Below, piece after piece: positions 1 through 64,000 of a DNA stretch of 64,000 nucleotides. This stretch comes from Psococerastis gibbosa (Eukaryota; Arthropoda; Insecta; Psocodea; Psocidae). The position numbers and the translations under genes are program-made. A model generated the notes under the pieces. The model saw only the letters and a list, made by a program, of their open reading frames with translations. It made no database searches and was not told where the DNA came from. Every line of letters begins with the position of its first letter. The stretch's first letter is position 1. The stretch covers positions 44,746,888 to 44,810,887 of the forward strand of contig OZ020488.1 of NCBI GenBank assembly GCA_963971405.1, given 5' to 3'.

Positions 1-347
1 ATTTACTGTTCATTATTAGCTACTTTGGCCACAGCGGTCAAGTGGCATGGGTATTAGGCTACTGATGAGGTTTAATACGGGACGGGCCATGAGTCTAAAT
101 TCCTACGTGTACACCTTTGCCTATCTCAGTTTTTGACAATACTTTAAAATACGTAATTATGAACCGATTTTGATAAACTTGGCAAGTAGAGACTTCTCCT
201 CAATACCTAGACTATGATCATTGGCATGATACCTACTAATATAATAGGGTAATAGCCATATGGCAATAATGTAGGAAAGTGTGGGACTCGAACTGACAAT
301 TCTTTGATTGGCAGTGAACAAATATCGCTGCATAAATATTACAGATG

Positions 348-522
348 CAAGGCCGTGCCCAGGTTTTGATTTCAGGAGGGGTCCAATTTTTTTTTAACGT
401 AATTTATTAATGAATTAATGGATAAATTTTTCAAACCATACAGGTTTACACACAAGAATTTATTTCGGGGGGGGGGGGGGGGGGTCCGGACCCCATGGAC
501 CACCCCTCTGGGGACGGCCATG
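348..522 (+). mobile_element. hAT-type MITE, family CAAGGCCGTGCCC
   Basis: Terminal inverted repeats CAAGGCCGTGCCCAGG and CTGGGGACGGCCATG; flanking 8-base duplication TACAGATG/TACAGATA. It contains a long poly-G next to TCCGGACCCC. No coding capacity. Confidence 0.85.
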
Positions 523-1281
523 TACAGATATACTGTATATCACAGGTTCGTGTAGATTTCACCTAAGGGTTGTGTAGACTAAAAAAAATATGCATTCGTG
601 TGTATGGAACACAAGTGGTGGGCTATGACAACACAAGTAGTCATTGCAACTTTAACACAAACTGTAGACTAACATTTACACCATTCTCTAGTGCTCATAT
701 TAACCAAATAGTTTAGATTTTACCCAACTTCAGCCACCAACGCAATTTTTATAAAAGGTACATAGCAGCGTTGTATTTTCAGCCCCTTTTATTCGTGTGA
801 TATTTACTCAATACCCACGGCTAGAAAGTACACTGAACACCGAGTAATACTGACCCAATTTTTGGCCTGCGTTAACACTAGTTTCGTGTAAATAGTCACC
901 CTACACAAAATAGGTTGGTAGAACCCTATCATTGTGTAATGCTTACACTAATGACTTTACACATATCACTTTGTTGATAGAAACCAATTGCTACTCTTAG
1001 TTTAAAACAAATTTGGGTAATCTTTACTTTATTGGGTAATATCCAAACAAGTCCCGGCTTACACAGCGTGTGTAAGAAATATTTTTTTCAGTGCTGAGGA
1101 GCACAGGGCCAGGCTCTCACGATGTCCCCTCAAGACGGGCCGGGCAGACCTATGAACTGTTTAGGTACCTGAATGTGTGGGTGCGGCTAGTTGTCGATTG
1201 ATCCACCAGGCGGCAGCATCGATCACGCGATGGTAATTTTATTGAGATTTTGAATACGGATACACAGTATAAACAGATGTA
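523..1281. other. No gene seen
   Basis: AT-rich unique-looking sequence; several GTGTAAA/TTTACAC motifs but no ORF or clear repeat boundary. Confidence 0.5.
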
Positions 1282-1496
1282 GTCAGGACATGTAGAGTAG
1301 TGGAACGGACTCTGACTTTCACCCGGAAGGTTGTCGGTTCAAGTCCCACACTGGTTACATTTCCTGGCCATGCTTCAGAGGGCATGTAAAGCAGGCGGTC
1401 CTAGGCTTTCCTAGTTGAGTGTAATAAAGGGTTTTATAGCCCTGACTCCGCTAGGTTGGCTTAGTAATAGAACAAAAGGCTCATTATTTATTTATG
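1282..1496 (+). repeat. tRNA-Glu-derived SINE (family S1)
   Basis: The head looks like a tRNA-Glu: an A-box-like region (TGTAGAGTAGTGGAACGG), a CTTTCAC anticodon loop (anticodon TTC) and a B box (GGTTCAAGTCC). The body contains GCATGTAAAGCAGGCGGTC and CTCCGCTAGGTTGGCTTAG, and the tail is TTATTTATTTA. Pol III transcription from the internal boxes is the expected mode. It is not a functional tRNA. Confidence 0.85.
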
Positions 1497-4275
1497 TATG
1501 TAGATCACAATTGAAATGTGTCTGCATGAGGAAATTGGACAAGTCATTGGCGTAAATAAATCAAAACAAAAGATCAAAGTAATTTTTTCTTCTTAAAAAA
1601 CAACAAAAAAGAAATATCATACCTTACTTCAGGCTGCAGCGGTATACTAGAGAGTAGTAAACGATTTGGTAAGTAGGGGTTCCTGTCTTCTACCCAGTAC
1701 CCACAGAAGAAGTTGACAACCAAAGAGACGCGCCCCCTGCCCTCAAATAAAACCGCCTACCAATCATTCTTTTCTGTGCATAACTAAATTGTAACCATAA
1801 TTGACCTATTTTTTATGTAAAATGCATGAGTCAAATGAGGGTGAAGGGGGTCTCACCAAGGAAAAACCAATCAAGTTCAAAATCTATTGGTGGAAAGTTT
1901 TAATGAAAGGTTGCAGATGGAAATAGTCAATTTCTAGATACAGAGTTCCTAGCAACGCCAATGCAAAACCCCCCTGAAAAAATGTCTAACGCCGCCCCTG
2001 CACTGAACATAAACGCAGACAGTTATGCAGTAATGAGCAATTCACGGTTACGGTATTGGGAATGGGATTAGTTCAATAAATTAAATTAAAATGGGGGACC
2101 ATAATTCTATAATATTGTACGCTGAATCATATTTTGTGAACTGTGAAATGGTGTCTTGGTGCTAGAGACCGGGTGGGGTACCAGTATGCCACTGTGTGGG
2201 ATTTGCAGTTAATGTCATAAAGTACAGTATTGCACATTATTTTATTTCATTTGCCAAGAGGCGTAGACTTCATGCGCGATGATAGCAGGGATAGGGGCCC
2301 AGGGGTGGAGCCAGGGTTTTGGTCAGTTGGTTGTCTGAGTCTGGGGCTAGAATAAGTCTACACATTGGCGGAAAATCACAAAAAGTCTGGGGGAGGGCAT
2401 GCCCCTAATGAAAATAAAAAAATAAAAAACAGTAAATCTGTAAATCTTCCAGAAGCCTCGCCCTTCACCCCTTCTCATTAAAAGAAAAAAAAATAAACAT
2501 GTCCTGGCAAGTTCACGAAAGATTATAATAGCAATGCTCAGTGGCGTAACGATAGGTTTTCGAAGGGGGGAAAACCGTTCTCATACATACAGCTTTAAAT
2601 TAATGACCATAGTGTCCTTTGTGTAGGAGCCAGACTCCAGAGGGTTTGGGAGACCTGAAGGGGGGGGGGGGAAGAAACAGACCTGAAATAGTTGGGAGCC
2701 TGGAGAATTTCTTCGAGATAATTGGCTAGATTTTACAGTCAATGATTTTGTTAAGACTTCAGTTATTATTTTTTCATAAATACACCCAACATAGCGATTT
2801 CCTATAAAATAATTGGGGTTTTAAGGCTTTAAGTGGTCGCTTTATTCGTTTAATGGATGGGACAAAAAGTATAAATTTTATTGTTACTTTGGATCCTATG
2901 GGGGCAGGTACTGACCTTGGGGCTGGGGGGGGGGGTAGGCTTGGCCAGACCTGGGGGGGGGGGGGCTTGGCCAGTTCCTGGACCCCAAATTTCCGCCCAT
3001 ACATAATGTTTTCGATATTTTTTTTAAGGGGGCAATGCTGCATTGTTTAATAGAAAACCGGCAAATAACCTTTATTGACCCTTATTTACCCTTTACCCTT
3101 ATTAAAGTGCTCGAACTGTTTTATTAGCCTCAAACCCCCCTCATCCCCCGATTCCCACACACCCCCTACTCTAGTCTCCCGCGCGCAAAAAAATTACGAA
3201 CCTATAGTCTAACAAAAGATCTACTGGACCTGGACACTGGACACGCGATCTCTCCAGCATAAAATGGTGTAAAATTAATGACAGGCTCAAATCGACAACC
3301 AACATTGTAAAAAATTTTCCCAGAGGCGGTTTCGAACTCGATACTTTCCGATTAACTGGACTATTTCATTTCCCCAATACAGTGAAGGTAAACTGGATGC
3401 ACGCCGAGATGGCAATAACTCAAACAATGAGAGCCTGCGCGTTATGTCCTCAAGGTACTACCAGGTTCCCAGGCTTTCTCAAAAACTTGGCCCACGTAAG
3501 CTAAGCATGGCGGACAAAATTCAATAGTTATGCTTGTATGTTGTATTAAATAGGATTGCTTGCAATTTTGATATGGCCTGGATATCATAAGCCTCTGCAC
3601 GATTATTCGGGCCTGCAATTAGGGTAGGTACAGTACCTGGTTTTATTACCATAACGGGTATTTTGATAAATTGTTGCTAAAATGGTTGCGCATGCGCAGA
3701 ACGTCTTGTTTGACCCATATTTAGAGAACCCCTAATTTTGGCGTTAACGACGATTTAGGCCTGTTGGGAGAGTACTGGAAGTGAACTACTGAACCACAAG
3801 GTGTAGGTTCGATATTCGACCCGAGAAGAAAATTTTTCCCCCCAGTTCTAATGGGAACAGCGGGAAAGCGAGCGGGAAATATGGCGTCTGTCTGTGACAT
3901 GTCGCTTACAACAACATATCAACATCCCCCGGTAAATAATTTTTTTTGTGTATATAAAAGTCCTTTAATAAAATAGGAGCAGCTATTGCCCAACCGATAG
4001 ACGTTTGGTAGTAATTTCTTAGGCATATGCAAATATGTGAAAGTAAGTAATACCTGTAATATGGTACGGTACCTAATTCAGAAATTGCCGTGAATAATGA
4101 TAATCTCCAAATATTTTTATTAACTAAAGATTGCTGGAGTTGGGACGCCTGGTATTGTTGAATAAATTTATTATTTCCTCGTGCACAGCAGCATAGGCAT
4201 GAAAAGTGTCTTATGGAAAATGCATGACAAACAAAACAGAAAATAATTTTCTTACCCGAAAGTGCATTCGGTATT
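1497..4275. other. No gene seen, MITE debris
   Basis: Apart from the 2.54-kb fragment there are G-rich tracts (2660, 2920-2965) and single MITE-like ends (CCAGGGGTGGAGCCAGG at 2300). The short frames at 2774-3050 are low complexity. Confidence 0.5.
2540..2690 (+). mobile_element. Decayed MITE fragment
   Basis: Begins CAGTGGCGTAACGATAGG and contains ACCGTTCTCATACATAC and TAGTGTCCTTTGTGTAGGAG, related to the interior of the 46-kb composite (CCGTTCTCACGGACGTAC, TAGTGTCCTTTGCGCATGAG). The right end was not found. Confidence 0.5.
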
Positions 4276-4283
4276 CGGGTAAA

Positions 4284-4437
4284 CAAGGCCATACCCAAGG
4301 GGTGGTCCAAGGGGCCCGGACCCTCTCCGAAACAAAAGGGCTTTGCACTGGAGAGAATTTTCTTTCATTAATAAAATACGTAAACAATAATTTGGACCCC
4401 CCCCCCCCCCCCAAACTAAAACCTAGGCACGGTCTTG
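4284..4437 (+). mobile_element. hAT-type MITE, family CAAGGCCGTGCCC
   Basis: Perfect 8-base target duplication CGGGTAAA (4276-4283, 4438-4445); ends CAAGGCCATACCCAAGG and CCTAGGCACGGTCTTG; internal poly-C. Confidence 0.9.
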
Positions 4438-5145
4438 CGGGTAAATACTTCTTTTTCGTATGCCTCTTCTATCGGAGATAGGCGATCATCATGGCCTTTG
4501 TTAAATGTTAACACGTATAGATACCGTACTTTGGACTCCCCAAGGAAGCCAAGTAAGTAGAATATCGAATGTGCTTAGTCATGATCGATCAGAGACAGAA
4601 CCGGCCCATTATTATTATTTTTTTTTTTTGGGGGGGGGGGTATTTGTTGATCAAAATAGGAAAAACATAATATGTTTTGTATAGTATCGATTAAATCAAA
4701 GCGTAATAAATTAACTTCCAATAGATTTACCCCTGTATTTTACAAGTTTCAAGTGACGAATTGCCTTTTGTATACATGCTCCTAATTTAGAGGCAATTAC
4801 CCATATTCTCATTCCGTTACCATGTACACCGATTTCTTTAAAATATTCTTCACCAAAGTAGTGTTCTGTACCTGGCTGACATAATGCGCAGGCGCGACTT
4901 GTTTTCCGTAAATTACTGAGTCATTATATGTTATTTGGAAGGAGTGGCGGCGTTAAGATACGTGTCAAAACTACATAACTAATTCATTCTTTAATTTGGG
5001 AACATCTCTACGGGCAAATGAGCTGTTTTATGGTAAGATGGCGCTGTAAACGTAATTACTGTAAACCTTCAAGGAAGTATAATACAATAGATAGAGCATA
5101 ATCTACCTATAGCTTAAAAATATGCATTCAAAGGCTTAGTTAGGC

Positions 5146-5305
5146 TTGACTTACTTGACTTAGGTAGGCGCATCCAGCCCGGGGGGACTTTTGGCCGCTG
5201 CCACTACACCACGCCATTTCGGACGATCGTCCGCCGCTAGCTTTCAGTCTCGGGTGCCGTTGGCGTGCACATATTCGAGCACTTGGTCCATTCATCTGAG
5301 CCTGA
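5146..5305 (-). pseudogene. RTE-like LINE 3' end fragment
   Basis: On the minus strand, decayed coding sequence ends in W-R-G-V-V-A-A-A-A-K-S-P-P-G-L-D-A-P-T, a stop, and the TCAAGTAAGTCAA tail typical of the RTE copies here. It covers only the last 50 or so codons. Confidence 0.7.
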
Positions 5306-5324
5306 ACTGGGATTATATTTACTT

Positions 5325-5539
5325 AAATAAATAAATAAGGACTTTTATTGTTTCTATTACTAAGCCAACCTAGCGAAGTTAGGGCTATAAAGCCCTCTCT
5401 TAAACTCAACTAGGAGGGCCCGGGACCACCTGCTTTACATGCCCTCCGAAGCATGGCCAGAAAATGTAACCAATGTGGGACTCGAACCAACAACCTTTCG
5501 GGTGAAAGTCAGAGCCCGTACCACTACGCTACATGTCTT
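5325..5539 (-). repeat. tRNA-Glu-derived SINE S1, complete
   Basis: Minus-strand copy with intact A- and B-box regions (GGTTCGAGTCCCAC) and an AATAAATAAATAAGG tail. Confidence 0.87.
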
Positions 5540-5562
5540 AAACTTGAAGACTTTTCGATAAA

Positions 5563-5735
5563 TAAATATATTTCTGTAAAGTTAAACAATCAAGTAGGTA
5601 GGTAATCAACTAATCAACAAGTAATCGACAAAAAAGTATAAAGTAAAATCGTCAAAATCAGGTAATTCTGTCACTGTGCTAGTGCCTCAGTGACAGTGTA
5701 GAAAGCTTTCTCTAAGAGATTGTCTCTAACATAGA
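5563..5735 (-). mobile_element. Short 5'-truncated LINE tail, same family as 7202-7740
   Basis: Shares with 7202-7400 the ATAAATATATTTCTGT end, the AAAATCGTCAAAATCAGGTA segment and the last codons (SFYTVTE). It is only a tail, as expected from aborted target-primed insertion. Confidence 0.7.
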
Positions 5736-6026
5736 AAACATAAAATTTGGAACTAAGACCGACATCATCATTTTTTATTATTATTATTATATTTTCCAAT
5801 AGGTCAATACCAACTTCAATTATGCGTCAATCGTTCGTCCAAAAAACATAGTGCTTCTATATTCGAACAATTATAAAATAATATGGGGATAGATCTTGAA
5901 GGGATGCACTAGTTATAAAACTCTGTAAGGGCTACTATTGTATAAAGGCTAAATAAAATACCTATGCACACTAAAAATAAAACAATGTAATAATGAAAAT
6001 AGTTGTGGTATTACGGTGATATCTAG

Positions 6027-6257
6027 CAGTGGCATTGTTAGAAGACAGGCACGAATTCGAGCTGTAAAAAGCTCGAACAGCGTGAAAATACATACTCAAA
6101 ACATTCGCTGCACCCAGCTCAATGATGAGCCGATGAGACACGCGCTAGACCCTGCCTCTAAACGAGTTTAACACACCACTCTGCCAATTTTTATTTTTTA
6201 TTTTATTTTTGTATGCTATGCCTCACCAATCTATATCCCAATCACGAGCCGCTACTG
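6027..6257 (+). mobile_element. hAT-type MITE related to CAGTGGCGGCTCG
   Basis: Perfect duplication ATATCTAG (6019-6026, 6258-6265); right end CACGAGCCGCTACTG; the left end keeps only CAGTGGC. Confidence 0.82.
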
Positions 6258-6875
6258 ATATCTAGAGCACCTGTTAATTTTTGAAAATCTCAAAAAGTCC
6301 ATAAATCACAAAACCCCAGCAACCATATAATTCCAGCAAACCCCTAGCTCAGTGGCTAATGTCCTTATTAAATCTGCTATTAAAAAAAACCGAACATCAG
6401 CAATCGCAACTTGTGTAGGGTCACTAAAGTACTAGAAACAGTTTAAAATTAAATGTAACTAATAAGTAAGTAGAAAACCACAAATCATGAGGTTAAAAAA
6501 ATAGAACTGTAAGGTACGGTATACAAAATTCAGGTACATTTGAAGGATCGGCGACCATTATGTCATTATAGAATTAGGGGAAATTATATAAAATCGTTAG
6601 TAAGGTACGTATTTTAGAGTATTCTGATGGATGGCTGTATACGTTTGAGGTTTTCTCCGCAGGTTTTCCGTGGGAATTAGGACGATTTCAGGTACTCGAT
6701 AATTGGAGACAATTACACAATTTGTGTAATAAATCATGATTTTGTTTTGAAATGTTCTGCGAAGGCAGAGAAAGGTACTGATGAAGGTTGAGGAGGACTG
6801 ATGATCGATGACAGGTCAAGGTATAATAACGAATAACCACGAAACTTGAACATATTTATAGATCGGTCAGCTGGT

Positions 6876-7005
6876 CTAGGATTTTTTTTTTTTTTTTTTT
6901 TTAAATTGGGGGTACAAGCACTATGTGCACTTAAGCCTATTAGGCCTATTTTACCTCCTTCAACAAAGTATCTACATCACTCCCTCATGAGAGCCAGGTA
7001 TAGTA
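6876..7005 (-). mobile_element. 3' end of the RNase H-type LINE
   Basis: On the minus strand CTGGCTCTCATGAGGGAG, GATGTAGATACTTTGTTG and TAGGCTTAAGTGCACA match the 3' UTR of the 42.3-kb relic, ending in the poly-A visible as a T run at 6881-6902. Confidence 0.6.
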
Positions 7006-7201
7006 TTTGTTTGTCTTCAGAGAAAAATCGGGAAACTGGTGTGGCTCAACAGGCTATATAAATAAATAAATAAGGAATCTTTTTAAGGACCCATCACGAG
7101 CCACGGCCTACCGGGTCCACGGTATTTTTGTATCACAAATTGTATATATTGTGTGATTATATTTATTTATTGATTGATTTCTGTTATGTTACTAAGCCAA
7201 C

Positions 7202-7740
7202 CATAAATAAATATATTTCTGTTACATTATACAATACTGTACAAGTAAAAGAGAGTATAAAATAAAATCGTCAAAAATATCGTCAAAATCAGGTAGTTCT
7301 CTGCCATTGTCATTGTGCTAGTGCAGCTCAGTGACAGTGTAGAAAGATTTCTCTAAGAGATAGTTTCTAAGCAATTTAGGGAAGTTAGAAGTATTTCTTG
7401 CCGCTCTCAGTTCAATCGGGAGTTCGCTGAGGTAGGCGAAACCTTGTAGTATAGGATCCAGTCGCTCACACTTGGCTGTGCGTGGCGCTGGCCTTACAAG
7501 GTCTCCCCGTTGCCTCGTGTTGTAGGTGTAGGTGTCCCTGTTTTGTTTAAATGTCCCCCACACCTCAGGCTTTATGATATGAAAAATGCATCTAAATATG
7601 TACAGACTTGGAGCTGTCATGATTTTTAATGATTTGAAGTGAGAGCGATTTGGGGAGATACTTGTAGTAGTTGGTGCTCTTTTCTTCTTTCTCGGCGCTA
7701 TACAGTACGAGGTGAGCTATACGACCTTGTCGCATGATTC
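7202..7740 (-). pseudogene. LINE C-terminal fragment and 3' UTR
   Basis: On the minus strand a 100-codon frame (7318-7620) reads TAPSLYIFRCIF, YTYNTRQRGDLVRPAPRT, FAYLSELPIELR and FPKLLRNYLLEKSFY. This is the common tail of Jockey/CR1-like ORF2 proteins. The 3' UTR ends in an ATAAATAAATATATTT tail at about 7202. The same 3' UTR recurs at 5563-5735, so both come from one LINE family. Confidence 0.7.
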
Positions 7741-7767
7741 CTCAGACTCAGAGGTCAGGGTGAATGA

Positions 7768-7979
7768 ATAAATAAATAAATAAGGGCTTTTTGGTTCTAT
7801 TACTAAGCCAACCTAACGGAGTTAGGGTTATACACTTACACTCTTACACTCAACCAGGAAGACCCACGACCGCCTGCTTTACATGCCCTCCAAAGCATGG
7901 CCAGAAAATGTAGCAAGTGTCGAACCAACAACCTTCGGTTGAATGTCAGAGCCCGTACCACTACTCTACATGTCCTGAC
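7768..7979 (-). repeat. tRNA-Glu-derived SINE S1, complete
   Basis: Minus-strand copy; the B box is damaged (GGTTCGACACTTGC), otherwise it has the standard body and tail. Confidence 0.85.
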
Positions 7980-8343
7980 ATATACTATATACGGTAGGGC
8001 TTCGGTAATCCGGTGATCCGGTGATCGCTGTAATCCGGCAATGGGCTTCGTGGGGGAGGCAGGGGTGTGTAGATGCGGGCTGCCATGAGCCAATGCATCG
8101 TCCTTAAAAAAAAAAATAATAATAATTAATGTGGTATTTTAACATACTGTTTTTCTTACATGGTACTGGTAGTAATTTTGAACATGTACATTATTCTCTT
8201 TCTGCTTTAATTTAAAAATTGATTAAAGAAATTTAGATTAAACATGTGCCATTAAATATGGCATACTATAATCCGGACCCCTCGATAATCCGGAAAGGAT
8301 GTATTTGCCTCTCCGGATTAACGGGGCCCTACTGTGTATATAT

Positions 8344-8515
8344 TGCATATTTTTCTTCTTGAAATGCTTCTTCTATCGAAGATTGGCGATCATCATGGCA
8401 ATTTTAGACTTTAGTCATCATTGTTATACCAGGGAACTTTCTTGCAGTGGTTTCCCGTTTCCTTCTGCGTCCTTATGCCGTCGACTCTTCATTGAGTTCC
8501 TCCAGGGGGACAGTA
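8344..8515 (-). repeat. S2 body with LINE-like 3' end
   Basis: On the minus strand GAGGAACTCAATGAAGAGTC, AACGGGAAACCACTGCA and finally GCCATGATGATCGCCAATCT are joined. The same body occurs after the tRNA-like head at 20.2 kb, and the same end occurs on the LINE relic at 55.3 kb. Confidence 0.6.
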
Positions 8516-8859
8516 GACTTTACGTCCACTAGTTCAGGTCACCCTAGCTCCCCTCCCAAAATTTCTAGATTTGCTAGTGACTCAGGGTTCTTTTACAGGG
8601 TAAATTCTTTCTGACCTGCCCCTCGGCTCATGAGTTGTAACTTGTTCCAATTGGCAAATATTTGCAACAAGAATGCGCGCTATAAGTGTGTGCCAGAATT
8701 TATAATTTCTGATTAATAGTATAAACGGAACGATCAAAATTGTACAATGTAAATTACAGCACAGAATCGTTCTAATGTAATTAAATTGAAGAAATTTAAA
8801 TGATGTATAAATGAAGAATAAAGAATAAAGAATGAAGGATAAATGAAGTAATTTTTTTG

Positions 8860-9112
8860 AAGGACTTTCTATGGACCCAGGCCTACTTATAGAGTGGCCC
8901 ATAGGTTCCTTTTCCAATGCCAATGACCCCATGGATTTCGGATATTATTTATATTGTTTCTATGTGAATTTTTGGCCATTGCAAACTGGTATACTTTCTC
9001 GTTGTCAACCTACACCGGCTCCAAGCGGTAATGGACAAGGTGAGCCAAGCTTACCATTGACGCAATGAAACAGGCAAAGGCATGCCTTAACCTAGTACAG
9101 ATACGAGTCTTC
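8860..9112 (+). repeat. Interspersed repeat E
   Basis: CCAGGCCTACTTATAGAG, CCCCATGGATTTCGGAT, TTGGCCATTGCAAACTGGTA and AGTACAGATACGAGTCT recur at 10.9, 43.6 and 44.2 kb. Confidence 0.7.
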
Positions 9113-10171
9113 TAATGTAATTACTGGTATTACTAAATTTTTGCATTCAATTCTCCAAATTTCAGTAATTTCAATAATAATCTAACGAAATAGGTATTTT
9201 GAAAATGTATGGCACTTACAGAAAACACAAAATATACCGAAAAGAGGTTATTGACATTATCAGTTACTTAATAAACTTGCGGCTCACTCAAAAAGGTTTA
9301 TTAGAATTAGATCCGAGTGCGGCGTCTGTCAAACGGCAGCCCGAAAAGCACTCCAGCTGTGACGAAACCTTCAATTCCCAAAAAAAGGTGCCCCTAATGC
9401 AACCCAATAAATATGATGGTGTTCTATACGCGACCTTTTATTACTCTGCAGTGGCTATTTCGAAAATGACATGTTTTCCTATATCACAGACCCCCGCAAC
9501 AATTTTGATGAAACTTCTAGGTCATTTAACACGGAGAGAGAGGTCTTTTGTTAAAGAGGGCGGCTAAATAAGAAGAGTCATTTTTGGCATTTGAGCTTGG
9601 AAATCAAAGTATAAATCACAAAAGGTCCTTTTTGGACGCATTGCCGCAATGTTGGGAGTCAAGGAGCTGTCTGGGTTGTCAATTTTGGGTATTCATAGGG
9701 TGGTATCCACCCCTAATGATTTGATACGGTCTTCCGCCACCAGGCGCCCACCTTCCGAGTTAGCAACTGCTGGTCGTTATGATTTTTATATTGTACCCGG
9801 GAAGTGAATCTGCAAGTTGTGACCGCTGGGGTGGTCTTTTATGCTTGTGGACTGTGCTTTGCTCCAAATTTGTTATGGACGTCAATTTCTGTGGTTCAAC
9901 TGTCAAATACTGTGTTTTTTTGCCCATGGTTTGTTTGTCTCTGGAAATATACAATAGTTTTTCTTGTATTAGGGACTAGGGTACATTTTTGCGTATCTAC
10001 TTAGGGAATCAATCCAAATTATTAGAAATTAACATAGCGTGAGAGGTAATTAATTCAATTCTCGTTGCACATACAAAACTGCTCTTTGAAAACCTCCTGA
10101 AATATATAAAGTTTGGTAATATACAATACATTTGTTTATTATGAACTATAGTTCATACATATCTGACGACT
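9113..10171. other. No gene seen
   Basis: A 122-codon frame at 9199-9567 has no recognisable domain and atypical composition; I do not call it a gene. Confidence 0.45.
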
Positions 10172-10283
10172 GATACTTAAAATTTAAGTAACGCTTATCT
10201 TGTTATTGCATTTATTACTATTATTATTTCGGCTGACGTAGTTATATTAAAAAGATAAGCGTCACTTGTATTTTTAAGTATCG
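10172..10283. repeat. Small hairpin element
   Basis: GATACTTAAAATTTAAGTAACGC on the left and its imperfect inverted copy GCGTCACTTGTATTTTTAAG on the right enclose an AT-rich loop. Confidence 0.65.
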
Positions 10284-10479
10284 TTGGTTGAATCGGGCCT
10301 TAATTTGTTAAATGTGATAATCTAAAATGAAGAAGCATACAACAGGTTTAAACAATCTCTCGCAATACATGGTCTTTGAGACCATTATAAATACAGCAAA
10401 CAGCACAGATTGCTCGGACTTCATGTTGCTGGAAGATGCAAGTCGATATTTCCAACAAGAAAAACCGTGTATACGGCAT

Positions 10480-10627
10480 AAAGGTAGCTTGTTCGTACTT
10501 ATGCGAGTCTCTACGCACCATGCGATCGGAAACCTGTCGTAACTCAACACAGGTATTACCTACAGAGGCGGCTGAAGAGGTTGTTCGGATACATTCATTG
10601 AATTGTTTGTATGCGAATAATCTTTAA
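10480..10627 (+). repeat. Interspersed repeat D
   Basis: Contains GCGATCGGAAACCTGTCGTA, CTACAGAGGCGGCTGAAGAG and ATACATTCATTGAATTGTTT, shared with 11.7, 15.5, 36.7 and 57.2 kb. It directly abuts a family G fragment. Confidence 0.7.
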
Positions 10628-10636
10628 CTAATGAAA

Positions 10637-10836
10637 ACGAGTAGTTTGCCCGGAAATCGACGCACAGACAGACATAGACAGAGCGACAGAGCGACAGACA
10701 GACAGACAGACATTTCGTAAAAACCACTTTTTTGGGTTCCTGGGACCTCAAAACGTGTAAATCCGTTGAAATCTCGGAATCGAAAATTTCGACCGTCACA
10801 AAGCTTTCCTTATACTACGTATAAATTGGAAAGCAA
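10637..10836 (-). repeat. Family G repeat, 5' portion only
   Basis: Minus-strand copy with the hairpin start, the TTTTCGATTCCGAGATTTCA block and a GTCT run; the rest of the repeat is absent. Confidence 0.85.
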
Positions 10837-10888
10837 AAAAAAAAATCTACAAGCTATTACAATGGCTTACGAATTCTGGTATGGTGGG

Positions 10889-11150
10889 TATTGACTCGTA
10901 TCAGTACTTGGTTAAGTCATGTTTTTGCCTGCTTAATTGCGTCAATGGTAAGCTTGTCTCAGCTTGTCCTTTGTCGCGTGTAGCCGGTGTAGGTTGACAT
11001 CGAGGACGTTTACCAGTTTGCCAATGCCCAAACATTCACAAGGAAACAAAATAAATAGTGTCCGAAATCCATGGGGTCGTTGGCATTGGACAAGGGACCA
11101 ATGGGCCACTATAAGTAGGCCTAGGTCAACAAAAAGTCCTTCAGGACTTA
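10889..11150 (-). repeat. Interspersed repeat E, minus strand
   Basis: Complement of the 8.9-kb copy (GACTCGTATCAGTACTTGGT to AAAAAGTCCTTCAGG), including GTAGGTTGACATCGAGGACG. Confidence 0.7.
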
Positions 11151-11402
11151 TTATTAATATTTATATGGTAGGTATTGGCAAGTGTGTGAGGTGCTTATGG
11201 AGTGGCTATATTGTACACTGTGTTATAGTGACAGACACCATTCATGGGCCATAGGAAAACAAAAACCGCTTTAAAGCAATTTATGAACTATTAGAATCCG
11301 ATAGGCGTTAAAAAAAATTATTTTTTATTTTCGTTAAGGGAATGATTATCGGGGGGAGGGGGGGGGTCAATCGGGGTGTACTACCGCTCTGATAATCAAG
11401 TT

Positions 11403-11815
11403 ATTACATTCGTTTCGATGGCAAGGTGCTTGCACTTGTACGAGTCACATACGTTTCGATAGCAAGGTGCTTGTACTTGTCAGGACATGTAGCGTAGTGG
11501 TACGGACTCTGACTTTCACCCGAAAGGTTGTTGGTTCGAGTCCCACAATGGCTACATTTTCGGGCCATGCTTCGGAGAGCATGTAAAGCAGGCGGTCCCG
11601 GGTCATCCTAGTTGAGGGTAAGAGACGGCTTTATAGCCCTAACTCCGCTAGGTTGGCTTAGTAATAGAAACAATAAAAAGTCCTTATTTATTTATTTACT
11701 TGTACGAGTCTCAATACGCCGGAGGCGTGTCGTAACTCGACACGGATACTAATCAACCGAGTCGACTGAAGAGGTCATTGGATGCATTCGTTGAATTGTT
11801 TATATGCGGAAAACT
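11403..11815 (+). repeat. Interspersed repeat D, split by a SINE
   Basis: The left part 11403-11478 contains the opening segment twice (TTTCGATGGCAAGGTGCTTG), then SINE S1, then the right part 11694-11815 (TCGTAACTCGACACGG, CGACTGAAGAGGTCATTGG). Confidence 0.7.
11479..11698 (+). repeat. tRNA-Glu-derived SINE S1, complete
   Basis: A well-preserved copy with intact box B (GGTTCGAGTCC). It is inserted in a copy of repeat D; ACTTGT is present on both sides as a short candidate target duplication. Confidence 0.88.
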
Positions 11816-11837
11816 TTTTGCTTTCCACTTTATACGT

Positions 11838-13067
11838 TGCTGAAGAAATCTTAGGAGATTATCAAACAGGTTTTCGACGAAACCGATCAACTACGGACCA
11901 ACTTTTCACTATCAGACAGATTCTCGAAAAATCCTGGGAATACGGTGGTGAGGTACACAACCTATTCGTCGATTTTTGCAAGGCCTACGACTCCATACAA
12001 CGTCAGAAGATGTGGGAAATCCTAGAGGAATTTGGCATCCCAAAAAAACTACGCACAATGGCGAAAATCTGTGTCGACGGATCACGAGCTAGGATCAAGG
12101 TGGATGGCAAGCTCTCAGACCCCTTCGAAGTACTCACGGGAGTAAAACAAGGAGATGGCCTATCACCATTATTATTCAACCTGGTCCTAGAAAAGGCGGT
12201 AAGACGCGCTATACAAACACCGGGCGGGATCGACATGGGAGTAAAGATTAAATTTCTCGGGTATGCTGACGATCTGAACGTCATGGCAGAGGCAAAAGAA
12301 GAAGCCGAGACCACAGTGAAAGCCCTTGAAGAAGAAGCTCTGAAGCTAGGTCTAAAAATAAACGTTGAAAAAACCAAGTACCTATTAGTGGGAAGAGACC
12401 AAGATACCTGCACAGGTCGCTTTGAAAGAGTGCAAGATTTCAAATACCTTGGGTCCATCATCACGTCCGACAACAAGATCAGTCAAGACGTTCTTAACAG
12501 AATTAAATCAGCCAATGTAGCTTTCTTCCAAACAAGAGCACTATTCTCGACTCGGATTCTATCATTGACAACAAAGATCAGGCTTTACAAGACGCTAATC
12601 CTACCTGTCCTTATATATGGTGGTGAAGCATGGGCCCTGACAAAGAAAGAATCAAGAGCGTTGGCTGTTTTCGAGAACAAGATGTTACGGAGAATATTCG
12701 GAAGAGTTTTTGAAAACAACAGTTGGAGAATCCGAACGAACGAAGAAATCCACCAACTCTTCGGCTCGCCAGACGTCACACAAATACTACGAAGCAGAAG
12801 GCTCCAGTGGATGGGACACGTCGTCCGTATGCCAGCGGATAGAACAGCACAAGCAGTATGGATGGCATGTCCCAACAGAAGAAGACCTTTGGGGCGTCCG
12901 AGACGACGCTATGGCGACCAGCTAAACGAAGATATACAGGAAGTTGGCCTTCGGGCCGATAATTGGTGTGATCTGGCGAAGGACAGGATCCGGTGGCGTA
13001 GTGTTGTGAATGCGGCCAAAAGTCCCCCAGGGCTGACAGCGCCAACTTAAGTCAAAAGTAAGTAAGT
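11838..13067 (+). mobile_element. RTE-clade non-LTR retrotransposon, 5'-truncated copy 1
   Basis: This fragment encodes the second half of an RTE-type reverse transcriptase, which copies its RNA directly at a nicked chromosomal target. The reading frame is open to the stop at 13050. Motifs in order: GFRRNRSTTDQ, FVDFCKAYDSI, GVKQGDGLSPLLFNL, catalytic YADD (FLGYADDLN), then the C-terminal LQWMGHVVRMP and GRPRRRYGDQL region. A very short 3' UTR ends in an AAGT-rich tail, as in RTE elements. A 12-base target duplication flanks it (CACTTTATACGT at 11826, CAATTTATACGT at 13068), one mismatch. The open frame runs upstream to 11782, but residues before the duplication come from flanking repeat. The endonuclease and first RT motifs are missing, so it is not autonomous. 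Copy 2 at 21 kb is nearly identical. Confidence 0.93.
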
Positions 13068-13461
13068 CAATTTATACGTAGTATAAGGAAAACTTTGTGA
13101 TGGTCGAAATTTTCGATTCCGGGATTTCAACGGGTTTACACGTTTTCAGGTCCCAGGAACCCAAAAAAAGTGGTTTTTAAGAAATGTCTGTCGCTCTGTG
13201 TGTCTGTATGTCTGTCTGTCTGTCTGTTCATCGATTTCCGGGCAAACTACTCGGCGATTTTAATGAAATTTGGCATGAAGGTTCACAAAAGTCATACCTC
13301 TAGACCATTTTTATTTTATTATTATTTATTATTTTATTTTGGGCTAACTCAATTTGGGGGATTTTTATTATCAGAAAACTCCAAAAAAACGTCTAAAAAA
13401 ATTATTTCTAAAAAATGGCTCCAACGATTTCTTTCAAATTCACATATATTGTAGTCGTTAT

Positions 13462-13931
13462 CAAGCCCGTAGCCAGGATTTTTTTTCGGGGGTGGCTGCG
13501 GCAACTGTGATCCTATCCAGTGTAAAAAAAATTCTTGAGAATTCAATTGTATCTAGTGTATTCTTAGTACATATATGATAGCATAGCCCCACCAAACGTC
13601 AATTTATAGGCGGAATTAGCTTTGGTGCGAACATTATAACATATAATATTTTGCGGATATGCGGACTAAATCGTAATGTTATCATAACGACGGTTTAAAT
13701 TGCATAGAAATGATATTGCATTCTAACCCAAAGAGGGGGTCCGGGGGTCACCCCCGGGGGAAAAAATCCACCTATAAGTGCTAAACAGTGGGGTTTTACA
13801 GCAGCAAAGCTTACAAAGGAATGCATATTTATGTTGCTACAGGGGGGCCCGGAAAGAAATTTTTTTTCAAAAATGTCGGGGGGGGGGGGGCTGCAGCCCA
13901 ATAAGCCCCCCCCCCCTTGCCTACGGCCTTG
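13462..13931 (+). mobile_element. hAT-type MITE, family CAAGSCCGTAGCC, nested in family G repeat
   Basis: Perfect 8-base duplication GTCGTTAT (13454-13461, 13932-13939); ends CAAGCCCGTAGCCAGG and TTGCCTACGGCCTTG. Removing it restores the continuous host repeat TAGTCGTTATTAATGTTAA. Confidence 0.93.
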
Positions 13932-14426
13932 GTCGTTATTAATGTTAAGAATATGCGGGGAGTCGCTTGCCCCTTGATAGTTTGCTTCTGGGGGTAAAAA
14001 AATAAAAATAACTCAATTTTCATGAAAAATGACTAAAATATAATTTTTCTGCGGAACCTTTCTATCGATGATTTCTACCTTCAGGTATGTTTTAGGTGTT
14101 CAATAGAGTAACAAAAGCGGACAGGTTGCATTCCCAAAAACATATTTGCTTCTGTGCAAAAAATTATTTTTGAAGAAATTATGGAAAATTCCAATACATT
14201 ACGTTCCATGTGTAATTGTTACTACTGTTACAATGTATTGATCTGTTCGTTCCAGAATATGCAATTGAGTTAAAAGGGGTTTTTAATATATTGATGTGGA
14301 CCCCCCCCCCCTCGAAGGACCTGAAATTTAACCATAGGGAGATTATTTATTATGAAATTTCACTTTATATAAATAAACTAATTTATAAATTGGAAAGCAG
14401 GTTCGAGTAAACTCGGACCGGTTCTT

Positions 14427-15540
14427 TTAATGTAGGCTAAGTATTATTGCTAGTATTATTATGCAATTATTTATATATTATTATACATTATATATGTCTA
14501 GGGGAGGGGGGCGGATTGGATAGTTTGAAAAAATTTAATATGATTAATTTTTAGTTACATGAAGAAAAATAGCCTAGCTTCGCCTATGGGGTTATAGCTG
14601 CAAACAATTGGCGCCTTTGCAAGGCTTAGGTACCTATGTGCCTAAGTTATATGCCAGGCAAAACAAACTGTCAGTTGTCAAAATCATAAGTCTGTAAGCA
14701 AAGCAAACTATGAGAATAAAAATATACTTTCAAATTTCACAAGGACGCGTCAGAGAAAGTAAAAAAACATTGCATATCAAACCAAAAAAAAAAAAAAAAA
14801 AAAAAAGGGCCCCCCCTTCCGAAATCGAAACCTGGGCACGGCCTTGAGAACACCTATATAAAAAAGCCGGTAAAACCTACACCTTAAACGGTTCGATCAC
14901 AACTTTTTACCCTATACTTAAAAGCAGTCAGTATAGCGTCGTGGGAGGACCCCGGGGCTCGAGAAGCCCTGCAGGTATCATGGGCAAATTGCAGGCTTGT
15001 GCGCCTTAAGGTCAGCGCCCGACGCCGCCGCCAGCGGCCTAACCATAGGTCTCGTAGCCACGAGGCGCCGCAAGGCCCTGCCCCGAACCTTTTCCCAAAC
15101 TTTCTCAGCACCCCTCGTAGCCCTATTATTTGCTAGGGCAGTAGTATATAGGCGAATTTGATGGTATATGATTCTCATGGCTTTCGATCTGCCCTTAAAG
15201 TTTAAGTCGTATAATTATCCCAAAAACAGATTATGCCCCTGCTAACTGTTTTGTCGTGAGAGTGTATAGTTTTTGGGGTGGGTGTGTTTTTTGGGGGTGG
15301 TTATACCGTATAATACTGAACTGTCGTTTGATGGATTTCGGCTGATTTAATATAGGGGAGTTTTTGCTTCTAGTTTGTGTTTATGATTTTTTTTCTAAAA
15401 GTAAAAATGGGTCTGTGGGTAAATTTTTTAATGCTAGTTTTATAGACTGAGTAGCAAAAACGAGTCAATAGAAGAAATATTTTATATTGGCTAGAGTATT
15501 ACATACTATTGTACATTAAATACTACAATAAAAAAACTTT
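14427..15540. other. No gene seen; GC-rich patch
   Basis: 14930-15120 is notably GC-rich (GACGCCGCCGCCAGCGGCC) with minus-strand frames of 66-75 codons, rich in Arg and unrecognised. Could be an old element. Confidence 0.4.
14740..14846 (+). mobile_element. Right half of a GGCCGTGCCCAGG-family MITE
   Basis: The right terminal repeat CCTGGGCACGGCCTTG is intact after a long poly-A and poly-C; no left end is visible. Confidence 0.5.
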
Positions 15541-15632
15541 CGTTACTCAACACGGGTACTCACCTACAGAGGCGACTGAAGAGGTCAATCGGATACATTC
15601 ATTAAATTGTTTGTATGCGTTTGAACTTTTTT
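15541..15632 (+). repeat. Interspersed repeat D, 3' part
   Basis: ACTCAACACGGGTACTCACC, GGCGACTGAAGAGGTC, GGATACATTCATTAAATTG. Confidence 0.65.
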
Positions 15633-16129
15633 TTTTAAAGAAAAAAATATATAAATTGTGTATTTTAATATATTGATAAGGTGCGTGACTGAGCATATGC
15701 GCCAGTCGGTGTGTGTTTTTATATAATTTGTTGTATGAGACAGGTTTTTTCGGTCAGTGCCTGACTTCACTGTTGGCGAAAGGGCGGAGGGTTCCCACGA
15801 AAAAAAAAAAAGTAAATTGTCTGGTGCATTTCAATCCGTTTTGATCTGTAAATTCAAAACTTTAATGCTGTCACAATGCGTACACCTCCAATATCAAGGG
15901 CCAAATTTTCAATATTTTTCCGGGGAGATTCTCGGGGCCCCTACTTGTAGCTAGGCTTATAAATTCTTCTTGGAAAATTCTAGACAAACGACTAACTTAA
16001 TAGAGGAGAAAACTTCGCGATGCCAGGTTCATTATAACTTCAAATATATAAGTTTCTAATAAACTACGAATTTTGGATTGTTAGAGGTAAGACTGGAAAA
16101 AAACAGTCTATACTTAAAGAACTTTAAAG

Positions 16130-16345
16130 AAGAAGAAAGCATCGATAGAAAGGCTAAAAAAAATTGTATTGTATTACTAATTTAAGTCATTTTTCATGAA
16201 AAAGGAGTCTGCTATTTTTTTCCCCCAAAACCCAACTATCAAGGGGGCATGCGACATATTGGGCTTTGTTAACACTAATAACAACTTATATTTATACAGT
16301 GGGTAAATTTAAAAAAATAAAAAATCGTTGGAGCCGTCTATTTCC
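16130..16345 (-). repeat. Family G repeat, diverged internal fragment
   Basis: AAGCATCGATAGAAAGG, CATTTTTCATGAAAAA, AACTATCAAGGGGGCATGCG and AAAATCGTTGGAGCCG correspond to the body of the repeat on the minus strand. Confidence 0.6.
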
Positions 16346-16597
16346 CCGCCTGATTTACAGTTACAATATTGTTTAAAACCCGTTTAATGCACTTAATCGG
16401 GGGTTTCAGAAGAATTAATTTTTAAGATGAGAAAATGTAAATTTCCTTTGAAAGCTTGATTTTTTTATGAATTAAGGAGCATGACAGTTCGCCACTGTGG
16501 AACGAGAAAGTAAGGAATTAATAAATAAAAACTCCACGGTTATTTTTTGGTTCCAAATTATTTTGACGTCTCTCCCAAAATCGAAACCCCCCTAAAT

Positions 16598-16909
16598 CAG
16601 GGGTTCCCAGTGTTGTCCACGAACATACATCAGGTGGACAACGGGTCAAAGTAAGTAATAAAAAAATTAAAGAGTTGAGTTATCAAAAATTGGAAATAAA
16701 ATGCAGGAAGTCTTGACACTTAACAGTTAACTATTCAATCCGACCGATACCAGTCCTAAACATGAAATTGAATATTAGCACGTAATTGTAGGCACAAACT
16801 GCTTGATCTTGGTCCTAGAATTTAATTATTTTCCTATCACAGCCATGGTGGTCCACGGAAAATCATATAATCATAAAGTAATCTAGACAAAAAAGATTGG
16901 GAACCCCTG
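16598..16909 (+). mobile_element. hAT-like MITE, CAGGGGTTCCCA family
   Basis: Terminal CAGGGGTTCCCA and TGGGAACCCCTG are perfect inverted copies, and the symmetry extends to CCCTARATC outside. It contains two inverted GGTGGACAAC/GTTGTCCAC-type segments. No direct target duplication was identified. Confidence 0.65.
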
Positions 16910-17261
16910 ATCTAGGGCAAATAGAAATGTATAATACGAAACACATTTCAAAACAGCCCCAAATGTTAGAGAGAATAAATAAATTTCGGGTGTAGCGTTG
17001 AAAGTGAAATTTGATTGGTGCAGGTGACTGGGCTACCGTGGGACAAATGCAGGTAGTCCTACATTCTCGGGGGTTAATGAAAAGACATTAAAATGCTATC
17101 AAGCCATGGAAGAATCTGTCCCAAATGGCCTATTAATGTGTACCACTACGCAATGCCAAACTAGGTGATTATATGCCTCTTCCTTTTAAAAATGCCCCAA
17201 GAAATTTTTAGACATCATTTACTCTTCTATGAGTTTCAATTTTCATAAATAACTTCTTTCT

Positions 17262-17545
17262 TTTAATGCCGCTTGTATCAAAGGTTGGCGATCATCATGA
17301 CAATTTCGACCTGGGAGACTGCTGCTTAGAAAAGGGATGTCGCGCTCTTCCAGACCCCTGCCTCGGATTTTTCAACCAGGATGTTCTACTTTTGCCGGGT
17401 GCCATCTCTCTTAGTCTCTTCCCTTGGATTATTGCATATACCTTTCATTCCTCATCAAGTGGCCAAAGTATGTTAGTTCCCATTTCATAACCGTCAGCAG
17501 CAACTCGGCTTCTGTATCCACTCGCCTCAGGACCTCAGCATTAGG
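17262..17545 (-). pseudogene. LINE C-terminal relic with AMMIANLR-type end
   Basis: The minus strand holds scattered frames reading KWELTYFGHLMRNERY, GRGLEE and, at the end, sequence equivalent to I-x-M-M-I-A-N-L. Such Y-F-G-H-x-M-R ... M-I-A-N ends are familiar from insect LINE ORF2 proteins. Fully decayed. Confidence 0.55.
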
Positions 17546-17873
17546 GGACAAGATCTCTCCAGGATATGCGCACGCAGCATTCGGGTGAAGCCCCCCCCCC
17601 CAAAAGTGGCTTAAAGCCTACCAATTCCCCTTACTTTTCCTGAGCGTTTCCATTTTTCAATGAACATGTTTAATTTCTGAGTGACTTAAAACATTGGAGG
17701 AAGAAATTTTCAACTATTGTAGAATATTAGAATAGAATGTATAGCATTGTAATACACTAGGTATGTATACTACATTCTGTAAGAAGTTAATTCAAACACG
17801 CTTTTTGGTTTAGCTTTTTTAAGGGTGGCAACTTAGTAAGGCCAAGGGGTATAAGAGTCTAAGACCTTAGATC

Positions 17874-18018
17874 ACGGCCGTGCCCAGGGGGGTCCAAAAT
17901 TTTTTACGTAATTTGTGTAGAACCTTTTATTCCCGGGGAGGGGGGGGTGCGGGCCCCTTGCACCATCTCTATCTTTAGTTTTGCCCACCCCCCCCCCCCA
18001 GACTTTTTCAAAACTGGG
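17874..18018 (+). mobile_element. MITE of the GGCCGTGCCCAGG family, decayed
   Basis: The left end CACGGCCGTGCCCAGG, poly-G and poly-C tracts and a weak right end (ACTGGGCGCCCCTG) are visible. No target duplication was found. Confidence 0.5.
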
Positions 18019-18190
18019 CGCCCCTGATGTTACGTACAGTCATTGAATGCACTACCCAACCACGATAGGATGGCACTTGGAAGTTGGAACCCTTATAAAA
18101 ATCGAACAAACTCCATGTTCCGCTTCTGCAAAGTTTTGAATAAACAAAGTGTTCAAAGTGCGATTCTATCATAGATTATAATAATAATAA

Positions 18191-18546
18191 TACTAGATAG
18201 CGAACTCCCCTGCATATTTTGAAGCCAGCCGCCATTGCTATAAGTGGATAGAATACGTTGTTTACATCCATTTACACCTTGAGTTCTTAGGAGATTTCCT
18301 ACTATTTTCTGTGAAAATTACTTTCAAAAGTTCAATCTTTCAGTTTATTTTAGGTGGATTTTGATTAATAGTTACATAAAAGACAATATTAACTGAAATT
18401 AAATCAAGATAAAATTTATTTCGTCGAGAAGTATCCATTTAAGAACAGGTACTTTGCGTTCTTTCCGTTGTTTCCATCCACTTATAGCAATGGCGGATGG
18501 CTTCACAACACTCCCTACACAGAGCATGGGAGTTCGCTATCTAGTA
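18191..18546. mobile_element. 356-bp palindromic MITE in an ATA microsatellite
   Basis: Inverted arms TACTAGATAGCGAACTCCC ... GGGAGTTCGCTATCTAGTA and, further in, GCCATTGCTATAAGTGGAT. Both sides are flanked by TAATAATA repeats. TA at each edge suggests a Tc1/mariner-type origin; that class is inference. Confidence 0.75.
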
Positions 18547-19182
18547 TTATTATTAAAATCTATGGATTCTATTAACCTAAACTATATCGTGGTCGGGTAA
18601 TACATTAAAGTAGTACGTGACGGTTTGTTTGCACATCTAAACAAGACATCTCACACTTGTGTCCTTCACGGACGGTTCAATAAACCGTACACAATGGTCA
18701 TTAGAGATGGGGGACAATAGATCATCCCCTGTCACTAGGCAGCCACGCAGCCTAGCAGGTAGCGACGGCCTTCGCTACACAATAGTTCGAGTGACACTTT
18801 TATAATAGTCCTGGGTATAACTTTATCCGTCCCAAATCGCAGTACCGAGTCACAGCAAAGCAAAAAAAATAGTCCTTTTCAAAACAAAATACAGCGTACT
18901 ACTCCTTATTTACAGCCAGACATATTTTTTTGTTCTCCGCACTTTCTATCGAAATTGTCAGAGCTACAGGCATCCCAACCTGGTTTATTAGTGCAACATA
19001 ACTCTGTTGGGCAACAACGGTAGCGGCTTTACGCAAAGCACCCTGCATGTACCCATAGAGCATTTTATTGTTCATGAGCTATTTGGAATGTCTACTTTGC
19101 TCTTAAGTCATATATCTTTCTGTCAATGCCCTGATTGAACACAGTCGTGGTGACATTCCTCACTTCGAAGTGCCACCTTTAT

Positions 19183-19560
19183 CTTGCCCGTAGGCAAGTG
19201 GCAGCCCGAAATTTAATACTTTTTATTTTTTATTTAATTAACTAAGCATGTTCATGTTATTAAAGGTTTGGCTCATTAAAGTTGTAGAAGACTACTTCAT
19301 ACATCATATAATAAGGTATTTTTAGTTTTGGAAATTGTAGTTTTTTTTATAAAATCGATTATACGTGAAAAGTTATTGTTTATAAAACATTTGCATATTT
19401 CTGAAAAAAAAATCGAAGTAAAAAATTCCTTATTATATTTGCATGAAGTAGTCTTCTACAACTTTGATGAGCCAAATCATTAATAACATGCTTAGTTAGT
19501 TAAATAAAAAATAAAAAGTATTACATTTCGGGCTGCCAATTTCCTACGGGCTGTACACTC
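19183..19560 (+). mobile_element. Palindromic TTAA-type element, second subfamily
   Basis: Arms GGCAGCCCGAAAT, ACTTTTTATTTTTTATTTAA and GTTGTAGAAGACTACTTCAT recur inverted on the right. The right end CTGTACACTC is followed by TTAA (19561-19564); the left TTAA has decayed. Confidence 0.7.
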
Positions 19561-19779
19561 TTAAGCCTATTATGTGAGAGCACAGTGTTTGCATTTTATA
19601 TTGTACGTAATTTTGTTTCGTATTTACTCGTACAACATGCTAGTCTCCTTTATGTTGTCTAAAAAGTAGCTCAAGTTCCGAGTATTACCTTATTCTTATG
19701 GTCTCAGAGGTGAAGACGCAGTAATCCCTATGATCTGTACCTCCAGTGGCGGATTAACCATGAAACCCAGCCCAGGCTT

Positions 19780-19960
19780 CATGGCCTCCACACAAAAACC
19801 GTTAAAAAGGTCCCCCTCCTCGTGGTGAAGATGGACGCGCGTAATGGCAACTGAACAGATAGGGACCGAGTTTGAGCCGGGATAAGCGAAAAACATGGTC
19901 TTTGTTTCTTTACAAGGCACACCATTGTTCTGGGGTTGGAAATCTGTCTCCAAAGGCGAT
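19780..19960 (+). repeat. S2-related body fragment
   Basis: GAAGATGGACGCGCGTAATG and GCCGGGATAAGCGAAAAACA are the reverse of segments at 56.95-57.06 kb. It lies right beside the fold-back SINE. Confidence 0.55.
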
Positions 19961-20038
19961 ACACTGTTGCATTATATGGTACAGTATATAATAACACTGG
20001 CATGAAATTAATTTTGGTTGAAGAGGTAACCTCCTCGT

Positions 20039-20330
20039 TATAACCGAAATTAGTGGATATGGAAAAAACTGGGCTTGGCGGGATTCAAACCCACGATTTA
20101 CGCCTAACCGGGGCTTGTGGTTCAGCGGTTAAGACGACGCCCCGGTTAGGCGTAGATCGTGGGATCAAATCCTGCCAAGCCCAGTTTTTTCCATTTCCTC
20201 TAATTTTGGTTACCCCCACAAGACGGAGGAACTCAATGAAGAGTCAAAGCCTCAAAGGCATAGGGATGTAGAAGCCAACGGGAAACCACTGCATTATCAT
20301 TTCCTAGTATACCAATCGTAAAAATGAATA
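20039..20330 (+). repeat. Fold-back tRNA-like SINE (family S2)
   Basis: A near-perfect inverted repeat: arms 20039-20114 and 20139-20213 with a 24-base loop. Each arm contains a B-box-like sequence (GGATTCAAACC reversed on the left, GGATCAAATCC on the right), and the loop holds the A-box-like GTGGTTCAGCGGTTAAG. The right half can fold as a tRNA-like cloverleaf (GGGCTTG/CAAGCCC acceptor, ACGCC/GGCGT anticodon stem). The right arm continues into the S2 body (GGAGGAACTCAATGAAGAGT). Confidence 0.7.
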
Positions 20331-21027
20331 AAAATATATTAATTTGTAACAAACGTGCTATTATACCTATACATTATTTATCATCAATATATATATTATA
20401 TACATCTTACAAGAAAAGGGAGGGGGGGCCGTGGATACTTTATCCTTCCGTGCATTCCTATCGGATATGCTTAGACAATGGTTAGAGGGAGCAATGGAGG
20501 ATTAGAATTAAAGTTGATTTTAATACAGAAGGGCCCCCCATGCAGCCCAGACCTGACTTCAGACATTTCAGAGTGGTCCCCTGCCTCCCTCTGCCTACGG
20601 CCCTGATATATAGGAAACTTTCTTACAGAATACACGTTTAAAATGTTTATAGCTTAACTTAACTTTCATAGTTTCATTCATTCATAGTCAACCGTCTTCC
20701 AATCCCCTTTTATGATGCAGTCATCACTCATCGCATCGTAAATACAGTAGATAACAGAATTTAACGTTAGATTCCGATCCATCCATCCGGCATTCATTAC
20801 GTCACATTACCACACATAAAAGTGTTTTCTTAAAAGATAAACAAAGTTTGTAGAAATCTACCAACTGATTTTACCACCCTATGGGCTAATTGAAGCAATG
20901 AAGCAGCTGTTTCAGGGTGACACATCCCAAGTGGCTGTAAATTGGCCAATTAATTAATTTAAAAATAAATAATTAATAAAATAATTCTCAAATTAAAATG
21001 AACACCTAATAAATTGACTTACTTGAC

Positions 21028-22425
21028 TTAAGTTGGCGCTGTCAGCCCTGGGGGACTTTTGGCCGCATTCACAACACTACGCCACCGGATCCTGTCCTTC
21101 GCCAGATCACACCAATTATCGGCCCGAAGGCCAACTTCCTGTATATCTTCGTTTAGCTGGTCGCCATAGCGTCGTCTCGGACGCCCCAAAGGTCTTCTTC
21201 TGTTGGGACATGCCATCCATACTGCTTGTGCTGTTCTATCCGCTGGCATACGGACGACGTGTCCCATCCACTGGAGCCTTCTGCTTCGTAGTATTTGTGT
21301 GACGTCTGGCGAGCCGAAGAGTTGGTGGATTTCTTCGTTCGTTCGGATTCTCCAACTGTTGTTTTCAAAAACTCTTCCGAATATTCTCCGTAACATCTTG
21401 TTCTCGAAAACAGCCAACGCTCTTGATTCTTTCTTTGTCAGGGCCCATGCTTCACCACCATATATAAGGACAGGTAGGATTAGCGTCTTGTAAAGCCTGA
21501 TCTTTGTTGTCCATGATAGAATCCGAGTCGAGAATAGTGCTCTTGTTTGGAAGAAAGCTACATTGGCTGATTTAATTCTGTTAAGAACGTCTTGACTGAT
21601 CTTGTTGTCGGACGTGATGATGGACCCAAGGTATTTGAAATCTTGCACTCTTTCAAAGCGACCTGTGCAGGTATCTTGGTCTCTTCCCACTAATAGGTAC
21701 TTGGTTTTTTCAACGTTTATTTTTAGACCTAGCTTCAGAGCTTCTTCTTCAAGGGCTTTCACTGTGGTCTCGGCTTCTTCTTTTGCCTCTGCCATGACGT
21801 TCAGATCGTCAGCATACCCGAGAAATTTAATCTTTACTCCCATGTCGATCCCGCCCGGTGTTTGTATAGCGCGTCTTACCGCCTTTTCTAGGACCAGGTT
21901 GAATAATAATGGTGATAGGCCATCTCCTTGTTTTACTCCCGTGAGTACTTCGAAGGGGTCTGAGAGCTTGCCATCCACCTTGATCCTAGCTCGTGATCCG
22001 TCGACACAGATTTTCGCCATTGTGCGTAGTTTTTTTGGGATGCCAAATTCCGCTAGGATTTCCCACATCTTCTGACGTTGTATGGAGTCGTAGGCCTTGC
22101 AAAAATCGACGAATAGGTTGTGTACCTCACCACCGTATTCCCAGGATTTTTCGAGAATCTGTCTGATAGTGAAAAGTTGGTCCGTAGTTGATCGGTTTCG
22201 TCGAAAACCTGTTTGATAATCTCCTAAGATTTCTTCAGCATACGGTGTGAGGCGATACAACAGCACGTTGGATAGTACTTTGTATCCTGTCGCCAGGAGT
22301 GATATCCCTCTATAGTTACAACATTGGGACTTGTCCCCCTTTTTAAAGACAGGAGTGATTATGGACTCTTTCCATTCGTCTGGGATCTTTTCCTTGTGCC
22401 AAATTTTTAGGAGTAAGCAATGCAT
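21028..22425 (-). pseudogene. RTE reverse transcriptase ORF
   Basis: A 465-codon open frame covering most of the reverse transcriptase: EWKESIITPVFKKGDKS, CCNYRGISLL, GFRRNRSTTDQ, FVDFCKAYDSI, KQGDGLSPLLFNL, YADD, then the C-terminal thumb and the LQWMGHVVRMP/GRPRRRYGDQL block. All catalytic RT motifs look intact. It lies in a different frame from the upstream endonuclease because of the deletion at the junction. In a working RTE the two parts form one protein, so this copy could give at most a separate RT. Confidence 0.9.
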
Positions 22426-22433
22426 TCTCGTGG

Positions 22434-23645
22434 TTAGGGTCTCCTGATCTCCTGATCTCCTGCTTGGTTTCGGATAGTGGGGATTGATTGATATTGGCCC
22501 CGCATCACCCGTATGGTTCTATACATTTCCCTGCCATTGTTCGCGATCCTATTTCTTTCAATTTCATCGACCTTATTGTTGAGGTACCTTCTTTTCTCCC
22601 TTCTCAGGATAGATGCAGTGACTCTCCTAGTTTCATGATACTCTTCTCGCTTTACGCTGTCCGCTAAGAAAACTAGGTATGCCCTCTTTCTCTGAGTGAC
22701 AGCGTTTTCACAGACTTGGTTAAACCAGGCTTTCTTTCTTTTCCGCCTTTTTCCTAGTACTTTGTCTGCTGTTTGTTTTACAGCCTCTTTTACCTCTTGC
22801 CAGTCGGACTCTAAGCTGTCTTCCGGATCTCGTTGAGAAAGTATGCTAAAACGGTTGTTCAGTTCAATCTGAAAATCTCTCTTGCCTTCTTCTGTTTTCA
22901 ACTTCTCCAGATTCCAGCCAGGTCGTGTGGGGACCTGCTGTTGGTTTCTCACAGCTATGCGGTACTTTATATTGAAGCCAACTAAGAAATGGTCACTGTC
23001 CCCGTCTGCACCTCTATAGCTTCTCACATCTGTTATGTTGCTGTGGTGCCTCTTGTCTATAAAGATGTGATCAATTTGGTTGTAGGTTGCGCCATCTGGG
23101 GATCTCCATGTCTGCTTATGAATATTCTTGTGAGCATACATTGTACTTTTTATGCAGAGCCCTCGTGAGCATGCTAAGTTAGCTGCCCTGGTTCCATTGT
23201 CATTGGTTACGTCATGTAGACTGTGTTTACCCACATTTGGCTGCCAAAATGATTCCTTCCCTATCTTGGCATTAAGATCTCCCGCAATGATTTTTATGTC
23301 ATATCTGGGGAGGTTCTCGTATAGCCTTTCAAGCTCCTCATAAAACTCGACTTTAGCTTCCTCAGAGCTTTCTTCGGTAGGCGCATGGCAGTTTATTATA
23401 GACACGTTTTTAAACCTCCCTTTCAATCTCAGGACACACAGTCTGCTGTTGATAGGATGGAAATGTAGTACGTTACCAATTAGTTTGTCACTTATTAAAA
23501 ATGCTGTTCCGAGAATCTTACGTCCTCTGTCGTCTCCGCTGTAAAAGATTGTGTGACCACATTTGCGTGTGGAGCCTTGTCCAGGCCACCTCGCTTCCTG
23601 TATGGCACATACCTCAATTTTCCAGTCCTTCAGGACTGTCGTCAC
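22434..23645 (-). pseudogene. RTE endonuclease ORF (apurinic-type), truncated
   Basis: Encodes the apurinic/apyrimidinic-like endonuclease that nicks target DNA for this LINE. Seen motifs: EARWPGQG near the N-terminus, AGDLNAKIG (catalytic Asp/Asn), and DGATYNQIDHIFID and SDHFLVGF (catalytic Asp-His pair near residue 220). These match proteins often annotated as craniofacial development protein 2-like, which are RTE endonucleases. About 400 codons are open. The frame opens with GTG at the truncated 5' edge, so no true start is present. It ends at TAA shortly after a GGAGATCA direct repeat; about 100 residues linking to the RT, by comparison with the family, are missing there. Confidence 0.9.
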
Positions 23646-23744
23646 GTCACCTAATAAATAAAGTATAAAAGTCTGTTAGGATTTACTACAAGTCTATTTT
23701 ACGCGGAGAAACTAAGCAGAACGAACCGAACACCTATTGCATTG

Positions 23745-23886
23745 TTGCTTTCCAATTTATACGTAGTATAAGGAAAGGTTTGTGATGGTCGAAATTTTCG
23801 ATTCCGAGATTTCAACGGATCTACAGGTTTTGAGGTTCCAGGAACCCCAAAAAGTGGTTTTTACGAAATGTCTGTCTGTCTGTCGT

Positions 23887-23919
<33 letters not shown>

Positions 23920-24630
23920 GCGTCGATTTCCGGGCAAACTACTCGGTCGATCTTGATGAAATTTGGCATGTAGGTTAACAAAAATCATACCTCGAAACAA
24001 TTTTTTATTATTTGGGGCTAACTTAATTTGGGGGGGGGGGGTTATATTCTCAAAAAACTCCAAAAAAACGTCTAAAAAATTTATTTCTCAAAAACGGCTC
24101 CAACGATTTCTTTTAAATTCACATATATTGTAGTCGTTATTAATATTAACGAAATGCGTGGGGTCGCTTGCCCCTTGATAGGTTGCTTCGGGGGGTAAAA
24201 AAATAAAAATAACTAAATTTTAATGAGAAATGACTAAAAAATAATTTTTCTGCGAAACCTTTCTATCGATGATTTCTACCTTCAGGCATGTTTTAGATGT
24301 TAAATTGAGAAACGAAACCGGACAGGTTGCTTTCCCAGAAAAGTATTTGGTTTTGTTAAAAAAAAAGTTTTTTTGAAAAAATTATAGAAAATTCACGCTG
24401 AAATGCATTGCGTGCCCTGCCAGTATTGCTGTGTGGTAATGTGTTGGTCTGATCCATCTAGAATTTACCTCACCTTCAGTGACGTCAGGTGGACAACCCC
24501 CCCCCCCCCCCCCCCGAGATGTCGTAAATTTAACCATAGGAAAATTATTTACCATGAAATTACTCATTTTCTCTATCTACTAATTTTGATAAATTGGAAA
24601 GCATGTTCGAGTAAACTCGGACCGGTTCTT
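23745..24630 (+). repeat. Family G repeat, complete copy
   Basis: A complete copy of about 886 bases from TTGCTTTCCAATTTATACG to GGACCGGTTCTT, with a GTCT run at about 23872-23918 and poly-C at about 24496-24515. No target duplication was found. Short frames in it (VCLSVCLSV types) are products of the microsatellite. Confidence 0.88.
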
Positions 24631-26093
24631 TCATTTTGTTTGTACATTAAATCGAAATAATAATTATTACATGGCTCATGGGAGTAGCTAGCCTAAAACT
24701 CTTAAGGGGGGGGGGGACTTGGAAAGCCGAAAACTAAAGTTGTGAGCAACAACGAGGTTGTACAGGGTGTCCCCAGGGACCTTATGAAACCGGGCAATAA
24801 TGTGAAAATGACGAAAATGCGAGGAATAGGTATCACCAAATTAATGTGTTAGTACAGTAGTATATAATGTATATTTTAAGTTTAGTTTTAATCTTTTCTG
24901 TTTTTGATCTACTTCAACTGATACACGAAGATTATATGTCTCGAATACTGCGGGGAGGGGGGGATAGAGGGTCCCCTGGGGGGGGGCTTAGCTACGTCCA
25001 TGACAAACAGTGTTGTGGTAAGCCCTATAGAAAAGAAAATAGTAGGCCATTTTCTTAAAACACTATATTGTATTTTGTATTTGTATTTCTATTTCTAGCC
25101 TTCCGGGCCATAGCTAACCTAACATAAAGACTTTTTCATTTGATTTCATTTGTAATATCGATCGGCCTTTCATTCCGTAGACAGAAGTTTATTTGAGGAT
25201 TTTCATTTTGGATGTGTCATTACTAGATTACAGAATGTATTCGTGCAGCCAAGCGGTGTTATAATGACGACCATAATCGTTCATCAAAATGTAAAGGTAC
25301 ATTGGTACATATCTTTTATCTTACTGAGTTCATAAAAATAGCTCTATATTGCCTACAGTCAATTTCCCCCCCTTTTTTTAATTTTTCTTACACGAAACGG
25401 ACAGTCATTCCGATGTGGTCTCAGGAAAAGTAACTTAGTATCGGTGCCGGACTACAGGTAGGTAGTCATGCACTTCACATGAATTGTTGAGAAAGCTCTC
25501 AATATGAATCAGAATGACGTTAAACATGTCAAGTTGTTAATGTTTACACAAGAGGTATAATATCTGGCTACCGGGTGATTTCATCTACACAATAAATACG
25601 ACAGCCTGCTGAGCAAACTTAGAGATAAATTCCATATCATTATATTACGATAACACAGGCAAACGATTACGTCACTGATATTGATTGCTGTATGCTTAGC
25701 TTATGTGACGTTCCATTGGTTCAAAAACTTTTATTATTCGTCAAAAACTTAAAAAAGCAAGACATTTACTGTATGTCACCCAGGCTGGGCTACTGCCACC
25801 ACTTTTCTTGCAAAAGTAATCAAAATGAAAGGAATTTTTGAAGCTTAGTTTGTCAACTATAGCTATCCTAATCAGGTAGGCTACCTCCTTGGGCGTATGC
25901 AGAATTTTTTTAGTAGGCAGAATTCAGTGATGTTGCCAAATTGTAATAAACTTGGGGTCCCTGGCCATCCTGAAGGTGGCCACAGCCAAGGGCGGATCAG
26001 AAGTTGTATGTGTAGTCTATACCCCCACCCCCCTCTCCCGAGAAAGTTTTCAAAATTAAGGTGACAACGAAATGGTTTTGAATCTGTCCTTCG
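24631..26093. other. No gene seen
   Basis: AT-rich with poly-G patches at 24708 and 24955-24985; no boundaries or long ORFs. Confidence 0.5.
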
Positions 26094-26101
26094 CAATGAA
26101 C

Positions 26102-26311
26102 CAGTGGCGGCGCTACGGGGGTGCCCGCCCCCCCCCCCAACAGTTTCTCCGGCCCCTCCGGGGCCCCCCCAGTTTTGAGATATTTTACATCTTGTTAAAT
26201 TGCCGCATTATTGAACGGTATAACTACTCCCAATGAAAAGTGTTTTGTTTCTTCATTGGCCCCCCAGATAGAAGTCAAGCCCCCGCCATTAAATTTCTAG
26301 CGCCGCCACTG
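26102..26311 (+). mobile_element. hAT-type MITE, family CAGTGGCGGCGCTA
   Basis: Perfect 14-base terminal inverted repeats CAGTGGCGGCGCTA/TAGCGCCGCCACTG and a perfect 8-base duplication CAATGAAC (26094-26101, 26312-26319). Looks recent. Confidence 0.95.
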
Positions 26312-26511
26312 CAATGAACACCCGTGTAGGCTTTGGAATTCCTTACCAGAAGAAGCAAGGACATGGACACAGAATCATTTGGGAAAATTTGGGACAACCT
26401 GCAAACAATTTCTGGAGGGTGATGTGTGAATGTGAATGAATGACTGCCCGATATACAGTATTACGGTATGACTGTTTTCTCTTTTTCTTTTGTTGTTATT
26501 TTCACATGAAT

Positions 26512-26752
26512 TTATTTCTTTAGATAAGCCACTGGCCTCAGCCACGTCCCGGGACAGACTACTTTCCTGATACGGGATGAAATAGCATTGCTGATATTGC
26601 AGTAGGTGGTAGGTACTAACGGCTGGTTCATTGGACACCCTTCCTTAGCAAAGGCGTCTGCTTTTTCATTACCTTCAAGGTTGCAGTGACCCGGTACCTA
26701 TTGCAGACATATTTCGGTAGTTTCTTCCAGCCTACGAAGCCTGTCCAGGCAC
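26512..26752 (-). pseudogene. RNase H-bearing LINE relic (C-terminal half of RNase H)
   Basis: Minus strand, one frame: CLDRLRRLEETTEICLQ, a stop where Trp is expected, then VPGHCNLEGNEKADAFAKEG, the characteristic W-V-P-G-H-x-N-I-x-G-N-E-x-A-D-x-L-A-K block of RNase H, followed by 50 further codons to a TAA. It complements the N-terminal half found at 42.5 kb and probably comes from the same LINE type. Confidence 0.75.
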
Positions 26753-26825
26753 TATATTTATTAGGTCGTATTTTGAAACATTGCCTTCTTACTAGAGTTA
26801 CCATACTACTGTGTAACTATAACCA

Positions 26826-26984
26826 GGGCCGTAGCCAGAAATGTCTTTCGGAGGTCCATCTGCCGTTAACCGGAGATGAGGTACCCTCAATACCTGTACA
26901 TTTAAAACTCCATTGTATCTACTGTAGTTTTGTATACTGCATATTTTGTCCGGACCACCTGGACCCCCCTCTGGCTACGGCCTT
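26826..26984 (+). mobile_element. MITE of the CAAGGCCGTAGCC family
   Basis: Left CAGGGCCGTAGCCAGAAATG and right CCTCTGGCTACGGCCTTG are inverted copies of each other. A target duplication is not evident. Confidence 0.65.
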
Positions 26985-28449
26985 GTCTGTAAGTACGTGC
27001 TACGGCTGGTGACCCTGAACTACCTATTTCACTTGCCCTCCAAAAAATAATGTAGGTCTAACCTAATACGTATACTACGGTATTCCGAAATGTTTAGGAA
27101 ATGAAAATACGGTACTTCTGTATGTAAAGAAGTAGAACAAAATTGTGCATAATAGGAACTTATTTATTGAAATTAAATGCCATAAACTTATTTTTTAATA
27201 ATTACCTGTAGCTTGTTTGGGTACAAAAAAATTAACAAATGTACAAATTAAGCTACAGTGCACAAGAGACATTCAAACAATTTTTACTCAGAATCACACT
27301 TACAGATTATTTCTACATTCCCAGAGGCGTAGCGAAAAACTTTCAGCTGGAGGAGGCATCAATTTATGACCTTCTACATAAAATGTTCAAACAATGACAA
27401 TTCACGCGACGCCCCTGTATGTATGCAGCATAAACAAAAAAGGATCCACAATAGAAGCAACTCTCAACCATCACAATAATACGTCGGTTATTCACAAAAC
27501 ACAAAACAGAGGGGTTGCTTCTAACATAGTCTGAGATCATAAAAATAGGCAGGTACCTTTACCGTACCGTTTATGGAATAAATTACGAGATGAACAAAGG
27601 TACAAGTTATATTTAGGCTTACTGTCAGTAAAAGAAAATTGAAATTTTTTTGTACTTTTAATGTTCAAACTTCAGTCTTACTGCTAAATGAATTGGCTTG
27701 AATGCAATCCTATAAAGACGGATGCATAACAGTTTTTAGTTTATTCATAATTTTATAGCTCTTTGCCAAAATGGATTGCAGTCCATAAACTTGTCAACAT
27801 TTTTAATGAATGGGAGTAATTCGAATTAATTAAATATTTTAATAATAATCATGACGATAACCCTAAAGGAAAATTTTAATAAATATTTCAAATCAAATTC
27901 ATTTTAAAATTGATTGAAGTTTAAAATAGTGTTAAAAATGGTAAGCTTTTCCTTTAAAATTATCATACACTTTTCACGGGTGAATCTTGCGGACTGGACT
28001 GTCTCTCAAGTCCATTTTTATAGCCTGGAAGTTGTATAAAAATTTCACTTTATATACCATTGCAGAAGAATGTCTTTGGTTTTATACAAGTTCTTACTCA
28101 TTAAAAAAGAAGTATTTAGTAGTCTAATAATGTAGTAGAAGAGTCAGCACAAAATTGTTGTTTGGGCAACACAACAGACAACACAGGTTCTATTTACAGG
28201 TTCAGAAATCACACACACAAATCAAATCAATAGGGGTATTACCATATCAGGTACTTGGCGTACAAAATTTAAGAAACAATCACTCTTTGGCATGGATACT
28301 CCCGAGGTGAACTATGCTGTGGCCTTGGTGGGATCAAATGCAAAATTCAAAACATCACCTTCAAGAACGGATCCCCCCCCCCCAAAAAAAAAAAATCAAA
28401 AAAATCAGTAAGTTTGTTTGAAGTAAATTAATTACGTTACACTTTAATC
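26985..28449 (-). other. AT-rich stretch downstream of odd
   Basis: Few repeats apart from 27322-27417. It could hold the 3' UTR of the odd gene; AATAAA-type signals exist on the minus strand (near 27155) but none can be assigned. Confidence 0.35.
27322..27417 (+). mobile_element. Very short MITE-like element
   Basis: Ends CAGAGGCGTAGCG and CGCGACGCCCCTG are imperfect inverted copies, 96 bases apart. No clear target duplication. Confidence 0.45.
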
Positions 28450-28827
28450 CAGCGGTTCCCAACCGGTGGGGCGCGGAGAGATTACAATTATTGTATTATT
28501 ATTTATTTATTTATTCGTGATACAATAGCCTCTAACTATATAAATAGAAATATTTGGAAAAATTAACAAAAAATTTCAAATATAAATCCTGACATTGACT
28601 CTCTTGTTTCAACCAAACAGTGTCAAAAAGCTCACTAATGAACTGAATTAAAAAATTCTCTTTTAATTATCCTGTGTTATTATTGTAGCATTAGCAGTGA
28701 GTAGTACATAAATTATAATAAAAAGTACTGGTGTTATTTGTCATTTACTATGTTAAGTTAAGGTGGGGCGTGAAAAATATTTTCAAACCGTTGGTGGGGC
28801 GCGGCTCAAAAAGGTAGGGAACCGCTG
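28450..28827 (+). mobile_element. hAT-type MITE, CAGCGGTTCCCAAC family
   Basis: Ends CAGCGGTTCCCAACCGG and TAGGGAACCGCTG, a terminal sequence well known from hAT elements. Flanks CACTTTAATC and CAGTTTAATC form a near-perfect duplication. It lies about 330 bases downstream of the odd stop codon. Confidence 0.8.
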
Positions 28828-29155
28828 CAGTTTAATCGATACTAAATGAGTTAGCGCTACCCCTCCCAGAAAATGGGCTGGATCCGTCCCTGATCACGTT
28901 CTGTTTCATAGCACTGTAACCCCTGATTTTGTCATGGAGGAAGGTGTTATACCTTATACCACACACATGAGAAAAGTCCAGTAGTATGAATATAAAAAAA
29001 TATTGTGTGAAAAAGTGGGGTGTAACGTCATCTTCGAAGACATATTGCATAATATTTTATAAATGCGACTTAACTCCTTCTTCCATCCGACTTTGCAGTT
29101 CATTTCATTATTACAAAGATTTTAACAAATAAAAAGCTAACAACATATACCCTAA

Positions 29156-29561
29156 TTACCGCCTCATAATGTCCTCAATCGTGAAGCCCAGCTGCTTCTT
29201 TGGCGCTTCTGCCTCACTACACGACCTGGCCGTCGTGAGATCCAGAAGACCCACTGCGTCAACTCCTTCAGCACCCAAGCAAGCCTCGCACTCACTTTGT
29301 ATCATTGCATCGGGTTTCTTCAGGTCGCAACTTCTCTGAAGAGGCTTCGTACAGCCGATGCACTCGAAGGGTTTGGCGTCGGAGTGCGTGAGAAGGTGCG
29401 TCTTGAGGTTGGATCTCTGGTTGAAGCTGCGGCTACAGACGGGGCACTTGTGGGGCGACTCTTCCATGTGCAGGATCTTGTGGACGGCCAATGTGCGGGA
29501 CTGGCAAAACCCTTTGCCACATTCAGTGCATTTGAATGGTTTCTCTTTGCTGTGGATATAC
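29156..29561 (-). CDS. odd: Odd-skipped family transcription factor, exon 3 (zinc fingers 2-5 and eh1 motif)
   Basis: Last coding exon, starting right after a TTTCAG acceptor and ending at TAA (29156-29158). It completes finger 2 (YIH) and encodes finger 3 (about 214-236, [14 protein letters not shown]) and finger 4 (242-264, [14 protein letters not shown]). A fifth finger-like segment from 270 has Cys272 and Cys275, but Pro288 and Ile292 stand where the two His should be, so it should not bind zinc. The last residues, about 331-337 (FTIEDIM), match the eh1-like motif by which Odd family proteins recruit the Groucho co-repressor; that role is known for the family and inferred here. The low-complexity Ala/Glu/Asp stretch 295-326 is unrecognised. 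The exon is preceded by a 500-bp intron (29562-30061) that holds a LINE relic. Confidence 0.93.
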
Positions 29562-30061
29562 CTGAAATAGAGGAGACAATAGTCGTGTGTTAATTGGATA
29601 AACCATTGTGGTTGAGGTCAGGAAAACTTCGGTCAGACGGCTGGCTGGGACATGTGGCACGCATGCCAGAGAGCTTTAGAAGAAGGCTACGATTGCAGAA
29701 CGACTCGACGTCGAGAGAGGTCTGAGAGAGTCTGAGATTGGTATCGATCTTATTGGGGACTGCCGCGATGCTAAATGGAGGTACCTGACCTGTAGTGCCA
29801 CGGGGTATTTTAATTTTTATATAAAAGGTTTTTTATGGACCAGTAACTATGCAATGGTGGTCCTAAATCGGCTGTCTTCACACCGTAAGGTGGACTTAGT
29901 ACGCATGGCAATACAATATAGCAATAGCAATTGGAACTGCAAACGAGGCAAGGGTTCAGTGTTAACTCGCGTAAGCTGCCTGTAAGACCAATCCTGGAGA
30001 TGTTGGAAGGCACATATTACTAATATACAGTAGTGCGGCAAATTATTACGAAAGGGCTTAC
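29562..30061 (-). other. Odd-skipped intron 2 with a LINE relic
   Basis: A GTAAGC donor and a TTTCAG acceptor bound exactly 500 bases. On the plus strand at about 29620-29800 it contains a decayed reverse-transcriptase C-terminus: W-L-G-H-V-A-R-M-P-E is legible, as in the RTE copies elsewhere in the window. The remaining intron sequence shows nothing recognisable. Confidence 0.8.
29620..29800 (+). pseudogene. RTE-like LINE relic inside odd intron 2
   Basis: The plus strand reads ...GWLGHVARMPES.. followed by frame-shifted remnants (SILLGTAAMLNG), equivalent to the C-terminal region of the 12-kb RTE. It is heavily decayed, with no intact frame. Confidence 0.55.
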
Positions 30062-30617
30062 CTATGGTCCCTTAGATGGTCCTGCCTTCGGAACGCCTTA
30101 TTACAGATGTCACAGCTGTAGGGCCGTTCGTCTGTGTGGGTACGCTCATGAATAAGAAGATTGTAAGACTTCGTAAAGTGCCGATTGCAGTATTTACAGA
30201 TAAACTGCTTCTTCGGCCTCGTCGACGTCCTAGGCCCAGGCATCCCGGGCGGTCGGCTCAGCTTCCCTGGCGGAGCATACGGCGCCCGCGCAGCTAGTAG
30301 GAGTGGGCTACGTTCGGGTATGTTGTAAAAGCTCCGCAGGAAGTTATTCACGTACATGGCGGCGGGGAAGGAAGAAGGATAGCAAGGCAGCCCGTAGACG
30401 CTAGGGCTAAGAAGGAGTTTGGAGTTGTAGGTGGCAGGATTGAACGGGCGGAAAGCCGAGTGTTGTCCAGCAGGGTCTAAGAGCCTGTGGGGGAAGGTTT
30501 CTCTAGGGATCGCAAGGTGAAGGGGTCCGGGGGGTTCCGTTCGTTTCGGGGAGTGCGGAGGTGTCGTCAGCCGAGGGGAATTGTCTCTTGAGTCGGACTT
30601 CATGTTGTCTATAGGAT
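30062..30617 (-). CDS. odd: Odd-skipped family transcription factor, exon 2 (zinc fingers 1-2)
   Basis: Nuclear DNA-binding repressor of the odd-skipped (Odd/Sob/Bowl/Osr) family, which patterns segments, legs and gut in arthropods. Seen: a polypyrimidine tract and CAG acceptor at 30618-30620, and a GTAAGC donor just after 30062. In the 339-residue model this exon encodes residues 20-205. It begins with a Ser/Pro-rich linker ([16 protein letters not shown]), followed by finger 1 (about 158-180; Cys160, Cys163, His176, His180) and most of finger 2 (Cys188, Cys191, His204). The strings [20 protein letters not shown] and [11 protein letters not shown] are family hallmarks. The donor splits an Arg codon inside finger 2, and exon 3 supplies the missing His208. 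An in-frame ATG at 30603 is an alternative start. The family call is very secure; which paralogue (odd, sob, bowl) is not decidable here. Confidence 0.93.
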
Positions 30618-30850
30618 CTGAAAAAAAAAGACATTTTGTTAAGAGCTTCATGAATATTCATTGACACATGAGAAGATCAAAATGGGAACCTCATGGAAAG
30701 GTGCAATAGCCCAATTAGGGCCCATATACTGTTAACTCATGGAGTTGAAGACCTAATTAAACTAATTAAAATCTCAATGATATTAGCCAGAGAAAAAGTA
30801 AGACCCGTAACCAGGGGCGTTGCGTGCACATTGAAAACAAGGCTTATATT

Positions 30851-31094
30851 CATGGCCGTGCCCAGGGAGTGGTCCAAGGGGTGCGGACCCCCCCCCCCCG
30901 AAATAAAAGGGCTTTTCACAAATTAATTTTTTTACTTTTATATTTTAGTGACGCAATTTATCATTTTTTGTAAACCTGTATTATTTGAAGAATTGGAATA
31001 AATTTATTTGAATTGTAACAGAATTGGATAGAACAGACTTTCATTAATAACATACGTAAAAACATTTTTGGACAAAAACCTGGGCACCGCGCTG
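30851..31094 (+). mobile_element. hAT-type MITE, family CAAGGCCGTGCCC, in odd intron 1
   Basis: Target duplication CTTATATT/CTTATGTT; ends CATGGCCGTGCCCAGG and CCTGGGCACCGCGCTG; poly-C at 30887-30899. Confidence 0.88.
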
Positions 31095-31543
31095 CTTATG
31101 TTGTTTTCTTAGCCGAAAGCTTAGCTGTTTCGGTGGTGGACACCATTAGTGTAAAGTTGTTTTATTATATTTATTTATAATGAATTTATAAGAAGTGACT
31201 AGGGAATCTCATTAGCATTAGCCATCGTTTTTCAGAATTTTGTAAGAAAATACGCGAGACAAAGCAACTTCAACGGTTCGCTGAAAATGAGGAAAAAATA
31301 GAACACTTGGAGTTAGGCAAGGCCACAAGTAGTGTGACGGCAGACCGAGAACAACACTCGAAGAAAGCATAATTATGGATACATTAATTAATTAAAATAA
31401 ATTAAATTATTGAATAATAAAAGATATTGACAAGGGTTGAAAACTATAAAAGATATTAAAATTTCGGATCTCTAAATTGGCCGGACTAAATTTTAAATAT
31501 TTAAGACCATTTTTCATCATTTTTCGATTTTTATTTATTATTA

Positions 31544-32402
31544 TTGCTTTCCAATTTATACGTAGTATAAGGAAAGCTTTGTGACGGTCGAAATTTTCGA
31601 TTCCGAGATTTCAACGGATTTACTCGTTTTGAGGTCCCAGGAACCCAAAAAGTGGTTTTTACGAAATGTCTGTCTGTCTGTCTGTCTGTGCGTCGATTTC
31701 CGGGCAAACTACTCGGTCGATCTTGATGAAATTCGGCATGTAGGTTTACAAAAATCATACCTCAGAATAATTCTTTTTATTTGGGGCTATCTCAATTTGA
31801 GGGGGTTTTATTTTGAAAAAACTCCAAAAAAACGTCTAAAAAAATTATTTCTCAAAAATGGCTCCAACGATTTCTTTTAAATTCACATATTTTGTAGTCG
31901 TTATTCATATTAACGAAATGCGTGGGGTTGCTTGCCCCTTGATAGGTTCCTTCTGGGGGTAAAAAAATAAAAATAACTAAATTTTAATGAGAAATGACTA
32001 AAAAATAATTTTTCTGCGAAACCTTTCTATCGATGATTTCTACCTTCAGGCATGTTTTAGGTGTTTAGGTGTTAAATTGAGTAACGAAACCGGACAGGTT
32101 GCTTTCCCAGAAAAGTATTTGGTTTTGTAAAAAAAAATGTTTTTTTGAAGAAATGATAGAAAATTCACGCTCAAATGCATTGCGTGCCCTGCCAGTATTG
32201 CTGTGTGGTAATGTGTTGGTCTGACCTATCTAGAATTTACCTCACCTCCAGTGACGTCAGGTGGACAACCCCCCCCCCCCCCCCCCCGAGATATCGGAAA
32301 TTTAACCATAGCAAAATTATTTACCATGAAATTACTCATTTTCTCTATCTACTAATTTTGATAAATTGGAAAGCATGTTCGAGTTAACTCGGACCGGTTC
32401 TT
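31544..32402 (+). repeat. Family G repeat, complete copy, in odd intron 1
   Basis: Same layout as the 23.7-kb copy, with a shorter GTCT run (31669-31690) and a poly-C tract at about 32270-32287. The 3' hairpin has one base changed (GAGTTAACTC). Confidence 0.88.
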
Positions 32403-33589
32403 TTTCTTTTATTTTGCACAGTTGTGTAAATTGTTTTTTACACCATTGGAAACGGAAAGTAGAGATTTCAACGAACCAAACGCCCACCAATTAAAAAAAA
32501 TACTAAATTTTGATGTGAGATTTTTCGATTGTAAATTAGGATGCTTCCTCCATATTTAGTCAAATTTAGGTGAAAAAATTACAGTGTATTTAGAACATAA
32601 AAAGGTTTCACCAAATTTCGTAAAAAAAATTTTTTTTTGTAAAAGTTATAATTAAAAAACCAAAACCTTGGTTTTTTGCATTTTTCACATAAATTTTGAG
32701 GCTACGTGAAAAACGTGTAATTACTAAAGTTGTAGATCTTCTTATTACCTATATTTTTGTTTTTTAACGTTTTTCCATAGGACTTGTAGTTTTGCCGGAA
32801 ATCAAAATATACCGTATTTAACCCTTAAAAACCCACTCCCACCTACTTCCCGAACTCAGATCACCCCGTAATTTATTTTTCTTTTAATTTCTGCCATTCC
32901 TTCAGTTTCCAAAGGGTTTCATACTGCTATAATTTGATGTCGTTTCAAAAATTATCATAAGTGAATAAGTTAATATCAAACGCCATAGTTGGCAAGATCG
33001 TAGAGTTTATGGAATGGACTCTAGGCTATGCCATCTCACCGTGTGTTCGCGGCACTAAGAGGCAAGACAATTTTTTTTGTCGAAAATATTTGGCTTCCCC
33101 GAAATAAATCCTGGATGCGTGCTTGTCCACAATATTGAATTACTGTACGAGCGGAAACTGCTATACAATATGGACAGTCCTCGTTCCAATTTTTTTTGCA
33201 CGCCGTGCCAATCGTAAATCAATTATCTACTGTTGAAAATTTGTAGGCAGGTAGTGGCTATTTCCCTGCTATTTACGAAAGACCCCCTACCTACGTTGGT
33301 TGAAGCTGGCACTAATTTATGGTGTGTATTGTCCGGTAATGAGCCAACGAACCTTTGCAGGGGGCTTGGGTCGGTTTAAAAAAAAAAAAAAAAAAAAAAA
33401 TGCAACAAACTTTCCCGTTTCCATTGTATCTTCATTTGGTAAATTTTGAACACAGGTACGTTTGTGAACGAATGCTATGCTTCAAAATGCTTTTTTTAGC
33501 TCATACAGTATGTTCTTTTTGCAATAAATATGACGAGACTATTATTATATGGCAGTATTATATGGAGCATATAACACTGACTTTTTAAA

Positions 33590-33700
33590 TTAACTTTGGT
33601 TGAAGAGGCAGCCACCTCGTTATAACTGAAATTAGAGGATAGAGAAAAGTTGGACTTGGCGGGATTCGAACCCACGACGACGACGCCCCGGAGACTATTA
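33590..33700 (-). repeat. S2 SINE half copy
   Basis: GTTGAAGAGGCAGCCACCTC, CTTGGCGGGATTCGAACC and ACGACGCCCCGG match the left arm of the 20.1-kb fold-back; box B reads GGTTCGAATCC on the minus strand. Confidence 0.65.
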
Positions 33701-33759
33701 TATAGACCCCGCCATGGGCATAGCTGAAATTGAATCAAGAGGGGGGACGTAAAAAATTG

Positions 33760-34002
33760 GCACCCCAAACTTAAATACTTTCCATTTCATTAACTCAGCA
33801 AGTTATTACAAATTTGGCTCATTTAAGCTGTAAAAGACTACATCGTGCATCATATAATCTGGTATTTTTACTATTCGGTTTTGTCGTCTTTCCAAAAAAA
33901 TATAGTCCCCACTGGTTTTAATAAAACTATGTTTTATAAACCTAATTATACCTCATTATATGATGCATGAAGTAGTCTTCTACAACTTCAGGAGCCAAAT
34001 CT
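33760..34002 (+). mobile_element. Older palindromic element interrupted by 34007-34401
   Basis: GGCACCCCAAACTT, TTTGGCTCATTTAAGCTGTA and, inverted, GTCTTCTACAACTTCAGGAG mirror the arms of the inner element, but with many changes. Confidence 0.65.
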
Positions 34003-34006
34003 TTAA

Positions 34007-34401
34007 GAGGACATGCTACGTAGAAAATGAGCACCCCAAATTTTGTTGTCTTTATTGACTTTTTATTTTTTATTTAATTAACAAAGCAAGTCATTAAAAT
34101 TTTGGCTCATGGAAGTTGTAGAAGACTGCTTCATGCATCATGTAATAGGAAATATTAAATTTTTGATACCTTAGTTCTTTCATAAATACCAGAACGGACT
34201 ATAATTATGCGTATTCTGGGATTTTTGTAAGGCCTACAAAACCGAAAAGTAAAAATACCCGATTATATGATGCACAAAGCAGTCTTCTACAACTTCCATG
34301 AGCCAAATCTTTAATCACTTGCTTTATTAAATAAATAAAAAATAAAAAGTCCATAAAAACAACAAATTTTGGGGTGCTCATTTTCTACGTAGCATGTCCT
34401 C
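34007..34401 (+). mobile_element. Palindromic TTAA-bordered element
   Basis: Near-perfect long inverted repeats (GAGGACATGCTACGTAGAAA to its complement) of about 130 bases or more per arm, with TTAA at 34003-34006 and 34402-34405. TTAA duplication is the piggyBac signature; the ends do not show the usual piggyBac CCC start. It is inserted in a diverged relative that fills 33760-34002. Confidence 0.82.
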
Positions 34402-34681
34402 TTAATGTTAACCCGTAAATATTTTTTTTTTTTGGGGGGAGGGGTTGTGTCTCCCCTGTACATCTCTGGCTACGCTGGTCGCCAATGGATCAGGCTCAAA
34501 CAGGGTTTAAACTGAATGGCAGTTCTTTTCTTATTCTGTTTTGTATTACGTATTGTATGTACTTGTAAGTTTTTTTGTCCTACTAGTGTGCCCTCTATTC
34601 ATAGTTTTCCTACTGTACCACTTATAAAGGCGTTTTTGTCTTTTTCTTCTATATGTAATATTAAGTCTCTATTAATAATAC

Positions 34682-34920
34682 CCCGGATTTGGTTGGTGGG
34701 GGGGGGGGGGGGTGTCCAATTTTTTTTACGTATTTTATCAATGAAAGTCCATTTTATCCAGTGTTTCAAATAAATACAATCCAATTTTCCAAACAATACA
34801 GGCATACAAAAAATGATAAATTGTGTCACTAAAATGTGAAATTAAATTTAAATTTGTATAAAGCCCTTTAATTTCGGGGTTGTCCGGACCCCTTGGACCA
34901 CCCCCCTGGGCACGGCCATG
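34682..34920 (+). mobile_element. hAT-type MITE, family CAAGGCCGTGCCC, left end eroded
   Basis: Perfect 8-base duplication AATAATAC (34674-34681, 34921-34928). The right end CCTGGGCACGGCCATG is intact; about ten bases of the left terminal repeat are missing. A poly-G tract follows at 34697-34713. Confidence 0.85.
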
Positions 34921-35127
34921 AATAATACAATCTGTTTTAGGGTTAGCATGAAAACAAGACTTTTGTTGTTCGCCTTTTGGTATTTCAATACAGTAGTTTC
35001 AATTCAATGCCATTATTATAATTAATTCTATTTCTTAGTGGGGATTCTTTTCCGAGGATTTGTTCTTTTTTTATGACAATGTCTTTTAATTTAGATATTC
35101 TCAATTAATCCCACTTTTTAATTTAAT

Positions 35128-35410
35128 GCTTCTTTTATCGAAGATTGGCTACCATCATGGCAATTTAGGCCTTGGAGACTGCTGCTCTGAAAAGGAAGGC
35201 CGTGCTCTTCCCAAACCACTGCGTCAGGTTTTTCAACCACGATGTTATTCTGCCCCTCCGCCTTATCTTATTTACATGCAAAATGCCATACGTTTTGTTC
35301 CTCATAATATTGCCGAATTATGTTAATTTCCGTTTCTTAACCGTCAGCATGTTTGGCTTCTGTATCTATTCGCTGCTGGACTTCAGCATTGGGGGCAATC
35401 GGAATTAAAT
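35128..35410 (-). pseudogene. LINE C-terminal relic with AMMIANLR-type end
   Basis: Homologous by eye to 17262-17545: both contain GGAGACTGCTGCT, TTTTTCAACCA and GATGTT.CT, and both end at TCGAAGATTGGCNATCATCATGGCAA or a close variant. Decayed, non-coding today. Confidence 0.55.
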
Positions 35411-35722
35411 CCCCAATGTTTATCGTATACAATCTCTTCTAGTTCATCTATATTATTCCGCTACGTTTCGTGAAAATTGAAAATAATGTCTATTCGTACC
35501 CCAAACCACGCATTCCTCAGTAAGAACCTCAGGAATGTGCCAAACATATCCTTTGGCTTATTTTAATGCTGCAGATTGAATTAAATTATGCTTAAAAATG
35601 TTCCTTCAATGACTGATCCGATCCTGCGAATTTTGGTCCACTATAATATAATTCACCAAATTCGTCCGCGTCTGTCCGTACGTGAATCAATTTTTTTTAT
35701 AACATTATATGCTATATACAGT

Positions 35723-35926
35723 CAAGGCCGTACCCAGGTTTTGGTTGGGGGGGGGGCAAAGAAATGTTAACGTCATTTATTAATTTAAAAAGTCCATTCT
35801 ATCCAGTGTTCAAACTCAATTAGATTTATTCCAATTCTTCAAACAATACAGGTTTACATGTAAAAAAAATATTTCTGGGGGGGGGGGGTCCGGACCCCTT
35901 GCACCACCCCCCTGGGCACGGCTATG
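35723..35926 (+). mobile_element. hAT-type MITE, family CAAGGCCGTGCCC
   Basis: ATACAGT repeated on both sides (35716-35722, 35927-35933); ends CAAGGCCGTACCCAGG and CCTGGGCACGGCTATG; two poly-G tracts. Confidence 0.87.
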
Positions 35927-35989
35927 ATACAGTCACATTGACCAATGTTGGAGACACGAAGATTTTTCGCATAGTACAAACAATTCAAT

Positions 35990-36680
35990 CAGTGGCGGCT
36001 CGTGGTGTATCAAAATGGTGGGGCAACGAATTGTAATAAAGTAATAGCATATAACTTACCACTACTTGAATATCAAATAGATTCTTCGGCATTTCGATGT
36101 CGCAAACAAGTCTATAACTAGCTGTTTATATTTTTGTAATATTTGTTTACATTACCCTGCCTGGCCGTTGGGCAGAACCTGACTTCCCTAGTCAGAAACT
36201 CTTCTTTGAAAAATTTTATAATAATCATCAGTCATGACAAAATAGTGAAACTCTTCTCAAAAATAACTCTTATAATTATGATTTAAAAAAAATACCAATA
36301 TTCAACGATATTATTAATACGAAACATTTAAAGTCATTTTTGGGGCGCTGCCCCGCTGCCCATGTATAAATGCATATGGCATGAATTGCATTGCAAGGTC
36401 CATAAGAGAAAAGTTGTGTACACCTTTTCAATGGTGCGAACGATCTTCTTAACTTATGCCTCACTCGGTTGCCATGGCGACCCGGGGCTAAATTGAAAAT
36501 TGCCCCAAGTTGCCCAGAGCACGCACATAGCATAGCCGAATTGTAGCAGTTGCATTTTTCTTCAAAATAGTATATTATTATTTTATTATTATTATTATTA
36601 TTAAAAGGAAATTGCTTTGTTTGCCTGTAAAATTATGGGAGGGCTGTAGCCCCAGTGCCCTTATGGATGAGCCGCCACTG
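35990..36680 (+). mobile_element. hAT-type MITE, family CAGTGGCGGCTCG, in odd intron 1
   Basis: Perfect duplication AATTCAAT (35982-35989, 36681-36688); ends CAGTGGCGGCTCGTGG and GGATGAGCCGCCACTG. 691 bases, no convincing coding frame. Confidence 0.93.
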
Positions 36681-36687
36681 AATTCAA

Positions 36688-36830
36688 TGAATGTATCGGA
36701 ATAACCTCTTCAGTCGCCTCTGCAGGTAATACCTGTGTCGAGTTACCGCGACAGGTCACCGATCGTATGATGTGAAGAGACTTGCACAAGTACGAACAAG
36801 CTACCATTATGCCATCGAAGCACATATCTA
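36688..36830 (-). repeat. Interspersed repeat D, minus strand
   Basis: AACCTCTTCAGTCGCCTCTG, GACAGGTCACCGATCGTATG and AAGTACGAACAAGCTACCAT are the complements of the 10.5-kb copy. It begins right at the edge of the 35.99-kb MITE. Confidence 0.65.
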
Positions 36831-37392
36831 TGACATATAAAGTTATTTACTTACATTCCATTTCCCATGTCGAATGTTTGCATTGGCAGGTATAGGAAGT
36901 AGGAACTTATTGCTTGTAACGAATTTTGTGGCAGAAACATGTAAGAGGAATGCGAAGATGACAATCCTAGCTTAAAATATATAGTACTTTACCAATAGGG
37001 TCTTTGCCTACGACTTTATACGCATTTTAATTCGACTGAACGCCGGGGTATGTTAACAAGACCTTTGCCGGTGCTATTGCTATAAAATGTTAAAAATGTA
37101 AGTTACATCGAAATGTAGAGTAAAATTTCTTCTACTTAGTGACATCTCATTTATATTTCCTGTTAAGTTTTTTAATCGAAAAGTTTGCTTTCTTAACATA
37201 GGCTAAGATATTTATATATAAGTACCTAAATATTGATATGATTTGATTTTGGCCAGATTCATCCCACATCCCAAAAGCCAAACATTATTAACAATTTCGG
37301 AAATGATGCAGAAAAGTATCTAGACGAACCACAACAACCAACAGTATGAAAAATGTTAGAAAAAATAAACAATCAATAAAATAAAACCTTAC

Positions 37393-37450
37393 CTTGGCCG
37401 AATTGTGTCGGAACTCGATCAAAAGAATACGTAAGGATATCAGTTGCCAT
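37393..37450 (-). CDS. odd: Odd-skipped family transcription factor, proposed coding exon 1
   Basis: Proposed first coding exon. Seen: the first ATG downstream of a promoter-like block opens a frame of 19 codons plus one base with no stop, ending in a consensus donor (CCAAG then GTAAGG). The single leftover base joins the two-base start of exon 2 (30617) to make an Asp codon, so the phase is exact. No earlier ATG is visible in the inferred 5' leader. The 19-residue peptide (MATDILTYSF...) has no domain I recognise. Inference: this is the N-terminus of the odd-skipped protein, separated from the finger exons by a repeat-filled intron of about 6.8 kb. The alternative is that translation starts at the ATG at 30603 in exon 2 and this exon belongs to something else. 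Only a transcript can decide. Confidence 0.5.
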
Positions 37451-37647
37451 GAAGAAGTCCAAAACAAAAACACAATAGTCCTCGTCAATAAATAACGGAT
37501 AGATAAATAAACTCGTATGTGGGCAGAAAATATGTGTAACACAAGTGGCTAAAGTATGTACTATTTGCGCGGGGCAAAACGCTAGAAGTACACTGTAGTA
37601 GTGGAAGCAAGCGACTGTTTGGAAGCTGGCTGCGAAGGTAGCAGCTT

Positions 37648-37690
37648 GGTATATAGAGGGGCGGAGCTTGCCTCCTATTGGCTAGCCCGA
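37648..37690 (-). promoter_or_regulatory. Candidate promoter of the odd-skipped gene (CCAAT, GC box, TATA)
   Basis: Read on the minus strand, this short block has GCCAATAGG (about 37672-37682), then GCTCCGCCCCTC (about 37656-37667), then CTATATACC (about 37648-37656). The spacing suits a TATA promoter, with a start expected near 37620. About 170 bases downstream is the first ATG, at 37450. The surrounding 37.6-37.8 kb is more GC-rich than its flanks and free of the window's repeats. Assignment to the odd gene is inference from strand, position and splice phase. Confidence 0.5.
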
Positions 37691-37699
37691 ATTCAGAAG

Positions 37700-40258
37700 T
37701 TCTTTGTGATGGCGGCTCTATGGGAGCCTTTGTCCCTTCGTGAACTTTCGAAAGGCTACACAGATGCTAGAGATAGTGCCTGTGGGCGATTTGGTTCCAC
37801 GCATGTCTGACCTCTGTGAACCTGTAGGTATCAGGCTGGGGAAGTCGGAATTATAGTGGTCTGCTGTTAGGTTTCAGGATTAGGGGTTAAAGGTTCACGT
37901 GAAATTTGAGGTTTTCAGGTGTTCTGTATTCATGGCTAGTACGTGGATGCAGGTTTCAGATAGTTTTTAGGCTTAAGTTTTCTTTGTGTTGTGGGAGTTT
38001 AGGCAGTTTTTATCTTGTTTGAAAGAAAACGGGATGATATATTGTGTCTGAACCGGTGAAAGGCGGACCACGCGCTCGCTTAGAGCGGCCAATTTTAGGG
38101 GCGGCACAATTTTGAGGATAAATAACCTATTTTTTGGTGTAGAGCTCACAAAACTAAAAGTTTAACCCATAATTTTGAGTTATTTAAACTGCCACTAATT
38201 AGCGACAGCGGCATGTGCCGATGACTTTTCCAGATAGTAATTACTTTACGCGTGTCCATGGAAACACACAAATGTACTGACCAAAATCGAGCAACTTGGA
38301 CGGCTTTGCCGTTTGCTTCATGCAGGTCCAGACAGTCAGGACATACATTGGGTAATCTTAGTGAAATTTGTCAGGTATAGGGTGGTGGCAAGCTTCACTG
38401 CCCAGAAGCGGCAGATACTTAAATGCGTCCCTGGTCTGAACTTGGGACTGGACTCACTGTTGTCGTATTTCTGTATAGGATTGTAAAAACATTTATGGCA
38501 CGATAACCAATAGAGGGTGAGGTCTGTGGAGAACGAGTAATTTTTGTTTTGTCAGGTTTCTAGTCTGGATTTGAGTGAATAGAATTCGCAGGATTATTTT
38601 GTCATGCTCCTTTTGTTCAATATAAAAGGAACTGGACGATTCTAATCGATTCTAATAGCGTCGACATAAATATAAGAATATGTCTACCTAAAACACTAGT
38701 TGGCACTTGGTACTTGGAGCATACTGTTTTATGGCTGCTATAAACGTGGTACATTTACGAAAAAGACAAAAATAAGTTGGAAGCCTTTGGGATGTGCGGA
38801 CTGTGCGGTGTTCACCTAAAACACCCTATACATTTAGGTTTAATGGTAGTAACCCGGGTATGTTTTAAAAGGAATGTTTTTATTATGCGGTCATTGTGGG
38901 CAAATTAATTTACAGATGGATGCTAAATAATAATATCATGAAGGGATCAGTGATCACATAACAAATTAATAGTCGAAGAGATGCTCCACAGGATACACGA
39001 AGGAAGGTCATTAATTACCCTAATTTCTTTATCGGACATAAAGGGTTTCTTAACACCACTGACGCCACCATCAATGCCTGGCAGAAGACCTCAAACAAGT
39101 TGTGAGAGCCTATATACATGTACCCAAGAGAACGGTCCAAGGTCAAAGATGAGTGCAGGGGAAGATAGAGAGAGCTTTGCTCAATATTTTATACAATGAC
39201 GGATCCATAAATTATAAGATAGCTTAAAAAAAATTAATTGAATAAAACTCAACTTTCCAACAAATTACCTTTAAAACTTACAACATGCGGCCCGGGGTCA
39301 GTGGTGTAAATAACACCCCGCAACCCCCGCGGCGCGAGGGGCGCAGCATTGCTGGGGGCGCACTTCAGTTCCCAAAAATAATAAGATAATTTAGAAATCT
39401 ACGTAATTAATAAAAATATAAAATATCAATTTGTTATCCATGTTGACTATAGTTATGAAATTAGGAACTTCATCTCATTTAAAACTAAAAATTATCTTTC
39501 TCGCCAATCCTGCGCTTCACCAGTGGCAGCAGAATGCACTAGGACTTAGGTAACAACAAAACCAGACAGCGGCTGGTACGTTTTCCATTATTAAGCAACT
39601 GGAGCTAAATTTTTGGAAGATTGTTGAAAAGAACCCATTGAGGACTGCCAGCAGTTTATTGCCTTCCTATTTAGTAGTAGTTAGTACAAAGAAAGCTATT
39701 TGATGGTCAAAATTTTCGATTTTGAGATTTCAGTGGTTTTACAGGACACCAATAAAGTGACATCCGTCCATGCACAAGATAGACAAGAGTGGAGAAGGAG
39801 ATTGAAACATTCGCTGCAAACCAATTGATGGACTCCAGAAGAAGATAGGATCTAAGCCCTGCAGGAAAATTCCTGGTTCCGGGCCTGCTGTAGGTAATTC
39901 TGGAATATTTGAAAATGGCAACGGCAGCCCAGCATTGCTAATAGAGGCCTAAGGACTGTTAGAAGATCCTGATTATTTTTGACTGCTTTTCTTTTGAGAT
40001 GATGTGGTACGACAACCGGCAACAGCGTTAAGTGTTTAGACCTGAGGCCTGGTAGAGGGTCCTCTACTTTGACTACTACACTATTCGGGGGTGTTCTAGT
40101 CAGGAACACGTCTGGCAGCCTCGTTAGGTAAGGTGCTTGTTAGGGTTATGTGGATCCAGGCCCGATGGCAATTCTATCCTTTTCTATTCGAGCCTCGAAT
40201 CTTACCCCTTCCGCTTCATATTCCAGTACCTTGCCCCCCACTGGAACTTAAATGTGCA
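37700..40258. other. Upstream of odd exon 1; no gene seen
   Basis: Mostly unique-looking sequence. A GGCGCGAGGGGCGCAGC patch at 39330 and a small family G fragment at 39686 are the only recognisable items. It is a natural place for upstream control elements of the odd gene, but none is demonstrable. Confidence 0.4.
39686..39742 (+). repeat. Family G repeat, small diverged fragment
   Basis: GAAAGCTATTTGATGGTCAA, ATTTTCGATTTTGAGATTTC and GGTTTTACAGG match the repeat's 5' block. Confidence 0.5.
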
Positions 40259-40266
40259 ATACACAA

Positions 40267-40566
40267 CAGAGGCGGTCCCAGACCTCATGAAAATGTGAAA
40301 AATATAGATCTGAAATATTTGGGTTTTACTCATTTTCAGAGCAATAAGGTTTCCATATTACAGGGAATTAATAAAATTGTGCACAAGGGGGGGGGGGACT
40401 CCCTCGGGGAATTTTCTTAAAAATAGGGCCAAAATAGTGGGGTTTTACGCATTTTGAGTGCAGTCAACACTTGGATTTTAGAGGCAAAGAATACAACTGA
40501 CTTCCAAAGGCGGGGGGGGGGGGGGGGGGCAATTGCCCGCAGTGTCGGTCGCTGCGTCTGCCTCTG
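40267..40566 (+). mobile_element. hAT-type MITE, family CAGAGGCGGTCCC, solo
   Basis: Perfect 8-base duplication ATACACAA (40259-40266, 40567-40574); ends CAGAGGCGGTCCCAGACCTC and GCTGCGTCTGCCTCTG. The interior (TATTACAGGGAATTAAT) matches the nested copies at 46.1 and 50 kb. Confidence 0.93.
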
Positions 40567-40574
40567 ATACACAA

Positions 40575-41153
40575 GCAAAAAAAAACTTTTTACACTGGAT
40601 AATGTTCACAATAAACATCAAACATCAAAGGCTATCGACCAAAATATAGCAGATAAAATACAGTGTATAATAATACGCCACATAAAATGTTATATGAAGC
40701 CGTTTCCAATCTCCATTCACGGGGATTGCATGTAATAAAATCCTTAATGAAAACCGGCAAAGCACACAAAAGCTAGCAGGGTGAATAAGCTAAGCATGGG
40801 CGGTGGTTGCCAGGGGGCTTTAGAGCTCCCCGCTAATCAAATAGGGGAGCTGTTTCACCGGGGAACAGAATTATCCCGTCGCCGGGGCACCAGGCTCCCT
40901 GGCTGCACAGGGGGAGGGGGAGTCAGGGTCGGAAATAGGGAAACCAAGGGGATTCTGGGACCCAAATAGGGGGACCAAAAAGAGTTAGGGGCGGAACGAG
41001 CCTAGCGTAGATTACCATATTCAATTACTATTGCAATATGTTAGGCGCTCCTGCCCCCAGGCACCTGCCTGCGGGCACCGTACTGCAAGATCTATAATTA
41101 GTGCTACATTCAGGGGCGTCAATTCAGGTTTCTGTTGGGGGGAAGTAATGTTA
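40575..41153. other. No gene; GC-rich unique stretch
   Basis: 40790-40990 is GC-rich, lacks repeats of this window and contains CGCTAATCAAATAGGGGAG. No ORF of note. Confidence 0.35.
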
Positions 41154-41252
41154 AAATAAATAAATAAATAAATATTGACTTTTTTAGTTCTATTAATAAG
41201 TCAACATAGCGGAGTTGGGTAAAGCCCTCTTTTGAACTCAATTATTATTTTC
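41154..41252 (-). repeat. SINE S1, tail fragment
   Basis: An (AAATA)n-type tail plus TTCTATTAATAAGTCAACA and the GCGGAGTTGGG end of the body. Confidence 0.7.
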
Positions 41253-41614
41253 CCCTCAAAAGTATCAAGTCATTTCATTTTGGGGGGGGGAGGAAGGGGG
41301 GGTTGAACCCCCATGAACCCCCTCCCCTTGGCTATGGCCTTGTGTGAGCCAATTAGTGGATTATTCATGGACGCATACAGGAGATGGCAGGGGGGTTGCT
41401 GCCCCCCCAAATTTGGTAAATCTAATGTAAATGAATTTATTATGCTCTGATTTAATCGATACCATGCAATTATGTTTTTCCTACTTTTACCCACAACCCT
41501 GGGGTTATTTAATACACAACATTACGCCAAGCCCGAGGTCTACCAAAGTTCGAAATGGTGACAAGGTATAAGCAAAGAACAGTGCATTACACCGGAGAAC
41601 ATCCGGTTATGTTA

Positions 41615-41837
41615 CATAAATAAATAAGTAAATAAGGACTTTTTTGTTCTATTACTAAGCCAACCTAGCGGAGTTAGGGCATTAAAGCCCTCTCTTACAC
41701 TCAACTAGGAAAGCCCGGGACCACCTGCTTTACATGCCCTCCGAAGCATGGCCAGAAAATGTAGGAAGTGTAGGACTCGAACCAACAACCTTTCGGGTGA
41801 ATGTCAGAGTCCGTACCACCACTCTACATGTCCTGAC
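41615..41837 (-). repeat. tRNA-Glu-derived SINE S1, complete
   Basis: Minus-strand complete copy with head, body and AATAAATAAGTAAATAAGG tail. Confidence 0.87.
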
Positions 41838-42309
41838 TGTTATGTTATGTTAACCATGAAAAATATATATTTGTTTTCCCCTAATAATTAAAATACGTAT
41901 TTCCTAATCTACTAAATTAAATCGGCTAATAATTAAAATAGGTTTTCAAAAATTGTCACATACCCGTAACCCGTAGTTTATTATCCTGCCACCAGTCTCC
42001 CAGGATTCAAGGGGAGTGGGCGTTCAGGAATAGTAATGGCCTTAGCATAGATTATTACACAATATTGCTTTGAAGGCCTTTAGGAGAGCAGAAGGGGTGT
42101 CTTTTGGGGTTCCTTTAAAACAAAATTTGTAAGGGATAAATTGGCTCCCCAAGGATGACAAACATGATGGCCTGGAGGCTGGAGCCACTGCTTCTCAATG
42201 CAATGTAGCACCGAATCTTTGAAAGCAATTTTAACAATACAGGAAGTGCCTACATTTTTTTTTCTTTTCTTTTTAAATTGGGGTACAGGTGTTATTTGTG
42301 TGCACTTAA

Positions 42310-42760
42310 GCCTATTGGCTTATTGTGCCCCCTACAACAAAGTATCTACATCATTTCTACATCACTTTCTCGAGGCCTATCTCCCTCAAGAAAGCCAGGA
42401 TCTTGAGGGTATTCAGATGTGGTAGGTCTTTTACATGTAACTGCAAGTTTCCCGAGCATACTGCTCTTCTTCGTGCGATTGCATCGCATCTCATCGCAGG
42501 TCCTCCGCACCTTCATTACAGAACCTGCAAGACTATAGTTGTCTCCCCAAGAGACTCCAGATATTTAACCCCAGGACTAAAGACGCCAAGGCCTGTTCTT
42601 GGTTTTGTACTTCCTAGCCTAGAGCCATCAGTAAACCACTTGATTGTCTGACTATTGGGAATTCCTGCTGATTCGCAGCATTCTTTCATTGTCCCTAATA
42701 TAGTTTCGAATTCCTTCCTAAAACAGTATTTTGGATGGATTCTACCGCTTGGCATATCCA
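42310..42760 (-). pseudogene. RNase H-bearing LINE relic (N-terminal half of RNase H and C-terminus)
   Basis: The minus strand encodes IKWFTDGSRLGSTKPRTGLG and then a run ending in L-G-E-T-T-I-V-L-Q, the first strands of an RNase H domain with the catalytic Asp of TDGS. After damage comes CRFCNEGAEDL, and in another frame ARRRAVCSGNLQ...LKILAFLREIGLEKV before a stop. This pattern (RNase H, Cys-rich segment, FLREIGL end) is that of I/R1-related LINEs. A matching 3' UTR (CTTAAGTGCACA, then an A-rich end) recurs at 6876-7000. Confidence 0.7.
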
Positions 42761-43527
42761 GGCAGTGGTCAGACGTAGTCAGAGAGGCTGAGTCTCTCTT
42801 AATTGCCCTTCCACTCCTAATAATGCCATTTCAGCTAAAGTTTCCACTGCAACATGGAGGGGTGGGAAGTCCAGTACTATCTCCATTGCTGCAGTGGGAC
42901 AGGATTTCATAGCCCCTGTAAAGCATCATGTTAGAGAATACGGCCTTCTGAATGTAGCCATAATTTGGATTATTCAGGGAAAAATTCTCATGTGGTTTGA
43001 TGTTGCCGTGTCCATAAAGCCATGACCAATGGTATGGTTACAGCAGGAAAGAACAGGCTGGAAGTGCCTGCATGAAAATGATTATGCAATCGTGTCCGAA
43101 ATGAAATGGCCTGATACTAGATAGAATCGGATTTTAGGAGGAAAAATAAAAACCACTAAGTAATATCCAATGAAATTTCCAAAAAATGGGCGCCGTTTGC
43201 ATGTGAAAGCTAAACTCTTAGCATTTAATTAATTCTTTTAATATTTTTACTGTGCCTGGACCTTATTTCCCTGTATATAATTTAATATATATATTCTACA
43301 TGATTTATAGAAAAATATCACTTTTAAATAATACATAAATAAAATAATTTTTAAATAGTATTGAGGCTTATGGCAAAAATCAACGTTTTGATATCAGTGC
43401 AACTGGTGCTGCCATCTACAAAATGACGTCACAAATGAACCTCTTTAATGAGTGTGCACAAGCGAAATGGCATATGCTCATAATAATAATAATATTATAC
43501 AATCAATAAAATATAATAATACGATAA
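42761..43527. other. No gene seen
   Basis: AT-rich; may contain further remains of the 42.3-kb LINE but no legible frame. Confidence 0.45.
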
Positions 43528-43840
43528 TAATCCTAAAGGACTCTATGAACCTAGGCCTACTTATAGTGGCCCATTGCGTTGGTCCATTTTGCATCTTACT
43601 TTATGTTTATTCATTTTACTTATGTTTCTTCGCATGTAAATAGCAATCTAAGTAGCTGGCTTAAACTCACGGCGAGTACCACCCGCTTACACAAGGAAAC
43701 TAGCCATTGGCAAACTGGTATACGTCCTCGATGTCAACTTACACCGGCCACAAACGATAATGTACAAGCTGGGAAAACTTACCATTGACGCCATGAAACA
43801 GGCGAAAGCATGACTTAACCAAGTACAGATACGAGTCATA
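43528..43840 (+). repeat. Interspersed repeat E
   Basis: CCTAGGCCTACTTATAGTGG at the start and ACCAAGTACAGATACGAGTC at the end, with an internal segment of about 100 bases not shared with other copies. Confidence 0.65.
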
Positions 43841-44193
43841 GGAAATGCTCAAAAATTCGTTCATAAAAATCGGCGGCACCTCTCAAACTTTCAGTTTTAT
43901 CCCAAAGAAACAAATCCTATAATTTGAAATACAAACACCCAGAATGGGTAAATATACTTGAGAAACGGTGCAAAAAGTAAACGTTCTCAAGCACGGTCGC
44001 GGAAGTCTTGGATTCAAAAGGTAGAGACCTTAAACCTGGCGCTCTTTGTAGATACCTTTGTTTGATCTTGACAATATGAGGGGCTTCAGGGCCGTATCGG
44101 TGAATAAAAACGCTTCCTTGTTCCGTTCACACAGGATTTCGAACAATTATTTGGCCCTGAGTTATTTCAGCTAGTATTTTATTTTTTTATTTT

Positions 44194-44712
44194 GAAGGTC
44201 TTTTCATGGACACCTACTTCTAGTGCCCCGTTCAATGCCAAAGACCCCGTGGATTTCGGACATTATTTTTATTATTTCCCATTTCAGAATGAATTTTTTG
44301 GCCATTAACAAACTGGTGTAAGTTAAGTCCTCGATGTCTTAACCTACAAACGATAATGGACAAGCTGAGACAAGTTTACCATTAAACATAATAGTCTCCT
44401 TAGTAACTTTGTAAAACTTGCTGTCACTCATTGTTAAAAAATAACTTAGAACAGTTTTACGTAATAAATTAAAAAACACACAACCGGTTTCGGCTCATGC
44501 CATCGTCAAGTGCAATTGAAAAACATACAAAACAAAACGGTATACAAGCTAAAACAAAACAAAAAGCATTGTCAAGATAACACACAGCATCGCATAAAGT
44601 AAACAATTTTAAATTGAACATTTAAACATTAACCAATGGTAGCGCTAACAAGCTTACCATTGACACAATGAAATAGCATGACCTAACCAAGTACAGATAT
44701 ACGAGTCTATAT
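44194..44712 (+). repeat. Interspersed repeat E, split by a 265-bp insertion
   Basis: The repeat runs 44194-44383 and resumes at 44649 after an insertion flanked by CAAGTTTACCATT/CAAGCTTACCATT. Confidence 0.7.
44384..44648 (+). mobile_element. 265-bp insertion with a 13-bp target duplication
   Basis: Contains ACAACCGGTTTCGGCTCATG, CCATCGTCAAGTG and A-rich stretches. The 13-base duplication with one mismatch points to target-primed (LINE/SINE-type) or similar insertion. Class unknown. Confidence 0.6.
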
Positions 44713-44890
44713 CTATTTCAGATTTCAGCTAAGTCGATACGTGAATTTCACAGCAGCCCCTGGACAGCAACAAATACTATATAATAATAACAGCGAACTC
44801 ATTTTACATTACAATACAATACAATATTTATTTATTTCCTTCAATACAATACATTTAAAACTCATCTTTTTCTTTTGAAGTTATTGAATA

Positions 44891-44968
44891 TCAAGACATG
44901 TAGATTAGTGGTACGGACTCTGACTTTCACCTGAAAGGTTGTTGGCTCGAGTCCCACACTGGCACATT
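44891..44968 (+). repeat. SINE S1, head only
   Basis: Only the tRNA-like 5' part remains (A-box region to box B, GGCTCGAGTCC). Confidence 0.75.
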
Positions 44969-45187
44969 GGTAGGTACTTGACTATGAAACGAAAGGTCAA
45001 GGCTTAAAATTAGAACTCCACCAGTTCTACTCTTCTTCTTCTTCATGAAATGCCTCTTCTATAAAAGATTAGATCGATAGACAGATATTTCGTGTATTTA
45101 AAAGTATTTTCACATCGTTTTGCAAGAGCATTATATCAAAAACTGTGTCCCCTCAAGCCGGAGCGTGTGAGGGTGGCACATCAGTTT

Positions 45188-45365
45188 GGTGGCTATTCCA
45201 TCTGTCAATATTCCGTCATTTGTGCATCAATAATTGATGAGATTTTTGTTTCAAGGAGACTATTATGTAAATACTTAACTTATCTATTATAAATTAAGTC
45301 ATAATATGGTAGAGACTTATTATTGATGCATAAATGACGGAATATTGACAGATGGAATAGCCGCC
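45188..45365 (+). mobile_element. Short MITE, GGCGGCTATTCCATC family, copy A
   Basis: About 50-base terminal inverted repeats (GGCTATTCCATCTGTCAATA, CCGTCATTTGTGCATCAATA) and an asymmetrical centre. Confidence 0.78.
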
Positions 45366-45469
45366 TATACAAGTAATATATTAAATATAAAAATTAACGC
45401 ATTCAATGCAGACTACGGTCCTTGTTATTGCAATCATACATTAAAATACAAAAAAATAGTCAATACCTT

Positions 45470-45686
45470 GTCGGGACATGTAGAGTAGTGGTACGGACTC
45501 CAACTTTCACCCGAAAGGTTGTTGGTTCGAGTCCTACACTTGCTACATTTTCTGGCGATGCTTCGGAGGGCATGTAAAGCAGGCGGTCCCGGGCCTTCCT
45601 AGTTGAGTGTAAGAGAGGGCTTTATAGCCCTAACTCCGCTAGGTTGGCTTAGTAATAGAACAAAAAGTCCTTATTTATTTATTTAT
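45470..45686 (+). repeat. tRNA-Glu-derived SINE S1, complete
   Basis: Complete copy; the B box reads GGTTCGAGTCC. It is followed directly by a small piece of another repeat (GGCGATCATCATGGCAATT). Confidence 0.88.
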
Positions 45687-45696
45687 AATAGACACG

Positions 45697-45830
45697 GAGT
45701 CATTGGCGATCATCATGGCAATTGTATCAGTACGAGCTTCCATCGTCCCTACGAGGGGGTAGAGATTGGGGATTTTCGCTTCGTCGTCTCTAAGACCATA
45801 AGGCATTACTCAGAAGCTCACCTACTTTGA
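45697..45830 (-). repeat. S2-related fragment
   Basis: GGCGATCATCATGGCAATT followed by CCATCGTCCCTACGAGGGGG and GGGGATTTTCGCTTCGTCG; related to the end and middle of the S2 body. Confidence 0.5.
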
Positions 45831-45939
45831 AGACTCTAGCAAATACCAACTAGACTATTCAGCGAGAAGTGGAGGTTTAGAATTAGATACATAGGATAAA
45901 TAACCACTGGACCTGGGCCTGCCTAGCTCATATGGGGAC

Positions 45940-46801
45940 CAAGCACGTAGCCAGGATTTTATTTGGGGGGGGGGGCTAACTACTAGGGGAATACTAGGAA
46001 TACTACTAGGAATACCCCCAGTAAAATGGTGGGTCCGCCCCCCCCCCCCGGAAATTTATTAAGAATTTACATACATGCAAAAACACACAGTTTTAGTCAG
46101 AGGTGATCCCAGACCTCAAAAAAGGGGAGGCACTTGTCTGTAGCGTGTATAATTTGGCGCCCCTCCATTAATTTTCATAAAAGTGCATAAAATGGGGAAA
46201 GCCGTTCTCACGGACGTACGCAGCCTTTATATTAATGACGTTAGTGTCCTTTGCGCATGAGCCAGAGGGTTCGGAGGATAGAAAGGGGGTTGCCCCGGGT
46301 AAATTTGTTTGAAAATTAGGGCTGAAATATTGGGATTTTACTCATATTCAGAGCAATAAGGTTTCTACAATATATTACAGGGAATTAATCAAATTACGCA
46401 CAAGGGGGGCCCGGGGTTCGCCCCCGGGAGAAAGTTTTTGAAAAATAGGGCTGAAATAGTGAGGTTTTACGCATTTTGAGTGCAGTTAGCACTTGGATTT
46501 TAGAGGCAAAGAATATAATTGCCTTCCAAAGGGGGGGGGGGAATTGCCCGCAGTGCCGGTCGCTGCGTCCGCCTCTGGTTTTAGTGTTTTTAGAGGGAGA
46601 AAATAATTACAGGTGAAACATTAAACTGAACAATGCAAGGATAAAAAAGTGGGATCACTACCAAACACAGAATATTGAATGTAAAAAATTCCTTTCATCA
46701 ATAAATCAGCTTCATAATAATATATACAAAAAACTCATTTACAATAATAATTTTTTGAGGGGGCTTCAGCCCCCAAAGCCCCCTCCCTGGCTACGTGCCT
46801 G
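45940..46801 (+). mobile_element. hAT-type MITE, family CAAGCACGTAGCC, composite
   Basis: 862 bases with ends CAAGCACGTAGCCAGGATTT and CCTGGCTACGTGCCTG; target duplication ATGGGGAC/ATGGGCAC. It contains a second complete element at 46098-46577 with its own duplication. Confidence 0.9.
46098..46577 (+). mobile_element. hAT-type MITE, family CAGAGGCGGTCCC, nested
   Basis: Perfect 8-base duplication GTTTTAGT (46090-46097, 46578-46585); ends CAGAGGTGATCCCAGACCTC and GCTGCGTCCGCCTCTG. Poly-G in the middle. Confidence 0.92.
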
Positions 46802-47040
46802 ATGGGCACCATAACTGTATTGCTGACCACAACGTTGTTAAAGAGAGTAGAGGTCAAGAGAGAGCGCCCCTCTACCAGTCCTCAAGATTAGATCCTCATT
46901 GGTTTGGCAACTTCTTGCTTCCTATAATTAATATAATGGACGGTTTATCAATATTGTTTTGTTGTTTGCTGAGTTTGTGCAAAAGGAAGAAATTAATAGA
47001 CTTTTTCTGCTATTACTAGGTGTGCAAAAGGAATAAATTT

Positions 47041-47115
47041 TAAGAATTTTTCTGCTATTACTAGGCCAACCTAGCGGAGTTAGGGCTACAAAGCCCTCCC
47101 TTACACTCTCTAAAG
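47041..47115 (-). repeat. SINE S1, 3' body fragment
   Basis: TATTACTAGGCCAACCTAGC and AAAGCCCTCCCTTACACTC match the SINE body; head and tail are missing. Confidence 0.7.
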
Positions 47116-47444
47116 TAGATAGAGAGGTGTCCGATAATCTCTTCAGCTTTGCGGTACGTTAATGGGAAAATAAGGAAATAAAAGGCGATAAAGAGTAAGA
47201 CTGAGAGTTAAGGCGCACCTGGCCACACCTTTGACTGCAGCGGAAGGCAATTCATACGATATTGACAGATAAGGCCTTTGACAAGCCGCTATCGCCGCCT
47301 TCCTAGGTATACAGCCCTCTGTCACCTAATATCAACAATACGACTATAGTCCACACTTACTGTCCCTTTTCAGGGGCGGATCTGCAACCTATAGTACAGT
47401 ACCTACAGTATATACACTGTAACTTATACATTGAACTAATACTA

Positions 47445-48358
47445 TTTGAAATGCATGGTCTGACAATAAATGTGACTAAAACCTGCTGTCTCCCCTTCAA
47501 TCTAAGAGCAGGATGCATAGAAGAGCCACTTGAAGTTAGATGCCACGTGTATAACTGACTTAGAAGACCCTATTTGCCATTGCCCAGCTATCACGAAAGA
47601 ATTGACAACTAAATACCTTGGCGTCCACTTCGATAGTGACATGAAATGGAGCTGTCACATAAAATCTATAAACGGTAAATGTCGAAATTTTTTAAGACAA
47701 CTGTTTTACCTTCGCACTGTCTGCCCAGAAAACATTTTAATCCATCTATACCACTCGCTGTGTGAATCTAGGCTTGCCTATGGGATCCAAGTGTGGGGTG
47801 GGACTTACATCACTAATTTAAGGTCACTTATAGTTACCCAAAAATATACAATTAGAACAATAGCCGGAAAACCAAGGATGTGTCCATCACTTCCCCTCTT
47901 TGCGTCACTTGGTCTATTCCGGCTAAGATACCTTTACCTATACAAGACTACAAGACAGAGACCGAGGCCAGTAAATACCAGACAAATTGAGCACTTCACA
48001 GTACCTAGAGCATATACAACAATTTTTACAAAGGCCTAACAATACCTAGCGCCAAAGACATTTAATCAACTAAAATTACGGCCTGGATCTCTGACCACAA
48101 ATAAATTTTCAAAATTTATTCGGGAATGGCTGATTGGACGGGAAGAGGTGGAATCTTTGTTTCAAATTATGGATTAGAAAGAGTATTTTCTGTGGACCTG
48201 TTATTAGCACGTAAGTTAATGTTAGTCGTTTTTTTCAAGGGTTTAATATTTTGTTTTTAAATTATTTATTTATTTATTTTTTAGTCTGTTATGGGCCATC
48301 TGGCCCTACAGTATTGTGTATTTGTATTTTCTAATACATCTTTTGATTGATTGATTGA
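47445..48358 (+). pseudogene. Jockey/CR1-like LINE, 3' half of ORF2 plus 3' end
   Basis: The C-terminal part of a reverse transcriptase: LTINVTKTCCLPF, a frameshift near 47545, then KYLGVHFDSDMKWSCHI, LYHSLCESRLAYGIQVWGG and LASLGL-like sequence to a premature stop at 48037. In the same frame the coding continues (QYLAPKTFNQLKLRPGS) to a TAG at 48174-48176. The 3' UTR ends in a TTGATTGATTGATTG tail at about 48340-48358, as in many Jockey/CR1 elements. The catalytic YxDD region is absent because of 5' truncation. Confidence 0.85.
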
Positions 48359-48469
48359 AAACTTTTTCAAACAGTATACAGTCGTGGAGGAAGGGGGAGG
48401 AGAGGGTCCAAGGTATTTCCCCCGCGAGAAAATTTTAAAATTGCCTTTAAATTTTTAATATACCTCATA

Positions 48470-48750
48470 TTATTTTATACGTTAGTTTAAGGAATGCTGT
48501 GTGATGGTCAAAATGTTCTATTTCGAGATAACATCAGATTTGCACGTTTTAAGTTCCTAGTGCCTGCCCACCGGCTACCTGTCTTTCAGTCTGTTCATTG
48601 ATTTGTAGCATTGTATACGCAAACAACTGGATTTTGACAAAGTTCTGCATGTTGGTCCCCAAAAACTATGTCTAGGCACCGTTATTTTTATTTTAAGCTA
48701 CTTCAAATTTGGGGGTTAATCCCCAAAACTTAAAAAAGTATTTTTTTTAC
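48470..48750 (+). repeat. Family G repeat, diverged fragment
   Basis: TGTGATGGTCAAAATGTTCT, TTTGCACGTTTTAAG and CTGTCTTTCAGTCTGT are recognisable but strongly diverged. This shows that the family has old and young members. Confidence 0.6.
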
Positions 48751-48770
48751 AGCTGCAACTATTGTATAAT

Positions 48771-48798
48771 AATATATATATATATATATATATATAGC
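48771..48798. repeat. AT dinucleotide microsatellite
   Basis: An uninterrupted TA run. Confidence 0.9.
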
Positions 48799-49650
48799 GT
48801 AAAGCTACCATAGGCAAACTGATATGTGAATATTACATATTTATATTATTGTACTATACGATATTATCATTTACCATGGACCTATTCTATCGGTTACGGT
48901 TATGTGGACTTACTGCAAACTGTTGTAGACGGTACCTGGGCAACTCGTTGCCCAGCGCGCTTATAGCAGTTTGCCGGGAAAAAAAAAAAAAAAAAAAGAC
49001 AATAGTGCACACTACACCAACCCCATTAAAAACTACAGCATTGCAACACTTAAACATACAACGCGTAAGCCCCAAAGGGCGTTGCGTTATGATTAAAAAA
49101 AAAAAAAAAAATGTGGACTTACACCTCCTATACTAATGAACAAAGGAAAGTATGCATGGGGTCACACTTATCGGTTTTTAGTTCGTGCACTATATTTCAA
49201 CATAGAAAATTTAAAATTTATTTATATAAAATATATTATTTTTTCGTATTGCTTGTAGGGTCCAAGCCTCGCTCAAGGCCTCGGGCCATTGACCCAAAAG
49301 GCTCGTTCTCTTAACGACCCTAAACTAATCTTTACTACTTAACCCGTGAAAATGGTAAATGGTAATGCTCTACCTACATAGTAATCTATTAACAAATACT
49401 CCACCCTACTATTGAGTATTGTCTACTGAACTACAGGCATTGTGACTAAATGTTTCGACTCAAAAAGGTTGAAACGCTCATGAATAACAATCTATGACGC
49501 TTTGTGCAAAAATCACACCTTCAAGGCTTCCCGTTTATAAGGGGTGACTTCCAGGCTTCAGCCGTGATATTCTACAGACTACACAAATTCCGACCTTCAA
49601 GTCAACACCCTTCCGTACCTGAGATCAGACCACCATTACCGAAAAACCAC
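48799..49650. other. No gene seen
   Basis: Contains poly-A runs and a GGGCAACTCGTTGCCC hairpin at 48938; the short Lys-rich frames come from poly-A. Confidence 0.45.
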
Positions 49651-49665
49651 AAGAATACACAAGGC

Positions 49666-50342
49666 CAAGCACGTAGCCAGGATTTTTTATTTGGGGGGGG
49701 GGGGGCTAACTACCAGGGGATCGGGGGAGGAGGGGGGGAGTGTACCCTTCTTCATAAAAGTGTATAAAATGGGGAAAGCCGTTCTCATGGACGTACGCAG
49801 CCCTTACATTAATGACGTTGTAGTGTCCTTTGCGCATGAACCAGAGGGTTCGGAGGATACGAAGGGGGGGGGGGGGGCGGGTTTTCTGAGCAAGAAAGTT
49901 TCTATATTACAGGGAATTAATCAAATTACGCACAAGGGGGGCCCGGGGTTCACCCCCGGGAGAATTTTTTTAGAAATAGGGCTGAAATAGTGAGGTTTTA
50001 AGCATTTTGAGCGCAGTAAGCACTTGGATTTTAGAGGCAAAGAATATAACTGCCTTCCAAAGGGGGGGGGGGGTGGGGAATTGCCGGTCACTGCGTCCGC
50101 CTCAGGTTTTAGTGTTTTTAGAGAGAGAAAAAAATTACAGATGAAACATTTAACTGAACAATGCAAGAATAAAAAAGCGAGGTCTCTAACAAACACAGAA
50201 TATTGAATGGAAAAATTACTTTTGTCAATAAATCAGCTCCATAATAATACAAATATGCAAAAAACTTATTTCACTCATTTACAATAATAATCTCTTTTTT
50301 TACACTTCAGCCCCCAAAGCCCCCTCCCTGGCTACGTGCCTG
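49666..50342 (+). mobile_element. hAT-type composite MITE, family CAAGCACGTAGCC, second copy
   Basis: Same ends as 45940-46801; target duplication CACAAGGC/CATAAGGC. It carries the same nested CAGAGGC element at the same internal junction (CCTCAG then GTTTTAGTG near 50107), but an internal deletion removed the nested element's left end. Confidence 0.9.
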
Positions 50343-50874
50343 CATAAGGCAAAACTACCGAGCAAGGTTAAAAGTCAGAATCGCCCCAGTACCCTATGGG
50401 TGTTGTCCTTGGCTAGATACAGAACTGGTAACCTTAAAAGGCGTGAGAATAGCCTTGTGACAGATATTTTGACTTGTTGGCAACGACTACCAATTCGAGC
50501 CGGACTGTGCGTGACGCGGTGGCACTAGTTTATACTGAAAGGGAAACGAATTAGTGCAAGGTCTAAGTTTTTGTTGGAATATGGGACAAGGTTAGATTTC
50601 ATACCCTTAATGCTATTGTCCACTAAGAGGGATGTTTGGTTCAATTGGCTTCTGACGAAATAATTTTGAAACTTCTTTGGGACAGCAATGTGTACCTAGG
50701 TATTTCAACCATTCTTTTCATTCTTTTTGTTCATGGCATGGTATTGAGCACCTCTTAAATACGATGGTTTAGTAGATTTTCCAGGCTAAATTCAATCGTA
50801 TTCTCAGTTCTCACCAGAACTCAATATGCACAATATACGCTCCCTTTGTTTCACAGTAACGTACAACGTTTTCG

Positions 50875-51426
50875 TAAAACATGCCTGAAGGTAGAAATCA
50901 CAGATCGAAAGGTTTAGCAGATAAATTATTTTTTAGTAATTTTACATGAAAATTGAGTTATTTTTATTTTTTTACTCCCAGAAGCAAACTATCAAGGGGC
51001 AAGCGATTCCATGCATTTTGTTAACATTAATAACGAATACAATATATGTGAATTTAAAAGAAACCGTTGGAGCCGTTTTTGAGAAATAATTTTTTTAGAC
51101 GTTTTTTTGGAGTTTTTTGAGAATAAACCCCCCCCCCCCCCCAAAATAAAAACAATTGGTCTCGAGGTATGATTTTTGTGAACCTACCTGACAAATTTCA
51201 TCAAAATCGACCGTGTAGTTTGCCCGGAAATCGACGCACTGACAGACAGACAGACATACAGACAGACAAACAGACAGACATACAGACAGAGCGACAGACA
51301 GACATTTCGTAAAAACCACTTTTTTGGGTTCCTGGGACCTCAAAACGTGTAAATCCGTTGAAATCTCGGAATCGAAAATTTCGACCATCGCAAAGCTTTC
51401 CTTATACTACGTATAAATTGGAAAGT
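50875..51426 (-). repeat. Family G repeat, 3'-truncated
   Basis: Minus-strand copy holding the hairpin start, GTCT run (51240-51305) and body, but lacking the poly-C and 3' hairpin part. Confidence 0.85.
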
Positions 51427-51429
51427 AAT

Positions 51430-51781
51430 AATATTCCTTTTTTATTTCATTAACAAGCAATTTATAAATGTTTTGGCTCTTTTAAGTTGTAGAAGATTAC
51501 TTGGTGCATCATATAATCGAGTATTTTTACTTTTCGGTTTTGTAGTTCTTCAAAAAATTCCATTTTGCGCGAAATTTTAGTCCTCGCTGGTTTTTATGAA
51601 ACAATAATTTATTAAGATACCAAAATTTTTAATATATTCTATTATATGATGCATGCAAGTAGTCTTCTACAACTTACATGAGCCAAATCTTTAATAACTT
51701 GCTGTTTTAATTTAAAAATAAATAAAAAGTCAATAAAAACCACAAATTTTGAGGTGCTAATTTTCCACGTAGCATGTCCTC
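51430..51781 (+). mobile_element. Palindromic TTAA-type element, left-truncated
   Basis: The arms TTTTGGCTCTTTTAAGTTGTAG and its inverted copy are present, and the right end TAGCATGTCCTC is followed by TTAA. The left outer arm is missing next to a family G repeat. Confidence 0.7.
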
Positions 51782-52332
51782 TTAAGCATAAAATAAATAA
51801 ATAAGTGACTATTTATTTGGGAACAAACAAAATAAAATGTAAATCTTATACAAAAAATTAAGTAGGTTACTATACAATTTTAATTCCTTCATGGTACAAT
51901 TTTGTTTTACTAAAACCCCGTATTTCTCAACGAATAAGTCCAAATATTTTGAAACCTCGCCGTAACGTCTCACAAATTAAAATTCGTCACACAATATTAG
52001 GGTTTCAATACATTTACTGTGACAAGCGAGCCTCACACTTTCAGTTTTAAAATTGGGTTTTTATCCAGTGTTTGTGACCTAGTTTTTGTGGGAAAGTCAA
52101 TAGATGGACCACTGAATTCATTGTTTTTAAAAACATGTTGTTTACACTTCCCTTTCTGTATAATTTTGTAATGGAGGAGAGACCTTGAATATGTAGGGCA
52201 AAAACTGATTTGGACTAAGAAGTGGGACAAGAAGCTTAACCTAGCCTTGGGCCCTTATGGGTTTCTCAGTCTCTACACTTAGTATCTTTCGGGAAGTCCA
52301 CTTTGTCAATACATTTTTTACTTTGACTTGAC

Positions 52333-52893
52333 TTATGGTGGCTGGGTGGGTCCGGGGGGACCTTTCGCCGCGTACACACAAGCTCGCCATCTCTTTCGGT
52401 CATGCGCCGTCTCTCTCCAGCTCTGACGATCAATGCCCGCTTTATCTAGGTCGACCATGGCCTGGTCGAACCATCTTCTTCGTGGTCTTCCTCTTCCTCT
52501 CTGACCGTCAGGCAATGCGTCTAGTACTCTTAGAGGTGCTCTGGAACGTTCCATCCTCGCTACATGGCCAAGCCATTGGAGTCTTCGAGCTCGGAGTTCG
52601 GATAGCACATCCGCTGATTTGTATAGCGCATACAGTTCTGCGTTGTGCCTGATGCGCCATCCTCTCTCGTCCATTACACCTCCAAATATTCTGCGGAGCA
52701 TCTTTCGTTCGAAGACCATTAGTAGGTTTTCATCCCTTTTCTTTAGTGCCCAAGCTTCAGCTCCATATAAGAGGACTGGGCGGACTAGGGTCTTGTACAG
52801 TCTTGTCTTTGTTGTCCAGGAGAGTAAACGTGATCGGAATAGGCTACTCGTTTGGAAAAAGGCAACGTTTGCCGCCTTTACACGGCTCTTCAC
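52333..52893 (-). pseudogene. RTE-like LINE, C-terminal RT fragment (different subfamily)
   Basis: 186 codons matching the C-terminal region of the RTE copies: KAANVAFFQTSSLF, LLYGAEAWALKK, ERKMLRRIFGG, RARRLQWLGHVARMERS, GRGRPRRRWFDQ and GPPGPTQPP. The protein is clearly diverged from the 12-kb and 21-kb copies, so it is another subfamily. The 3' end runs into an AAGTCAAGTC tail (52319-52332). It has no catalytic motifs and is 5'-truncated next to a GTAAAAA-rich stretch. Confidence 0.85.
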
Positions 52894-53234
52894 ATCTACA
52901 CTTTTTACTTTTTACTTTAGTACACATAATAAGAAAAGATTTTGAGGTGCTCCGCAGCTCAAATTAATCATTTTTAGCTTAGCGTCTGACCCAATACCGC
53001 ATTTGGATGAGTCGGTAGGTTTGAAAATCAGACGAATAGGCTGTGGTCTGTGGTCACACTCACAGGGGCGGATTTGGCTTTGTGTGGATTAGGCACTGCC
53101 CTTCTCGCGGACAATAATAATTATTGAAGGCATAGTGAGAGAGGGGGGGGGGGGTTGTTCACTAATAAAACCACTATTTTTTATTGAATTTTTTTTATAA
53201 TCAACCTACTTTCTTCTCCTTAACTAAAATGTTT

Positions 53235-53478
53235 TTGCTTTCGAATTTATACGTAGTATAAGGAAAGCTTTGTTTTGTGATTCCGAGATTTCAACGGATT
53301 TACACGTTTTGAGGTCCCAGGAACCCAAAAAAGTGTTTTTTACGAAATGTCTGTAAGTCTGTTTGTCTGTCAGTCTGTCTGTCTGTCGGTGCATCGATTT
53401 CCGGGCAAACTACTCGATCGATTTTGATGAAATTCACCACGTAGGTTCATAAAAATCATAACTCGGGACCATTTTTTA
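53235..53478 (+). repeat. Family G repeat, 5' fragment, head-to-tail with the next copy
   Basis: The first 240 bases of the repeat, ending abruptly where the next copy begins. The CGAAATTTTCG segment is partly lost. Confidence 0.85.
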
Positions 53479-54332
53479 CTTTCAAATTTATACGTAGTAT
53501 AAGGAAAGCTTTGTGACGGTCCAAATTTTCGATTCCGAGATTTCAACAGAATTACACGTTTTGAGGTCCCAGGAACACAAAAAAGTGGTTTTTACGAAAT
53601 GTCTGTCTGTCTGTTGCTCTGTCTGTCTGTTCATCTGTTTCCGGGCAAACCGCTCGGTCGATTATAATGAAATTCGGCATGTACGTTCACAAAAATCATA
53701 TCTCGAAACCATTTCTTTTATTTTGGGCCAATTCAATTTGGGGTGGTTTTATTCTCAAAAAACTCCTAGAAAACGTCTAAAAAATGTATTTCTCAAAAAC
53801 GGCTCCAACGATTACTCTTAATTCACATATAATGTAGTCGTTATTAATATTGATAAAATACAGGGGGTCGTTTGTCTCTTAATAGTTTGCTTCTGGGTGT
53901 AAAAACATAAAAATAACTAAATTTTAATGAAAAATGACTAAAAAATAATTTTTCTGCGAAACCTTTCTATCGATGATTTCTACCTTCAGGCATGTTTTAG
54001 GTGTTAAATTGAGTAACGAAACGGAACTGGTTACTTTCCCATAAAACTATTTGGTTTTGTAAAAAATTTTTTTTTTGAAAAAATGATAGAAAATTCACGC
54101 TCAAATGCTTTGCTTGCTCTGCCATTATTGCTGTGTGGTAATGTTTTGGTCTGACCTATCTAGAATTTACCTCCCCTCCAGTGGGGTTAGATGGACAACC
54201 CCCCCCCCCCCCCCCCCCCCGAGGTATCGGAAATTTAACTATAGGAAAATTATTTACCATGAAATTACTCATTTTCTCTATCTACTAATTTTGATAAATT
54301 GGAAAGCATGTTCGAGTAAACTCGGACCGGTT
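53479..54332 (+). repeat. Family G repeat, complete copy
   Basis: A complete copy with a poly-C tract (54200-54220) and 3' hairpin ending CGGACCGGTT, followed after a few bases by another copy in the same direction. Confidence 0.86.
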
Positions 54333-54339
54333 ATTGTTA

Positions 54340-54989
54340 TTGCTTTCCAATTTATACGTAGTATAAGGAAAGCTTTGTGATGGTCGAAATTTTCGATTCC
54401 GAGATTTCAACGGATTTACACGTTTTGAGGTCTCAGGAACCCAAAAAAGTGGTTTTTAAAATGTCTGTCGGTCTGTCTGTCGCTCTGTCTGTCTGTTCAT
54501 CGATTTCCGGGCAAACTACTTGGTGGATTTGAATGAAGTTTGGCATGTAGGTTTATAAAAATCATACCTCGAGAACATTTTTGTTATTTTGGGCTAATTC
54601 AATTTGGGGGGTGTTTTATTTTCAAAAAAACTCCCAGAAAAACGTCTAAAAAAATTAAGAACGGCTCCAACGATTTCTTTTAATTTCACATACATTGTAG
54701 TCGTTATTAATTTTGACAAAATACAGGGGGTGGCTTGCCCCTTGATAGTTTGCTTCTGGGAGTAAAAAAATAAAAATAACTACATTTTAATGAAAAATGA
54801 CTAAAAAATAATTTTTCTGCGAAACTTTTCTATTGATGATTTCTACCTTAAGGTACGTTTTAGGTGTTAAATTGAGTAACGAAACCGAACAGGTTGCTTT
54901 CCAAGGAAAGTATTTGGTTTTGTACAAAAAAATGTTTTATGAAAAAATGATAGAAAATTCACGCTGAAATGCATTGCGTGCCCTGCCAA
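54340..54989 (+). repeat. Family G repeat, 3'-truncated
   Basis: Third copy of a direct array of three. It ends at GTGCCCTGCCA, short of the poly-C tract. Confidence 0.85.
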
Positions 54990-55139
54990 CTCAGCCCTAT
55001 ATCAATAATGTAGCGGAGCATTTGCCATTTGTACTTGCGATATTCTAACGAAGGCTAGTCACATGTGTCATCCATGTTAGAACAACTTATCCCATATGTA
55101 GACGCCCATGAATATGCCAGTGTGGGAAAATTAAAATCG

Positions 55140-55350
55140 GAAACTTTAACTAACATAATCCGGTCATGTATTGAGGACGAAAAATATTCTGCATGTAATA
55201 ATCCAAGGGAAGATAGAAGAACTGAGGGCAGGAGAAGAACATCCTGGTTGGAAATCCAGAAGCAATGGTCTGACTTCCCTTTTCAGTGCAGCAGACTCCA
55301 AGGTCCACATTGCCATGATGATCGCCAATCTTCGTTATAAGAAGCATCTA
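55140..55350 (+). pseudogene. LINE C-terminal relic with AMMIANLR-type end
   Basis: Plus strand: HVIIQGKIEELRAGEEHPGW and, in the neighbouring frame, EGRRRTSWLEIQKQW, then FSAADSKVHIAMMIANLRYK. These are the G-R-R-R-T-S-W-L ... I-A-M-M-I-A-N-L-R end of a LINE ORF2, split over two frames. The upstream part, 55065-55140, is unrecognised. Confidence 0.65.
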
Positions 55351-55668
55351 AGAGATGAACAGTCTTCATTGTATTGTAGATATTGAAGTATAACTATACG
55401 GTGATGAGATTTATGAGAATTTAAGAAATCCATGGAATCTGCATTGCATCGCGCAGTATGGAACAAACATTTAAATATTTCGTAACATTTTATGGGGCAT
55501 TTTAAAATGTTGGCAAATATGAGGGAAAATGTCTATAGTGCAGGTTGTAAAAGAGCCAAACATTGTTGTGTTGACACGGCCCGATAACACGCTAGTGCAT
55601 AAATCCCTAAACCGTTCTTTGTCGGCATACGATAATCTGCCGTATACTGCTACGATTCCAGTAAAACA

Positions 55669-56815
55669 ATGATAAAAAGGGAGCCTATATAGTCACACCA
55701 AATATCACGTCGTTATAAATTCTTATCATACCATACACATATAAGGCATATTATATTTTTAAAAAATGTAACAAAAGAACCAGTGCGAGTGCAAGCTTTC
55801 CTTCTTATCAATTAGTCCTCTTCTTCTTCTAATGCCTCTTCTACGATTTCAGTAAACAAGAACCGGTCCGAGTTTACTCGAACATGCTTTCCAATTTATC
55901 AATTAGTAGGGAGAGAAAATGAATAATTTCATGGTAAATAATTTTCCTATGGTTAAATTTCGGGGGGGGGGGGGGTGTCCACCTGACGTCACTGGAGGTG
56001 AGGTAGCCCCAATATATTTAAAACACATTACAACACAGTAATAATAATGGCAGGGCAGGCAATGCATTTCAGCGTGAAGTTTCTATAATTTTTTCAAAAA
56101 AAATTTTTTTGCGCAAAAGCAAATAGGTTTTTGAGAAAGCAAACTGTCCGGTTTCGTTACTCAACTTAACACCCAAAACATGCCTGAAGGTAGAAATCAT
56201 CGATAGAAAAGTTTCGCAGAAATATTATTTTTTAGTCATTTTTCATTAAAATTAAGTTATTTTTATTTTTTTACCCCCAGAAGCAAACTATCAAGGGGTA
56301 AGCGACCCCCTGCATTTTATCAACATTAAGAAGGACTAGAATATATGTGAATTCAAAAGAAATCGTTGGAGCCGTTTTTTAGCCCAAAATAAAAAAAATG
56401 GTCCCGAGGTATGATTTTTGTGAACCTACATACCAAATTTCACTCAAATCCACCGAGTAGTTTGCCCGGAAATCGACGAACAGACAGACCGACAGCCCGA
56501 CTGACCGACAGACAGACATTTCGTAAAAAACACTTTTTTGGGTTCCTGGGACCCCAAAACGTGTAAATCCGTTGAAATCTCGGAATCGAAAATTTCACAA
56601 AGCTTTCCTTATACTACGTATAAATTGGAAAGCAATAATGAAAAGGGAGCCTATATAGTCACACCAAATATCACGTCGTTATAAATTCTTATCATACCAT
56701 ACACAAAATGTACAAGGTATATTAATTTTTTTTTTATTAACAAAACCTGTGCAAGCTTTCCTTTTTATCAATTAGTCTTCTTCATCTTCTAATGCCTGTT
56801 CAACCGTAGATTGAC
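55669..56815 (+). repeat. Direct duplication of about 180 bp flanking a family G repeat
   Basis: GGGAGCCTATATAGTCACAC, ATATCACGTCGTTATAAATT, CTTATCATACCATACACA and GTGCAAGCTTTCCTT...TATCAATTAGTC occur in 55669-55855 and again in 56634-56815. Confidence 0.8.
55858..56635 (-). repeat. Family G repeat, nearly complete
   Basis: Minus-strand copy from AAGAACCGGTCCGAG to the AATTGGAAAGCAA hairpin end. It lies exactly between two direct copies of an unrelated segment of about 180 bases (55669-55855 and 56634-56815). Confidence 0.86.
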
Positions 56816-57110
56816 GAGCATCATGGCAATTATAATGTATAGTCATGATCCTTGGGAATTGTATTGCAGTGGTTTCCAGTTGCCTTTTGCATCTTTATGC
56901 CGTTGACTCTTCATAGAGTTCCTCCGCGTTCGGGGCCAGTTTCCCCACCCCTGCACAGAAAAGACTGTGTTTTTCGCTTATCCTGGCCCAAACTAGGTGC
57001 CCTATTTCTTCAGTCGCCATTACGCGCTTCCATCTTCACCTCGATGAGGTACAGATTTGGGATTTTTGCGTCTTCACAATATAAAGAAAGAAAATTATCA
57101 TTTTTTTCCA
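56790..57110 (-). repeat. S2 body copy, longer
   Basis: Shares TCTTCATAGAGTTCCTCC, GCAGTGGTTTCCAGTTGCC and the end GATTGACGAGCATCATGGC with 8344-8515, and ATTACGCGC.TCCATCTTCA with 19.8 kb (opposite strand). Confidence 0.6.
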
Positions 57111-57195
57111 TGTGGGCGAATTTTGGGCCTTTCGGTCCACTCTTACAATATACCATTATCGGAAGCTCAGCAAATTTGAAAACAGATATCAATCG

Positions 57196-57318
57196 ACTTC
57201 GATGGCAAGGTGTGTACTTGTGCGAGTCTCCACAAGCCATGCAATCGGACCCGTGTCGTAACTCAACACGGGTACTAACTGTCGGATACATTCATTAAAT
57301 TGTTTGTATGCGAGTAAC
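57196..57318 (+). repeat. Interspersed repeat D
   Basis: CTTCGATGGCAAGGTGTGTA, GCGAGTCTCCACAAGCCATG and GGATACATTCATTAAATTG; one internal segment (CTACAGAGGCGACTGAAG) is missing. Confidence 0.65.
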
Positions 57319-57455
57319 TTTTTTTTGAATGTATAAAAAAAATAAAAATAGTACAGGCAAATAATTGTCCTAGGGTTAAATTTTGGTGTCCTATCCCTAG
57401 GCACTGAATTTATCGATGGCACAATTGCATGGTTAAAAATGGGCAGACAAATATT

Positions 57456-58334
57456 ATTGGCGTAAATTCCCAAAATTTCTGGGTAGGGGGCTTTAGGACC
57501 CCAAGACCTTGAATCCTTGAAATCGATAAATTGGTCCAAATTATTGAGGTTTTACGCTCGTTATACCCTGGAGAAAGGGGAGCCTCCCCCCCTCCCGAAA
57601 AGAAAACTGATAATTGTAAGGGCACGTGTGGCTTTACAAATATTTTATCCAGAAGAAAGGGGGGCCGGGGGTCTCCCCCGGAGAAAAAAATTGAAGAATA
57701 GGCCCAAATTAAGGAGGTTTTACGCATTTTGCAAACAATACCGTTGAGATTATACAGACGAATAAACCTACCACTGAGGGGGGCCCGCGGGGGTCTCCCC
57801 CGAAGAAATTTTTTAAAAAAATAGGTCTGAAATATTGGGGTTTTATGCATTTTGAGTAATATATTTTTTGTGAAAGTACTTGGTCAATATGTTGATTTTT
57901 TTCATGATGTCTTTCAAGTGAAATAAGTATGCCAAGAATTAATTTCCGTTTCGTTTTTGTGGATACTGTGCCTTTCGCCTCCAAAACGTCTTTGTCACCA
58001 GAAATCCTGGGGGGGGGGGGCAGGACCCCCTCTATTTACGCCAATGTTTGCAAGAGGTACAGTTGAGTTATTATAACGACGAATAAACCTACCATTGAGG
58101 GGGGCCCGGGGGTCCCCCCGCAGAAAAAAAAAATAGCTCTGAAGTATTGGGGTTTTAAGCATTTTGAATAATAAATTTTTTGTGAAAGTACTTGGTCAAT
58201 ATGTTGATTATTTTCATGTAAAATAAGCATACTAAGAATTAGTTCCCTTTCATTATTGTGGATACTACATGCCTTTAGCCTCCAAAACGTCTTTGTCACC
58301 CCCCCCCCCCAGGACCCCCCTATTTACGCCAATG
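57456..58334 (+). mobile_element. hAT-type MITE with internal tandem repeats
   Basis: Ends ATTGGCGTAAAT and ATTTACGCCAATG; 8-base duplication CAAATATT (57448-57455, 58335-58342). Inside, a unit of about 300 bases (ACGAATAAACCTACCA, GTGAAAGTACTTGGTCAAT, CCTCCAAAACGTCTTTGTC) occurs twice (from 57731 and from 58050), with a partial third upstream. Confidence 0.85.
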
Positions 58335-58429
58335 CAAATATTATATATTACTTTATATCACTAGTATATTGCAATACAGAATATGATAATCACAAGGTAT
58401 GCAATGTATTAGGGCATGAATTATATCCA

Positions 58430-58600
58430 TAATTTCTTCAAAAAATAATGTTTTATTCAAAACTATAACTTTGCTTAGGAAACCAACCTGTTCAGTTTTG
58501 TCACTCTATTTAGCTCCTTAAACAAACCTGAAGTTAGGAAGCATCATTAGGAAGGTCCCTGAGAAAAATTATTTTTTAATAAATAATTCTTCACTGTACT
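58430..58600 (-). repeat. Family G repeat, diverged fragment
   Basis: Reverse-strand body segment (AACCAACCTGTTCAGTTTTG, AACCTGAAGTTAGGAAGCAT, AAATTATTTTTTAAT) resembling 58xx-type body sequence of the complete copies. Confidence 0.45.
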
Positions 58601-59009
58601 GTTTTTTTCCTGGTAAATAAGCCTACAATTCATATTAAAATAATATTTTACAACAAAAGATATAAGAATCTCGCTCGATTGTTCCAACCAGGGAGTTTAC
58701 CTACAATCACATTATCTTATACAAAGAACGTCAAAGAGTTCACCGCCAGCTAAGATAACATTGCCCGTCATAATCGCAACATAGACACCGTTGTTGGAGC
58801 AGGAAAAGTCGAAAAACACTCCATTACTGACTGAGATTGAAGAGAAAATATCGTTTCAGTTTAATAAATATGCAAAATATGGAGTCATTTGGATAGAATG
58901 GAAAATTGGGCGAAGCTTCGGTTTTGTATTTTGCTTTTGTACGGGGGCAGGCGCGTATTCAGGCCCACAGAAAATAAAATTTCATCTGGTTCGACTAGGG
59001 ACGACGTAA

Positions 59010-59186
59010 GGCGGCTATTCCATCTGTCAATAATCCGTCATTTGTTCATCAATAATTAGTCTCTACCATATTATAACTTAATTTATAATAGATAAGTTAA
59101 GTATCTACATAATAGTCTCCTTAAAACAAACATCTCATCCATTTTTGATGCACAAATGACGGATTATTGACAGATGGAATAGCCGC
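59010..59186 (-). mobile_element. Short MITE, GGCGGCTATTCCATC family, copy B
   Basis: The reverse-complement orientation of copy A at 45.2 kb, recognised from the asymmetrical centre (ATAAGTTAAGTATCTACATA). Confidence 0.78.
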
Positions 59187-59807
59187 TTGAGGGGAATTTT
59201 CATACTCTAATACAGTGGTGTACTGGACCAGCGGGCAGACGGACATTTGCCTGGTGGGCCGGACGTACCGGGCGTCTAAAGGAAAAAAGTCAACAATAAT
59301 AATAAACGTCTTTATATTTACGGGGCGAGACTTGAGACTAGAAAGTTTTTTTCGGCCTAACCCACGTCCAAAAACAATACAATTTCCAAAATATACGCTT
59401 AACTTAAACAATCTTACTCTAACAATGCGTAAAAAGAACTTATTCTAAACTTGGTTATACAAAGACATACAGTAAATACCTATAAGCCTAGACAGTAATC
59501 GTATTCTAAAGCCATTCTGTTCCTAGCAATTTTTTCAGTAACTGGCTTTTGAACCCACGATTCTTTGGCTGCGATCTAATTTCCTTATCCAGGGAGTTCC
59601 ACTGACGGCAGACATTTACAAAAAAGAACTACCATATAAAGCGGTGGTATGTCGGGGTATTCGCAATACAAGTCCATTTCTATGGGAATTCAATGGCTTT
59701 AGGCGGTCATATAGATATCAGAATCAGAATCAGAATCAGTATAATCCGTTTAAGTGCCAGGACATAGCTGGATTCACATCGTCAAAAATTGAAGTACAAA
59801 AAAAAAT

Positions 59808-59940
59808 GACTATCACAATAATATTAGCCTACATTACTATCACAATAATATTAGCCTACACTACTATCACAATAATATTACATTAATAATAAATATTACA
59901 TTAATATTACATTAATAATAAATATTACATTAATAATTTA
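59808..59940. repeat. AT-rich tandem repeats at LINE 3' end
   Basis: A 27-base unit (ACTATCACAATAATATTAGC...) about three times, then TTAATAATAAATATTACA units. It forms the 3' end of the minus-strand LINE. Confidence 0.75.
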
Positions 59941-62816
59941 CCACGAGGGTTTCGTTATCAGTGCATAGGCCTATACCTAACTCCAAACTAGTTCATAAAA
60001 TTCATTTATGGAATATATGGGATGTGTTTTTAATATGTACTCAACAGTTTTTCCAAATTGGGGCAGATTTTCTGTCTGGATTGACCTCGGTAGGGAGTTG
60101 TATAACTTAATGGCCAAATTTGGGAAACTACTCTTTGTTTTTGTTAATCTGCACTTAGGGATTTGTAGGTGATGAGCTGTTCTAGTGGGGTAATTGTGAA
60201 CATCACATCTGTTGCTGAAGTTAACTAGATTTTCCTTTATATATATAAGGCTATTGAGTACATATTGTGCATATATTGTAAGAATACCCAGGGTGGAAAA
60301 AATAGGCCTACAAGGTCTCTAGATCTGCTGTTAGTTATTATTCGCAACACACGCTTCTGTAGTAGAGCAGGAGCGTGCCCCCAGAGTAAAATACCATAAT
60401 TTATATGGGAGTGGAATAATCCATAATATGTATTCAGAAGATGAGTTGAAGTAACTTGATTCCTCAACTTTCTGAAGAGGTATGTAATACGACATAACTT
60501 TTTACATATTTGATCAATATGGATATTCCAACTTAAAGTTGGATCTAAATGAAAGCCCAGGAACTTAACCGCTCTGTTGTTGTCTGGATATGCCTTTAGT
60601 GTCAAAACAAGATGCTGGGTTTTGTCTGCATTTAGTTGGAACTTATTATTAATGAACCAATCAGCTGTTTTTTCTAGAAGGGGGCGTCCTTCAGCAACAG
60701 CACCTTCAGGGGACGAGGCTCTTTTCTTCAGTGTGGTGTCATCCGCAAAGAGTATAGTGCTGTTTTTAAGATCATTTATCATTACGAGGAATAGTAGAGG
60801 ACCCAGGACAGAGCCCTGAGGAACCCCATGTCTAACAGACTTAAGAGTGGAAGGTGCTCCCGCAACGGTTACTAACTGAGTTCTGTTTTCTAGATAAGAC
60901 GTCAGTATTGTTAGTACTACGTTGCGTACACCATAGCGTTGTAGTTTACCTAATAATATTGGATGATATACACAGTCAAATGCTTTGCTTAGGTCGCAGA
61001 AAGATAGGCCCAAGGAGTCGCCTGCCTCGAAGCAGTCTAGAGCCTCCTGAACCATTTCTAAAGCAGCACTGAAAGTGGATTTACCTCTCCTGAAACCATG
61101 TTGACTTTCATTGAACAATTCATTTTTTTCAAAGTAGTTCACTAGTTGGATACACATAATTTTTTCTAGTACTTTACCGATAACTGGCACAATTGATATC
61201 GGTCTATAGTTTCCTGGAGAGTATACATCTCCTTTCTTATGTATGGGCACGGTTCTGGAAATCTTAAGCTCATCAGGGAAGATTCCCTCTTTCAGACTGA
61301 TATTTAATAGAGTAGTAAGAGGCGTGGCAATAGTATCAATGATACTTTTAAGTATTAGCGACGAAAACCCATATACGTCTGCACTCTGAGACGTCTTTAG
61401 GCCATTTACTATTTTGGTTACATCCTGACAACTTACAGGTGCCCAAGTGGAAAAAGATACATCTGTACTGGTAACTCCAAGTACAGGGTCCGTATTACTG
61501 GGTGGGAGGCTGTTTATTATTTTATCTGCCGCCTCAGAGAAATAGTTATTTAGTTCATCAGGGCTGATAGGACATAATGGAGTCTGTCGCTTTTTGGCCT
61601 GGGCGTTAACAAGGGCCCACATGGCTTTACATGGGTTTGCGGCTTTATTTATTGTTTCTACGTTATAATTTTTCTTAGCCTGCGTTAATTTGTATTTATA
61701 AATACTTTTAACTCGCAGGTATTTTCTATATAACGCTGATTTGGAATCAGTATCTAGGGTCTCTTTAAACCTATAGTTCAACGTTAGCAGATATTCCTTA
61801 ATATTTCTGAGGTCTTGGGTATACCATGGATTTTTTGGCGGCTTATGATTTTTCTTTGTGACTAACTGAGGCGTGTGTATGTGTTTTTGGGGGAAGGTTT
61901 TATTAAAAATGTCGGTTAATACATTGAAAAAAGAAGTGAACTTACTAACAGCAGTTGGATGAGCATTTTCTATTACAATATCCCAGTTTATTTCATTGAG
62001 TCGCGAGATAAGAATATGAAAATTATTTTCGTCTACTTTCCTGGTTGTAGATATGTAATTGGCACACCAAGAAGGAACGCGTAACTCTGGTTTAAAGAAG
62101 TTTAATGACATTTCCACAGCTTTATGGTCTGCAACAGTAGGATCAGATACAGAAACAGTAAACTCAGTATGATTTGTAAAAATGTTGTCTATGCAATTAT
62201 CCAGTCTTGTCGGCTCACGATTCGTCAAAAAAAGATTATAACTTCGGCATAAATTTGTGAGATCAATCTCGTGTCTACTGCAAGTGTTAAAGTGTACGTT
62301 AAAATCCCCCCCTAGGATTATAGTCTTGTGCTTACCACTTTGTGATGAGAGGAATGAGTCTAAGTTGCTTAAAAAAATTGGAAAAGATCCATTAGGTGAC
62401 CTATACAGAGAAACAACCAGGGTTGACAAATCGGTTAATTCAATGGCTGACATTTCTAAGTTTTGCTCTGAACAAAAGCGGTTGGCGTCCAATTTCCTGA
62501 CACATAGGTCGCTGCTTGCATAAATGGCCGTTCCACCTCTATCCTTTTCACTCCTGCACCATGCAGTGATTAGCTGCAGATTTGAAGTGGTTTGGTAGAA
62601 ATCACACTCTTCACTCTTGAGCCAATGCTCACTAATACACAGCAGATTGTGGTTTTTGTTGCTTAAGTAATTTTCTACCAGATCAAATTTTGTTCTAAGG
62701 CATTGGACATTCAAGAAAACTAGGGTTAGTTTGGAATTAGGATTTAAATTGCGTTCTAGTCCCAAGATTTGTTGCGCAGTAGGCTTAATGAGTTTTTTAA
62801 AAACGCAGCAAATTTT
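59815..62816 (-). mobile_element. CR1/L2/Jockey-type LINE, nearly complete, one frameshift
   Basis: A non-LTR retrotransposon with joined endonuclease and reverse transcriptase on the minus strand. The main frame is open from about 62816 (after an in-frame TAG at 62817-62819) to 60237. Near 60313-60317 a single missing base shifts the frame. The continuation, with the expected C-terminal domain, runs open to a TAG at 59977-59979. It is followed by a short 3' UTR and tandem AT-rich repeats (about 59808-59940), which fit the simple-repeat tails of CR1/L2 elements. No target duplication was found by eye. The clade within the CR1/L2/Jockey group is uncertain. Confidence 0.88.
60237..62765 (-). 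pseudogene. LINE endonuclease-reverse transcriptase ORF2 (842 codons)
   Basis: Endonuclease motifs at the N-terminus: FLNVQCLRTKFD, SEHWL, ILGGDFNVHF, LDNCIDNIFTN, and VADHKAVEMSL with the catalytic Asp-His. A linker follows (NPWYTQDLRNIKEYL). Reverse transcriptase motifs: ADVYGFSSLILK, TVPIHKKGDVYSPGNYRPIS, QHGFRRGKSTFSA, FCDLSKAFDCVYH, VPQGSVLGPLLFLVMINDL, the catalytic FADD (ILFADDTTL), and LNADKTQHLVL, then KFLGFHLDPTLSWNIHI. All key catalytic residues appear present. The apparent start at 62765 is a TTG; the frame is open a further 50 bases upstream, so the true start is unknown. The last dozen residues (after S-R-S-R-D) are read out of frame because of the base lost near 60315. Confidence 0.93.
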
Positions 62817-62957
62817 CTAATGCCATCGGGGATATGAAGGAGCTGCACTATTCAAAACCTTATATACTAATAATAGTGAGTGGAAAGTTCTTCTTTCACC
62901 TAATTTTAGCCACTGAGCCCTGCGGTAGAATGGGGAGATGTGATCCCGCCGTTTCAC
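62817..62957 (-). pseudogene. CR1/L2-like LINE C-terminal relic
   Basis: The minus strand reads RRDHISPFYRRAQWLKLGER, then a short run to F-H-S-L-L-L-V-Y-K-V-L-N-S-A-A-P-S-Y-P. This is the end-domain pattern (H-I/V-x-P ... W-L-x-L/V ... R-x-x-F ... L-V-Y-K) of CR1-like ORF2 proteins. It sits directly upstream of the 59.8-62.8-kb LINE and looks like an older element beside or under it. Confidence 0.7.
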
Positions 62958-63143
62958 AATGTGCTTATCTGTTCAGTTACCAGTACTTTTACGTTACCAA
63001 TTAGTTGTAAATACCTATAGAGTCAATCGTCCAGAGACCATCAGTCCTTCTCAGGACTTAGCCTGATGATGGGAGTAGCACTTACTACTGTAACGTTGCC
63101 CCCTTCCCCTGACAATGGGCTCCATCCTAATTGTTCGATGACT

Positions 63144-63242
63144 TCCTCTTCTTTTGTGAATGCACCGACGATGGCGTCGGTTTGGCTGAGATCAGAAACA
63201 AGGAGTCTCTACCCCGGAGTAGAGTAGTAAGTAAGTAAGTAA
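63144..63242 (+). mobile_element. 99-bp insertion with an AAGT tail
   Basis: Perfect 11-base duplication GTTCGATGACT (63133-63143, 63243-63253). It ends in AGTAAGTAAGTAAGTAAG, the RTE-type tail, so it is probably a SINE or a severely truncated RTE. Confidence 0.75.
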
Positions 63243-63253
63243 GTTCGATGACT

Positions 63254-64000
63254 ATGAGGCCCATGCCTCTAATGGCTATTAACACAGCAGGCAATTGAAG
63301 TCCAACAAGCCCTTTTGTTAAATATACATTTGGGACCCATCAGGCTCACTAAGGTACAGAGGGGCCCATGCCAGCTTGGCTCCAGGTTGCTTAACAAGCA
63401 TGGTCTAAAAAGGGAAGACATTAGCCCTAACGCGATCAAAAGCAACTCCAAATGGGTTGATTTTAAAACTTGCTGTCTTTTACTAAGTTATTTTTCGACA
63501 AACCTGCTGACATATTTCACCAATTCTTTAAACTTGCATTTATTTAATAAATTATTTTTAATGCCGAAAACCGTACCTACTTGCTGGTTGAAAATGACTG
63601 ATTAAAGCATTGTATTGTACTTTATTGTACCATTTGTTTATTCAACCCAGACCTTCCATTTCATAGTCCTTATTTCTCTTTAAGCTTATTTATTAATTTA
63701 TTAGCTATTTAAGAAGGACAACAACAATATTGAAGCGCCATCAGAGCGAAGTTCTCTAACAAATGTACAATTCTTGACCTGAAATATTGACAAATACTGA
63801 TAGCTGTGCCAGCAAAGTCTGTTTGCCGGGGATTAAACTAGTTTCTGCAGCGAGAGAGGAACCCCAGCAGGAAACAATGGAGAGCAAATTAATTTGGCTG
63901 CCTGGGGGAGCTTGTGTTTACAAAGTGAGCTAAGTCAGCTAACCGGATTAATTGCCGTACGGAAATGGCTCATTGGCGGCGCATACCCTCTCGCAAATTA
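63254..64000. other. No gene seen
   Basis: The last 150 bases lack repeats and are more balanced in composition, with AATTAATTTGG and GGATTAATTGCC motifs of the homeodomain-core type. Function unknown. Confidence 0.35.

What the first reader, a model, noticed from the sequence alone, without database searches (positions are those of the whole stretch)
37393..37690. A distant promoter and first exon for the odd-skipped gene
A CCAAT/GC-box/TATA block, a first ATG, an open 19-codon frame and a GTAAGG donor lie 6.8 kb upstream of the finger exons on the same strand. The codon phase at the junction is exact (1 base + 2 bases, giving Asp). An automatic annotation starting at 30603 would miss this N-terminus.
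Basis: partly seen in the sequence, partly recalled or inferred. Interest (0 to 1): 0.7.

Follow-up and report, generated by a model that had tools for sequence, protein, structure and literature searches.

The report
Distant first exon of odd-skipped gene
A developmental zinc-finger gene of the odd-skipped family very probably starts with a short coding exon and promoter nearly 7 kb upstream of its main exons, which is an ordinary gene layout and mainly useful for correcting the gene's annotation.

Summary
On the minus strand, CCAAT (37681-37677), GC box (37664-37658), TATATA (37655-37650), an ATG at 37450 (the only ATG in 37720-37300) and 19 open codons lead to AAG|GTAAGG at 37393/37392. Joined to 30617 and then 29561, this gives an unbroken 339-aa frame with four canonical C2H2 fingers ending [10 protein letters not shown]; the Bowl peptide printed in PMC11368183 ends GFSIEDIMRR.

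The exon-2 acceptor has a branch-point match 21 nt upstream and a pyrimidine tract, so exon 2 is very probably internal. TATA, no earlier ATG, phase-1 frame and strong donor together average 0.02 per 33-kb shuffle; 0 of 400 shuffles also had CCAAT. The donor alone is unremarkable, and shuffles underrate such matches in this AT-rich sequence.

No RNA or orthologous N-terminus could be consulted: 14 of 15 genome-search runs met a busy machine, the other failed on coordinates, and 4 of 4 contig scans found no relative. The junction is inferred, not shown. An ORF caller might start at an in-frame ATG at 30651 inside the intron rather than at 30603. This is an ordinary gene-model refinement.

The parts
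37650..37681 (-). Core/proximal promoter elements: CCAAT 37681-37677, GC box CCGCCCC 37664-37658, TATATA 37655-37650
   Evidence: sequence; TATAWA with CCAAT and GC box within 80 bp upstream is found here and at three overlapping TATA matches in an AT-rich stretch at 14475-14494 on the minus strand, none on the plus strand; mean 0.17 per 64-kb shuffle over 200 shuffles
37393..37627 (-). Predicted exon 1: transcription start inferred at about 37627-37616, 5' UTR without ATG, coding 37450-37393 (19 codons + 1 base)
   Evidence: start site inferred from TATA spacing only
37387..37395 (-). 5' splice site AAG|GTAAGG (exon end 37393)
   Evidence: best-scoring GT of 1779 on the minus strand of 30618-64000; 76% of shuffles hold one as good
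30618..37392 (-). Predicted intron 1, 6775 bp, 41.5% covered by repeats shared within the window
30618..30642 (-). 3' splice site: TTAAC branch-point match (A 30639), pyrimidine tract, CAG
   Evidence: one of 3 complete 3' splice sites on the minus strand (0 on the plus strand) by the strict scan; another is the exon-3 acceptor
30062..30617 (-). Exon 2 (556 nt): N-terminal region and zinc fingers 1-2; in-frame ATG at 30603 (residue 25)
29562..30061 (-). Intron 2, 500 bp, phase 2 within the Arg codon of [13 protein letters not shown]
29156..29561 (-). Exon 3 (406 nt with stop): end of finger 2, fingers 3 and 4, degenerate finger 5, C-terminal [10 protein letters not shown]

Best explanation
It is the real promoter and first coding exon of an odd-skipped family gene, of insect type, on the minus strand. 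RNA polymerase II starts around 37627-37616, about 30-40 nt downstream of the TATA box; the 6775-bp first intron is removed between 37393 and 30617; translation starts at ATG 37450, giving a 339-residue C2H2 zinc-finger protein with a C-terminal EH1-like (Groucho-recruiting) motif. Shown: the elements, the open frame, the exact phase, the splice-site motifs, the family fingers and the C-terminal match. Inferred: the organism group, the start site, the use of this donor with this acceptor, the use of this ATG, and repression through Groucho.
For: Continuous 339-aa frame across both junctions. The exon-2 acceptor is one of only 3 strict 3' splice sites on the minus strand (0 on the plus strand); a second of the 3 is the exon-3 acceptor required by the finger array. 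30 shuffles average 2.5 per 64 kb, so one exactly before this exon is unlikely by chance. Ten ATGs lie between 30964 and 30634, upstream of ATG 30603, which argues against an unspliced proximal leader. Best donor of 1779; TATA, first ATG, phase-1 frame and donor jointly 0.02 per shuffle, 0 of 400 with CCAAT added. An earlier scan that required an Inr gave the same single place, with 0 of 200 shuffles at the 11-bit donor. The exon-1 block has no repeat copy in the window and sits in a 2.84-kb unique island, 36814-39654. No stop-to-stop ORF of 120 aa or more lies on the minus strand between 30657 and 52333, so no other evident gene competes for the promoter.
Against: No transcript and no orthologous N-terminus. 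The donor score alone is expected by chance (76% of shuffles), and frame plus phase alone about 1 in 8. Real sequence exceeds shuffles in TATA + phase-1 candidates generally (4 against 0.31 at 8 bits), so the shuffle figures flatter the block. TATA-Inr spacing is poor for the best Inr match. My acceptor matrix ranks the exon-2 acceptor only moderately (189 of 3485 minus-strand AGs score as high). ATG 37450 has T at -3, a weak context, while ATG 30603 has A at -3. Bombyx sob is reported to have two exons (PMC4704060, passages), so an upstream coding exon is not universal in the family. Three weaker TATA + phase-1 candidates exist at 48650, 47255 and 44679, and one TATA/Inr/ATG/donor candidate found without a phase requirement at 36983-36855 (donor 8.1).
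Confidence: 0.72

Rival explanations
1. Exon 2 is spliced to a different, possibly non-coding, first exon elsewhere upstream, and translation starts at ATG 30603 (315 aa).
For: The acceptor only requires some upstream exon; ATG 30603 has the better context; three other TATA + phase-1 candidates exist and one of another phase at 36983-36855; non-coding first exons were not enumerated, and the window ends at 64000.
Against: The 37393 donor is the strongest in the region, and the other candidates have weaker donors; the three phase-1 ones have no CCAAT.
Confidence: 0.13
2. Exon 1 is spliced as proposed, but ATG 37450 is largely passed over by leaky scanning and the main protein starts at Met25 (30603), so exon 1 is mostly leader.
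For: T at -3 of ATG 37450, A at -3 of ATG 30603; both are in the same frame.
Against: First ATG of the leader, G at +4, in frame and open.
Confidence: 0.09
3. Transcription begins close to exon 2 (about 30.7-31.2 kb) and the block at 37.4-37.7 kb is chance or serves a non-coding RNA.
For: TATA matches at 31190, 31179 and 30942; TATA/CCAAT/GC-box blocks alone occur 0.17 times per 64-kb shuffle and once more in this window.
Against: Ten ATGs between 30964 and 30634 lie in such a leader or part of it, and a complete 3' splice site would be left without a purpose.
Confidence: 0.06

Closest known systems
Odd-skipped family (Drosophila Odd, Sob, Bowl; vertebrate OSR1/OSR2)
   Same: Odd-type finger array; the OSR2 structure 2ee8 aligns over 93 residues in one stretch. 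C-terminal GF[S/T]IEDIMRR as in the Bowl peptide APPRRTGFSIEDIMRR (PMC11368183, passage). Bowl and Odd have C-terminal EH1-like motifs (PMC1310626, passages; an eh1 motif in Bowl also in PMC5402979, passages).
   Different: Four canonical fingers, with a fifth that keeps two Cys but lacks both His; Bowl and Bombyx Sob are described with five (passages). A distant 19-codon first exon; Bombyx sob has two exons in all.
Drumstick (Drm)
   Same: Member of the same gene family (PMC9632033, PMC4704060, passages)
   Different: Drm is 88 residues with one C2H2 and one C2HC finger (PMC11368183, passage); the window protein is 339 residues with four C2H2 fingers.
knirps-family small 5' coding exon in insects (analogy of layout)
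   Different: A different gene family; no homology implied.

Membership tests
Odd-skipped family (odd/sob/bowl/OSR) | Tandem C2H2 fingers of the odd type | tested here: met
   Four canonical C..C-12-H-3-H fingers at residues 160-264; Pfam zf-C2H2; OSR2 2ee8, one stretch over 93 residues, 184 bits
Odd-skipped family (odd/sob/bowl/OSR) | C-terminal EH1-like motif in insect Odd/Bowl | tested here: met
   [10 protein letters not shown] before the stop; Bowl peptide ends GFSIEDIMRR; EH1-like at the C-terminal ends of bowl and odd
Odd-skipped family (odd/sob/bowl/OSR) | Assignment to odd, sob or bowl by phylogeny with insect orthologues | not tested
   No insect orthologue could be fetched: searches found none; the genome search unanswered
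Bowl subfamily | Five C2H2 fingers | tested here: not met
   Four canonical fingers; the fifth (from residue 272) lacks His ligands; five fingers for Bowl from PMC11368183 (passage)
Spliced first coding exon | Phase-matched donor and acceptor with open frame | tested here: met
Spliced first coding exon | RNA evidence of the junction | not testable with these tools
   no RNA data available
Spliced first coding exon | Conservation of the encoded N-terminus in orthologues | tested here: inconclusive
   no orthologue found in the reachable collections; three N-terminal 7-mers matched no paper in the library

The most novel reading that the evidence does not exclude
The gene makes two N-terminal isoforms by leaky scanning (339 and 315 residues), and the 19-residue exon-1 peptide is a lineage-specific addition to an otherwise conserved segmentation repressor, acquired with a promoter that now lies nearly 7 kb away after intron growth through transposon insertion.
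Probability: 0.12. Interest if true: 0.35.

Novelty: new member of a known kind. Interest (0 to 1): 0.2.

Why it matters
If right, the gene model of this developmental transcription factor gains its true N-terminus and, more usefully, its real promoter. Enhancer, reporter or gene-editing work placed next to 30.6 kb would miss the promoter by almost 7 kb. It does not change understanding of the family.

Tried and rejected
Donor strength alone as evidence was rejected: 76% of 400 shuffles hold one as good. Frame and phase alone were rejected as weak. An Inr-based promoter scan allowed up to 41 nt from TATA to the start, too generous; its result (one phase-1 place, 0 to 0.07 per shuffle by donor threshold, 200 shuffles) was set behind a test without Inr. 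The acceptor scan used thresholds chosen after seeing the exon-2 acceptor; looser thresholds give counts close to shuffles (32 and 28 on the minus and plus strands against 31 at 9 of 12 pyrimidines; 13 and 7 against 11 at 10 of 12; 30 shuffles), so only its exact place beside the exon is informative. My simple acceptor weight matrix ranked the exon-2 acceptor only moderately (189 of 3485 minus-strand AGs score as high). Searches for relatives in viral contigs and genome contigs found none; the plasmid search gave 3 records, at 41-46% identity to the fingers, two of them annotated as C2H2 zinc-finger proteins. Six short peptide strings searched in the paper library matched one paper, through the C-terminal motif; 3 of the 6 were N-terminal and none of those matched. 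Passages of PMC3058060, PMC2889900, PMC3941026, PMC3807789 and PMC7178596 gave no exon structure or N-terminal sequence of odd genes; PMC9890238 had no matching passage. Structure prediction was not run: without relatives it would say little about a 19-residue terminus.

Full report
What is in the sequence. Reading the minus strand, 37681-37650 holds CCAAT, CCGCCCC and TATATA; the next ATG after it is at 37450, and it is the only ATG between 37720 and 37300. The frame from it is open for 19 codons and reaches AAG|GTAAGG, exon end 37393. Downstream, exon 2 starts at 30617 after TTTTTTTTTCAG and ends at 30062 (TAG|GTAAGC); exon 3 runs from 29561 to the stop at 29156. Joined, the three pieces give 339 codons and a stop without interruption, and the G + AT junction gives Asp20.

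What gene it is. The protein has four canonical C2H2 fingers at residues 160-264 (Pfam). OSR2 (2ee8) aligns over 93 residues in one stretch; three chains of ZNF568 rank above it, but only by summing several finger matches. The protein ends in [10 protein letters not shown]; the Bowl antiserum peptide printed in PMC11368183 is APPRRTGFSIEDIMRR (passage), and PMC1310626 places EH1-like motifs at the C-terminal ends of bowl and odd (passage). So it is an odd-skipped family gene and complete at its 3' coding end. A fifth finger keeps two cysteines but lacks both histidines. Bowl and Bombyx Sob are described with five fingers (passages), so an odd-type paralogue is a fair guess, but no phylogeny was possible. 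The organism was not identified; insect is an inference from the family and the C-terminal match.

Is exon 2 an internal exon? The sequence before 30617 has a branch-point match (TTAAC, A 21 nt from the end of the AG), a pyrimidine tract and no intervening AG. A strict scan for such sites finds 3 on the minus strand and 0 on the plus strand of the 64-kb window; two of the three are this acceptor and the exon-3 acceptor. Thirty shuffles average 2.5 per 64 kb, so the count is not unusual but the position is: chance would seldom place one 14 nt before this ATG. The thresholds were chosen after seeing the exon-2 site. My simple acceptor matrix rates the site less highly (189 of 3485 minus-strand AGs reach its score). 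Ten ATGs lie between 30964 and 30634, so a leader transcribed straight through would be rich in upstream starts. An upstream exon is therefore very likely.

Is the upstream exon the one at 37393? The donor is the best-scoring of 1779 minus-strand GTs between 30618 and 64000 (weights recalled, not trained on this species), although 76% of shuffles hold one as good. The joint pattern of TATA, no ATG between, first-ATG frame in phase 1 and donor of 11 bits or more averages 0.02 per shuffle of the 33-kb region; with CCAAT within 80 bp it was met in 0 of 400 shuffles. In the real sequence it is met once, here. Three weaker candidates at 48650, 47255 and 44679 have TATA but lower donors and no CCAAT, and one TATA/Inr/ATG/donor set that fails the phase test lies at 36983-36855. 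The features were chosen after seeing the block, and the real sequence carries more TATA + phase-1 candidates than shuffles do (4 against 0.31 at donors of 8 bits or more), so the figures flatter it. The block lies in a 2.84-kb island (36814-39654) without repeats shared in the window, while 41.5% of the intron is such repeats. No other stop-to-stop ORF of 120 aa or more lies on the minus strand from 30657 to 52333.

Is exon 1 coding? Of 572 ATGs in the upstream region, 211 open 19 or more codons, and one phase in three would fit, so frame plus phase alone is about 1 in 8. But if the splice is real, the first ATG of the leader is in frame, and ribosomes should use it in part at least. Its context has T at -3 and G at +4; ATG 30603 has A at -3. 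Two forms, 339 and 315 residues, are possible.

Points against or unsettled. The best Inr-like match (A 37616) is 39 nt from the first T of the TATA (sequence), longer than usual; A 37627 fits the spacing but is a weak Inr. The promoter stretch shows no CpG enrichment. Bombyx sob has two exons (PMC4704060, passages), so an upstream coding exon is not general in the family. No relative was found in viral contigs or genome contigs, collections of viral and prokaryote contigs that should hold few insect genes; the search of the window's own genome did not complete (14 busy calls).

Verdict. Very probably a real promoter and first coding exon of an odd-skipped family gene: ordinary eukaryotic gene anatomy, worth fixing in an annotation. 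Long first introns and short first coding exons are common in developmental genes (recalled general knowledge). Interest is low.

Noticed in passing
11838-13075 (+) and 21009-22240 (-): Two non-LTR retrotransposon copies 99.35% identical over 1238 bp in opposite orientation, both RVT_1: a recent insertion.
   Followed up: partly
60237-62816 (-): A single 859-codon stop-to-stop frame with endonuclease and reverse transcriptase domains, so a largely intact non-LTR element, apparently of another type.
   Followed up: partly
29315-29362 (-), residues 272-287 of the odd protein: Fifth zinc finger keeps the two Cys and an RSCDLKK stretch but has no His at the ligand places that follow: apparent decay of the last finger.
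   Followed up: partly
30651 (-): In-frame ATG inside the end of intron 1 that would give a false N-terminus [18 protein letters not shown] in ORF-based annotation.
   Followed up: yes
19186-19551: A near-palindrome: the stretch matches its own reverse complement at 77%, perhaps a foldback element.
   Followed up: no
20111-20183 (+): tRNA-Thr (GGT), found by ARAGORN; Rfam also calls a tRNA there.
   Followed up: no
14475-14494 (-): A second CCAAT/GC-box/TATA cluster in AT-rich sequence, next to a dispersed repeat; looks like chance.
   Followed up: partly
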